From: Diphasiastrum complanatum
Taxonomy: Eukaryota > Streptophyta > Lycopodiopsida > Lycopodiales > Lycopodiaceae
Assembly: GCA_029204225.1 (NCBI GenBank)
Contig: CM055108.1
Coordinates: forward strand, 26,341,303 to 26,405,302
DNA: 64,000 nucleotides
Reading direction: 5' to 3'
Position 1 is the first letter of the stretch. Each line of letters begins with the position of its first letter. The notes below the pieces were generated by a model that was not told where the DNA came from, ran no database searches, and saw nothing but the letters and a program-made list of their open reading frames with translations. Below, in pieces: positions 1 through 64,000 of the stretch. Position numbers and translations under genes: made by a program.

Positions 1-470
1 CCTAAAAAACCTAACAGGATACTTCCAGCACGTCATAAATCATCCGAACCTGTTAGAGTTCTCACTAGAGCACAATGCCAACAACGAGAACAACAACAAA
101 ATGATGTTAAATCAGCTGACCCACATGGAAGCCACTTGACAGCTTCCACATTACCCAAGGACTACCCAGACCCAAACGTAGAACAAAGGTAATACAATGA
201 ATTTCGAGATGAGTTTTTGCGAGAGGAAGAACATAGGGAAAGTCTGTTATTCGTTCAAATCGCATGGCTGATCAACGAGTTACAAACCCTGCTGGTCATT
301 TATCAAATATTAAGGTTCGAATAGCAGGTGTCGAATTTGTCATCGATTGTGTCATCTTAGACTTACCAGACGATGCCAATACTTATAAACTCCTTCTTGG
401 TACACCCTGGCTCCAGATGGCAGGTGTTGCCTGTTGGGGGTATTTCCAAAAAAATTGTAAATAAATAAAA
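1..470 (+). mobile_element. Ty3/Gypsy fossil fragment (gag end and protease)
   Basis: The plus strand encodes a stretch of retroelement polyprotein that enters from the left window edge. The part from about 264 reads as the second half of a retropepsin-like aspartic protease domain, including a typical LLGTPWL block. The preceding 260 bases read as a hydrophilic gag-like linker rich in Gln and Glu. No LTR is visible. It is a broken fragment of an old element; the Ty3/Gypsy assignment comes from the protease block and is moderately secure. Confidence 0.6.
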
Positions 471-3400
471 TTAACTAATAAAATGTGTTGTGAGGGCATG
501 GCATCTTGCGCGCATAAGCCCATGGCCCAATGAGCATGCAAGCTTGAATTGTAAATAAAATAAAATAGACTTGGGCCTTTGAATTAAAATAAAACTAGAG
601 GCCCAAAGTCATTATTAAACTTAGAGATTACTTTTTAGAGTTGGGTCCAAATTGGGACTCACATGAATCTTGTGAATTTCAATGTACTTTTTGTGGACCC
701 TTGGATCAAGTTGGGTCCAAGATGAATGGATAGGATCAATGTAAATATTAGCAATGTATATGATTATTTGTATGGTCGTATAGTCTGTAAAAATACTTGA
801 GATTGTCGAACAGTCTGTAATATACATGAATTGCCAATAGATGTCTACTCAACAAAAAATCGAATCGACATAAACAAAGTATCAAATCGACAATTGTCAA
901 AGGATCTTTCGCAACCTACATGACATGGTTTTCATTTTTTTCTAAGTCTATGCACATGCACTAATCCAGTGTAAATATTACATCATTGAATGAGCAACTA
1001 GATTATGAGATAATCATGAAACAACCAAAGTAAAATCACATTAATACATTAAGTGTAATAATGAGAAATCAATCCATAAGTTGCATAAGATTTTATGGAA
1101 TGAATATCAAGATGTCTGCACCAGGACTATCATGAGACTTGTATAGGATTTGGGCCCTAATGAAATCCATAGTGTATTGTAGGGGTTTTTTGAAATTACA
1201 ACTTCTCTTATTTGGAGAGTTGTAATATTCCATTCAAATTGGCAGTTGGCTTCAATGCGAAAAGCTCTTTTAACTTTTTGCAATGCTGAGATTGGAAAAT
1301 GTTGTGTGGTATGTTTTTAACTTTTTAATAATTTAACTTAATTTGTATTAATTTTCATATATTCTATGCTTAGCATAGATTGTCTAAAATTATTTTTACT
1401 TTTCTTTTTGTAGGTACAAGCTCAATGTTCGCAATTCTGGTAGTGCACGATTGTGTAATGAGATTGAATACATAATTATTGGTTATTATTAACTGGATGA
1501 CAAATGCTCTATATAGCACTACAACACCGCCGGGTTGATTAACTTTGGAAACTTGTTCCAATTTCCAGCCCGAGGCTCCTCCAAAAAAGCCCAAAGATGT
1601 CAATGATCTTGATGATTTTTGGAAATAGTGTACATGACTATTTTATGATTTTGAAAATTATATTTGAATTTCAAACGTTTGTGTCATGAAATCTTTAAAC
1701 TCATTTATATTTTTTAATATTATTTATTATTTGAAATTTTTTAAAATTTATTTTCATGCTACTCTTTAAAGTAAATCAATATTAATAAATGATTTTTATT
1801 TTTATGAATGTTGTTATGGAATGATAATACTGTTTTGTATTTGCTCTACAATCATATTCTCAAAAGATTAATAAATATTATTAAAATTAATTATATTCTA
1901 AATATTTTAAAATACTTAATTTTATTAATAGAATCTCAAGTTCTTAATTACGATGATACTAAGGATAAGATTTTTTTTTAAAAACTAAATATTTTTGAAA
2001 GTCATGTAGTTTTAGATGTTTATTTAAGTAATTTTTTTAAAAATTAGTAGTGTTTATATTTTATTGACCAAAATTACAAAAATATTTTTAAATCACTACA
2101 AATTATTATTTAGAAAAATTAAAAATTTATAGAATATTACTCTGAAGTCATATTGCAGTTATAAAAAATTATTCAAAACAAAGTTGTTTTACTATTCTAA
2201 AATATTTGCTACTAGATAATTTCTCAAATAAGTTTTTTTTGTTGATTTTAGTATTTTTCTATTTAGTGATTTTTTTAATTACTTAATTTAAAATGTGTGC
2301 AAAATTTGATATATTATTAAAATTTTATATCTAATTTTTTTAGTATAATTTTAGTTTCTAGCAAAAGATGACATTTTTTCAGCATGACATTATAAAATTT
2401 GCAAAACATTTTGGATATTGGCATTTTTAAAAAAAATTATAAAGAAGTCTCCACCATGCATGGAGATTTCACCACCATTGGTTTAGGAGAGGTCCATGAT
2501 CATAGTTATACTATTCCCATCAAAGGAAGCAATATTTTGTGCTCGATATTATGGATTCAACTTGAACACATCAATTTGATGATCTTTGGTTCAAGTTATA
2601 AGCCCACAATTAGCATAACAAATGCTTCCTCATGATATGTCTAGGGCCTAATAATTGAAACCAATCTGTTGCTAAAATCAGCACAAATTTAATGTTTCAA
2701 GATTCTAACATCCACTAGAAATGCCATGATGCTAACATATTTGGAATGGATTTTGTTTTGTAATGCATTTTTGTATGATTTATATTTAGTTATAAACTAT
2801 TTGGTAGGGTATTGCCAAGTGGCACCATTAACTAAAATTACATTATGTAATGGTATTGGATTTTTCACCAATAAGACTACACAACATTTTGCACATTATG
2901 GCCAAATGTCACATACTCTCGCACATAGTTAGTTACTAATTTAAAGATGATCTAAATCCATTCACATGCCTATAGTTGGCCAAATTGAGCCCCAAAATCA
3001 GGATCCTAAACTGTAGGCTAATTTAGAGGAATTTTGGTAACAATGCATGTGACACACCTATCCAACCACCAAGTGGATGTGATTCCTAGATTAGGGTCTT
3101 ATATAGTAGGGTTGGGTCAATACCTAGTGTTGGACAACCCTAATGCTTAGATCCAAGTCGATCCATTATTAGTTTGATGAGGATCATTTTGTACATACAC
3201 TTTGAGATAATGAGATAGATGGTGATTTTGGCAATTTTGCTCTTGCAAGTGGATTACATGCTTGATTAATGTGATGTTTTTATGGGTCTAAGTATTGTAC
3301 TTTCAACACGTGTGAGAGACTATGAGGATCAATAAATGCTGATTTACTTGTGGTGTACAAAGTCAATTGCCAAATTAGATGCAAAACAAGTAGATTTGAT

Positions 3401-3720
3401 GTCAAGATTTTTATCTACTTAGTGCAATCCTTGATGCTTGATTTTGATTAGAGATCCAACTGAGGTTTGTAACCCCTGAATTTAATTGGTTAATATGAGA
3501 GACCAAAAAAAATTCAACATATTTGATCAAGCTTCAAAGCTTATACTCAAATTTCATAGACAGATTAACAACCCTAGTTGGTCCTTTTATGGAGATTTTG
3601 CCAAAATGAAGCATATACTACCAAGAAGTGCCTATTGTACTTTGAGAATCATTGCATAGAAATGTAACTGTTGACCTACACACAACACCATATAATTATT
3701 TTCACCATCGAACTATTTTA
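471..3720. other. AT-rich intergenic DNA, nothing recognised
   Basis: I see no gene, RNA or element end here. The stretch 1620-2400 is very AT-rich. Only short open frames occur (for example 2399-2635 plus), without recognisable motifs. Dispersed old repeat remnants are likely but I cannot name them. Confidence 0.5.
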
Positions 3721-3857
3721 TAAGAGATCTAACAATTCACAATGATTCAACCTCAATGGGGAGAATGAGAGTAATCGTAAAGACAATGACTATAAGCGGG
3801 TTTGCTAGACAGTGAAAAGTGAGAGCAAGAGTGAGTGTGTATGTGAGTGAGTGAGTA

Positions 3858-3964
<107 letters not shown>

Positions 3965-4302
3965 CACTCTCTGTGAGAGAGAGGGAAAAAAAATGGGAAT
4001 AGGAATGTGTAAGGGAGAGAGTGAGAGTGTAGGTGTCAAAGAGAGAGAAAGTTGGTAAGTGGGAGAGAGAGTGTGAGATTGAATGGAACAAATTGTGTGA
4101 GATGGAGAGTGTATGTGTTTTGGTGTCTGCTTGTGCATTTGTGTGGGTGCATGTGTGAGAGATTGTCGAATTGAATTTGAGAGAAAATGTGTGCATGGAA
4201 GAGGGTTTGAGACAAAAGAGATATAGTGCATAGGAGAGACACAAGGCAAACTTGTAAAGTTTTATGATAACATGTTAGAAAATTGACTTGCTCATAGGGG
4301 GC

Positions 4303-4366
<64 letters not shown>
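4303..4366. repeat. Second compound microsatellite (GT)n(GA)n
   Basis: About 10 GT units (4303-4322) followed by about 22 GA units (4323-4366), in the same order as the tract at 3862. The two tracts lie about 350 bases apart in the 3' flank of the receptor-kinase gene. Confidence 0.97.
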
Positions 4367-4369
<3 letters not shown>

Positions 4370-4439
4370 GGTGGGACCTAGAATGTGTGACTGAAAAATA
4401 AAGAATTTGTGTATATGAGAGAGAGATAATTTATACCAG

Positions 4440-4553
4440 AGTGTGTGAGAAAGGGTGAGAGACTGAGAGGGTATTGTGAAGAGCAAAATGGCGTACAATA
4501 GAGTGTGTGAGAAAGGGTGAGAGAGTATTGTGAAGAGCAAAATGGCGTACAAG
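4440..4553. repeat. Direct tandem duplication of about 50-60 bp
   Basis: A unit beginning GTGTGTGAGAAAGGGTGAGAG and ending near GCAAAATGGCGTACAA occurs twice in a row (about 4440-4498 and 4501-4552). The copies differ by a short internal length change. It looks like a local slippage or unequal-exchange duplication next to the GA microsatellite. Confidence 0.85.
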
Positions 4554-4902
4554 AGAAAGGTACACACTAAGTGCCCACAAGTGAAGAATGCTAAGATTTT
4601 GAATGAGCTCCTTCCACACCAGTTCACACTCCCATTTGGTGTGTGAAGAGATTATATCTATTCCGAAGGTGCATTGTCGACCTCTCCTAACTTACTCATA
4701 AGTGAAGAACGGATGGATTCATAAGTGAAAAACGGACGGATTTCTGGACCATCGTAGGACATGGATTGCAACCCAAAAAGGGGGTGGGCAATGGCCGGCA
4801 CTCCAAATGCAGCTCCTTGGTTTTTTCTGGAGGTAATAGCTTAGAGAATGGTAAACCCCGTTTAATAGAATAGGAGCATCAAGCATGGATGTGATCATAA
4901 TC

Positions 4903-4908
4903 TTTATT
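4903..4908 (-). promoter_or_regulatory. Possible poly(A) signal AATAAA of the receptor-kinase gene
   Basis: The plus-strand hexamer TTTATT reads AATAAA on the gene's strand, about 130 bases after the stop codon at 5037-5039. The position suits a plant near-upstream element. It is inferred from position and motif only. Confidence 0.35.
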
Positions 4909-5036
4909 GAAGATCTTCAATGGCATTGTTTGAGCTTGTTTGAGTTAAATTTTGAATAGCACCAGCCTTAGATGAGCACACGCATTTGTGTATTCAGCTA
5001 AAATTCTTATCAGGTCCTGTATTGCATATTGCTGTT

Positions 5037-8000
5037 CTAAATGTCCTCAAGTGCTCCTAAGACATCTCGCATACTGGGTCGTTTCATGGAATCCTTACTT
5101 GTGCACCATGTGGCAAGCTTTAGAAGCTTCAGAAGTTCTTCTGGATCTCCGGATTGTGTAACAACAATGTCGTATGCGTCTATTTCTCTTCCATCGTGTC
5201 TCAATGACATCGTCCATTGCACAGTGTTCCTACAATTTTTATCATTGTAAGGAACATCCACAGGTCTTCTGCCAGTAAGTAGCTCCAACAGAACTACTCC
5301 AAAGCTGTAAACATCTCCTTTAATAGTAGCTCTCCAGGTCTGCCCATACTCTGGCGGAAGATATCCCACATTTGCAACCACAATAGAGCTGACGGGGGCT
5401 TCCTTCCCATTCAGCACTTCTGCAAGGCCGAAGTCTGCTAAGTGAGGCTCAAAACTTTCATCGAAAAGGACATTGCTAGATTTCATATTTCCATGGATGA
5501 TTGGAGGCGAACAATTATGGTGAAGGAATTTTAGTCCTCTCGCCATTCCTATAGCAATTTTGAGCCTTCGGGGCCAGTCCAAGATTTCTTCATGTTCTGG
5601 CTTCTCGTGTAGCCAATCATCTAGGCTTCCGTTTACCATGTACTTGTACACAAGCAGCTTCTCACTTTCAATAACTGCGCATGCTAGAATAGGAACGAGA
5701 TTTTCTTGATTTGCATGGCCTATAGTCTCAATCTCGGCCAAAAAGCTTTCCTTCGAGAGCAGTCCCTGCGACTGGATAAGCTTTTTTATAACAGCCAGCG
5801 ATCCATCCATCATCACGGCTTTGTACACAACTGCAAAACCTCTATTACTAATAATATTACCCTCGTCAAAGTTTCTGGTTGCCATCAACAAGTCTGTATA
5901 CCTGAGCTGCTTAGGTAACTCGGTGGAGAATAAGACCACATTCACCCTGGTAACACCAAGGCAAGAACTTTCTTTCAAGTCAACTATGAGACTGGAAGCT
6001 GCCTTACTGAATCCACGATTGCCTACATAACAGAATCCTATAACAATAAGAATCAAAACACCTGCGATTGTTAAAGTTGCAAGCCGCGCTGTTCGAGATG
6101 TAGAACTATGTACATGACTTTGACCTGGCGTTTGGGTTGTAAGAGGTGACTTGCAAAGGGGGATCTTGGTATCAGTGGAGTTATTTACGCTCGAGTAGCA
6201 TAACAAATCGTCCCCTAGGTATGATGATTCAAGAAATGTGAGAAACTGCCCACCAGTTGGAATTTGTCCAGATAATAGTGGATTGTAAGAGACATTGAAT
6301 ACAGTAAGTGCTGAACTATGCTCTAGTGAGATGGGTATGGATCCATTGAGGTTGTTAAAGGAAAGATCCAGGACTTCTACACATTTCATTTGTGATAAGT
6401 CATAAGGAATAGCTCCTGTAAGAATATTGTTATGCAGCCGTATGAACGACAGTCCAGGCCTGTTGAATATGTCAGGTATGCCACCTGACAAGTTGTTGTA
6501 AGACAGGAATATTGCGTTAAAGTTGTATGTTTCTCTCAAGCTTATCGGAAGACTGCCACTTAACATGTTCATAGAGAGCTGCATGTGGCCATTCATTTCA
6601 ACAGCGCTTGCCTGATACTTGCACATAGGGTAAATGACATGACCTTTTATAACTCTATTCCACCAGTAGCTGCAAAATTCGATGCTCGCCAAGGCTGGAT
6701 ATAGATGAAAAGGATATTCAGAGGCTGGTAACCACCGCAGGAAAATATTGCACTGACCCAGCTGTCTTGGAAGATCGATAAGGTTCTTGTTGTTAGATGC
6801 CAATGTCACTGCCGACATGTTGCCAATGGAGCCTACATTTTCGGGTATTGGACCCGAGAGTGAATTGTTAAACAGATTCAGCCATATGAGACTAACGCAG
6901 TTTCCTATTTCTTGTGGAATTTGGCCGGTAAGGCTATTGTTTGCCAGGCGAAGCCATAATAGGTTACGGAGGTTCCCGATGGTGTTTGGTATGCTTCCAG
7001 TGAGCTTGTTATCTCCAAGGTCGAGGACTTGCAAGTTGGCAAGGTAGCCCAGCTCATGAGGAATATAGCCTGTATAGAAATTGTTTGGAAGAAACAGGAA
7101 CTGCATACTGGTGAAACTCGAAATATAATTGGGTATTGCTCCTCCGAGTGGATTGTCACTAACATCCAGATATATTAAATTTGAAAGCATTGCAATTTCT
7201 TTTGGTAAACTTCCAGAAAAGTTGTTATTCTCTAGCATTAAATACTGTATAGATTTCAGCTGACTGAGAGCCGGGGGTATGCTTCCTCCGAAATTGTTGG
7301 CTCTCAACTCGAGAATGTCGAGGTTGACCAAACTAGTTATTTGGGGAGGAATTTCACCTACAAATTGATTTCCTCCTAGAAATAACCACGTGAGGTTAGT
7401 GAGCTGATTTAGTTCTACTGGAATGGATGTCAGATAATTTTGACTAAGCATTACAACTGATAATGCACTGCAATTTCCAATTGCAGACGGAATCTTTCCA
7501 GTCAAATAATTCAGTGAGAGATCAATGTATGACAGGGAAAAACAGTTAGAAAAGAGTCCATCTGGAATTGGTCCTGTCAAATTATTTCTTCCCAGGTTTA
7601 AGAATTGAAGGCCAGGAATCTGGCCTAGTTCCATAGGTATGTAACCCTGCAAATTGGTAAGCTCCAGATCCAGAGTAGTCAGAGATTTGCAAATATGAAT
7701 TCCAGGATGGAGTTGCCCACCAAGATCTGGGTTATTAGAGATGTTGAGAATCTTCAAATTACCACACATAACAGGAAGTGTTTCAGGGATTCCACCTGTC
7801 AGCTGATTGTCAGCCATGCTGAGATACTGCAGATTAGTCACATGAAAAAAACTATCTGGGATTTTACCGTTGAAAGAGTTGCTGGAAAGGTCCAAATAAG
7901 TCAGAAAAGAAAGGCTTCCAAGTTCAGATGGAATGGTGCCATTGAATTTGTTCTGATTTAAGGATAATAAAACTAGAGCTGTAAGCTTGAATAGCTGAGC

Positions 8001-8230
8001 AGGAATTTCACCCTGCAATGTGCGATTGGATAAATCCAGGCTTGTTACCCTAGTTACTCCTGAAAAAGAAGTACACTTAACTCCCTCCCATGTACATGGG
8101 TCAGTGGCATTTTCTTTCCAGGTGGGAAGCAGCGTGCTGGAGACACTTGGGTTGCCGAGCGTAAGCACTTCTTTGAGAGAGATCAAAGCTTTCGCATCCT
8201 GAACTTGAAGTGATCCTTCAATCTGTAATC
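5037..8230 (-). CDS. LRR receptor-like kinase (LRR-X, NILR1/At1g74360-like), main exon; probable pseudokinase
   Basis: This exon encodes residues 66-1129 of a 1129-aa single-pass receptor kinase at the plasma membrane. In order it has an N-terminal cap with a DPCTWEGVKC Cys pair, about 22 leucine-rich repeats, and an island of about 55 residues (roughly 560-615) before the last repeats. Then come a Cys pair, a transmembrane helix (about 782-802) and a kinase domain (about 845-1129). The island, the NPLLSGQIP block and PPEYGQTW in the kinase resemble Arabidopsis At1g74360 (NILR1, 1106 aa, a pattern-recognition receptor), recalled from memory. Ligand and role here are inference. Kept residues are the VIKK Lys (about 881), the helix-C Glu (about 898) and DFG (998-1000). 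Lost are the HRD Asp (HGN at 978-980) and two of three loop glycines (SNRGFA, 860-865). This predicts little or no catalysis. The open frame continues upstream only to a GTG, not an ATG, so another exon is needed. The frame is otherwise unbroken. Confidence 0.93.
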
Positions 8231-8410
8231 CTGGACACACAAAATTCACCCAGCCATAAATATTTTATTCGAGTACATCTTCAACTTTTAACTTATCAAG
8301 GATCAAAAATACAAAAATATGTTTGCTTCTTCCGATTGTGCATTTTAGGTCATTTCATTTAGACTCAACAACAATTTTGTGCTATTTCTTCCCATCTCTT
8401 GCACAATACT

Positions 8411-8468
8411 TGCAGTTCCCGACGTGCTCCAGAACACGTTGCAGTTCCCGACGTGCTTCAGAACGTGT
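8411..8468. repeat. Tandem duplication, 29-bp unit
   Basis: Two adjacent copies of a unit starting TGCAGTTCCCGACGTGCT differ at only a few positions. They lie just inside the receptor-kinase intron near its 3' end. Confidence 0.85.
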
Positions 8469-8670
8469 TCTGGATTATGCAATTCCGGAAAGGTATCCTG
8501 AAAGTAATGGATGCCTTGTGAATTTTAAAAAGCAGCAAATATATGTGCTGTATGTGCTTTTCTCAAACGCAGGTTTTGCACTTTTATGCTGTCTTCGCCT
8601 TACAGGTTTTGCACTTGCACTTTTATGCTGCCTTCGCCGTACCACTGTCACGTTTTATAATGGTCGGTCA

Positions 8671-8778
8671 AAGTCAAACTGCCTATTATGCTTTGTAATG
8701 TACATGCAAAAACGTTTAAGGTTTAAGTCAAACTGCCTATTATGCTTTGTAATGTACATGCAAAAACGTTTAAGGTTC
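8671..8778. repeat. Tandem duplication, 54-bp unit
   Basis: Two adjacent, almost identical units start AAGTCAAACTGCCTATTATG. The same sequence precedes the hairpin element at 8781, and a variant precedes the one at 14520. It is therefore probably the flank of that repeat family. The long plus-strand open frame 8323-8955 reflects this duplication and is not a gene. Confidence 0.88.
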
Positions 8779-8780
8779 CC

Positions 8781-8927
8781 ATTACGCAATGAAAGGTGCT
8801 CGGGCACAGGCCAATCTACCCGGTTCGGCTTTTCAAAAAGTTTTAGGCTCGGCCCCTCCGGGCCTAGCTCAAAATTTTTTGGAAATCCTTACTGGCAGAA
8901 TGGCTTGTGCCTGGCTCCTTTCATAGT
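8781..8927. repeat. GC-rich hairpin element, copy 1
   Basis: The element starts ATTACGCAATGAAAGGTGC and ends GGCTCCTTTCATAGT. The two ends are imperfect inverted repeats. A second inverted pair (CGGCTTTT...; TCGGCCCCTCCGGGCC) lies inside. It shares ends and interior with the copies at 13903 and 14520, so it belongs to a repeat family. It has no coding capacity. Confidence 0.7.
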
Positions 8928-9349
8928 ATGTAGATTTTTATTTTTTGACAATTAACTTTTTTGGGTGTCAATGTCGGTATTCAAATCAAAAGCCTTTTCA
9001 ACAAAATTTCACTTTTGGAGCTTGCCAAGAGTTTGAAAAATAGTGTGGTTCAGTTTTGGGCCATGAAGTGATTCTCTATCAAGCATTTCTATCTCTATAT
9101 TGTTTGAAATGAAATCATATGGAGCTATATTGAATTGTAACAAACTGAGAACAATTATGACGCACAAGCACCCATCTAAGAGCTTGCTACAAAATCATGA
9201 ATCAACACAATGTGCTCAACAAACTATGAGTACATTATACAATGCCAACCTAAAAGCATGATACACTTGGTTAAGTTTCATGAATGGAAAAATACAGAAA
9301 CACAGTAAACCATTAAATCCAAATTCATGCAAGCCTCCCCCCCAACACC

Positions 9350-9369
9350 AACACACACACACACACACA

Positions 9370-9416
<47 letters not shown>
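9350..9416. repeat. Compound microsatellite (CA)n(CT)n
   Basis: About 11 CA units (9350-9371) run into about 22 CT units (9372-9416). It lies in the receptor-kinase intron. Overlapping open frames rich in Arg/Glu or Ser/Leu are artefacts of the repeat. Confidence 0.97.
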
Positions 9417-9419
<3 letters not shown>

Positions 9420-9483
9420 ATCAGATTCACTACATGATGGTTTAACATTCATTATAGAGATATCAAACTCCATGAGACCTTAA

Positions 9484-10178
9484 TATCTGAGGACAAAAAA
9501 GTGAACCATTTATAAAACAACGTTTCTTGAAAAAAGTAGACAAAATTAGCAAATGTCAAAATCTTTGAAGTGGAGTCCACTACTGCATTTGTCAGCATCA
9601 ACATGTATGCAGCACAATATAAGTGACATTGTGGCTTAGATCATCTTGGGTGGGATTGACATTCCGCATAATTGTGTGAATAGTGATAGCCCAAATATTT
9701 CTTACAAGATTTTCAATCATTGTATTACTCCTTATGCATTTGATCCCATAAGGCATATTTTTTAGATGGATAGAGTAGCATCATTGAGCTTATGGCCTTT
9801 TGAAATAAAATATATCTATGAATTGCATTATTGTGGTGCATATTCCAAGTAAGAATCATACACAATTCAAAGAGTGAAAGAGAGTGCATATAATGGTCCT
9901 TAAAAAAACATAATTTATTAAAAATTCATCAACTGGATTGTGCTCTAAGTACTCTCATTGTTATGGCGCTTCTAATGTGGGCAATGACATGATCCTTCAT
10001 GGCCAAATTGACGATGCTCACCTCTTTGAGGTTGCTCTACCAGTGAATGTGTACTTTTCGCACGTATGAAGACATCTCGAGCAATGTGATTGATCTCCTA
10101 AGGTGTGTGTGATTGCACATAGATCATTCAAAAGATACAAGCAAACTAGCTTGAAAAATCTAAAGCAAGAGCACTTAA
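9484..10178. other. Intronic DNA, nothing recognised
   Basis: No motif, gene or element boundary is evident between the microsatellite and the Copia LTR remnant that begins at 10179. Confidence 0.4.
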
Positions 10179-11365
10179 TGTGAGAGATTTCAACAAGTTT
10201 AGTCATATTTTGGTAAATTGTTAATATGAGGCCAAAACTGGTTTTAGACTTAAAGATAAACTTTTTGAAGTTATATTAGTTTAAAATACATTCAATAAAC
10301 ACTTTTTGAATGTGTGGGAAAGTTGGTAGTCGAGTTTGAGAGAGATTCAAATTTGAATGTTGGGTGCTTTGAATCTAGATGCAAAAATAGTAGGGTTAGC
10401 ATTTTGGACCTGCTATAAAAGGAGAAAACTCGTGGAGAGACACATCTCTTCTCTTCTCTCTCTCATTTCATCATTATACATGGTTTTTTTGGGTTCTACT
10501 ACTGATTGGTGCACTCTCTTGATGATATCTTGCAATCTTGTGTGGAGAATGCTCATATTTTGCTATTTTTTGTTCCACACGTGTGAAATACAGTAGGGTA
10601 CCAACAACTATAATTTATGTTTTGGTTCATGTTTGATCAGTATCTCTTAGAGTTTGCATATCATTTTGTATGTAGATGCCGCTTTTTCTACATTGGCAGG
10701 ATTGTTGGTTTGCTCTTTATTGTAACCAAAGATCAGGGACATGGATTGGATCTTGAATGATCTCAAATCCTTTGCTAGAGCATGCTAGATTGATTTCTAC
10801 TAAAAAATCAGCATTTTTGCATATGTAGATTGGATCTTTTGTAGGTCAAAACTCAATAGAGGTTTATATACTTGATCAATTCCGATTTCACACTTGGTTT
10901 ACTGGAATTAGCCGATTTTTGGTGCAATAGGAAGGTCTCATTGGAGGCTACAAGATGATATATCAAGTTTTTAGAAATTGCATGTAGAATATGAGAGATT
11001 CAATTTTTTGTGATTTTGTCAAAACCCTAATTTTGATTGGATCTCTAGTTTGTGAGGTTAATGAACTTCATTTGAGTGTGTTTCAATATTAGGAAGTGGC
11101 AAGAATAATCAGATTGAGGATAGATCATAGGTTGATCAAGATCTCAATATTCTATGTGTTGATTTTCTAGTTAGAAGTGCTAGAAGAAATTTGAGAGGTT
11201 CCATATCTTTGTGATTTCTTCTTGAGTTTATTTGTTGACATTCAAGAGAGTGCTTTGTGCATTGGAATAGGTTGAAAAGAGAAGATCAGGTCATGACAAC
11301 ATGGCTGCAAGTGGTGGATTCATGTTGGAAGGCAATGATAGGCTTACCTCAAGTAACTATTCATT
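10179..11365 (+). mobile_element. Ty1/Copia fossil: LTR, leader and gag start, in the receptor-kinase intron
   Basis: The sequence starts TGTGAGAGATTTCAAC and follows the 5' LTR, untranslated leader and first gag codons of the same Copia family as the element at 19549-25198, in the opposite orientation. Shared blocks include the CACGTGTGAAATACAGTA segment, the 'CTATAAAAGGA' promoter region and the gag start near 11300 (ending DRLTSSNYS). It is a broken 5' piece: the LTR/primer-site junction and everything after the gag start are missing. It is clearly older than the 19549 copy. Only the 5' end is seen, so no target duplication can be checked. Confidence 0.75.
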
Positions 11366-11842
11366 GATAGTGAAGAAGAAGCATTTTCATATGAGTCATT
11401 ATCTAAAACATTGAGTAGAAGTTCTTGTTTGAAAAAAGAGAGTACTTCAATCATCCTTATGTTGAAGGTACTAATCATTTTTTTCATGGCTGCTAATGTA
11501 TTTGAGGTTTCTACTTCTTATGATGCAATCATTAAGAGGGAGTCTTATGAACGAAAGAGCAATGGAAGATTGGTTCTTGGGAAGAGCCAAGGCATGGATC
11601 TCACATCTCTTCATCAACTCAAAGGATCCTATAATTATGAATTGATCACTCATGATCAAGATGGCAAAAGGTTGGTTGGAGAAGACTACATGGAGCGAAT
11701 TGAGAGACACTTTTATCAAGGCAAGGGAGATCTCATTGGTGAGCTTATTGAGGTTTGTTATGGACTCAAGAAGGCTGGATTTATTAGGTTTAATACTCAT
11801 CTTCACCTACTACTTCATGTTGGATGGAATGTTGCCTCTTGA
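11366..11842 (+). other. Unrecognised open frame of about 159 codons
   Basis: An open frame runs from the end of the Copia gag remnant to a stop at 11842. It has a hydrophobic stretch (LMLKVLIIFFMAANVF, about residues 30-45) and then polar sequence with no motif I know. There is no ATG at the upstream end. It lies antisense inside the receptor-kinase intron. It could be sequence carried with the Copia fragment, or chance. Confidence 0.2.
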
Positions 11843-11865
11843 CTATTCAAACTTATCATAAATGA

Positions 11866-12809
11866 ATTAAAGTGATTATGCCTACCCTCCACACATGGGA
11901 ACGTCATGCTCCACACATGTAAAATTAATATGTACATGAAATTGCAAAATGATCAAGCTAGATTTTGTCAAATCTTCACAAGTAGCTTTCTGATGTAATT
12001 GACAACATGTGATATAGTGCGGTGTTTTATATTGCAAACAACATGCTTCCATAGGGAAAAATAAAATTTCTACGAAATTTTAAAAATTCCACCAAATCCA
12101 GTTGTGCAAATTGCCTTGACTTGAAATAGTGCTCTAAGTAAGGTAATACTATACTTAATGACTTCTTAGAACCAAATTGATTTTTATTCCATATCTAATG
12201 TGAGATGAGGTCAAATATACGATGCATCATGACTCACTCTTTGAAGTCTAGCATGAAATAATTTTCAAATGCATAGCGCCAAAGAGTTTGTGCACTACTC
12301 GATGTAGTGATTGGCTCAACCCTACATGGGATTAGGCATGAGGGGGAGCTACATTCAATAGCAAGCAACCCCTTGATGCTATGGTACGACAGGGGACCAA
12401 AATTTCTCTATTTTTCCATTTATGATTATACTATATTGGCTTATGCAGCCCAATATTCATAATTTATAGTACATTTTGTTGCATACAATGCCAAGTGCTC
12501 ATATTTTCTTTGTATTCTAGAGGCACATCCAGAAGCACAATGTTCATGTATGTTTAGAACCAAAAATTTTCGTGAGCATTCTTGTCATTCTTTTCAAGTG
12601 AACACATATGAAAGTCATGATGGAATGTGCATGTGGACAGTCGGCTGCCAAAAAACACATGCACAATACTCCATGCATAATGTTCATGCATTATTTGACA
12701 CCTCGTCATTTGGCTATCCACATAAAACATGCAAAAAAAGTAAAGTTCGAAAAAGAAAAATCACTCCAAAAGAGAATATCTCCAAAAAAAAAAAAACCTC
12801 AAACTTGTC
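11866..12809. other. Intronic DNA, nothing recognised
   Basis: I see no coding, RNA or element signal in this part of the intron. An A-rich run sits near 12785-12797. Confidence 0.4.
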
Positions 12810-12927
12810 ATTATAAGGGGGGAAGGGTCTGCCCTGCCCTCAAGCCTTCTGCCCTACTCGGTGAGGCCCTTGGGCATCCAGCTCCCAAGCTGGAAGGCCC
12901 GACGACAAGGCCTTCCCCCCACATAAC
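12810..12927. repeat. GC-rich inverted-repeat element, distinct subfamily
   Basis: The ends are inverted: TTATAAGGGGGGAAGG at the left, and CCTTCCCCCCACATAA at the right. The interior is GC-rich with further short inverted blocks. It resembles the other hairpin elements in this intron in size and design, but not in most of its sequence. Confidence 0.5.
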
Positions 12928-13636
12928 TAAATATATTAAGTGCGAGTGTCCTCGGCAATGGTGAAGAAACGTATTGTGGGACCCTGTAATTGCATGTACC
13001 CTCCTAAAATAGATCTGCCTCATGAAAGAATTTGTTTGTGACTTGATTGTTTGATAGCTTGTAGTAGTTGTAAGGAGTTATATTGGACACATGACATCAT
13101 TCGGTTCGCTAAGAATAGCCCAGTTTTGAGCCATATCAAGGGCTTCTTAAACATTTTTAATCTTCACGATAGATCTACAACTGCCACATATGGTATTCGT
13201 CATCTAACGATGGGCTGCTTATTGTAGCCACCCTCGCTGCTCCAGCGGCTCAGTGGGTGCTACAGCAGGTTGCCCTCCTTTGGCTGGTTGATACCTCTAG
13301 TACATATTTCATGGTTATTTAGGAACATCAGTTTGGCGAACTACTTTTAAATTTACCTAATTTTATGCTCACACAAATTAAGAAATGGAATGACACAAGG
13401 AAAGTTTGCTGGATTCCAATTCCCATTCAATCCATACTTGCAATTGGCTTTTCAGTAAGTCGTAACAACCTCCAGATGTTTTTAGAATGTATTTGGAAGA
13501 TGTCTTAAATGGCATAATATTGCACTTGATTTTTTTATACATGAGTTTATGGAGCACTAAATTAATTACACTTTTGTAAGATAATATTGCTATTTTTAAA
13601 AAATGACTGTAAGCAACTTAAAAAAAACAAAGTAAT
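12928..13636. other. Intronic DNA, nothing recognised
   Basis: No gene or element boundary is evident. Just to the right (13631-13661) an 8-bp inverted pair, AAAGTAAT and ATTACTTT, flanks a CCCGGG core. Confidence 0.4.
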
Positions 13637-13902
13637 GGATACCCGGGTGTATTACTTTGTGTTCATATTAAAAAGCATAAAATGCGGCTTCCCATCCGTG
13701 CTTCCATCGCTGCCCATTCTGCCTGCTTCACTGCCCATTCTGCATGCTCCGCTCTTCCATCGCACCAACCGCCCTCACCATTCTGCACCCTTGACTTTTT
13801 ATTGACTATGAAATGCCACATGGCTTTTTGAGATTGGATAATATAAATCCAAGTGCTCATTACACTTCATAAAGGTCATGTGAAAAAAAGTTGTGGGTAC
13901 CC

Positions 13903-14049
13903 ATTACGCAATGGAATGGGCCGGGTAGAAGTCCATTCTGCCCGGTTCGAATTTTCAGAATCATTTAGGCTCGGCCCATCCGGGCCTCGCCTAAAAATTC
14001 TGAATATCCTTACCGGGCAGAATGGCCTTGCCCGGCCCATTCCATAATA
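13903..14049. repeat. GC-rich hairpin element, copy 2
   Basis: It starts ATTACGCAATGGAATGGGCC and ends GGCCCATTCCATAATAA, a clear terminal inverted repeat. Inner blocks CCATTCTGCCCGG and CCGGGCAGAATGG are also inverted. The whole unit could fold into one long stem. It shares layout and sequence with copies 1 and 3. Confidence 0.8.
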
Positions 14050-14172
14050 AGTAAGGTTCACTTTTTATTTTTTGAAAGTTGCACAATTCCAAACCTACTA
14101 TTTTTGGAAAGTCACAGAATTCCAAATTTAATATATTTAAAAACACTTCTAAAAATAAAAAAAATCTGGGCG

Positions 14173-14281
14173 GTTATGGGAAGGCCCCGAGGCGAGGGCC
14201 TTCCAAGTTCCGCGGCTGGGAGGCGCCCTGGGTGCCTCCCATCCGGAGGGCCTCCGGCCTGGCCTTACCCTATATGTAATG
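14173..14281. repeat. GC-rich multi-hairpin element
   Basis: Three successive palindromes occur in about 110 bases: GGAAGGCCC/GGGCCTTCC, GGGAGGC/GCCTCCC and CCGGAGG/CCTCCGG. The outer edges (TTATGGG; CCCTATATGTAA) are weakly inverted. It is probably related in origin to the neighbouring hairpin elements. It lies within an otherwise AT-rich stretch, so the GC content stands out. Confidence 0.6.
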
Positions 14282-14519
14282 GATTCTTTGTGCTGATTAC
14301 GCCCAATTTTTGGGCTTTTTAAAAAGCATAAAATGTCACTGGATTTTTTAAAAAAAATTTCATAATTCTGAAGCACATTCCAAACGCGCGTCAAACTGCG
14401 CGTCAGTCCGCGTCAGACTGTGCGCGTCAGACTGCCACATGGCAGTTTCTCATTGGTCCAAAAAAACCCACACTGCTGATTATGCTTTGTAAATGGCATG
14501 TGGAAAAGTCAAAGACTCC

Positions 14520-14638
14520 ATTACGCAATGGAAGGAGCTGGGCACAGGCTATTCTGCCCGGTAAGGATTTCCAAACGCCCAAATTTTTTTGAAAATCCTC
14601 ACCGGGCAGAATGGCTTCTGCCCGGCTCCTTCCATAAT
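14520..14638. repeat. GC-rich hairpin element, copy 3
   Basis: It starts ATTACGCAATGGAAGGAGC and ends GCTCCTTCCATAAT. The inner blocks ATTCTGCCCGGTAAGGAT and ATCCTCACCGGGCAGAAT are inverted. At nearly full length the element is an imperfect palindrome of about 119 bases, with its centre near 14580. It lies about 170 bases from the donor site of exon 1. Confidence 0.82.
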
Positions 14639-14810
14639 TCATGTTGGAGTGTAATTCCCCAACATGAGATTGTGCTTGTGCATGCACAAATGAGCTGGTA
14701 GGGTGATAATTAACAACTGGTGTTTCGTTGAATGAGCACAATCCAGATAATTTTTGTCTTTCGAGCTGAAGCAATAATTTAAGGGAACATTACAAATTAA
14801 ATGAACTCAC

Positions 14811-15006
14811 CTCGCCGATCATGGTTGTGTTCAGACAGGCGGTAACGTCTATCGTTGACTGATGATTTTGTTGCAGTGCATCCGCCACAGAAACACAAAA
14901 ACAGCACAAATGTAACCGTAGCAAGCCATTTCAAGGACTCGCATACTTCGGCAACTCGGACCTGATCACATCCATATCTCCAACATTGAGTTTTCCCGGC
15001 ATTCAT
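14811..15006 (-). CDS. First exon of the LRR receptor-like kinase (signal peptide)
   Basis: The exon encodes 65 residues plus the first base of a Gly codon. The protein starts MNAGKTQCW and then has a hydrophobic core, WLATVTFVLFLCFCGG, followed by small residues and a polar segment. This is what a secretory signal peptide with a long n-region looks like. The downstream LRR exon lacks a signal of its own, so this exon supplies the missing part. The start at 15006 is chosen because it leaves the shortest n-region. In-frame upstream ATGs at 15045, 15072 and 15081 would lengthen it by 13, 22 or 25 residues, and the longest form begins MRRMRRSFT. With the start used here the spliced total is 3390 bases, an exact 1130 codons including the stop. 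Confidence 0.75.
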
Positions 15007-15081
15007 GTTTCCTTTTCTTTTACTCAAACTTGTCCTGACCTTCATGGCTGGAATGGTAAAACTTCTCCTCATCCTTCGCAA

Positions 15082-16086
15082 ATGCTTCTGATAATACCTG
15101 ACTGGATATGGCTTTTTACCCTCATCTGCAGATCAGATGTCCACCGCCAGTGCATATCTGGTAGATAAGCAGCTGTAGCGTTGTTCATTAAGCTAAGGTA
15201 GATCTAGCTCATTTGCAAGCATCTTCAATCTTGAGCATGTGTGATTTCACATGGAAGTTAGGATGATCTGATTGTGATTGATAGATACTTCTCCAATAAG
15301 TGGTGAGCTGCTTACTACTAGTTCCTTTCCTCTAAAGTGAGATTTTGAAAGTGCTACTCCAATTCACAACACATAAACGAGGACATAGGGGACCAAAAAT
15401 GCTAGCGATTGAAAAGTATCAAAACATAAACATCACGATGACTCAAGCATTCCCTGGTCAGCTATAATTCTTAGTGTTTAACAGTGATCGTGTATAGTCA
15501 TACAATTATAATGTGTATTTTAGAGCACAAACGTGAGTTCTTTTTACATAATATATAATAAAACACATTTTGACTAATCTATAAGAACGCAAGTTCAAAT
15601 AAGTGCATGCTAACTATCAAAAAACAATACTTATAATCTATTAAATTAACTCTTCTATTGTTTGTGTGCATGAATGTATATACATATATAAAGATATTAC
15701 ATATACAAAGTGCATCACATTAGAATTTGTAAAGTGGAAGTTATGAGGCTTCCAATTGATAAATGCCAATAGATCTAAGTTAAAAATATTAAATACAAAA
15801 ATGTTCACGATGTATCATGAAGTAAGGTTGGTCTTTGATTTCTCATCATCCACAAGTGCGAAAGCTTAGGTACCTTTTATACGTGCAAACAAACAAGAAC
15901 TTCAATGAAACAATTCCACATTCATAGTTTATACAACAATCATATTATTCTTTGTACCTTAGGAATCAAGATTTGTACATTCCAGGCTTGCAATGAAGGT
16001 TTAGTATTGTCATTAAAACCAAGATTCAATACTAAAAAATATTGATATTGCACTCTACAATTCACACTTTTTAAATAATTGACACT
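15082..16086. other. 5' flank of the receptor-kinase gene
   Basis: This is the presumed promoter and 5' untranslated region of the minus-strand receptor gene. I see no TATA box near the start codon. A TATATACATATATAAAG run at about 15677-15693 could act in either direction but is about 670 bases away. No other element is recognisable. Confidence 0.4.
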
Positions 16087-16132
16087 CATTAGGGGAAATA
16101 TGGGCTCAAAATGGGCCCTTTAAGAAGTTTGA
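16087..16132 (+). repeat. Left terminal inverted repeat of DNA transposon copy A
   Basis: CATTAGGGGAAATATGGG...GGGCCCTTTAAGAAG matches the ends of the 48308 and 59146 miniature elements and the end at 26388 (pattern CATTAGRGGA, then CAAAA, then GACCCTTTAAG) with several differences. It lies about 380 bases before a transposase-like gene. I could not find the matching right end. Confidence 0.5.
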
Positions 16133-16462
16133 CTTTAGAGAGAGGTTACGTAGAGAGAGTAAATGGAAACCGGTAACGTTTGGCTGCCATTTTTCGGGCT
16201 TCTGGTAATGCCCGCACTCTAACTATTGTCGTTTACTAGCTCTAACTTCAAGCATTAATTAGTTAAGTGTGCTTGTAATAACAAAAGACAAAAATTTTCT
16301 GCGTGTTTCAGCCGACTTATTATCTTGGTCTGCTCTTTGCAAAATATGTAGCGGGAGCACTATGAGCTCAAATGTTTGTATGCTCATAGTAAAATATGAG
16401 GTGGGAGAATGATGAGCTCGATATAGCCAAAAAGCCTGAGGTATTGAAGAAAAATCTTGTGA

Positions 16463-17570
16463 GATATTGTAGTTTCCAACAATGGAAAATCTCATTTGTA
16501 TGTTGAACTTCCTGTGGAATGTTATCAATTTTTAAAAAAAAATTCAAAAGTTGTAGAAAATGTTGCTTCACTGATTGAAGATTTGAAAAAACAGAATCAT
16601 AAGCATGTAGATTTGTGGGTAGATGGAACAATCTATCCTAAAGATCTAAGTACTAGTTTATGTCCAGACTTTAAGTCTATCAGTCATTTCCTTAGATTTG
16701 TATGTGAAAGACATAGAAGATTACTTGGATATTGTCAAAGGTTGCGAGATTTTGGCATGCATAATTCACAATTACTGTAATTACAATATGCTAATCAACA
16801 ACAACAACATGCTTATCAACAATTGCAACATTATGTGCAACAAATCATGAACAAAAATTTTGCACTGAGTGGCTCTATATTAGAACTAAATACAATAATC
16901 ACTAGCCTTTGGAGCTCAAAGTAAGATATGCTAGAATCATTGGAGAATTTACAATTTGAAAGTTTGAAATCCATTGCTGATGTAGATGGTATCAAAATGG
17001 CAATACTGAAAAAGAAAAGACAAAGGGTACCAAAGAAGAATATTGATGACTTATCCTTATGCAGGGCCAATCAGAAAAAAAGAATTCGAGCTTTCAAGTA
17101 TGACTGTTATTGAAGTTTGATTGCAAATTGTTGTTTTGAACTTGTTAGTTTTTTATGTAGTTATATGCATTTATATGACTAAACATTACTGTTTTGTGTA
17201 TTGCAGATCATGCTTGGTAGGAAAGGACTATTTGAAAGATCGTTTATGTATTGGAGAATCTTTAAGTTATGGTCTTCCAAAAACATTTGCAAGGGCATTG
17301 ATGAGAAATTATCGATTTGAGAAGATGAAAAATGAAATTGCAGGGATGGTTTTGAGTAAGGTGCAAACCTATTTAGATGCAAATGAAATACAAGGTGCAA
17401 GTGATCAAGTTGGAGTTAGCAGATTTGCTTATTCCACTGTTTTTCAGAATTGTACAAGAAGCATTTTCTCAAGTAAAGATTAAGAAGACTTATCTTCCTT
17501 GTCCATATCAAGTAACATTAGCAAGAAATTATGCTAATGAGAGATGTAAAATTGTATCCAATCCTTAGAA
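16463..17570 (+). pseudogene. Spliced transposase-like gene, DNA transposon copy A (N-terminal part)
   Basis: The frame 16463-17097 codes for about 210 residues and has two in-frame stops (taa at 16778 and near 16922). It includes a helical first part (VECYQFLKKNSKVVENVASL), a Gln-rich run near 16790-16850 and a basic segment (KKKRQRVPKKN). A donor at 17098 (AA|GTATGA) and acceptor at 17206 (TTGCAG|ATCA) remove 109 bases and restore a Lys codon. The second exon reads SCLVGKDYLKDRLCIG... and needs a frame change near 17440 to go on into the block LPCPYQVTLARNYANERC. This exon matches, block for block, the second exon of copy B at 26816 (LSALVAPRNIKDN...), with the intron at the same position and phase. 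The catalytic part is missing. The function is inferred; I do not recognise the superfamily. Confidence 0.55.
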
Positions 17571-17648
17571 CTTCTACATCAAATGGAAAATTGGTAGAAA
17601 GCTCAACAAACTCATAGAGATAAACTTACTGCTGATTTCTAGACCGCT

Positions 17649-17831
17649 ATGAAAAATGTTGTTGACACATCATTTCCAGCAAGAGAAAATATATGGTGTT
17701 CTATCTGTTTGCAGAATCACACTGCCAATGAATGTCCCCAATTGAAACACCATTATTTGGTAGAATCCAAACTCATGTATCGACCATACCATGATTACAA
17801 TCCACAACAACCTATGTCGCGACTGTCGTGA
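17649..17831 (+). pseudogene. Zinc-knuckle-like fragment (CxxC-H-C)
   Basis: A 60-codon open frame contains WCSICLQNHTANECP, a Cys-x2-Cys-x3-His-x4-Cys arrangement one residue shorter than a standard CCHC knuckle, followed by a Tyr/Pro/Gln-rich end. It could be the zinc-binding part of the upstream transposase-like gene or a leftover retroelement gag knuckle. I cannot decide between these. Confidence 0.35.
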
Positions 17832-18560
17832 CACACCAAATTATGTTTTAAGGTATTTAATGTAGTATATAAGATGTCGTTCCCCATAAAGAGAGAATTA
17901 ATGTCATTATAGTCATGGAAATTGTCATTCTATGTAAAAGATAGTTAACTGGTTATCAAAGGATATTTAGTTTAGGCAGCCAGTACAACCTTTTCAATAT
18001 TAAACAATGATCTCACTATTACTGATAGATTATTTACTGATAGATTATTGATAGTGGTTCTCTCCCATACATTGCCATGCATGACCATAATCGGATTGAG
18101 CGACTACAGTCACTACACACATGACCAGATCAACCACAAGTTCCAAGATTATACTTTCTCCAGTTCTGTCTCAGTAGCTAAGCAACCTACAAAATGACTC
18201 AGGGAATCAAACATTCCCTCTCATCCTACTTCGCATAATTTGATCGAACGCACATTTGTATAGTTATGAATCAATTCAGAAGTATGCTTCAATATGGTTT
18301 GGATTTGAACTGTCTCAATAGCCATCATTCAATCTTTACCAAACATTCATCATTTACTTGAAAGAGACAGAGCTTACATAATTCATGCAAACTCTGAAAA
18401 AATAGTGTGTACCAAACCCATTCAATCACTTATAGAGCATAAACCATTCATACAATTAAGCACCAAGGTATTTGCTTACTCTTATTAAAATCATGAGTAC
18501 AGTGGCTCTTTATAGTCTCGCGACTATGGTTAACTGTTTAACTATCATAACTGATGTAAC
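17832..18560. other. Non-coding DNA, nothing recognised
   Basis: There is no open frame of note and no recognisable element end. Confidence 0.4.
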
Positions 18561-19548
18561 TACTGTTCTCGGATTTGGATAATTTTTTTGACATTGGATC
18601 AAATCAGATCGGCGAGTCTATAAATTCCGATCTTCTAAAAATCTGATCCTTAGTAAAAATCTGATCCAGTCAGAAATTTGACCCAAATCGATTTTGTTGG
18701 CTGATTTTGACGAATCCCCAAGATACTCGGCCAGAGCTACCCAAGAGCACCTCTCACCTTAGACTGAGGAGGTCTCTGAGAAGATGAGACGAATGAAGAT
18801 TGAGAGCCGAGGAATACTAGTCAGTATTGTCAAGTAGAAACTGTGTATCATGGTGAATCACGGAAGATGGAATGACCATGTAGGAGCTAGTATTTCTAGG
18901 CAAAGTAATAGATGCAGCCTACATCTCTTAAAGAAAGTAGAGTGAGCCACCTTTTGATGGTGACCTCTAGTGGAGAGCATTATTCCACTTGTAATTTTTG
19001 TAATGTGGAAATGCCACTAGGATGCCACCTAAGAAGCTCTCTTGTTTATTTAAGAGACTCCCTCTTTGTGAAGAGGACCTTTTTGTGTATTGTATCAACT
19101 CCATGCTGAAATAAGAAGAGCCTCCATGAGTTAGGTGCATCCATTGAGCTCTTTGGTCATGCTTGTTTCTTGAGTGATGCATTCATGATCTTGCCTTTCT
19201 CTCCTTTGTGTGTGGTTGTGGTTTGTAGAGTGGATTAGATTTCCTACTTTTCTAGAGTGGATTAGTTTTCATTTCTTGTTTGTGGATTGATGTAGGAATT
19301 AGCATTCAAGTAAACTAAATGGGCTAGAAATGTGGTATAAATCCTGCATATCCTCCAACATTCTAGTTCTTGATGTTCTTGGAATGTCCGAGAATCAAAA
19401 GACTGGTTGGTTTCTTGATTCTTGGACTTCCAAAATGCTGTAGATTAGTTTCTTGTTTAAGTTTTGTGGATTAATACAGGTGTAGCTTAGTTGTAGAATG
19501 TTTAGAATATGATCGTAACTTGTTTTTAGAGTAGCTAGTTGTAGAAAC
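18561..19548 (+). repeat. LTR-like sequence, left part (split by a Copia insertion)
   Basis: The stretch has LTR-like composition: a TTATTTAAGAGACTCCC promoter-like block near 19047, followed by a transcript-start-like region and repeated TAGAGTGGATTAG blocks near 19235-19265. It may continue after the Copia insertion at 25204-25400. No internal coding region or clear TG/CA boundary is seen. A solo LTR is a plausible but unproven reading. Confidence 0.3.
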
Positions 19549-20193
19549 TGTGAAAGATTCTAGATCCTTAAGATCCAATCTACTTGAATGATCTTTGGTT
19601 AGAAAGAGAAATACACTACCAATTTCACCAATGTAGAAAAATCAGCATCTACACACAATTTGAGATGCAAACACTAATTGAACTTGATCAAACTTGAATG
19701 AAATGATTATGTACTGTTGCTGTCCGTACAAAACCAGCAAGCTACTGTATTTCACACGTGTGGATCCAAAAATAGCAAATATAGATCATTCTACACATAG
19801 AATTGCAAACAATCACCAAGATAGTGCACCAATGGATAGTAGAACCCAAGAGAACCATGTATAAGCATGAAATGAGATAGAGAAGAGAGAAGATGACTCT
19901 CTCCATGAGTTACATCCTTCTATAGCAGGTCCAAACCCTATTTGGCCACTTGGCTTTCCCACCAAAATGCTAACCCTACCAATTTTGGGTCTAGATTCAA
20001 TGTACCCAACTTATTCAAATTGAATCTACTCAAACTCGCATTCTATCTTTCCCACACTTTCAAAAAGCGTTTATTCAAATGAAATTTAGACTAATGAACT
20101 TTGAAAAGTCAACCTCTAAGTCTAAAACAAGTTTTGGCTTCAATATGCCAAATATGAAAATATTGCAAAATGAAACTAGTTGAATCTTTCACA
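19549..20193 (-). repeat. 3' LTR of the Copia element (645 bp)
   Basis: It runs from TGTGAAAGATTCTAG to GAATCTTTCACA. The adjoining CTCCCTCTTCAACTAG is the polypurine tract on the minus strand. Confidence 0.95.
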
Positions 20194-23100
20194 CTCCCTC
20201 TTCAACTAGTTTTAGCATAGACTTTGATAATACTCCAAGTGAAGCCCTATGCTTCATGAACAAGTCTTTTCTCAATGCTTTGGTGAAGATATCAGCTACA
20301 CATTCCTTTGAAGACACATGTTGAAGCTCCACCTCCTTTGCAATGACTCGCTCCCTCACAAAATGATATTGTATCTCAATATGCTTGCTCCTAGCATGAA
20401 AGATAGGATTGGATGCCATTCTTTGGGCTGATTGATTGTCACAAAAGATGATTGGGCTCTCTGAAAAATCCAGCAAGTGAAGATCCTTGATCATCCTCTT
20501 GATCCATACCATCTCCTTTGTGCAATGTGTAAGAGCTTTGTACTCGGCCTCACTAGATGACAATGAGATAGTGGCTTGTTTCCCTCATACAATATGCCAA
20601 AATCTCGAGTTCCAATGATGTACCTCAAAACTCGCTTTTCTAGCTTCCAATGCTCCTCACTAGGATCTTGCATGAATTGACTCAATCTTCCAACACAATA
20701 GCTTAGATAAGGTCTAGTAATGGTTCAATAGATGAGTGAACCAACTAGCTTTCTATAGAGAGTAATGTCCTTGAAGGATCTTTCATTACCTCTTATAGTA
20801 AGCTTTACATGAGACTCCATAGGTGTATCAATAGCTTTTGCATCTACCATATGAAATCTTTCTAGAATAGAATTAGCATACTTCTCTTGACAAATGAAAG
20901 TAGATTGAGAAGATCTAATGACTTCTATTCCTAAAATGTAATGCAAATTAACAAGATCATGCACCTCAAACTCCTTCTTAAGAGCATTCTTGATATCCTC
21001 CACATCTTGATTGTCTCCACCACTCAAGATGATATCATTCACATAGATTAGCAAGATGGTAGCATCATTTCCAGCAAACCTATAATAAAGTGAATGATCA
21101 TACTCACTCATAACAAAGCCTTGAGAGAGTAAAAAAGTGTTAAGCTTAGCATACCAACTCCTTGGTTCTTGCTTAAGGCCATACAAACTCTTTTGTAGAA
21201 GACACACATGATTTGGCTTTGTTGATGAGATGTAGCTCTCGGGTTGCTCCATGTATACTTCCTCCTCAAGATCACCATTCAAGAATGCATTTGAAATGTC
21301 CATTTGCCATAGATCCCATCCATAAAGTGTAGCAAGTGAAATGATGACTCAAATGCTTACCATCTTTGCCACGGGTGCAAAGGTCTCATCATAGTCAATT
21401 CCTTGTTGTTGAGCATATCCTTTTGCCACTAGCCTTGCCTTGTACTTGTTGATAGATCCATCTTGGTTTGTCTTCACCTTGAAGATCCATTTGCATCCAA
21501 TAGCTTTCTTGTCCTTAGGCAACTCCACCAATCTCCATGTTCCATTCTTCATAAGAGCTTGATACTCAAGATCCATTGCTTGGATCCACTCCTCTTCTTT
21601 CCTTGCCTGATCTACACTTGTAGGCTCATCCAAAGAGGTTAGGAAAGCAACATAATCTCCAGAAACTACTTGCTTACCCTTTTGATCATATGTGAGCCTT
21701 GAAGGTACTTGTCTTTCTCTTGATGTTCTCCTTGGCTTTTGACTTGATGAAGGTCCATCATCACCACCATCCAAAGTAGGATCCTTCTCATCAACATCAA
21801 GAATGTTAGAACCATCTACTTTACCATCAATCATGCTTGAAGACACCTTTGGAATGTTTCCCTCATCAAAAATGACATCTTTACCAACAATCACTTAGTT
21901 AGTAGAAGGAATGTAAACCTTGTAGGCTTTACTCACCTCACTATATCCAACAAAAATACCTCTTCTTGAAGATGGATCCTCCTTGGTCCTATCATCAAGA
22001 GTAATGTTGACATAGCATGTGCATCCAAAGGTTCTTAGAAAGTTGACACTCGGCCTCCTCTTGAATAGCATCTCAAAAGGTGTCCTTCCATCCAAAATAG
22101 CACTCGGCCACCTATTGCACAAGAAATTGGCACACAACAAAGCTTGATCCCAAAATGGTTTGTCAAGATTAGCACTTAACCTCATAGCTTTAGCACTTTC
22201 ACATAAAGTTCTATTCTTCCTTTCAGTCACTCCATTTTGTTGTGGGGTCCTTGATGTTGTATACTCCCTCTTGATCCCATGCTCATCACAAAAGGCCTTG
22301 AACTTGTTAGATATGTACTCACCACCATTGTCACCTCTCAAGCACTTGATCTTTGTGGAAAATTGGTTCTCCCTTGCATTCTTGAACTTGACAAAGACAT
22401 CATACACTTCATCCTTGCTCTTTAGTAGATAGATCCAACAAAATCTACTAAAATAATCAATGAATGTTACATACATCTTAGCTCCACTATTGCTAATTGT
22501 AGTAAATCCATGAATATCCGAATGTACAAGTTGAAAAGGCTTTGTAGATCTAGAAATAGATCTAGTATAAGGTAGTCTATGTGACTTAGACAAAGCACAA
22601 GACTCACAAACATGCTTGTCATTACTTAAGAAACTTGGAAGACCAATCACAACCTTCTTCCTTGCCATTACCTCCAATGACTTGAAGTTGAGGTGTCCCA
22701 TCCTTTTGTGCCAAACCTCTTGAATAGAAATTTGCTCCCTTGCAACACATCCAACTTGGTTAGCAATAACACAAGCATCAAGTTTGAACAACTTCCCTTG
22801 CCTTTTACCTTTTCCAATCAAGACATCCTTCCTTTTGATCAAACAAGCATCTCCATCAAACTCCACCTTGAGGCCCTTACTTAGCATTTGACTCACACTA
22901 AGCAAATTCTTGATAATAGATGGAATAAACAAGACATCCTCCAAATGAACATTCCTATTTGTAGAGAGAGAAATAGGAATTGTGCCAATCCCTTTGATTG
23001 CACACTCACCATCATTGGCCGTGTAGATCACCCTCTTGTCATCTCCATATGCCAACAAAGAAGTGAAGTACTCTTTGTGAAAGGTCATGTGTGAACTTGC

Positions 23101-24548
23101 TCCACTATCAATCCACCAAGGATCTAGATCTCCATCATTAGCAAGCATACATGGAGACATCACAAAAGCATCATCATTTTCATCTTGCACATCCAAACCA
23201 TCCTTATCAAGAGTAAGATTACCTTGCTTGTCTCCTTGATCTCTCTTCTTCTTGTAGCACTCACTTGCAAAGTGTCCTTTGATGCCACAATAGAAGCATT
23301 TGAGCTTTGATCTATCCTTCTTTTTGCCACTTGAAGAAGCATCCACTTGATCTTGCCTCTAGACCACTTGCTTTTGGTTTTGCCCTTGAATTTGCCCTTT
23401 GTGAACATAGCATCCTCTTGAAGTGTCGATGTAGATCCACCTCTTGCTTGAAGCCTATATTCCTCATTGATCAAGATCTCTTGAGACATTAAGAATCACT
23501 TGAATAAGCTCTCCTTCCTTAATGCTTTCATCTATGCAAGCTAACTCATCATTCAATGCTTTCATTCTCAAAACAAAAGTACTTGGACTTTCTTCATTCT
23601 TTTGCAAACAAGAAAAGATTTGCCTTCTTAGAGTCAACAGTCTAGAAGTAGACTTGGATTCATAAAGCTTCTTCAATGAATTCCAAGCTTCCAAAGATGA
23701 TGTGCACTTACCAACTTCCTTGAGAAGTTCATTGGTAACATTCATCTTATCATGTGTAGAGCCTTCTTGGCCCTCTTGTCATACCTCAATTGATCTTGTT
23801 GTGTTGCTGGTCTCTCCTTCAAACCTACAACAATATCCAAAACATCATTCATCTCAAGAAGTGACTCCATCCTCACTTTCCATAATGAATAGTTACTTGA
23901 GGTAAGCCTATCATTGGCTTCCAACATGACTCCAATTGAGGTTTCCATGTAGCAATGACCTGATCTTCCCTTTCAACCTATTTCAATGCACAAAGCACTC
24001 CTTTGAACAACAACAAATGCTTCCAAAAGAAATCACCAAGATTTGAAACTATCTCACAAATTCTCTTCTAGCACTTATCCAAGCAAATCAACACATAGAA
24101 TCATGGAATCTTGATCAACCTATGATCTATCCTCAATTTAATGACTTTTTCCACTTCCTAAGATTGAAACACACTCAAATGAAGTCCAGCAACCTCACTA
24201 TCTAGAGATCCAATCAAAATTAGGGTTTTGACAAAATCACAAAAAATTGACTATTCCAAATCTACATGCAAATGCTGAAAAATTGATATGCAATCTATAA
24301 GCCACCACTTAGGCTGAACCAATGATCCAAAAATTGGCCAAATCCAGCATGTGAATTCAAAAAACGGAATTGAACAAGTATATTGACCTATTTAGTGTTT
24401 TGATCTACAAAAGATCCAATCTACAAAAGCAAAAAATCCGATTTTGGTGTAGAATCCTCTCTAGCATGCTCTAGACTTGATATCTTCACCAAATCATTGA
24501 TAGATCTGATTTCCTCCTTCATAACCTGAAACACAAGCTCTGATACCA

Positions 24549-25198
24549 TGTGAAAGATTTTAGATCCTTAAGATCCAATCTACTCGAATGATCTTTGGTT
24601 AGAAAGAGAAATACACTACCAATTTCACCAATGTAGAAAAATCAGCATCTACACACAATTTGAGATGCAAACACTAATAAAACTTGATCAAACTTGAATG
24701 AAATGATTATGTACTGTTTCTGTCTGTACAAAACCAGCAATCTACTGTATTTCACACGTGTGGATCCAAAAATAGCAAATATAGATCATTCTACACATAG
24801 AATTGCAAGCAATCACCAACATAGTGCACCAATGGATAGTAGAACCCAAGAGAACCATGTATAAGCATGAAATGAGATAGAGAAGAGAGAATATGACTCT
24901 CTCCATGAGTTACATCCTTTTATAGCAGGTCCAAACCCTATTTGGCCACTTGGCTTTCCCACCAAAATGCTAACCCTACCAATTTTGGGTCTAGATTCAA
25001 TGTACCCAACTTATTCAAATTGAATCTACTCAAACTCGCATTCTATCTTTCCCACACTTTCAAAAAGTGTTTATTCAAATGAAATTCAGACTAATGAACT
25101 TTGAAAAGTCAACCTCTAAGTCTAAAACAAGTTTTGGCCTCAATATGCCAAATATGGAAATATTGCAAAATGTGATGATACTAGTTGAATCTTTCACA
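24549..25198 (-). repeat. 5' LTR of the Copia element (650 bp)
   Basis: It runs from TGTGAAAGATTTTAG to GAATCTTTCACA and is nearly identical to the partner LTR. A CTATAAAAGGATG promoter-like block lies in the middle (minus strand, near 24920). Confidence 0.95.
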
Positions 25199-25203
25199 GA
25201 AAC

Positions 25204-25815
25204 TATTGAACGTTCATTTGGGTTGCATGCTGATTTGTAAATGAATGTTCATGGCTTGCATCTCTGTTTGAGTGTGAGTGCTTTAAAGAGAGAACGACCT
25301 TGAGTGTCCTTTGACAGGCAGGACAATATACTACAACGTTAATCAGTCCGTTTCTGTCTGGCCTGGGCATTATAACAGATAGGAAAACAATCAGTTAATG
25401 CCCAAACAAGCCTGGTAACAGGCAGAGATAGTGCTGAAACCAAGATGGAGCAAAGAATCCGTAGGCAGATCCTTCTAAGCAGAGGATCTGTCTTCAGATT
25501 TACACTTAAACTTCCAAAATACTAAAACTGTCCATTACTTCAAAAAATGAAATATATAAAATCAAAACTTTAGAGAAATAAAAACTTAAAAAACCATCAT
25601 GTGACTAATTCATGTTGTCACATGTCTTCTCCCTCAAATCCATCAGGGCCCTCTGATGTCAACTCTATTGAATAGGTTCTATATAAAAACTCACACTCAA
25701 TATTACAAAAAAAACTACATTTCTGAGCATCACATTTATCTTGTATTGTAAGTTCAACATACATTCCTGCTTGTCGATGCCCTAAAATCTTCAATTTGTG
25801 TGTGAATAATATTCC
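25204..25815. other. Non-coding DNA, possible continuation of the split LTR-like sequence
   Basis: The first 200 bases may be the right part of the LTR-like sequence interrupted at 19549. Otherwise nothing is recognised. Confidence 0.3.
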
Positions 25816-26202
25816 CTATTGCAATTTTTCCAAGTAACCCTTGAATTGACTCCCTCCTCTTCTCTTGGATAAATGTAAAGTTGAATTTTCCTTTGTGATG
25901 GGTAAGTAATCCATCCTAGAATACATTAATGGAACTCTTAGCAAGGTTCTGCCCACGAAACCCGCTAAGTCAAAGATTCGATAAGTTGTCCATAAACGAT
26001 GGGTTGGGTGTTTATCCCTCTTAGTTATACATTCTGACATCTCATCAAAGTATTTAACATATTTATCCTCCAACTTAATGTACAGAGCCCATAATTCTTG
26101 ATAATAGTAATTGATTTGTTTTGGATTTCTTAAAGATGGTTTCAACATCCAATATGTTTTCATTTTGAGAACAAGTAAATCGAATGAAATGATGCTCTTC
26201 AA
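25816..26202 (-). other. Unrecognised open frame, 128 codons
   Basis: The minus-strand frame encodes a basic, aromatic-rich protein segment (ELWALYIKLEDKYVKYFDE, then YRIFDLAGFVGRTLLRVP). It has no motif I recognise. Further fragments that read like the same protein extend upstream to about 26370, with breaks. It starts just left of the transposon end at 26388 and runs away from it. It may be a fragment of an unknown mobile element or gene. Confidence 0.3.
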
Positions 26203-26387
26203 ATCAGGTATCTGATTCTATAATAAAAGTTAGTTTTTTAGTTCTCAAATACTCCAAAGCAAATAATGAAGAGCTTCCTATCGAAATCTATGTCAGCCCT
26301 GGCTTTTCTACTACAAACAAACCCTGTAAAATTTCTCAAGATAGGCATCATTTTTCTTCCAAAGTTAGGGTTGACCAGAGTGGCATG

Positions 26388-26428
26388 CATTAGAGGAGTT
26401 CTCAATATCAAAAAGACCCTTTAAGGAA
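26388..26428 (+). repeat. Left terminal inverted repeat of DNA transposon copy B
   Basis: CATTAGAGGAGTTCTCAATA and the following TCAAAAAGACCCTTTAAGGAA match the ends of the miniature elements at 48308 and 59146. The first 35 bases are identical to the end at 63915. The transposase-like gene starts 226 bases further on. Confidence 0.75.
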
Positions 26429-26613
26429 TGCCATGTAGGATATAGAAAAATATTAAAATAAAAAAAACAATATTGTTCATTTGCTTGCCCACACGACTCC
26501 CAAGGCCTCCCAACTCCCAATGATCTAACCATAGTGTCTATAGTCACGATTAAGGACTGTTAACAGTTCGCAGTATAACTTGACTAAATTCAAAAATATT
26601 CCCTCCATTGGTT

Positions 26614-28370
26614 ATGGAAAGGGCAATATTTTCACTGGATCTAGAATATGATTGCCATCCCCAAATTCGAATCAGGAAAAATCGCAAAATGTTTACATAT
26701 GCATTCCTTCCACAAGAATGGAAATATGAGCGCCAATTTTTGTAAGTTTTTCAATGACATTTGGATTTAATTTCAGCTATGGTGATATTCTGTTAACTAT
26801 CTGTTTTTTTTGCAGATCTGCATTAGTAGCTCCTCGGAATATTAAAGACAATGCTCCACTAGGAATGTCATTGGGCACAATATTGACTTGCAAATCCACT
26901 AAGCGTATCATGATGAACAATAGGAAAATAGCAGAGTCTTTGATGATGGACATTCAATTTTTTTTAGATAAGACTATAGTTTAGGGTGCTTGTGATTTTG
27001 CAGGTACTTGAAGAAAGAGAGGGATCATTAAACATAGGTATGCATAAGATCACTGGAACTCCATTTCATATTGAGGAGGTGTATAAAACTGATGGAAGAT
27101 CGATATTTTGTAATTCATCAAATAGTTTATTTGTTGATCTAAATTACTTGCTGAGATACATTGTCACATTCTATGATATAACTTATGAAAAGGTGAATGG
27201 AAAAATAATCATAGTACTTAAGTTAGATGAGTCAAAAATTGTGAAAGGGCAAAAGATGGAGAGGGTTAGTATAACTCTCATGAATGGTGCTCTAACACAA
27301 ACATAGAACCAAGAAGATTTCAGATTCAGTTTCCAATCAGAAAATAATATATGGTGGTTGGCAGCGTTTTAGGTAACTAGCCTCATTATTACATTACATT
27401 CATTGAATAGTATTAATACATTGTAAACTAAGTCTGATTAATTCTTTGGACAGATGCTGAAAGAGGATCATGATATATTATCATGGATATTCTCAAGGAC
27501 ATCTTATCCTAGGATCATCAAGGACCATATGGATGGAGGACTTTTCAATGTTCCAGGAGTTGGAGACTTCAATGTTGAATGGCACTTAGTAGGTGATTTG
27601 AAAACATTGAAATGCATGTATAATGTCTCTCACGGTGCTACATCAAAACACCCTTGTTTGTACTGCATGAAAATGGCAAAAGATGTAACTAGGAGTACAT
27701 GAATTACTAGAGAATATGCAGATCCAAACTGGAAGCCCGTGCTGCCTATCCCTTTAAAAAATGTGCATGTTTGCACTCTTCGTGCAGAAGTTAGATCTAT
27801 AGAAAAGATCATTTATCTTCATATAGTTTTTGCTTGGAATACTAAGCCAACATCATTAGCAAAGGAAGCTATCTCTCGATTAGAAGATGTTTTATCAAAA
27901 TCATGACTCCATAAAGGACATGTCAAAATTCAAAAAGATGAAAAGCTTTCAGGAAAGAATGGGAACATGCCAAGTAAGCCAAGCATAGGATGAGCAAAGG
28001 CACTTTCCTATCAAATCATACTGGTAAGGCTTCTAATATTCAACACTCAATCTACAAAACCAGAGTACTAAAAGTTGACGTATGGAAAAAGCTTGATAGT
28101 ATGATTGCTATTTTAAGAAAAGAAAAATACTCTGATATTTATAAGAAAGCTGTCCAAAGGACTTGTGTCGAGTTTGTTAATGCAGTATCAAAAGCATGGG
28201 GAGAAGATCACATCACTCATTACATGGTTAGTATAAAATTTTCAAAATGCTTTCAAATGTTCATATATATTTAGATCCAAACATAAGACTAACATTATGA
28301 TTTTGACATATGCAGCACATACTAAGAGATCATACATCATTTTTTGCAAATACCCAAAATACCAGATCCT
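26614..28370 (+). pseudogene. Spliced transposase-like gene, DNA transposon copy B
   Basis: Exon 1 (26614-26741) starts MERAIFSLDLEYDCHP. Intron 26742-26815 (GTAAGT...TTGCAG) joins phase 2 to exon 2 (LSALVAPRNIKDN...). A frame change near 26985 precedes 27001-27372, which holds VLKLDESKI and a WWLAAF block. Intron 27373-27453 (AG|GTAACT...GGACAG) leads to 27454-28226 with VEWHLVGDLKTLKC, a PCLYC zinc-type pair and VHVCTLRAEVRSIEKI. Intron 28227-28315 leads to HILRDHTSFF, and the frame ends where a telomere-like tract begins. Asp in LKLDE, Asp in VGDLK and Glu in LRAE are candidate catalytic residues of a DDE-type transposase; this is inference. Premature stops occur near 27304, 27370 (a CAG-to-TAG-like change at the exon end), 27700 and 27904, and there is one frame change near 27980. 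The gene is therefore dead. I do not recognise the superfamily. Confidence 0.65.
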
Positions 28371-28678
28371 AAACCCTAATCCCTAAACCTTGAACCCAGA
28401 ACTATAAACTCTAAATTCTAAATTCTAAACCCTAAATCTTAAACCCTAAACTCTAAATCCTAAACCCTAAACCTTGAACCCTTATTCCTAAACCCTGAAC
28501 CCAAAATCTTAAAATCTAAATTTTAAACTCTAGACCTTGGACCCTAAATTCAGAATCCTAAATCCCAAATCCTAAGCCCTAAACTCTAGACCTTAAACTT
28601 TAGCTAAACTCATTGCTCATTACGCTAAATCATTTCCCTAGGTCCCTTGTTTTAAATTCCAACCCTAAGCTCTAAACC
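28368..28678. repeat. Degenerate telomere-like (CCCTAAA) tract, left part
   Basis: Dozens of variants of CCCTAAA, the plant telomere repeat, occur with many changes (ATCCTAAACCCTAATCCC and similar). It follows the last transposase exon directly and is cut by the Gypsy insertion at 28679. It continues at 43109. It is an internal, decayed tract and not a chromosome end. Confidence 0.85.
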
Positions 28679-30028
28679 TGTAATACCATATTACATGCCT
28701 ATTTTTCTTGAAGTACTAATTGATGTTGTAGAACTCCAATTAATCTACTCAAGTGATGAAGATAATCTCCGAATATGAAGAAATATCTAATGGACCCGAC
28801 AATGACAACTTATACAAAGATATATTGAAGACAAAGAGGCCTAAATAAATGCTACTAAAGGAAGGACTATATTTTGAAGGGTAGATATGGAACAACACAG
28901 ACCTTAATAAGAAGGCTAGCCATAAGGAAGGAACATTCCAGAAGCCTCATTTATCACGCCTCAATCAAACGTTGTAACCTTTCACGTACTTGCTTCTCAT
29001 TGGAGCAAAGATGCGTGACAAGGATACCACCTAGGAAATGTACACTTGTAATTTTCCTATTGGATGTAATTAGTTAATTAAACTAAATATGAAGTGACAT
29101 ATCGGTCACTAGAGAACTGCGTACTTTCATGCTCGTTCGCTATATGTACTCCATTTACACTTTAGTGCAATTACCGAGTTTATCAAGAGATCACAGAGAA
29201 TGTTTGAGTTTTCAAGTTCTCTCTTATCTCTGCTTTCATAAGCCATCTGCTTGCTGAGTACTTCTGTATCTGAGAGTTGGTGAGCCTCACCTTGTCGGAT
29301 GTGCTTGTGATTGAAACTATGGCCAGACACATCTTTAGCCTTGATATTGTCATATGAGAACTATCGTAAATCACGGCTTAGATTGTCTTGAAACTCATTG
29401 GTTATTTGATTGCCTGTGTGATTGAATAATTAATTGCTTGGAACTTAATTGTGGTGTTAACTTTCAGAATCACTGTTACATTTCTCTCACGTATATTCAA
29501 ACTTACACATCCTAAAGCTTGCTCTGTGTTGTTGCAAATCAATGCTTTGAACTTTGCATATGGATACTCGTGTAGTTCAACATAGTAGTCATTCGTTCTT
29601 ATGAATGAGTGCTCTCTGTTGTTGAGGACAGATTGTCGGACTTCATTTGGAATGCATTGAGACATTTGTATCTTTCTCTGCCTTGGTTGATCTGATGCAA
29701 CAGAGCTCGCTTGTCTGACAAACTTTATTAGGAGCACAGACCGATATATCGGGCTGGCCGATAAGCTGGATACTCTAATAAGAAATGCATCATGTTTGAT
29801 ATGAGATTTTTGGCATCAATATCTTTTATTTTTTTATTGTTTGGAACCACAACTAACAAATGATAATGGTCGCTGATACTCTTGAATGTCTGTTGACAAC
29901 CAGCTATTAATTCAAGAACAATAAAATGAGTTTAAATCATCTAAAAACACAAAATAAAGTAGTCTCTTTGGAGAACAACAATCTTTTATGCTACATATTC
30001 TTACATTTAAGATAAGTATAACACAACA
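28679..30028 (+). repeat. 5' LTR of the Gypsy element (1350 bp)
   Basis: It runs from TGTAATACCATATTACATG to AACACAACA. The first 400 bases are nearly identical to the partner LTR. Open frames in it (for example 28874-29077) appear in both LTRs and are not genes. Confidence 0.93.
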
Positions 30029-30165
30029 TATGCTTATTCTTGGCGCCGTTGTCGAGGATTGCTAATCTGTTGGGTATAGATGTTTGTCAGGTAAAGATGA
30101 ATGCCAATTATAGGAAGCAGTTCAAGCAGCAGAGCATTTGGAAAAATATAGAAGCCTTCATGAGA

Positions 30166-31860
30166 ACTTTTTCAAGGGTCTTCGTGTCTTCTCCCATCAC
30201 CTAGAATGACTGCTCTGTTGTTTTTGAGCTCACAAAAGTCAATCAAGGCCTTCTTGTTGAAGGTTATGTGTGATGTTGCTCCTGAATCAATGACTACATC
30301 ATAGTCGTGTTCAGAGTCGCTTGTTGAAGCTTCATCGAGTATCGTGAAAGCATCGTCACCTCTTTCAGCATCCTTTGATGACTCTGCAACGTTTGCCTTT
30401 TCAGCTTTGTTCTTTCTTTTTGGCTTGAATCTGCAATCGTATGCAGAATGCCCTTTCTTCTTGTAGTGCATGCAAGGTATTGTTAGATTAAACCAGCATT
30501 TGTTGGTCGTATGGCTTGGTTTGTGGCAGTGATCACAAGAAGAAGATTGTTGACTCAAGGACTTCATCTTCTCGAATCTTGGCTTGCTTTTGTTTTTCTT
30601 CTTCCCCTTCGTGAAGAGAGCTTTCTCTTGATCACTGCTTCTCTCTCCTTTCATCTCTCATCAGTGACAAGACTGACTGCTTTGTCGAATGTCATATCTA
30701 GTAGACTCAATATGAGCATTCTCAGCGGTTGATAGGACGTCGGTAGAGATTTCATGAAGTACATCAGGTGCTGTGGTGCTGGGACCCGGTACTCCTGTCT
30801 GATGCAGTGAGTTGAGCGAAGATCGTTATGATCTTCTCAACATGCTGATCCAACTGGTTGCCATCCCACCATATGGATTGCAGTTGATTGTGAAGGTGCA
30901 TGACTAAAGCTGCAGTCCTCACTTCATACTTCTGCTTCAATATTTCCCACGCTGCATGGCTGTTTTTGCAGTCTTCAATCTGCATGAGTAGATCTTCATT
31001 TATGGATGAAACAATGATTTCAATTGAGTGCTCATCTTTTTTGATCCATTCAGCTCTTCTCGGGTCTCCCTCTGAAGGCTGCACATCTGAAAGCTCGGTC
31101 ACCGACCAGATGCCTTCGTCCTTCAGAAGCGTTTTGATTTTGAATTTATAGATTCTGTAATTTGTGCCATCGAGACTGATTGCTATTCCTATCTGGATTG
31201 TTGTAGCCATATTGTATTGTCTGGAAGAATCACTGCTGGGATATCAGTAGTGATGACCTGTTGGCTCTGATACCATGTCACAAAAGCGAGGCTGTTTTAT
31301 TTTTCGTCTTCGTCTTCGTCTTCTTATTTGCGAACAATTTTGTGTCTTTGAATTTTCTTTTGTGCGAAAGTTGTTTACAGAATCTCAGACATGCAACTAC
31401 ACATCACAGAACACATTCTATTCTAGCAATCATGACAAATTTACAGCACAAGACAGGGAGATGCACTAAAATAGAGCAACTATATTATGGTTTAGTTTTT
31501 TGAGCGAGGTTGTCAGTGTCTCACTCGTTGGCAGAATGACATTCTACTCTTTTGCTGTGATCTGTTCATTGGTAGACTTTCATGCACAACTATAGTTTCT
31601 AGTATTTTATTTTTGCTCTACTCGCTACCTCTCTCTCTATGTCACTTACAGATCTCTTTCATTCTATACTTAATGATCCAGAGAGGATCGGTTTTTACCT
31701 CCACAGTGTGGAGTTTACAAGATGTCTAAACGTAGAATCACAAGACTAGTTAACGCCAATCAACTAGTTAGTTACTATCCATTGTTGCCATTCATTTCAG
31801 CTGGGCGTGAAGTCTATGACTCCAAGCCCATTGAGCTGCCAGCTAGCAGCGCGTAAGATT
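30166..31860 (-). mobile_element. Ty1/Copia 5' fragment inside the Gypsy element (fossil)
   Basis: Reading leftward, an LTR ends at 31276 and is followed by the primer site TGGTATCAGAGCC (ending near 31263). Then come gag (31210 to about 30660, with the block AWEILKQKYE), a zinc-knuckle region (about 30530-30440) and the start of the protease (VIDSGATSH, about 30290). Integrase and reverse transcriptase are absent and only one LTR is present. It is a truncated, broken insertion. The right LTR limit is approximate. Confidence 0.8.
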
Positions 31861-33796
31861 CCTCTTCGTCTCTTTCATAGTTTTTCATTTCTGGAAGTGT
31901 GTTTACGATTCACGAATGATTCGTGAATTGTTCATGCTTCGAGTCAAGGCACGTTGACTATTGCAAATTGTTCGTCTTTCGACTTTTGCTTCGTGTTCGT
32001 GTTGCGACAAAGTTGCAGGAGTTCACCATTTCTGACAAAATGAACTTCTTCAGATGACGCCGATAGTTATATTTCCCAATTTGAATTCATTGCCATTTTC
32101 AGTAGTGAGGGAATGAATGCAGACAAATTATGTATATATCCTAGTTTGCTGCATAAACAAGCCCGAATTCAGTATAGCCAAATGGGTCGTGTGGCCGTTA
32201 ATACTTGGGAGTTGTTGAGAGAAGCCTTTCTTCATCAGTTTCGTGAGAGGCTACTCTACTCGAGTGCTTGCATGTCTCAACTCTATTCAAAAGAAAGCAA
32301 AGGAGTCTCTAAGAATGTACACCTAAAAAGTAAAAAACTTAATTGGTAAACTGGTGGGTGTTTATCATGTTGCAATGCATATTGAATGGTATCTTCTTGT
32401 AGGGCTGCCAAGTAAGATTGACAGGTACTGTTGACAAGGACAAAATTGCTCGGAAGCGTCGTTCCAACAAGAAGACAAAGAGGAAGTCATCAACTTTATT
32501 TGACAATTCAAGCTGGGAAGAAGATTTGTTTGCTAGTTCGGAGTAATCAAGTTCTAGTGCTGATTCCGACACTGAAAGATCAAATTCTTCCAAAGATGAT
32601 AAGAATCATAGGAAGGAGAAAAAGACAAAAAAGAAGATTAAGCCTTCCAAGAGTGCCGATGGATAGGTTTTGGATGTATATGAAGCAGATCCGGAGGAGC
32701 ATTGTCGTTATGTGCAAGGATCATCTACAGCCCAAACCGAAATTTGGACCAAAGTGCTTTGTACCTACTCAAACAGTGAACTCAAATCAAAAGACTATTT
32801 ATGCACCAGTCAATTTGCTGCCGAAGAAGCTGGCGGGCAGCTGTTATAACTGTGTGGCACACAAGGCCATTATTCACCTGATTGCTCGGAGCCTCGCCAA
32901 CCAATCGACTATGTACCTTTATGTTCAAATTGTTCAGGAGAAGGACATTTAGCTGCAGACTTCCCAAAGTCTCAAAAGCCGAAGGTGCTATACAAGTATG
33001 TCCAATCTCCAGGTGTTGAACCAGAGATTAAAAAGAAGCAAGAAGATGCAGTTGTGTAGAGAATTGAATGCTCTGACGAAGGCACTCTGATAGTTACTGA
33101 TACTAATTTGCCAAGTGATTTGGAAGATGTTTGCAAAGTTTCTACTCGGAGCACTTCAAAATCACTCAAACCAATGAAAGAGAGTTTAGCTAAAACTCGG
33201 AAGAATAAGAGGAAGCATCTGACAAAGAAGTCTCTTACTCAAAAAGACTTGAAGGATGACTCTGATTATGACAGAAATGCTGCTAAGATGTTTAAGAAAG
33301 ATGTTGCTGAGGAAGCAAAAACTCTTATCGAAGAAGAACTTAAATCCAATCTGCTTTAAAATAAGGTCACTTTTGAAGAGGAAGAGGAAGTTCCATTAAG
33401 TTCAAAGTTATCTAATGTTGTAGTGGACTTCAATGATATATTATATGCTATACTTCTGAGCTACTACTAAAAAGTTATAGCGATTCAAAAATATTGGTTG
33501 AAAATAGTGACAAAATGCAAAAGAGATCTTGGCACAAATTCATATGCGGCCCTTTTTGAACTCAAACTTCCTCTAATGTATGACAGAGGATATGGCACAT
33601 GCACTTGGACTTACTAAATCCAGCCTACTGAACGTAAGATCAAATTGGCCGACTTGACAAGGAAGAAGCCTGTAGGTGAGTTGAAGGAAGTCACGGTGTA
33701 TATCTACGATATACCATTTATAATGAATTCTATCATGATCCGACCAATCAGAATGGGCAATTATGTCGTCCTTATCGAAAGATCTTGGTTACATAA

Positions 33797-36700
33797 ACCA
33801 CTTTGCATGTTGCATGCACTGATTGCATCTAGCTTGCATGTATACAATATGACATTGCATGCTATGTAAACTATTGTATGTCATCAAAATTGAATCTACC
33901 TAACTCAAACTCGACCTATTCTAAAAGGTTACGTGCTCAATTCACATACCTTTTATCTACAACATGAAATACAATGGAAATAACCATGGACATGGCCCCA
34001 ACTCGAGATACAAAGATAATATTTTAATAATCTTCACACTCCTCCTTAAAATTTATGTTCCTATCAACATAGACTTTGAAATTAGGGAAAGATTAGATCT
34101 CATCTTGATAAAGACATTCTTGAGTAGTGGCTTGGTGAGAAGATCTACAACACAATTTAAAGTATCAACATGCTCCAGTGAGATCTCTCTCCCAATGACT
34201 TTTTCTCTTACGAAATGATGAGTGTTTGGTCCTTGCATGGAAAACTAGATTATTTGCAAGAGCCTGAGCAAAAATGTTATCATTCTTGATAATTGGAAGA
34301 TATCCATCTACATAACACTTTAGCTGCAAAAGTAGCCTTTTGATCCACAAAACCTCCTTTGTTGTGGTTGTAAGAGATTTGTACTCATCTTCACAGGATG
34401 ATAAGGAAATAGTTGTCTGTTTCTTTGATAGCCAAGAAAAAATAGTGTAAGCACTTGTTTTCTATCCAACCTATCTCCTGCAAAGTCTGAATCTGAAAAA
34501 GCAATCAAAGTCAGATTTTCTCCCTTGTAGAAATCTAAGGTAGAAGATATATATCTCAAGATCCTTTTAGCTTCTAGTGATATAACTTTGGATCCTGCAT
34601 GTGCTGACTTGGCTTATGAACACAAAAGCTTAGACCAGGCCTAGTCACTATTAACCATATAAGTGAGCCAATAAGACTCCTATAAAGAGTGATGTCCACA
34701 AAGGATTTTTCATCATCTTTCATAGGAACTTTTACAATGTGCTCCATAGGTGTATCTATGCCTTTACAATTTTCCATCTAGAATTTCTTGAGCATAGAAA
34801 ATGCATATCTACTTTGGCTTATAAATGCTTGACCTTTCCAAAAATCTATTTCAAGGCCTAAATATAGTGAAGAACTCCTAAGTCCTGCATCTTAAACTCA
34901 CTACCAAGTGCATGCTTAGTTTCTTCAGCTAGCATCTCATTATTTCCACAAAGAGTGATATCATCTACATAGATGAGAAGAATAATTACAAAGTTATCTA
35001 CAAACTTATAATACAAAGAATGGTCATATTCACTTAGACAAAATCCGAGTGATATGAGATAGGAGTTAAGCCTTGCATACCAAGACCTTGGTGCTTGTTT
35101 CAGTCCATAGAGACTTTTGAACAAAAGACAAACTTTTGATTCATCACCTTCTTTCACAAAACCTGGAGGTTGCTCCATGTAAATCTCCTCCTCAAGGTAA
35201 CCATTGATAAATGTATTAGAAACATCAAGCTATAACATATACATTTTGTGAAAACATGCAAAGATATGAGTATTCGAATTGTTACCATCTTTGCAATTGG
35301 TGCAAAGGTATCTTCATAGTCAAGACCTTTGATTTGTGAGTAGCCTTTGGCACAAAGTCTTGCTTTATATTTATTGATAGATCCATCATGATTATACTTG
35401 ATTCTGAAAACCCACTTACATCCAATCACATGCATGTTGTTTGGTGGCTCCACAAGCTCCCATGTGTTGTTTGACATCAAGGCTTCAAACTCTTGGGTCA
35501 TTGCTTCAACTCACTTCTTGGATTAAAGAGCTTCTTGGACGTCTTTAGGCTCTTTATCTGATATGAAGAGAGCATGATAGGAAGTTTAACCTTCTACTTG
35601 CCTTCCTTCTTCATCATATGTGAGCCTTCTTGGCTCAAATCTTGCTCGTGTAGACCTTCTTGGTGTGGTAGCTTGAATTTGCTCCTCCTCAAGCCTCGGC
35701 CTCACTATCTCTTTAGCAACATCAAGATTGATGATTGATCTTGCATGAGACTCCTTGATCTATGCATCATCCAAGTTAAACTTCTGATCTTCATGGAAGA
35801 TCACATCTCTACTAACAACATTCTTGTCAGTAGAGGGAAGATATACTTTGTACGCTTTTTTAATGGATGCATATCCTACAAAATTTCCTTTACCTACACT
35901 AGGATCTTCCTTCTTCCTAGTTTCTAGAGGCACATGCACAAAGCATACACAGCCAAAAATCCTAAGATGATCTACCTTAGGCTTTTTCTTATACAACATC
36001 TCAAATGGTGTTTTTCCTCCTATTGCAAGATTAGGAAGCCTATTACAAAGATAGTTTGCACATGCAACTGCCTCTCCCCAAAGCTCTTTAGGCAGAGAAG
36101 CTTCTAGCCTAATGGCTTTTGCACATTCACACAAATTTCTATTTTTTCTCTCAACAAATCCATTTTGCTGAGGAGTATATGAACAAGAAAACTCTCTTTG
36201 AATGCCCTCTCTCTCACAAAAGTATTTAAACTTATTGAAAGTGTATTCTCCTCCACTATCACTTCTCAAAGATTTCAACTTGAAAGAAAACTGCTTTTCT
36301 ACATAAGCTTTGAAAGTAAGAAAAACAACATAGGGCTTTAGAAGACATCATATAGATCCAAGAATATCTTGTATAATCATCTACAAAAAAAACAAAGCAA
36401 TTTGCTCCTCCTTTGCTCTTAGTTGATGAGAAATGAACATCAGAGCGCACAAGTTCAAATGGTTGCTTTGTTTTGATGCTTGATCTAGGAAAAGGCTTTC
36501 TGTGTGATTTTGCCGCATGCACAAGCTTCACAAGGTAGAAGCTCCTTTGATAGTGTCTTTGGTAGTCAATAACTTTTTCTTTCTTGACCATAGATTGCAT
36601 GGCTTTGAAATTGGGATGACCCAATCTCTTATGCCACAAATCCTCCTGAAGAACCTTGGTCTCATAAGCAATATCTGAAATGTTAGCACTCTCCCTAGAA

Positions 36701-39448
36701 TCTAGTTTGTACAATTTACCAATTCTAGATCCTCTAGCAATAACTTCATTTTCTCTTGAGATTATACACTTGTCAACTTGAAACTTGACATCCAATCCAC
36801 TATTAAACAACTGTCCTACACTAATGATATTCTTGATTAGTCTAGGTATATAAAGTACATCATGCAAGCAAAAAGATTTTGATGATGATGCATGCAGTGG
36901 AATACTACCTATTCTTTCAATTCTACACTCTACATCATTAGCAGTATAGATTGATCTTTTTGCACCTAGATATGGCATGAGACTAGTGAAAGAGTTTCTA
37001 GAACTAGACATATGGGAACTAGCCCCACTATCTATCCACCAGACTTCTTCATTCTTAAAAGGAAAAGATGAAAAAGTAGACATCATTAATGAATCCTCTC
37101 TTTCACTCTCAACACCCTCACACTCATGCTCATTAGTAAGGTTAGCTTGCTTAGATTGGTTATTCTTCTTGAAACAGTTTGATGCATAGTGTCCTTTCTT
37201 GCCACTGGATGTTGCAACTTGTGAGGACTGATCCTCACCACCTTCCTTGGCTTTGTCCTTCTTGAAGTGTTGTTGTCTTTTGCCCTTGCCTCTTGAATTG
37301 TCTTTGATGAAGAGTGCTTTCTCATGTCCACCATCTTTCAATGAAAGTCTATTGATCCTCAGCATCTTGTTCTCTTGCCTGCTTTCTTCAGCAATGAGAA
37401 CACCTTGCAGTGTCTCGAAGGATGGAAGATCCTCTCTAACAGCATAATTCTGCACAATATTGTCATACTCATCTCTAAGTCCATTAAGGACTACTTGAAC
37501 AAGCTCAATGTTCTTAAGAGCATCTCCAATACCATCTAACTCTTGATGAAGATCTTTAACTCTCATGACATATGATGAAGCACTCTCATCTACCCTCTGA
37601 TAACTAAGAAAAATTTGGTTTCTAAGTGTAAGCAATCTAGAAGTATTCTTGATTTCATAGATTTTTTTCAGAGTATCCCGAGCTTCCTTTCACAGTGGTG
37701 CATGTACTGATTTCTCTTAACACTTCATTGGTTACATTCATTTTTATGAGATAAAGTGCAATTCTGGTTCTTTTATGGAATGCTGCAGCTTCATTAGGTG
37801 TAGCAGGTTCTTCTTCAGCTCCACTCACAATGTCCATTACATCTTGTAGAATCAATAATGATTCCATTCTGATCTTCCACATTGCATAAATGGAAGATGT
37901 TCATCTCTCACTGTGCTCCAAGAAATGTGAACCAGAGGAAGACATCTTCTTTATGAGAAATTCTAGTAATGACAAAAAATGGAGTTGAAAGGGTGTTGCT
38001 TGCTATCTCAATCTAGGATCTAATACTGATGTTGATCCAGCCTATGAAATCTAGCAACAGATGTGAGCACAAATTCTCAACACAGAAAATCAATCTATCT
38101 TGAATTTGGATCTTGCTTCAGTCACAATAAAGAAGCACATGCAAGTAAAAAGTCTATCTCTCCCATGAGTTTCAAAGAACTGAAAAACTCTTTAGGAACT
38201 TGCTTTCAACTCAAAAACAGTAATTTGTGTGAAATGAAAAGTCTAAGACCTCAAAACACTCACTTCTATCCAATTCTACTTGATTGACAGTGAAAATTGA
38301 TGAAAATGGTGAAAAGATTTGATGTGTGCTCACTTTGGCATATCCCATAAGTTGAGTACTCTCTCAAACTCTATGATTTCTTAAAACTCTTCTAAATACA
38401 AATCAAATTGATTTAGAAACATGAGCAACACATTCTACTCTTCAATGCCTATCCAACAAGCTATAGAACATCAAATTTGGATCAATTCTTAAGAAGTAGC
38501 ACTCAATTATTGAGGGCTGATTTCACACGTGTGAGCTCTCTATCCATATAGGGCTCTGCTGGAGCAAATCAGGCTCGTTTTGATCTACTTATGATCCACA
38601 GATAGCTTGTCTTTCAAAAAGTTTGAATCCCTCTCCCAAATCCGAGTTCCTGCAAGCAAAAGCACTGATGATCTGATGTATACACCCTCACCTCTTCAAA
38701 GCATGAAACTCTGATACCATGTGAAGTTTTAGCACGTGTGAACTTTACCACACACCCTACAGGATCTTATTGAAGTGTTGTGATTGCACAAGATTGATCA
38801 GAGAATAATATACTTGAAAAATCTATGGCAAGAGCACAATGGCATACATCTGATTGAAAAATCTAACTTCTCACTATGAGAATTGAATGTCAAAAATAAT
38901 TCTAAGTGCTCAATATGGGAAAAACATGCTACTCTTGAGTAGAGAGAGAAAATCAATGAAAGAAAACTCGAGTAGAGAGAGAATGAGTCCAAATTACCAA
39001 AATCTCATTATTCACAATATGGCAAAACATGCCAAGATTGCCCTACATGAGAGAGGCTTGAATTCCTATAGTCGAGTTGCATGGAAAGTCCACTTAATTG
39101 AGCTAACTCAACTACCAGAAATCAACATGAGTAACTGCATGCATGGATGTTGCATGTACTGCATGTCAACTCATAAAATTGCCTAGAAATATGTAGATCA
39201 CAAAAACCGCTTTGCATGTTGCATGCACTGACTGCATGTGGCTTGCATGCATATAGTATGACATTGCATGCTATATAAACTTTTGCATGTCATCAAAATT
39301 GAATCTACCTAACTCAAACTCGACCTATTCTAGAAGGTTATGTGCTCAATTCACATACCTTTTATGTACAGCATGAAATACAATGGAAATAACCATGGAC
39401 ATGGCCCCAAACTCGAGATAGGAAGATAATATTTTAATAATCTTCACA
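33797..39448 (-). mobile_element. Ty1/Copia element inside the Gypsy element (fossil)
   Basis: The 5' LTR is at 38720-39448, with primer site TGGTATCAGAG ending at 38719. A partial 3' LTR is at about 33797-34038. Reading leftward: gag (37880 to about 37100), protease (WIDSGASSHMSS, about 37030), integrase (about 36650-35760), reverse transcriptase (about 35500-34580) and RNase H (about 34550-34050). The coding region is broken in about seven places. The outer part of the 3' LTR is lost, so no target duplication can be seen. It splits the Gypsy protease and reverse transcriptase regions. Its family differs from the 19549 Copia. Confidence 0.92.
38720..39448 (-). repeat. 5' LTR of the nested Copia element (729 bp)
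   Basis: It runs from TGTGAAGTTTTAGCACG to AATAATCTTCACA. About 240 bases at its right end match 33797-34038, the remaining part of the other LTR. Confidence 0.9.
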
Positions 39449-40099
39449 TGACTGTGGGTATGATTTACCCAAATGAAAAAATCTCTATCGAAGTCATACC
39501 TGATAAATTCTTGATGATTTCCAAAGTTTTATCCGACAAGGAGAAACAACAGTATACAGACCTACTCACGGAATATCATGATGTTTTTGCCTCCACTATG
39601 GAAGATTTAAAAGGCATTAACAAGAAATTTGGTCAATACTGAATTGACTTGAAAGAAGGAGTGGTACCAATATGTCAACGCCAATATAGACTTAATCCCA
39701 AGTATTCAATGCTCGTGAAAGATGAACTTGATAAATATTTAAAGTCTGGAATTATTTATTCAGTACTTAGCAGTGAATGAGTTTCGCCTATAGTAGTAGT
39801 TCTGAAAAAGAAGACCAGAAAGATCCGAGTTTGGCAAGGCTATCGAAAGCTTAATGTTGCGGCTCGTAAAGATCATCATCTTTTACCCTTTACGGATATG
39901 ATTCTTGACCAGGTTGTCGGTAATGAAAGGTATAGCTTCCTTGATGGATTTTTTGGCTATAACTAGGTACTCTATTCGAGAAGAGGACCAGTCCAAAACA
40001 ACGTTTACAACTGATTGGGGAACTTATGCCTATCAGAAGATGTTGTTTGGACTGTGTAAAGCAATAAAAATTTTGAATTTACTTTAAGAAAATCTAATA

Positions 40100-41760
40100 A
40101 TTACTCTTTGTCTCTTCAGTCCGAATTAGACAAGAGCAAAGATGAATTATTTGTAGTTCGGAAGTAGATTGCTTCATTTGATTAAGAGCACATTGCTCTA
40201 TCAAATAAGGTAGACTTCTACCAGAAGAAGGTTGAAGACCTACAACAGCAAGTGGATGTAGAAAAGTTGGCAAGAATCAGTGTCGAGAATACCTTGCAGT
40301 GTTGTTTAGATGGAGGCACCATCAAGGTGGATGCTACCAAATGGAAGCAGGTGCAGGTATCTCTACAAGAAACATTCAAGGTTGAGCTTCTCCAACCATT
40401 GTATGAGGAGAAGAACAAGTTTGAAGAGGAATTGATTGATTTGAAGGAACTGTCGGAGGTGCATGCCCAGGTGTGAATTCACACGAAGAGCATTTGCAAG
40501 CCCTCAAAAATATTGACAGTTTGTTTGCAGAGGGAAAGCAGGTGTACTCAGGTGTTCTCGACAGTTCACAAGTTTTCAGTTGCTCCGGTGTGGAAGACCA
40601 TGAGAAATTTCGCAACGTTGTGGCCAAGAATGACTGACTGAAGAGGGAACTGAAGTCACTGCAGACTCAAATAAAAGATGCCATCTATGCAAAAGAGCTA
40701 GAAGTTGAGACAGATTCAGCCGATATCCAAAAGCCCAGATGAACTCATGCAACCAAATCCAAGAAATCGGATAAGGTACTTGCACACGAATTCAAAAATA
40801 TTGAAAAAGTTCATGTTTGGCTGCCACTCCAATTTAACTGTGAGTTGCAATGGCATGTGGATTATTCCTTTTTGCCAGGTCTAATGGGTTTTACTTGGGC
40901 CGATTGGGAAGCCCCCTGGGAGAACTATCGAGCAGAAGGGATGCCTATGTTGGGCAATTTTGTAGGGCAAATTTTTTTTAATTCCTTTCGGAAGTGTAGG
41001 GTTATATGTAGGATGTACATTGGTGTATGCATTAGAGTATATAAAGCAGAAAGAAATGGAGTCCTACAATTACTATCTAGGCCAACTTGATTGCTGGAAA
41101 AGACATTCTCAATTTGATTTGTACCGGCCGAACGAAGCATCAGATTTTGCAAAGTTTGACAGAGACAATTTATTACAAGATATCAATGTCACAATCCGGA
41201 GCTCTGGGAGTTGTATGCAGATTGGAAAATGTGCATTATGAGACTGTCGCCTGTGCCATCAGGGATAGAAGAGCAAACAAAGACCAAAAGAAGTTTGTTA
41301 CTTATTCAGTAACACATTTTGGAACATTTGTTGTGGCCATGTTCTGTTGGCAATGCAAAGCCTCTATCAGTGGATGGCTCTTTCATTCGGATAAATGCTG
41401 AGTTGCTAAAGAATATTACTCTCAAGAAGGACATGACTGCAAACTTTGTTGTTGCAGCTACTGTGTGTATAATAGAACATTTTTAAGGACATGTTTTGCT
41501 GATCTGGACAACCATGTCATTGGTCAATTTCATGAGGCCAAAAGATGAAAGATTGAAAGACAGATACAATTAGATGAGAAATTATCTCTGAGTTTGCAAA
41601 ACGCCCTAGAGTATATATATATACATCCTGTATATATATACTAAAAAACTACTTTTTATCTTTCCTGATTGTTCGAGATCCATTATGGAATGTATTGAAG
41701 AAATATCTTTTCTTTGATGTGTTGCTGATTTTGATTGTTCACGAGGACGCTTCACATTTG
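40100..41760 (+). mobile_element. Extra 3' region of the Gypsy element (coiled-coil remnant)
   Basis: Downstream of the reverse transcriptase, the plus strand reads as a broken, strongly coiled-coil protein (KVDFYQKKVEDLQQQVD, about 40207-40260). Further fragments follow up to the polypurine tract. It is not RNase H, integrase or a chromodomain. A second Gypsy element here (57580 onward) also has an extra reading frame after pol. This may be an accessory reading frame of the family. It is old and broken. Confidence 0.4.
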
Positions 41761-41772
41761 AGGGAGGGGATA

Positions 41773-43108
41773 TGTAATACCATATTACATGCCTATTTTT
41801 CTTGAAGTACTAATTGATGTTGTAGAACTCCAATTAATCTACTCAAGTGATGAAGATAATCTCCGAATATGAAGAAATATCTAATGGACCCGACAATGAC
41901 AACTTATACAAAGATATATTGAAGACAAAGAGGCCTAAATAAATGCTACTAAAGGAAGGACTATATTTTGAAGGGTAGATATGGAACAACACAGACCTTA
42001 ATAAGAAGGCTAGCCATAAGGAAGGAACATTCCAGAAGTCTCATTTATTGCGCCTCAATCAAATGTTGTAACCTTTCATGTGCTTGCTTCTCATTGGAGC
42101 AAAGCTACGTGACAAGGATACCACCTAGGAAATGTACACTTGTAATTTTCCTATTGGATGTAGTTAGTTAATTAGACTAAATATGAAGCGACATATCGTG
42201 TGTACTCTCACGCTCATTCTCTATATGTACTCCATTTATGCTTCAATACAATTATTGAGTTTATCAGGAGATCACAAAGAGTGTTTGAGTTTTTGAGTTC
42301 TCTCTTCTCTCTACTTTCATAAGCCTTCTGTTTGTTGAGTACTTCTATATCTGACAATTGGTGAGCCTCACCTTGTCGGATGTGCTTGTGATTGAAACTC
42401 TGGTCAGAAACTTCTTTAGCCTTGATATTGTCATATGAGAATTACCGTAAATTCATCGCTAAGATTTTCTTAAAACTCATTGGTTATTTGATTGCCTGTG
42501 TGATTGAATAATCAATTGCTTAGAACTTAATTATTATGTTAACTTTCGGAATCACTGTTACATTTCTCTAACGTATATTCAGACTTATACATCCTAAAGC
42601 TTGCTCTGTGTTGTTGTAAATCAATGCTTTGAACTTTGCATATGGATGCTCGTTTAAATCAACATAGTAGTCAATCGTTCTTATGAATGAGTGCTCTCTA
42701 TTGTTGAGGACAAATTGTCGGACTTCATTTGGAATGCATTGAGACATTTGTATCTTTCTCTGCCTTGGTTGATTTGATGCAACAGACTTGCTTGTCTGAC
42801 AAACTTTATTAGGAGCACAGACCGATATATCGGGCTGGCCGATAAGCTAGATACTCTATTAAGAAATGCATCATGTTTGATATAAGATTGTCAGCATCAA
42901 TATCTTTTATTTTTTATTGTTGGGAACCACAACTAACAAATGATATTGGTCGTCGATACTCTTGAATGTCTGTTGACAACCAGCTTTTAATCCAAGAACA
43001 ATAAAATGACTTAAAAACATCTAAAAACACAACATAACGTAGTCTCTTTGGGGAACGACAATTTTCTATACTACATATTCTTACATTTAAGATAAGTCTA
43101 ACACGACA
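41773..43108 (+). repeat. 3' LTR of the Gypsy element (1336 bp)
   Basis: It runs from TGTAATACCATATTACATG to AACACGACA, followed by the AAACC target duplication. Confidence 0.93.
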
Positions 43109-43520
43109 AAACCCTAAATTTTAAACCATCTACTCTAAACACATTTCTTAACCCAAAATCCAAACACTAAACTCTAAACCCTAGCTCTAACCTTTAATTG
43201 AAAGTCCATCCCTAAACCCTTAATGATAAACTCTAAACCCTAAGCCTTAGACCCTAAATCCAAAACTATTGAATCTAAAACCTAAGCCCGTTACCTTAAA
43301 GTTAAACCACTCATTCTAGATCCCTAACTCCCTTCACCAAATCTTTGAATCTAAACATTAAGCCCCTTACCCTAGATCCCTAGATCCCTTAACTCCCTTC
43401 ATTAGATCCTTGAATCTAAACATTAAGCCCGTTACCCTAGATCCCTAGATCCCTTACCCTAAAGCCCCTTTTCTCAAAGCCATTTACCCAAAATCCTTAC
43501 TACAAATTCTAAGGGTTAAT
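43109..43520. repeat. Degenerate telomere-like tract, right part
   Basis: CCCTAAA-like variants continue after the Gypsy insertion. Around 43340-43460 a unit of about 70 bases (TTGAATCTAAACATTAAGCC and following) is duplicated in tandem. Together with 28368-28678 the original tract was roughly 720 bases long. Confidence 0.85.
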
Positions 43521-44337
43521 TAAAGTACAAGCCAACAAAATTATGTTTTTGGGTTATGTGGGATATGTCGATGAGTAAACCAATAACATGATTCTAGCTA
43601 GTGCTATGTACGTCACTCGTATCGGCAATTTTGTTATATGTGTATTCAATTTGTTTATCACATGTTTATGCTCTCCAATTTTGCTTTTGATCCATTGTTA
43701 CTTGACAAGGTGGACCTAGGGCGAGTTCACATTCTTCTTCTTCTTCAAATGATGAGGCTAGACCATCACAGATTGGATCAACAGTCTGGCTAAGCAAGAG
43801 AATACCATGCCCATGTACACGATGTTGTGATAGCATGGCTATCTCATTTATCAATTTTTTTGTCGAATCGGTGTTGCTCAAGTTTGGTGAATATAAAATG
43901 TATAAATGATCTTTTTGGAGTAGTCCCTAGTTGTAGCTCAAGAGTTCATTGTTAATTATACTCTATCAAAGCAGTTTATCTAACGCACTGAAATTTCTAA
44001 GTCACTAAGTTGTTGGAAGGCGGATTGTTTAAGACAGATTGACTAAGCGATTATTCATGCAAGTTACTAATGGATTATTCAAAGGCTAATATCTAAAAGA
44101 CCACTATCAAAATATGTGGAACAAACACATTCAAATGCTCAACCATTGACTCTATGGAAATTGTTTGACTTATTGAAGGTTGTTGATCCTACATTCATGT
44201 GCATGTTTTTTCTTCAAGAACCATTATCGAACATTATACTCTATACTCGAGATATTCGAGACATTTGAGTCATTTTTCTCTTCGACAAAATCAGGCTTGT
44301 CATGGTCCTCCTTACCATTTAAATGTTGGTTACATGT
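43521..44337. other. Flank with a possible right end of DNA transposon copy B near 43908-43932
   Basis: GATCTTTTTGGAGTAGTCCC at 43908-43927, then TAGTTG, resembles a decayed version of the right terminal repeat of the family (GTCTTTTTGGAG...CTCCTCTAATG). If so, copy B ran from 26388 to about 43932 before the Gypsy insertion, about 3.1 kb. A 71-codon minus-strand frame at 43666-43881 has an acidic run but no recognisable motif. Nothing else is seen. Confidence 0.3.
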
Positions 44338-44859
44338 ATTGGATTATTCTCCTAATTATCGACTAATTGATCTTTTAATCTTTATCCACTTATTACCTAG
44401 CTCTACAGTTTTATGCATGTTTCTACATAGTCTACAGAAGTACACGAAATCGTTCACAGGTGGATTCCACAAGTGAATTTCCAAGAAGTACTAACTAGAC
44501 GGATGCTAAAATATTGAACATGACTTTTGTCATTATGTTTTGTTCAATATTGATGGGCGACATAGTCATGCATTAGGAAAGAAGACTCATTCTGCTACGC
44601 TCGATAAATCGTCCACAAGCTTCGATTAGTCGTTATTGCATTATCACCTCTTTCCAGCATGGTATCAGAGCATATTATTTAATATGCTATTACCTTCATG
44701 ATATCAGAGCGATCTGTTATATTAGAGCTCTAAGACTAAAGTTCCAAATGGATTCTCATAGTAAAGCTGGTCTTATCACAAACAAGCTGAATAGATCCAA
44801 TTACTACTTGTGGATATTTAAGATGAAGACCTTGCTAATCGCCAATGAGTTGTGAGATG
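44338..44859 (+). mobile_element. Ty1/Copia 5' fragment (partial LTR, primer site, gag start; fossil)
   Basis: The sequence matches the start and end of the LTR at 44860-45634 with an internal deletion. It continues with TGGTATCAGAGC (44660-44671) and a gag start. It is cut at 44860 by, or recombined with, a second copy of the same family. It is a broken remnant. Confidence 0.7.
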
Positions 44860-46088
44860 TGTTGGATTATTCTCTTGATTATTGACTAATCAATATTTTA
44901 ATCTTCATCCACTTATTACCTAGCTCTACAGTTTTATGCATGTTTCTACATAGTCTGCAGAAGTACATGGAAATCTCTCACAGGTGGATTCCACAAGTGA
45001 ATTTCTAGGAAGTACTAACTAGAGGGATGCCAGCTCACTACGCCCAACTGTCCATTATGATCTATGACCTAATCAGTAGTCCTACTAGACACCTGTTATC
45101 TGCTTAGTATAAATAGCTGATGATACTTGTACATTTCAATTCAAGCCATGCAATGCATTGAAGTAAAATTTAGCAGCTCTCTCACGTTTTTAAGCTTGAG
45201 CACTTTTGAGCATTCTAGCTCATATCTTTTAGAGTTTTGCTATTAGCGCTTACTGCTTATCAGTGGAAGTGCAAATCAGATAGAGTTTTCAGAGATAGCT
45301 TAGAGTACACGGTTTCTATCTGCAATTGTCTTGTGCTCATCATTTTGTTGAATCAATCTATCTTTCATTGCATTTAGAATCATGTCAGAATCTTTGTGAT
45401 GTCATATTACATTTGTCTGATAATTCAATTCTTTAGTGTTTGGCTATGTAATCACTTTAGTCTGGTGATTTCAAAGTTAGTTGCTACAACATTGAACGTG
45501 ACTCTTGTCATTGTGTTTTGTTCAATATTGATAGGCGTAGTCGTGCATTAGAAAAACAAACTCAATCGGCTGCGCTCGATAATTTGTTCACAAGCTTCAA
45601 CTTGTCATTATTGAATTATCACCTCTTTCCAACATGGTATCAGAGCTCTAATACTTGGTATTTTTTGTGATATCAAATCGGTATCATTTGATATTGTTCA
45701 CGAGTATCATATTTTTCAATTTATGGTGTCAAATTTCAGTATCAGATAGTTGATTTCCAATTGTAACACAACACGGTATCTCTCTCTTAACATCATCGAT
45801 ATATTGACATACTAAAATTCCAGATAATATTTCAAAGTAAAGCCGGTCTTATCACAGACAAGTTGAATGAATCCAATTATGACTAGTGAAAATTTAAGAT
45901 GAAGGCCTTGCTAATCATCAATGAGTTGTGGGATGTTGTCACAGGTACAGAAGAGAAGCCTAAAAATTACTCAAATTGAAAGTCGAAGGATGGTAAAGCT
46001 TTTGCGCTTATTATTCTCAATATATTAGATACTTAGAATGGCCACATATCTCAAACTTTGAAACAAGTATGGGACATCCTAAGCTCAC

Positions 46089-46776
46089 TGTGAAGAATTG
46101 TCAAAAATTGGCAATTCTTCACTTGATCAAAATCCATGAAGAATAGTGTAAATTTTGTTGGTCATGTCAAGTCAAGAGAGCTGGTCATGTCAAGAGAGTT
46201 GGTCATGTTAGGTCAAGTCAAGAGAGTTGGTCATGTTTATTTGGTGGTCATCCCTACTTTATAGGACCTACACCTAAGGTTAAGGTGAAAATTTGACCAA
46301 CTAGCTACCTACCAAGCATAACTCTAGGATCTAGGCTAGGGTTTCATTTTAGGGCAAGAAGGGTGAGTTAACTTCCTTTAAACATGCTAGAAATCCCCCT
46401 TAATTCAGGAAGGAAGTGGAATTTGCTATGTAGTTTAAGCTCCCGTAGTGAGAAGATAGAAAATTTTTGGAGCTCATTGGCAATCTCAAGCTAGTTCACT
46501 ATGTATATTGAGTTTTTGTGATCCAAATGCAACCAAATCAATTTCTACTTGTTTCTCAGGGTGAAGGCCATACTACAGCCTATAGTACACACGTGTGGTC
46601 TCATATTTCAATGTTGATCAATGTTTTTGATTGTTAATGCTTGTTGTTTGTCAAATTGCCAATCTAGATCAACTTTTTGATGACTAGTTTTTTGATAGAT
46701 TATTAAACAAGCATCCAATCACGCTTGTGGATCTTTTGTAGATCCATTTATGGTCCTAAAATATAGTACTTTCACA
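46089..46776 (+). repeat. 5' LTR of the nested Copia (688 bp)
   Basis: It runs from TGTGAAGAATTGTC to AGTACTTTCACA. Around 46165-46232 it contains a short tandem expansion of the block AAGAGAGTTGGTCATGT, which is single in the partner LTR. Confidence 0.92.
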
Positions 46777-48307
46777 TGGTATCAGAGCCAAGTACAAGAG
46801 CATAAGCCACTAATCTACTGCAAATCCATTTTTAGCAAGTTTTGGTGCTAAAAACTAGTATTGAGAGGGCAAGCTAGAATCTTGATTTTGGTGAGGAGAT
46901 TTGATCCCAAACATGGTAGGGGTCCAAATCCGTACTGTCCACATATGTGGGCACCTCTGAACTTGCATTTAATGCATGGTATTTATTTGATCCAAAAGAA
47001 ATTCAATTTGTGAGCTTTTGATGTAATTTTTAGTGGAAATCTTAGGATAAGCTACCAATATTGAGTGCCGTTGATTAGATTTGACATAGGGTCATGAGAT
47101 CTAATAAATCTAGGCTGAAATCAGGTCCTCTAAACTTGTTTTACAGGCCTTGAAAGTACATCAAAAAAGTGTGAGGAAGATTTAGTCATGTTATTCTCCA
47201 AAATAGCCAAAATTGGCAAGATTTGATTGGAAGTAGATTTCACATCATCTTATCTTCATTCCAGCTTTGTGAGGGAGTGCTAGAACTGAGATTATAAGTC
47301 CATTTGTTGGATTATAAATCTAATCTGAGTGAAACACTACAAGAGAGAGACCTTAGTGAGTTTCTAGAGACAATCAAATCCATTTCTTGGCAAGATTTGT
47401 TTGAAAGTAGTTGAGAGAAGTATTAGCATGTACTAGTGATAAAGAGGCTTGGGAGTCTTTAAAATCAATCTATGAATCTAGTAACACTTCAAGAGTACTC
47501 ATGCTTAGAAATCAGATTTTGCAAAGCATGAGGAGAAGTCAGGAGAGTGCACATGATTATGTACTCAGAATCAAGTCTCTAAATAGGGAGTTAGCTTCCA
47601 TTGGAGAGAAGATTCATGATCGAGAGCTTGTACAAATTGTTCTTAATGGTCTAGGAGATGACCTTGCAAATTTGGTCCAAAGTTTTGCCATCCAAGACAC
47701 TTTGACAACTATAGAAAAACTTCACAGTGTGTTAGTGGCTGAAGAGTGTAGGATGCTCCATGCAAAATCTAGGATGAGTTCCTTGTCTTTGCAGGATGGT
47801 GATGAGAAACCCAATTTCTCATTCAAGGGAAAAAAGAAGACCAATGGAAAGAAGAAGCATCCGAAGCAGGCCAAAGAAGAGGATGATGCATCAAGCTCAA
47901 AGGACAAGTCAAAGCAAAAATGCTTCTTTTGTGGAAAGAAGGGGCATTATTCATCTGAATGTTACAAGAGGCTAAGAGCACAAGTGGAGGAGGACAAACA
48001 AGGAAATCTTGCAAAGGAGGAGGAGGAGGATAAAGTAGATGTATTCTTGATGGCATCTACATCCTCACCAACAAGCAATAGCAATTCAAGAGACAATTGG
48101 TGGATCGACAGTGGGGCTAGCTCCCACATGTCTTGTGAAAAGGACTTTTTCTCAACCTTACACTCTTTCAATGATGCTAAAAAGTTTGTCTTTATTGCAA
48201 ATGATGAAGAGTGTAGGATGGATGGTGTTGGCACCATCTCTTTGTGTCTAGAATCCTCAAAATGCATGGATCTAGAGAATGTCCTTTATGTACCATCAAT
48301 CACCAAG

Positions 48308-48678
48308 CATTAGAGGAGTTTTGAGCTCCAAAAAGACCCTTTAAGAATTAGTGCAAGATGTAGTTTATATTATTAAAATATTATAGCACTAATACTTTTG
48401 ACTTGCCATAACTGTTTAATCATAGCTGTGTCGTTTAACACATCATTGGAAAGCCCTTGTCGAGCACTTTGCACTGCACCAAACTCCGCTAAATTCGGAC
48501 TTACCACTAACAAGTTATGCCATTTTTAGTGTGGAATCAAAATGTGGACTCAAAAAGTTACGTTACGTAGATTTCAAATTTGAGTGTTTTGATTGGTCCA
48601 TGTGTAAGAAAAAATTGAGAAAAAATATAAAAAGAATCTTTACAAAGGGTCTTTTTTGGATTTAGAACTCCTCTAATG
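48308..48678. mobile_element. Miniature inverted-repeat transposon (MITE), copy 1
   Basis: 371 bases. It starts CATTAGAGGAGTTTTGAGC and ends GATTTAGAACTCCTCTAATG. The ends pair as terminal inverted repeats of about 40 bases with few mismatches (CATTAGAGGAGTT; CCAAAAAGACCCTTT). There is no coding capacity. It is inserted inside the nested Copia element. A near-relative lies at 59146. The ends match those next to the transposase-like genes at 16087 and 26388, which suggests a non-autonomous derivative. No clear target duplication is seen. Confidence 0.88.
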
Positions 48679-49920
48679 AATATGCTTAGTGTTGGTCTAC
48701 TCTTAAAAAGTGGTTTGGATGTCCACTTTAAGCATGGTGTTTGTTTCATCTTGAAGAATGATGTTTGCATTGCAAAGGGACTTAAGCATAGAAGATTGTT
48801 TAAGTTGGAAGCTAGTGTTGCTTTTAAGAGGGTGAGCTTGGCAAAGGAGGAGATTATCAAGAGGAGATCTTGGCAAAGTGTGATCTTGCTTGCATTGAGG
48901 AGGAGCATCAAAAGGAGGAAGATCTTGAGGATTAGCCTCAAAGCATGAGAGTTCCAAGGGAGTTCTCAATGACAATGGCCGAGTCATCAAATTGCATGCA
49001 AATTGTCCATTCAAGTGGGCATCTTGCAAGGGTGGTGAGCATTGGAGAGTCTACTATCTTTGAATACTTTTTGGAAAGTATTAGTAGACATGAGGTGACT
49101 TGTTTCTTACCTTTAAGATTCATGGTGTTTATTACTTTGTATGACAAGACAATGAAATGGGACACTTTGAAATCTACATTTGTTGTTGATAAAGCAATTT
49201 CATTGGATAACTATTTTTGTAATAGTTTGAATAGAGTCATAAAAGATGAAACATCATTTGCTTTGGAAATCTTTGTGTCCACATGCTTTGTGCATGATCA
49301 TTCCAATGTAAGGACCAAAGATTATCCTATTTCAATGATAGGAATAATGGTAGTGTTTTGCTCTTCAAGTACAGATTGTAGAATCTACTTGTTTTCCACC
49401 AAAGAATTTGTCAATTTTGGAAATGTGATCTTTCAAGAGTGGAAGATTTGTAAACTTGAAAAATCACCTTTCGATCAACACCTTATTCAATTCGTTGATG
49501 TTTTGGAGTCAAGTCAAGTGGAGGATCAAGCTCAAGACCCGAGGACTCCAAGAAGAACCTTGAGTATCAAGATGGAGCCATCTAGGCTCAATTATATGGA
49601 TCAAGCAAGGCAAGTTGTCTTTGGAAACATTATGTATGCACTTAATAGTTTAATTGATGTATCTTCAAGTGCACAAAATGCCTTGGAATCCATGGCTTGG
49701 CATGATGTATAGTTTTTAAAGTGTGCTACATGTATATAGACACATTTGTGGAACATCTTGTAAGGGATCCTTTAAGAGGTGGTGAAAGATCCTTCATGGA
49801 CATCATAATCTATTGGAGTCTCAAAAGTTCCTTGTTTGTAGCTGGATTTTTTAGACACTTCCAAAATCATTCATTCATCTAGCAAGAGAGTTGTAGATAG
49901 ATTAAGCTAAATTTGAGGAG

Positions 49921-50619
49921 TGTAAAGAATTGCCGAAAATTGGCAAATCTAGCTTGATCAAAATCCATGATGAAAGCGTAAATTTTGTACATAATTGGGT
50001 TCCACACATGTATGGCCAAAATTCCATGTGGAAACCCACTCCTAATGTAGGTTAGGTCAAGTCAAGAGAGTTGGTCATGTCTATTTGGTGGTCATCCCTA
50101 CTTTATGGGACCTACACCTAATTTTAAGGTGAAAATTTGACCAACTAGCTACCTACCAAGCATAACTCTAGGATCTAGGCTAGGGTTTCATTTCAGGGCA
50201 AGAAGGATCAGTTAACTTCCTTATTACATGCTGGAAATCCACCTAACTTCAAGAAGGAAGTCGAATTTGCTATGTATTCCAAGCTCCCATGGTGAGAAGA
50301 TAGAAAATTTTTGGAGCTCATTGGCAATCTCAAGCTAGTTCACTATGTACATTGAGTTTTTGTGAGCCAAATGCAACCAAATCAATGTCTACTTGTTTCT
50401 CAGGTTGAAGGCCGTACTACAGCCTGTAGTACACATGTGTGGGCTCGAATTTCAATGTTGATTAATGTTTTTGATTGTTAATGCTTGTTGTTTGTCAAAT
50501 TGCCAATCTAGATCAACTTTTTGATGACTAGTTTTTGATAGATTGTTAAGCAAGCATCCAATCACTCTTGTGGATCTTTTGTAGATCCATTTATGGTCCT
50601 AAAGTATAGTACTTTCACA
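49921..50619 (+). repeat. 3' LTR of the nested Copia (699 bp)
   Basis: It runs from TGTAAAGAATTGCCG to AGTACTTTCACA, with the CTCAC duplication following. It holds a segment near 49985-50050 that is missing from the 5' LTR. Confidence 0.92.
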
Positions 50620-51819
50620 CTCACTATATGATGTGAAGGACATAACTTCTAAGTTACATCTACGAAGAAAATTCTTCACTCTCAAGATGTCAAATTCTCT
50701 TGCAACAAATGGCTATTGTCAGATCAGATCAAGATGCAATCATGACATTGCTTTTAAGCTTGTTCTCTACATATGAGAATTGGGTGATGATCATAACGAC
50801 ACACTCAGATTTGACTCTTACTAGAGTTATGACTATGTTGCTGCAAGAAGATAATCAAAGAAGTCAAGACACTTTATCAACTTCATCATCTCAAGTCTAT
50901 ATATCAACAAAGGCTCAAAACAATAGAAATAGAAAAAGTCTAAGTAGTCTACATCAAATCAGAAACTGACTCAAACTCAAGAAAAATGATCAAATCCACA
51001 ATTGAAGAAGAAGATGTTCTATAAGTATTGCAAGCGCACTAATCATGAGATCCATGATTGCAGGGCTCTCAAAGCTAAGAATGCCAATAAGAAATCAAAT
51101 CAACATGCGAATATAGTCACATTACCTCATGACATTGATATGTATGAAGGAGCATTTATGGTCAAATATTGAAAGGCACTATTGGATAATTCTTGGTTCT
51201 TGAATTCTGGAGCTACTCAACATATGACCAATCATCGTGAGCATTTTCACTCCTATATGCCTTGTAGTACAATAAGATATGTTCATCTTGGTGACAATAG
51301 CACTCACACTATTGAAGGTGAAGGTACTGTGGGATTGAATATCCATCATGATCCTACTATCAAATGTTTTGTATGTTCCTAAACTTTTTACAAATCTGCT
51401 ATCAATAAGCAGAATCACTGATTTAGGTTATAAGGTAGAGTTTGAGTCATCAATGCCGAATTATCGATAGGATAAGTAAGATCCTTGCACTTGGCAAGAG
51501 GCATGGAAACTTATATAGATTGGCACATTGCTATTTTGATACTAGTTAAGCATTGAAGATCTCTGTTCTTGTCAATAAAACATTACTATGGCATCATCGA
51601 TTAGGACACATGAATCATACATCTATTTCATACATGTCTTAAAGATCCCTAGCACTTGATCTCGAATATCCATCTGACAAAGTCGACCTCCGTGTCTGTC
51701 ATAGGTTCATCCTTGAAAAGCAGACTAGGATTCTCTTTAAATTGAGTCATAGGCATCACTAGAACACCCGCCGCGATTTGCAATATGAATCACAAGCTTA
51801 ATTTTTTTTTAATTCATCG

Positions 51820-52245
51820 TAGACGTCGGAAAAACACATCGCAATAAGGTCGTTGGAATCCGACAAATATAAAACGCATCGGAGTCCGACATACATAAGT
51901 TGCCAGCTTCCAGGACCTCAGGTCCCGGTGGTTGACGTCAGGTCCCTCGACATGGACGTCGGAATCCGACGTCCGACGTGGATGTCGAAATGCGATGTCC
52001 AAAGACGTCACATTTGATTTGACGTGGACATCGCATTCCGACAAGAACACAAGGACATTGGAATCTGACATCTATTGAGATGATACGACTCCAAAAATCG
52101 TCATGGATGTCCAATGTCCATCTGACATTCATCCGACATCTACATAAATGTTAGATTCTGACATCCTAGAAACATGTTGGAGTCTGATGCCTATTAATAG
52201 AACCATCCCAAAAAATGTCCGACGCATTTTAATGTCAGATTGTGA
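51820..52245. repeat. Subterminal repeats of the CACTA element
   Basis: At least a dozen imperfect copies of a 10-18 bp motif of the form ACRTCGGAATCCGACRTC appear in both orientations, many of them palindromic. In En/Spm elements such subterminal motifs are binding sites for the element's own DNA-binding protein (TNPA). Confidence 0.75.
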
Positions 52246-52259
52246 CATCCCTGATTAGG

Positions 52260-52736
52260 TTAAAAATAAATAAAAAATATGTAAAAAATAGCGTGTGCAT
52301 TTTTATTGGGCTTGACACCATAGTACGACAAACAATAACTGATCCACCCAACCTTGCCAACTCCCTATATGGAGTAAGCCCTTCCTTGCTCAGTGTGAGG
52401 ACTGGTAGCATGCATGCTGCCAAGCGTCCTCATGGCTCTGACATGGCCGACTACATGTTCTTGGATTTATTTTCTCTACTCTCTAAATTCCATGTTAATC
52501 TAGTCCCATTCATAATGCTGCAATTGTACACTCATTATCGCACAATCTACAGAAAAGTGGTCCACAAATATAACATGCGTTGTAACCCGATGTGGTTAAA
52601 CCTGCATAGTTCATAAACCAAATTGAACATGAGCTTAGTTAAAATATACTCAAATGTTTAACCCTAAAACGGATTAGATTCATTATATAGATACCTAAAC
52701 ATTCGCTTAAACCGGGGTAGTCATGCATCGTCCACA
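52260..52736. other. Interior of the CACTA element, nothing recognised
   Basis: Between the subterminal repeats and the transposase remnant I see no convincing coding sequence. The 124-codon plus-strand frame 52242-52616 has no motif. This stretch probably held the 3' part of the transposase gene. Confidence 0.35.
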
Positions 52737-53240
52737 TTAGAATTCCACGAACAACGAAGTTCCTTTGTCATAAGCGTGAATACCATTCCAAAGAATGCAC
52801 AATTCATCGACCAAAGGTGCAAGATACACATCCATATTCTTAGCCTTGTACTTTCCTGGAATCAATAAAGCCAATAACAAGTGTCCCATTTTAATACTCA
52901 ACCATGGAGGTATGTTATAATTAACGAGCACAACTGGCCATGTGGACAAAGTTGATGCTTGAATGCTAAAAGGATTTACTCCATCCATAGCAAGGCCAAA
53001 TTTCAAATTACAAGGTTCGTTTTTAAACTCAGGCCATTAGTCTTCAATATGTTTCCATGCAAGTGAATCACTTGTTGGTACTCGCATCACATCATCCGTA
53101 GATCGATTTTTGACATGCCAATCTATTAGTTGTGCCAAAGATTTACATCGAAATAAATGTTGCAATCGTGGGATGATTGGAAAATGTCGTAACACTTTTC
53201 GTGGCACTTTATACCCTGTCAACTTGGGTAGTGTCTTCAT
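52737..53240 (-). pseudogene. CACTA transposase (TNPD / Transposase_21) fragment
   Basis: Two minus-strand frames belong to one domain. 53240-53037 reads PRKVLRHFPIIPRLQHLF and ends DSLAWKHIED. 53006-52737 reads MDGVNPFSIQASTLSTWPV, then LLIPGKYKAKNMDVYLAPLVDEL. These are hallmark blocks of the plant En/Spm transposase domain (STWPV, LLIPG, DVYL.PLVDEL). A stop separates the two frames, and the N- and C-terminal parts are missing. It is a dead fragment that would have cut and joined CACTA ends in the nucleus. Confidence 0.85.
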
Positions 53241-53559
53241 CTCTAGACTGATCTAAATGTAATTCATCTCGTTGTGATAAACTACATATATGCACAAGTA
53301 CAAAACACAAATAACATAAAATTATTGTATGATTCTAATATTTTAATGTTTAGATAGTACTATTCTTATACGTTGTCGCTTATATGATTCTTTTGCATCT
53401 TGGTGTAGGCTCTAAACACATAATATCTATCTCTTCTTTTGTTATCATAGGTATGAAAGTCCCATATGCATTAAAGTTTTGTAGTCAATTTTCTTTTCTA
53501 CTTCATTTCAATATATTAGGATTTATTGTCATGTATTGTATGTTTATGAATGTAGTAAT

Positions 53560-54535
53560 CATGTCGGGGTCAGGCAGTGGTAAAAGCTCGGGAGATTATA
53601 TTAAAAATTTATATGAATCATTAACTCCTGAGCAAAAAGCACAACTGCAAAGTATGCTTAGCTGAGATGAGGTGGTCTCTCACAAGCGGCCGCGGCTCCT
53701 GCCCCCACCAAAGAGTCATCCATAAATCCTTATTATCACATGGATCTTGAAGGTAATATAATTGCCGACAGAAAAGGGAGAGTGGTTTTGGACCGTCTCT
53801 ATTCTTTATGCCAACGCCATTTTGGCGATAGATTGTTTAATAAATGGTCTGAACAACCTGCCGTCTATAAACAACAGGTTATTGCTACCCTTCATGACGA
53901 ATTCCAACAACAAGAGGAATTCGAGGAGAAGCAAATTCATAAGCATATGAGCTTTTGAATTAGGCATTGTCATGATATGGCACGACGAGCTTATAGGGAC
54001 GAGCAATCCAAGCCCTCCTGGTGATCAAGAAGTGATTGGAACCATGTAAAAGCGGATGAACAAACACTAGATAAATACAAGATTCAAAAGATGTCGCGGG
54101 ATAGGCAATCCTAGGTTGGGCTCGAGCGGAAAGGCAGGTTTGCAAACAAACATGGTAAGTGAACCTACACTACTCTTATAGTTTATCTTTGATTTCATAT
54201 GCTTTTATTTTGTAATATGCATTATGACTAGCTACTCCAACGTAGCCCAAAATTAATTTCAACTTCAATTGAATGCATGGATAGTTGGCGGACTATGGAA
54301 ATCTGCCAACTAAGGAGGAGTACGAATTTGCCTTCAGGGAATCATACGAGGCATTAGTCGACAAACTAAAGAGCGAGGGTCATCCTCCAAATGTAAGTAC
54401 TGGTTTTTATATTCATACTAATGTGGTTTGTATTTCGATGTCAATTTTATCTAATCTAATACAATCGAACATTAAATACTAATGTAGTTTGTTTGTTTGT
54501 GTTAATGCAGACTAGACATCATGATGACGACTAGT
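53560..54535 (+). pseudogene. Second CACTA gene (TNPA-like, Transposase_24-type) fragments
   Basis: A start MSGSGSGKSSGDYIKNLYES (53560) is followed, after breaks, by 53740-53958 (GRVVLDRLYSLCQRHFGDRL, KQQVIATLHDEF) and by 54285-54400 (LPTKEEYEFAFRESYEALVD, then EGHPPN). This layout fits the DNA-binding second protein of plant CACTA elements. An intron-like gap (about 54153-54280, donor ATG|GTAAGT at 54153) joins two parts. A further donor GTAAGT follows PPN near 54394. In-frame stops make it non-functional as read. It is transcribed away from the transposase. Confidence 0.6.
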
Positions 54536-54540
54536 AGATG

Positions 54541-55222
54541 AGGTTTATAAGTCTTAGTTGATGCGGTTATAGAGTGTCCTTTCCACATTTACTTATGGGA
54601 CTAGGAATTTCAAGTCGCAATATAGAATGCAAGTTCTTTTTTAGAATCTTGACATTGACTTTTGCATACTTTTTAAAGTCTAAGTTTAAACCTTGAGACT
54701 GCAAAAATTGGTTTCCTACCCCCTAGCGACTAATGGCACCACAAGTTGGACTTATGCACGCAGGGTGCCATACTTCGAGCCTAATGCAACTTATCTACTG
54801 ACGGCTCTTCTCTGTAAGGTACTACTTTCTTGAGTTCTCCCAAGCTCCATTGAAATGCCCCTTGTGCCTTGTATTCTGGCCCCCACACTCCCCCACTGCT
54901 AAATGGTTGCCAGTCCCATATCAATTCACTTGAATAGGGCTTCTTGCAACTCGGAGTCCTGTGCTTCCTTGGTCTTGCGGATTTCCTGGATGAGTTTTTC
55001 ATAACCCTCCAGTGCTTGGGCTCATATAGTGTTGTCATCCTTGAGAGGCCCAAATACATGGGAGCTATGGGGCAACCATTGGGAGCGTTGCCACTCTTCC
55101 ACTAGCGCTGCATGTTGGGATGTCGTCATTGCTGCTCTCGGTAATAAATTCTTGCCATGGTTAACTGGTCCTTTCGTTTGAGACTAGGGCAAGGGGTGTT
55201 GGGATTGAAAAACAAGGGACCT
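54541..55222. other. Non-coding DNA with an unrecognised minus-strand open frame
   Basis: The 92-codon frame 55059-54781 has no motif I know. The sequence changes in GC content near 54715, probably the broken edge of the CACTA element. Nothing else is recognised. Confidence 0.35.
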
Positions 55223-56934
55223 TGTCATGCCCATGACTGGTGTCGGGTAGCGTGTCCACGCTAGGGACCAGTAGACCAACAACTCGTAAGTTAATTATGA
55301 CTATAAGGGAATTGGGCCCTTATGTGTACATGGTCGTAATTAATGGTTGTAGGCCTAAACACATGGTGGTGGAGTTGGTATGGGTCTATCAGTGACTCAT
55401 TGGGGAGCTAGATGACGTGGCCCAGATAGGCTGTAGAGGTGTCCAGTGAGGTGTCACAGTGCACTACTAGTGGTCAAAATTCATTGGTATAATTCTAATA
55501 AGCACGTTATGATCTGTAAAAACTATGTTTTTTAGACATTGCTTTATTAAAGGGAATTATACCCGTAATGATTCTAAGCTGAACGTGTTCTTTTCGGTTG
55601 AGACAAGCAAGTGGTTATGTGTAAAGTTTTGGTAGGGGAGATAATATGTCCGTCTTCTTGGAAATTTTTCCAGCATCACCTAAAAATGATGGACGCCCTG
55701 ATTTTATAACATCTCAACCTTGGGTGAGACTGTTATGGAACTTTATAAAAGCTATAAGTGCGGAAACAACCAAATGCAAAATCATTTTAGACAATTATAG
55801 GCCATTAATTCAAAACAACTTGGGCTCAAAAACGGAAATTTTTTTTGATGAATAATGTTTAGAAGTTGTCGATGACTGGATAAACCGTTTGTCGCTGCAC
55901 AAACGTCCCAAAGTAAACAAAAGCGATTTTCGTTGGTGTTTTGGGTAAATCCTCATAGAACTGTGACTGGGTTGAATTCCTGGCGAAATTCCGTTAACGA
56001 AATGTGTATTCGCTTTATTAACTGCAATGGGCAACCGAGAATGTGAATTCTCTTTTTTTTTTTGGCCAAAGGTGTCGTTTTTTCAGAATCATGCACGGCC
56101 AAAAACGGCGCAGAAGCCTAGGATGGAAAAACTACAGTAAGCATTTGGCTACCAGTTATAGCCTGTGTGTGCTTACGTATAGTTTTTAATCTATATCACC
56201 CATTGCGGTAGAGACTCAGGCATTTTAGTTTCGTAGTGGATTTCCTACATGATATGCAGGAAATGCTATGAATTGCACGTGAGAATGTCTAGTGTACCCA
56301 GGATGGGGACCGACATTATGCAAGTCTGAAAAGATCTTTGAGAGACTTCCAAGTGGGGGATTGGGGATTTTTGAGAATTCTGATGGACTCAAGTGTAATG
56401 CGTATCAGCAAGCATTATAAGTTGTCCCCTAGACATACAGGACCATTTTAAGATCTTGAAAAAGATCAGATTCTTAGCTTATTAATTGGAACTCCTGGAA
56501 GGATCGCAAGTGCATCCCGTATTTCACGTAAACTGTCTCTGAAAGAGTCTACGTGAAGGAGAGCATCTTGGATCTGGAGATCAGTTGGACATGTTGGATG
56601 AATCATTGGATGTATCTCGTCTTGAACCCAAAAGATCTTGGATAGTTACCGAGTATCTAGTTCAATTGAAGGGATGTACGAACGATGATGATTCCTGGGA
56701 ACAAGAAGGAAGCTTAAGGAGGTTCTTTCCCAGTTTTAAGTTCTAAGGACAGATATTGAATAAGGGGGGAAGAATGTCATGCCCATGATTGGTCTCGGGT
56801 AGCGTGTCCATGCTAGGGACCGATAGACCAACAACCCGTAAGTTAATTATGACTATAAGGGAACTGGGGCCCTTATGTGTACATGGTCATAATTAATGGT
56901 TGTAGGCCTAAACACATGGTGGGGAGGAGATGTA
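55223..56934 (+). mobile_element. Ty3/Gypsy chromovirus remnant (two LTR starts, integrase end, chromodomain; fossil)
   Basis: Two copies of an LTR start, TGTCATGCCCATGA..., lie at 55223 and 56775. Between them are the end of an integrase (about 56390-56520) and a chromodomain-like block (about 56640-56730, with VQLKG and SWEQE). A polypurine tract (AAGGGGGGAAGAA) precedes the second LTR. A chromodomain at the end of pol marks the chromovirus branch, perhaps Tekay/Del. Most of the internal region is deleted and the second LTR is cut near 56930. It is old and broken. The region 55480-56300 may be LTR or deleted interior; I recognise nothing in it. Confidence 0.75.
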
Positions 56935-57540
56935 GACCATCGTATATCCACATCTAGATTTACATTCTTCTTCAATGGCGGTCCTATTTCATGGAATAGT
57001 CATAAGCAAACCTCTATCGCACTTTCTTCCACTGAAGCAGAATAATTGCTGCTTCTCAATCTATTATGGAAGCATTTTGGTTGAGAAATTTGCTGTCAGA
57101 CATCAATCTGTATCAGCACAGCCCTACAATCTTGTTTTGTGATAATCAAAGTGCTATTGCTCTATCAACCAATCCTAGATTTCATTCTAGGAGTAAGCAC
57201 ATTGAGATAAGATATCACTACATCAGGTTCAAGGTTCTCGACCGAGAGGTGAGCTTAACATACTGCAAAACGCAGGACATGGTTGCAGATATTTTCACAA
57301 AAGCACTCAATGTTAATGCACACAACAAATTTTGTGCATTGCTCAGTCTGAAGATCAAGGCATTCACCGATCCAGATTAAGGGGAGGTGTTGGATTTACT
57401 CCTTCCATCTCTCCTGAATCCCAATTTTAATCTGCCTCCATTCATGTTGTACATTTTCTAACGTTGTCCGAAAACCAATATTGGAGAGAAAGACAGAGAA
57501 AGGAGTGAGAAGAAAGATGAAGGCACAGAGAACATGAATG
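56935..57540 (+). mobile_element. Ty1/Copia tail: RNase H and LTR start (fossil)
   Basis: 56940-57380 encodes the Copia RNase H end (SIALSSTEAE, FCDNQSAIALSTNPRFH, KHIEIRYHYIR, ADIFTKAL). The polypurine tract TTAAGGGGAGG follows, then an LTR start TGTTGGATTTACTCC at 57388. The LTR is cut by the Gypsy element near 57550. It is broken and only the 3' end is present. Confidence 0.85.
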
Positions 57541-57579
57541 AGAACTAAACTAGGATACCAGTACTGATCAAAGGAGGAG

Positions 57580-60500
57580 GCTTGATTACAAGAAATCTTC
57601 TACATCAAAAAGTGAATCGAAAAAAAAAAAATCACCTAGTCCACTCGCTGATCAAGATGACAGAGATAAGGAAGATATGGCTGCTCCAAGATTGTCTCCT
57701 TCTAAAATTTGGTATGATTATTTTAAAGGAAAAGCCTCAGAGGATGCAGATAGTTATGGGTCTCAATTTGAGTATGATTGCAACAAGCGATAGAGAAAGT
57801 TTAGATGCTGACAAACTAAGGATATTTCTCGGACTTCTCAAAAAAGAAGCCAGAACATGGTACAGCCAGATCAAACCTGATCTGATAACAACTTGGGGAG
57901 ATTTAAAAATTCAATTCCTAAAGCAATTAAGAGAAATTGGCTATTCAACAGGAATACGTACCCAATTGAATTCAATCAAATAAAAAGAAAAAGAATATTT
58001 AAGAAAATATACTCGAAGGGTCAAAAAACTAATTGGTCAACTGATTGGAGTATATCCGATAGCTATGAAGATCGAATGGTTCTTGAGGGGATTACCCAAA
58101 AGGATAGATCGATATTATAGGCAAGGACCTACTGAAAGCCTCGAGCATGTCATTGCTACGGCAGTTCATCATCAAGTTCTAGTTCATATTTAGATAGTTT
58201 GAGTGAAGATGAATCTCCAAGGAGAATTTCAAAACACCATAAGACACGAACTAAAGATCAAAAGAGAATGGAAGATCCAAAGAAGAGTGATCAAAAACAG
58301 CAAAACTTATGGAAGAAGGAAGTATGCGAACTCGATAGAAAATTTGAGGATTTGAAAGTTTATATTCTTCAACCGAAGAATAAGAGATAATCTCTTGATA
58401 CAATCGGAAAGTCGAATGTATGGTGTACAAAGTGTAATAAGGAAGGTCACCATTATTCGAAATATAAAGCTAAAATTCAAGTTTCCTATGTAGAAGAGAG
58501 TAATGAGGAAGGGAATTTTGACAACAAAGTGGTTTATTTAATTGAGGTAGATCCGGGTTCGACTGTATATAAAGTACAAACTTCTAATTCAGAAACTATT
58601 GCTACACCAGTCTCTTCTTCATATAAACCTCCTGTGAAAAAAATTATTCTAGTACAGAAGTATATAGTAACCAATCAGCAGAAAAATGGTGTCCAACAGA
58701 CAAAGTAGATACCTACATGTTTTAATTGTGACACACCTGGACATTATTCCAATGAATGCCCTGAACCAAAGAAGCAGATTGGATATGTACCCTTGTGTGG
58801 AAATTGCAAAGGTGAAGGACATGTAACTTCGGAGTGTCCTAACCCACCAGTTAAAAAATCATTGGTAAAGTATGTCAAACCTGAAACCACCAAGGATAGT
58901 GAAAGCAAAGATGACATGGTTCAGCAGGTCGAAATATCTGACGAAGAAACAAATTGGCCAAGTGATATTGATTTTGAAGTGTCAAAGGTGAGCACTAGAA
59001 GCAAGGCCAAACAAAAACGACAAAATGAAATCCGAATAGCAACATAATCGCCTAAAAAAAAGATGAAATCTTCAAAGAAAAAACAAGATTTAAAAAAAAA
59101 AGTCAATAAGTCTATTACGTGGGAAGATTTAGAAGACGATCCTATCATTAGGGGAGTTTGGGCTCCAAAAAGACCTTATAAGAATTCGTGCAAAGATCTC
59201 TTTTGTATTAATAAAATATTATAACAATAATAACTTTGACTTGCCATAACTTTCTAATTGTAGGTTAGAAGTATGTTATGTAACATATCATTGAGAGCCC
59301 TCATCAAGCACTTTTCAATTACCAAACTTCACAGAAATCGGACTTACTACTAAAATGTTATGCCATTTTTAGTGTAGAGGCAAAATGTGGACTCAAAAAG
59401 TTACGTTACGTAGATTTCAAATTTGAGTGTCTTGATTGGTCCATGTGTAAGAAAAATTTGAGAAAAAATATAAAAAGAATCATTACAAAGGGTTTGTTTT
59501 GGATTTAGAACTCCTCTGACATTATGACAAGAATAATAAGAAATATTTTGCTCTAGATATAATGAAAGAAGTAGAACAACTTATTACTATGGAGTAAAAT
59601 ACATCAAAGAAAATGGCTACTTTTGAAGAACCTTTGGAAGCTACGGTTCCAACAAGACCAAAGATTGAAAAATCTTTGACCTTCAAATTAAGTTATGACA
59701 TCATTGAAGATCTTAATAATTTGAGACCAAGCATAACGTTTAAGCAACTTTTAGAGACAATGTCTTCTATCAAAAACAGCTAAAAGAGTTATTGGTGAGA
59801 AGATGGAGGAAATCAAAACTACCAGCAGTCAACATCAATAAGGTTGAAATGGATGACCGAATTACAAATTAAAGGATGTATCATCTCTAATGTACCTGTT
59901 GATTCAAGATCTGGAGTGAATATCATCACAGAGGAGACTGCCCATGAACTTGAATTAGCTCATATTACACCTACTAATAAGTTCTTAAGGTTAGCTGATC
60001 AAACAAGAAGGAAGCCTGTGGGACTACTCAACAATGTTGAAGTAAAGATCAAAGGGAAATTGTTTTTACTAAATTTTGTGGTAATAAAACCAGTAGCAAT
60101 TCCTACTTGTCCGATACTGTTGGGTCGGCCATGGCTATATAAAGCTGATGTGATTATCCATTGGAAAAGCGGGAATTTTGATTTCCTATAAAAGAAACTA
60201 ATAAGCAAGTCCATATGAGTTGGTTGAAAGACAAATACAAAGTTGAGACGCAATTGGATTCCAGTTATACTTCGGGATCTGAGTCTTCTTTTAGCTTAGA
60301 AACAGAAATATCTAATTATATAGATATCCGATATCTAGAATGTTATGAATTAGAAGAAGAAGAAGTCGAGCCAAGTGAGCCCTTGAATAGGTACATGGAA
60401 AAAGTGAGATAGACCCTACTATGGGAATGATCGACATAGACAAAGTAAAAAGAATAACTCTTGAGTAGGGAAAAGAAGTGAATATTTCAGTTTGCTTGTC

Positions 60501-61650
60501 CAGATTTGATGGAAGCTTATATTACTAGATATTAAAGGAATTTATTGATGTTTTTGCCTGGGATTTAAAAGATTTAAAAAGTATTCCTAGTGAATTTGGA
60601 GAGCACCGAATTGATTTAAGGCAGACGCTCAACCAATTAGACAAAGACAGTACAGATTGAATCCTAAATACTCTCTAACTTCGAAGGTGCTTGGAACCAG
60701 AAGAAATTCAAATAGTAATGAAGTCTTTTCATGAAGAAGAAGTTGGAGGACATTATGCATTGAAGAACACAGTTTGAAAAATTATGAATGGCAAATATTG
60801 GTGGCCTACTATGTACAGAGATGTCCATAAGTTTATTATAAACTGTGATCTATGTCAGAAAATGGGTAAACCAGCAAGATCAACTAATTGGTCATTGGTA
60901 CCAGTCTTACCACTGGCACCATTTGAAAAATGGGTTATCGATTTTGTGAGATCGATTAAGCTAGCTACAAGACACAGGAAAAATTGATATATATTAATAG
61001 CAATAGACTATAACACACAAATGGTCGAAATTGAACCTACGAAGAAAAATGATGCGAAAATTGTTGCCAATTTTCTTTTTGCTAATATAATCACATAAAA
61101 TGGCTGTCGTTTAGAACTTGTCAGTGACAAAGGAACTCATTTCATCAATAATACTATTGCTTGTTCAATCAATCCATTTGTTTTAGGATTATTTGGAGTT
61201 GTCATTTTCTGAATAATCATATAATGCTTCTTATTTAGTTTATGGAATGTACCCAATACTTCCAATTGAATTTGAGATTGCCATATCAAATTCAATATGC
61301 AGATCGTGAAGAATCACATAACATTATTGATGAAAGACTGCATCAGATATCTCGATTGGAGGAGGATTGATTATGTGCTTTGCAAGAAACAATAGTCATA
61401 CAAAAAAAGAGAAAGGAACATTATGATACACGTTTGAAGAAAATTTCTCTTAAAGCTGGTGATTTCGCACTTTTATATGACAAGGGACATATAAAATTTC
61501 CTGAAAAATTACATACAAGATGGATGGGTCCCTATAAAGTCATTGAAGTATTTTCCAATAATTCGATCCAATTGGCTGATCTCGAAGGAAATCTACTTGA
61601 TACAAGAGTAAATGGCTCTCGTATCAAGAAATATTATCAACCCTAGAAAG
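57580..61650 (+). mobile_element. Ty3/Gypsy gag-pol remnant (fossil)
   Basis: Parts in order: gag (about 57700-58190), three zinc knuckles (about 58415, 58720 and 58790), protease (about 59850-60180, ILLGRPWLY), the edge of reverse transcriptase (about 60480-60650), and integrase with its zinc-binding start (about 60760-60990). The integrase C-terminal domain follows (61380-61646, WMGPYKVIEV). Most of the reverse transcriptase and RNase H is missing. It is broken in roughly ten places and no LTR is recognised. Gag knuckles and protease resemble those of the 28679 element, so both belong to one family. A miniature DNA element sits at 59146. Confidence 0.88.
59146..59520. mobile_element. Miniature inverted-repeat transposon (MITE), copy 2
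   Basis: About 375 bases. It starts CATTAGGGGAGTTTGGGCTC and ends TTAGAACTCCTCTGAC. It aligns along its length with the copy at 48308, including the block AAAGTTACGTTACGTAGAT. It is inserted in the Gypsy element between the zinc knuckles and the protease. There is no coding capacity. Confidence 0.88.
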
Positions 61651-62339
61651 TGGTATACGAATAAAATTTTGGTTTTACGTAAGCAATTCCAAATCTATGC
61701 TTTTCTAAGAGAATATTTATTTTTTCTATTTAGTTTTATAATTTCTTTTATTTTTATTTTTATTTTTTTTAATTTTTTCATTTTTTTAATTTGTTATCCT
61801 CTTATCAGTCAACGAGGTCGTTTCCCTATTTAAGCGGGAGGAGAGATATTTTATAGGTATTAGAATTTTTTTTTAGAATGTATTTGTTAAGGTCGAAAAC
61901 ATGTCCTTAAGATACATCACGAATTTCTATTCGACCCAATCCGATCTGATCTAGGGTGAACCTGCTCAGAAATTTTTGATCCGATTCATTCGATCCAGGG
62001 TCGAATATGTCCGAAAAATTTCTAACCTTGATAATTTTGACCCTTCAAAAAAAAAAATTCGATCATTCATATTTTTCTATTATACGGTTGGCGTACACCC
62101 ACTGTTATACGGTTGGCGTACACCCACTATTAATTTTTCTGATGGTTATTACAACAATAATATCCACCGTCCTTGGCTGACGTCATGCAATTTAAGAGTT
62201 ATTTGTGTCTCTCTTACTTGTCATCTCAGTTACTTTCTACTTTTGTCTTAGTTACTTCGCCATAGCATATTCTGTGAGCAATTTTCCAACTTTCTCATTT
62301 TTTGATTGCAAAATTTTCTATCTCCATCCTACAAACAAA
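61651..62339. other. Spacer after Gypsy pol, with a 26-bp tandem duplication
   Basis: A T-rich run (61710-61800) is followed by sequence rich in GATCCGAT-like blocks (61940-62010), reminiscent of 18580-18690. At about 62081-62134 a unit starting TTATACGGTTGGCGTACACC occurs twice in a row. No LTR boundary is evident. Confidence 0.5.
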
Positions 62340-63850
62340 ATGGCATCCACTAGAGCATGGAAGGCTAGAGCCGTAATCTTGTATGAAGAATGGAGACGTG
62401 GAGCGGAATTGTTCAAACTTAATAAAATTAAATACAAAGACAATTTGCTCTTACTTATTGAGATTTGCAATGAGATGGTAGACAATGTCAAGATTAGAGA
62501 AAGTGTGAGTTACTTCGCAGCGGGTTGAGCTAAATAAAGACGATTTTGATGAATGTTTTGGATTACCAACTGTAGGTTCTACAAAGAAAGCAAAAAAGAT
62601 AACGGATTCTACATTGTTGAAAAAATGGTTTGACTTATCTGAGGGCGAGGATTCTATCTATCAAAAAACGAAAGGCTATAAGGTCAGCTACCTAAAAGAT
62701 CTTGCCTCTGTAGGGTTTGTCAAATGGACAGTGTGCGACATTATATTTGGCATTGATAAAAATGTCACTATATCAATTTCAAATTTAGGCTACTTACTTT
62801 AATTATATGATGAAGAGCCGGTCGATTTTGCAACAATATCGTATCAGATGTTCATCGAAGCTCTGAAAAAGTCTCGGAATATTAGGTTGTGGGGAGCTCA
62901 ATTGAGCCATCTAGCTGCACACTTGAATCTATTGAATGAAGAAGAAGCAGGGCTTATGACAAGAACGGTCACTCGGACCATGTAGCACGTGTTTGAAGAC
63001 ATTGTTGAAACAAGTGCAACACATTTTACTGCGGGAGGAGACCGTAATTCAGAAGCAGAGGCAATGGATGTCGATGACTTCCAAAAGTTGCTTGAAGACC
63101 TATTGGAAGTCCCTTGAGCTACTACTCCTATCACTGAAGAAGAAGAGAAAATGGTTCAAAGCCCTAACTTCCAGAAGGAAACTCTTGAAGACGATGACGA
63201 AGAAGACCATCAATTGTCAAAGAAATCTAAGGAGACATCCAAAAGGGCGAGTGGTTAGTCTACTCCTACAGGTACCCTAAAGTTTCATCTGTCAAACTTA
63301 CTTTCTACAACAATTTATCCAACGCTGCAAACATTCTTGACTAATATCGAGAGTTTGATTGAGTATATTAAAACTCAGAAAAAGAAAAGGTATGAGCTCA
63401 GTAGACTGTAGGGCAAATAGAAAATCAGCAAGAATTAATTTTTAAATTATTTGTTGATGCTGCTAAAGTGCCAAAATTAATGTTGCTGATGAATAGGAAG
63501 GATGCTGAGATAGATAAATCTAAAAAATAATGATGAAGTATAGTTGCAGTTAATAAGGAAAAAAAATTTGTAGAGAGTTCAGTTGTTGCGGGAGGTCGAA
63601 GAATTGAGAAGTGATGTTGCGAGCAAGAAGAACCAGTTGCTGATGAAGCAAAGTAAAAAATTCACTTTGAAAAATTGAAATTCAAAATTACATAAAGAGC
63701 TTGATGATATTAAGCTCAAGCATATGGTAAGGCCAAGATTTGAACCCAATCAAGTGCTTATGACAGAATTCTTTCATCTCAAAAAAAAACTTTTTACTTA
63801 TATGTCATAATTCAGAAACATTGAGCAATTGTGGATGATAGAGTATGCTT
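62340..63850 (+). mobile_element. Extra reading frame downstream of the Gypsy pol (fossil, unrecognised product)
   Basis: An ATG at 62340 in a good context opens a protein read in several pieces. It has a helical start (WKARAVILYEEWRRGAELF), a block LLKKWFDLSEGEDSIY (about 62615), a block LWGAQLSHLAAHLN (about 62895) and an acidic stretch. Near its end is a charged, coiled-coil-like part. It matches no retroelement enzyme I know. It may be an accessory protein of this Gypsy family, since the 28679 element also has coiled-coil sequence after pol. Otherwise it is the start of an unrelated element. It is broken several times. Confidence 0.4.
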
Positions 63851-63914
63851 TTATGCCTAGGCTAAAAGGATATAATTACAAAGATTGAAATGAAATCTAG
63901 AGAACTAAAGACTT

Positions 63915-64000
63915 CATTAGAGGAGTTCTCAATATCAAAAAGACCCTTTGTAAAGATACTTTTATTTTTTTCTTTAGTTTCGATCGTCATGAGGCCCAAT
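63915..64000 (+). repeat. Left end of another DNA transposon of the CATTAG family, cut by the window edge
   Basis: CATTAGAGGAGTTCTCAATA and the following AAAAAGACCCTTT are identical over 35 bases to the end at 26388. The remainder lies outside the window. Confidence 0.7.

Follow-up and report, generated by a model that had tools for sequence, protein, structure and literature searches.

The window analysed here, a 64-kb stretch of 64,000 nucleotides from the clubmoss Diphasiastrum complanatum, very probably carries decayed copies of a family of cut-and-paste transposons. The transposase of this family, encoded in several exons and of predicted RAG1/Transib fold, would act on CATTAG ends and integrate without duplicating target bases. 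The sequence supports placing two of these, copies A and B, as members of one TIR transposon family with an intron-bearing, putative DDE transposase. The family is real, large and unannotated in clubmoss-type and fern genomes. Both copies are damaged, with the N-terminal part kept in copy A and the core in copy B:

16087..16126, plus strand: 5' terminal repeat of copy A
16463..16777, plus strand: copy A transposase exon 1, N-terminal region (DLWVDGTIYP...LLGYCQRL; profile 9-103, E 3.8e-19)
17207..17565, plus strand: copy A exon 2 behind a TTGCAG acceptor, in two frames (profile 231-324, 9.1e-13; 316-353, 2e-5)
26388..26425, plus strand: 5' terminal repeat of copy B
26816..26981, plus strand: start of copy B exon 2 behind a TTGCAG acceptor (profile 223-298, E 5.4e-7)
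26980..27369, plus strand: copy B region of the candidate first catalytic Asp (LKLDE), with in-frame stops (profile 1.9e-39 and 7.4e-7)
27442..27699, plus strand: copy B region of the candidate second catalytic Asp (VGDLK) and the CxxC pair (PCLYC; profile 491-570, E 1.7e-46)
27703..28226, plus strand: copy B helical region (VCTLRAEVRSIEK ... THYM) with a GT donor at its end (6.1e-32, 3.5e-10, 8e-20)
28316..28352, plus strand: start of the last exon of copy B (HILRDH, H-x4-H pair), by comparison by eye with P0050, P0051, P0091 and P0107

A profile of 62 family members from the databases (A2) matched 10 of the 2011 open reading frames (ORFs) in the window, all of them in copies A and B (E values from 1.7e-46 to 2e-5); in the order of the profile, these run through exon 1 and exon 2 of copy A and through copy B from exon 2 to the exon edge at THYM. 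The same profile found no match at E<=1 among the 2069 ORFs of the reversed window. Thus, the homology of the two genes, which the first-pass annotation had held to be beyond chance, is borne out, and the profile matches taken together with the CATTAG ends ahead of the exons uphold its proposal of a TIR family with spliced transposases. The common splice junction likewise stands: TTGCAG is followed by AT(C) in both copies, read R-S-C/A-L-V, and the outside relatives P0002, P0006 and P0039 agree with R-S-L/F-L-x-P at the same junction. Other details had to be redrawn. The first exon proposed for copy B (26614 to ~26745) was dropped as a family exon, the 62-sequence profile having no match there, whereas exon 1 of copy A does match. 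The block common to the two copies ends elsewhere than had been thought, with QGAS of copy A pairing with the GAC right after TIV in copy B instead of REGS further along; P0001 served to set the register. From the catalytic triad suggested for copy B, the Asp of LKLDE and the Asp of VGDLK were retained as candidates, and the Glu of LRAE was rejected, its column in alignment A1 being variable (L, R, E, M, V and others). The last exon of this copy is truncated ahead of the candidate catalytic Glu; the copy ends at ~28352, where a CCCTAAA-type array starts.

When the stitched copy B core was used as a protein query, 38 relatives were returned (best 1.5e-84); an alignment of 18 of these, used in turn, returned 163, the best 120 of the 163 being listed. 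Nearly all are unnamed ORFs in public assemblies; among those labelled by organism, gene models with pieces of the transposase occur in Diphasiastrum complanatum (P0038) and in the fern Adiantum nelumboides (P0142, P0143). Viral contigs yielded two pattern matches, of which none was confirmed. Literature searches for Transib in ferns (among the matches listed) and for Diphasiastrum repeats brought up nothing on this transposon family, which may still be in print.

In the window, the terminal pattern CATTAGRGGA-N(10-30)-RRCCCTTTAAG is present at three places, 16087, 26388 and 48308, against 0.00 expected from 100 shuffles, and the first two occurrences confirm the shared end earlier described for the two genes. 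When the 1.74-Gb genome was searched with the first 414 bases of copy A, at least 41 match rows were obtained, 33 of 41 starting at base 1; with 40 of 1660 candidates scored, this count is a lower bound for the repeat. Further ends and short elements (MITEs) of the family lie in the window:

33430..33578, minus strand: 5'-type end of a minus-strand element of the CATTAG family (74% to 59146 over 150 bases)
48308..48678, plus strand: 371-base MITE with both ends, within a copia reading frame, with no net duplication
59146..59521, plus strand: second MITE, 85% identical to the one at 48308, with a degraded 3' end
63915..64000, minus strand: 3'-type end of an element continuing beyond the window, which the genome stretch L051 adjoins

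Outside the window, a CATTAG-type end followed by transposase exons is seen at seven loci (L006, L007, L040, L042, L044, L045, L046), so that the proposed flanking of the genes by these ends holds on the 5' side, both in copy A and at these loci. The end of L045 reads CATTAA, and its exons extend to the last exon; those of L042 reach almost that far, and those of L044 lack the middle. L006 and L007 have the end and then exon 1, and L046 exon 1 only; L008 looks like a near-duplicate of L007, as does L048 of L046. L049 combines a CATTAG-type end with the C-terminal half of the core, including IWSSQGMEKSH. No transposase exon was matched in L041, in L043 or in the stretch L039. The family, its ends and the order of the gene behind the 5' end can be read directly from these loci. 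All the translated copies in the plant's own genome are damaged, with K at the Glu position in L045 and C-x2-Y at the CxxC in L042 and L049; L006 joins the equivalents of copy A 16087-16689 and 17267-17418, and represents an internal-deletion form. A 3' end was sought for copies A and B and the long genomic loci, and none was found: the candidates in the long loci are weak, the best (position 8147 of the extended L042) having 5 mismatches in 20. Full-length copies in which two ends enclose a single spliced gene, which the first-pass annotation had named as support for its claim, did not emerge, two-ended copies being found solely as short MITEs.

These MITEs are abundant: a genome search gave 2735 first-look candidates in one genome, with 40 of the 2735 scored and the count thus a lower bound. 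Each of the 40 aligns along 370 or 371 of the 371 bases, and the identity, leaving the window's own copy aside, is 93-95%. The MITE 3' end reads GACCCTTTGTAAAGAT, and CATTAG...CTAATG stands at both ends in 28 of 30 loci, with the first C absent in L025 and L023 ending in TTAATG. The MITEs insert without a target-site duplication (TSD). Removing 5 duplicates from the 30 loci left 25 insertions, in which a TSD was sought and none found: direct repeats of k=1, 2, 3 and 4 flank 3, 1, 1 and 0 of them against 6.0, 1.9, 0.55 and 0.28 expected. The single k=3 match (TCA/TCA at L015) has an empty site that still aligns gap-free. Paralogous empty sites join at 0 bp for L010 (68% identity), L015 (81%), L019 (72%) and L030 (68%), and that of L037 has one extra G (92% to L033, 91% to L014); among the eight empty-site rows, L020 was left out (70%, poor junction), and three L037 rows count as one site. 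In the window, the copia frame joined across the MITE at 48308 reads SITK|NMLSV, and its length equals that of two other copia ORFs. Except for L037, the empty-site paralogs are just 68-81% identical. A TA duplication within a CATTAATG target was considered and discarded, such bases being absent from the joined 48308 copia frame and from the empty sites.

The MITEs and the transposase might be unrelated, with ends common by chance or capture and the MITEs part of some family that makes no TSD, for example Spy (PHIS). The failure to find a two-ended transposase copy would suit such a reading, as would the naming of Spy as a TSD-less cut-and-paste group (PMC4482050); yet it appears quite improbable, with CATTAG ends preceding the transposase exons of both window copies and of the seven genomic loci. 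The first 35 bases of the copy B end are, moreover, identical (35/35) to the end at 63915, which then carries on as a 3' end of the MITE type, at 88.5% across 61 columns. Spy also prefers AAATTT, whereas the 25 sites have A at -1 in 8/25 and T at +1 in 7/25. Another transposase with similar ends could nevertheless mobilise the MITEs.

The kinship of the transposase to RAG1/Transib rests on predicted folds, because neither a sequence-level match nor a Pfam transposase is available among those listed. Pfam searches of the window pieces and the family members gave no superfamily (for the 62 members, 25 of 37 families at E<=0.1 are listed, none of them EnSpm or Plavaka), and in a PDB sequence search with the 62-sequence profile no RAG1/Transib chain appeared at E<=10, the sole match being an unrelated dehydrogenase at E 1.7. 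Two fold models were built from alignments with mostly common members. In the predicted model, residues 214-847 superpose on RAG1 430-1008, from the DNA-binding/dimer region through the C-terminal domain; some 210 additional residues at the N-terminus, among them a long helix (94-158), lie outside the superposed region. HzTransib is among the best fold matches, and no PHIS-type chain is among the fold matches listed. Comparison with RNase H-like transposases, as the first-pass annotation had suggested, thus yields a predicted RNase H fold with the DDE motifs in order. The transposase is probably RAG1/Transib-type at the level of the predicted fold, that is, of the CMCT group. The earlier judgement that no superfamily could be assigned is accordingly retained as regards Pfam and revised as regards the predicted fold.

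The candidate catalytic residues suggested by the alignment are the KLDE Asp, the GDLK Asp and the Glu of IWSxQGMEK, spaced as D, D-x19-CxxC and H-x4-H-x18/19-E, with the CxxC in 109 of 112 members and the H-x4-H in 6 of 6 last exons. The RAG1 counterpart is D708-x18-C727xxC730 and H937-x4-H942-x19-E962; the C-terminal letters of the RAG1 H-x4-H-x19-E motif were confirmed against its sequence. That the family is a true Transib, a plant branch of the Transib superfamily proper, is unlikely, even though HzTransib ranks so high and 39 Transib-like plant proteins were reported in 2022 (PMC9435367). No sequence similarity was detected, the ends are CATTAG and not the CAC-type heptamer of RAG1/Transib-type elements (PMC8355894), Transibs have 5-bp TSDs (PMC4411706) against none in the MITEs, and the plants named in one figure legend of PMC9435367 are seed plants.

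For the CMCT-group reading preferred here, a mechanism can be proposed. A transposase dimer would bind the CATTAGRGGA...CCCTTTAAG ends, with a C-x2-C/H-x4-H zinc site supporting its DDE site (the Asp of KLDE, the Asp of GDLK and the Glu of IWSxQGMEK). Cleavage would fall on the outer border of 5'-CATTAG...CTAATG-3', probably through nicking and hairpin formation of the RAG1/Transib kind. Integration would duplicate no target bases, so that either the two strands would be transferred to the target directly opposite each other or repair would take away the overhang. We infer the catalysis and the hairpin step, and the same transposase would mobilise the MITEs.

A further feature of the family may be a histone H3-like gene. 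Downstream of the transposase, L042 has an ORF matching the Pfam Histone family (2.5e-7, 31.4 bits, cut-off 26.4) and H3.3 in the PDB (4.7e-5); the reading upstream of it begins MVRTKQ, with a stop between. L041, L049 and L051 have related H3-like stretches. That of L049 is antisense to the transposase, and in L051, which follows the 63915 end, the gene lies in the sense of the element ending at 63915; since the other end of L051 was not found, the gene would be inside the element by inference. The fern gene model P0143 has a transposase piece, then matches to a histone (6e-9) and, below the threshold, to Peptidase_C48 (0.067), and L042 and L006 have in common a further ORF that looks C48-like by eye only, without Pfam support. 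As to the background rate, 30 MITE loci gave one weak H3-like match (L028) and the window none. All the H3-like gene copies are broken. Histone capture by a transposon has precedent in a Culex Helentron with broken H4 and H1/H5-type (H15) fragments, described in PMC4067079. As RAG2, the partner of RAG1, reads H3K4me3 (PMC8355894), the presence of a gene resembling H3 in a lineage of RAG1 fold may, speculatively, exceed coincidence. It might tentatively be suggested, at somewhat less than even confidence, that this is a deep RAG1-fold lineage of seedless land plants with TSD-less integration and a lasting H3 variant of its own (perhaps also an Ulp1-like protease) in clubmoss-type and fern genomes, the histone aiding in targeting or escaping host chromatin.

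RAG1/Transib-type recombinases are at the root of V(D)J recombination, in which RAG1 rearranges antibody genes, and a relative in genomes of clubmoss type and of ferns, large and unannotated, offers a distant comparison for how the RAG1 fold chooses ends and targets. A histone H3 gene kept by a cut-and-paste transposon would be unusual cargo, for which the histone fragments in the mosquito Helentron (PMC4067079) provide a precedent. If it is also true of the transposase itself, duplication-free insertion would depart from the 2-5 bp TSDs reported as the rule in CMCT. The lack of a TSD and the histone cargo are features that specialists would not expect.

Lanisha is one candidate among known systems; its authors Maumus, McDaniel and Carey presumably point to mosses, and such a link would fit the seedless plants seen here. 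The chances seem evenly balanced that the family is Lanisha, proposed in Repbase Reports in 2020 within the CMCT clade, and so already named. This clade comprises EnSpm/CACTA, Mirage, Chapaev, Transib, Plavaka, ESTA and Lanisha; PMC12730594 defines it through the C(2)C and H(3-4)H motifs, termini that are for the most part CA..TG, and TSDs of 2-5 bp. With the clade the family shares the candidate DDE triad in a predicted RNase H fold, the C(2)C and H(3-4)H between the second Asp and the Glu and the 5'-CA..TG-3' termini of the MITEs; it differs in the 0-bp TSD of the 25 MITE insertions and in having no Pfam transposase among those listed for 62 members. PlavakaB, with CATCA..TGATG ends and 2-3 bp TSDs in the same paper, comes closest in looks to the CATTA..TAATG of this family. 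To RAG1/Transib it is alike in the predicted core fold and in the order and spacing of D, CxxC, H-x4-H and E, and unlike in sequence, where no similarity is detected, in its CATTAG rather than CAC-type ends and in MITEs with no TSD instead of 5 bp. Spy resembles it in insertion without a TSD (for the MITEs) but differs in its AAATTT target, not seen in the 25 MITE flanks; its transposase is of the PHIS type, and the fold matches listed here are to RAG1. The 2-5 bp TSDs of CMCT members, set against the MITEs here that make none, speak against an identity with Lanisha, which is likened here by description and not by sequence; even so, as an EnSpm-like element whose C(2)C and H(3-4)H in PMC12730594 (citing the 2020 Repbase report of Maumus, McDaniel and Carey) are the signature found in the present family, it is possibly the same family.

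Copies A and B of the family's transposase gene stand among other kinds of sequence in the window:

5037-8264, minus strand: long ORF (1075 aa) whose translation resembles an LRR receptor-like kinase
19549-24848, minus strand: copia-type LTR element between gene copies A and B, with 300-base direct repeats that are 97% identical
28353-28620: degenerate, telomere-like CCCTAAA array, which truncates copy B

Behind copy A, a zinc-knuckle-like stretch (CSICLQNHTANEC, 17690-17745) falls outside the transposase family profile. The flanks of the MITEs, the short two-ended relatives (loci L009-L038), display a weak, symmetric target bias: across the 25 insertions, position +3 is T 14 times and position -3 is A 11 times. 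The end of P0038, a calmodulin-like gene model of Diphasiastrum complanatum, appears to be a fragment of this transposase family with an internal deletion.

Elsewhere in the genome, further genes accompany the family:

L042, about 4319-4870: histone-H3-like gene in a family element
L041, 1056-1271: the same
L049, 1346-1098: the same
L051 (past the window end), about 4002-3523: the same gene, probably in a family element
L042, 5197-5760, and L006, 292-684: ORF common to both loci

By eye, this ORF resembles a Ulp1/C48 protease (GHWSLYALC), a likeness for which Pfam offered no support. A further H3-like stretch, HGKRVTILPKDLHLAKRLRRERN, adjoins a MITE (L028, 1991-2200). The H3-like gene also occurs in a gene model of the fern Adiantum nelumboides (P0143), which has in common with the copies at L042, L041, L049 and L051 a tail behind the histone fold, and in the own-genome copies this tail bears a Tyr two residues behind D/N.
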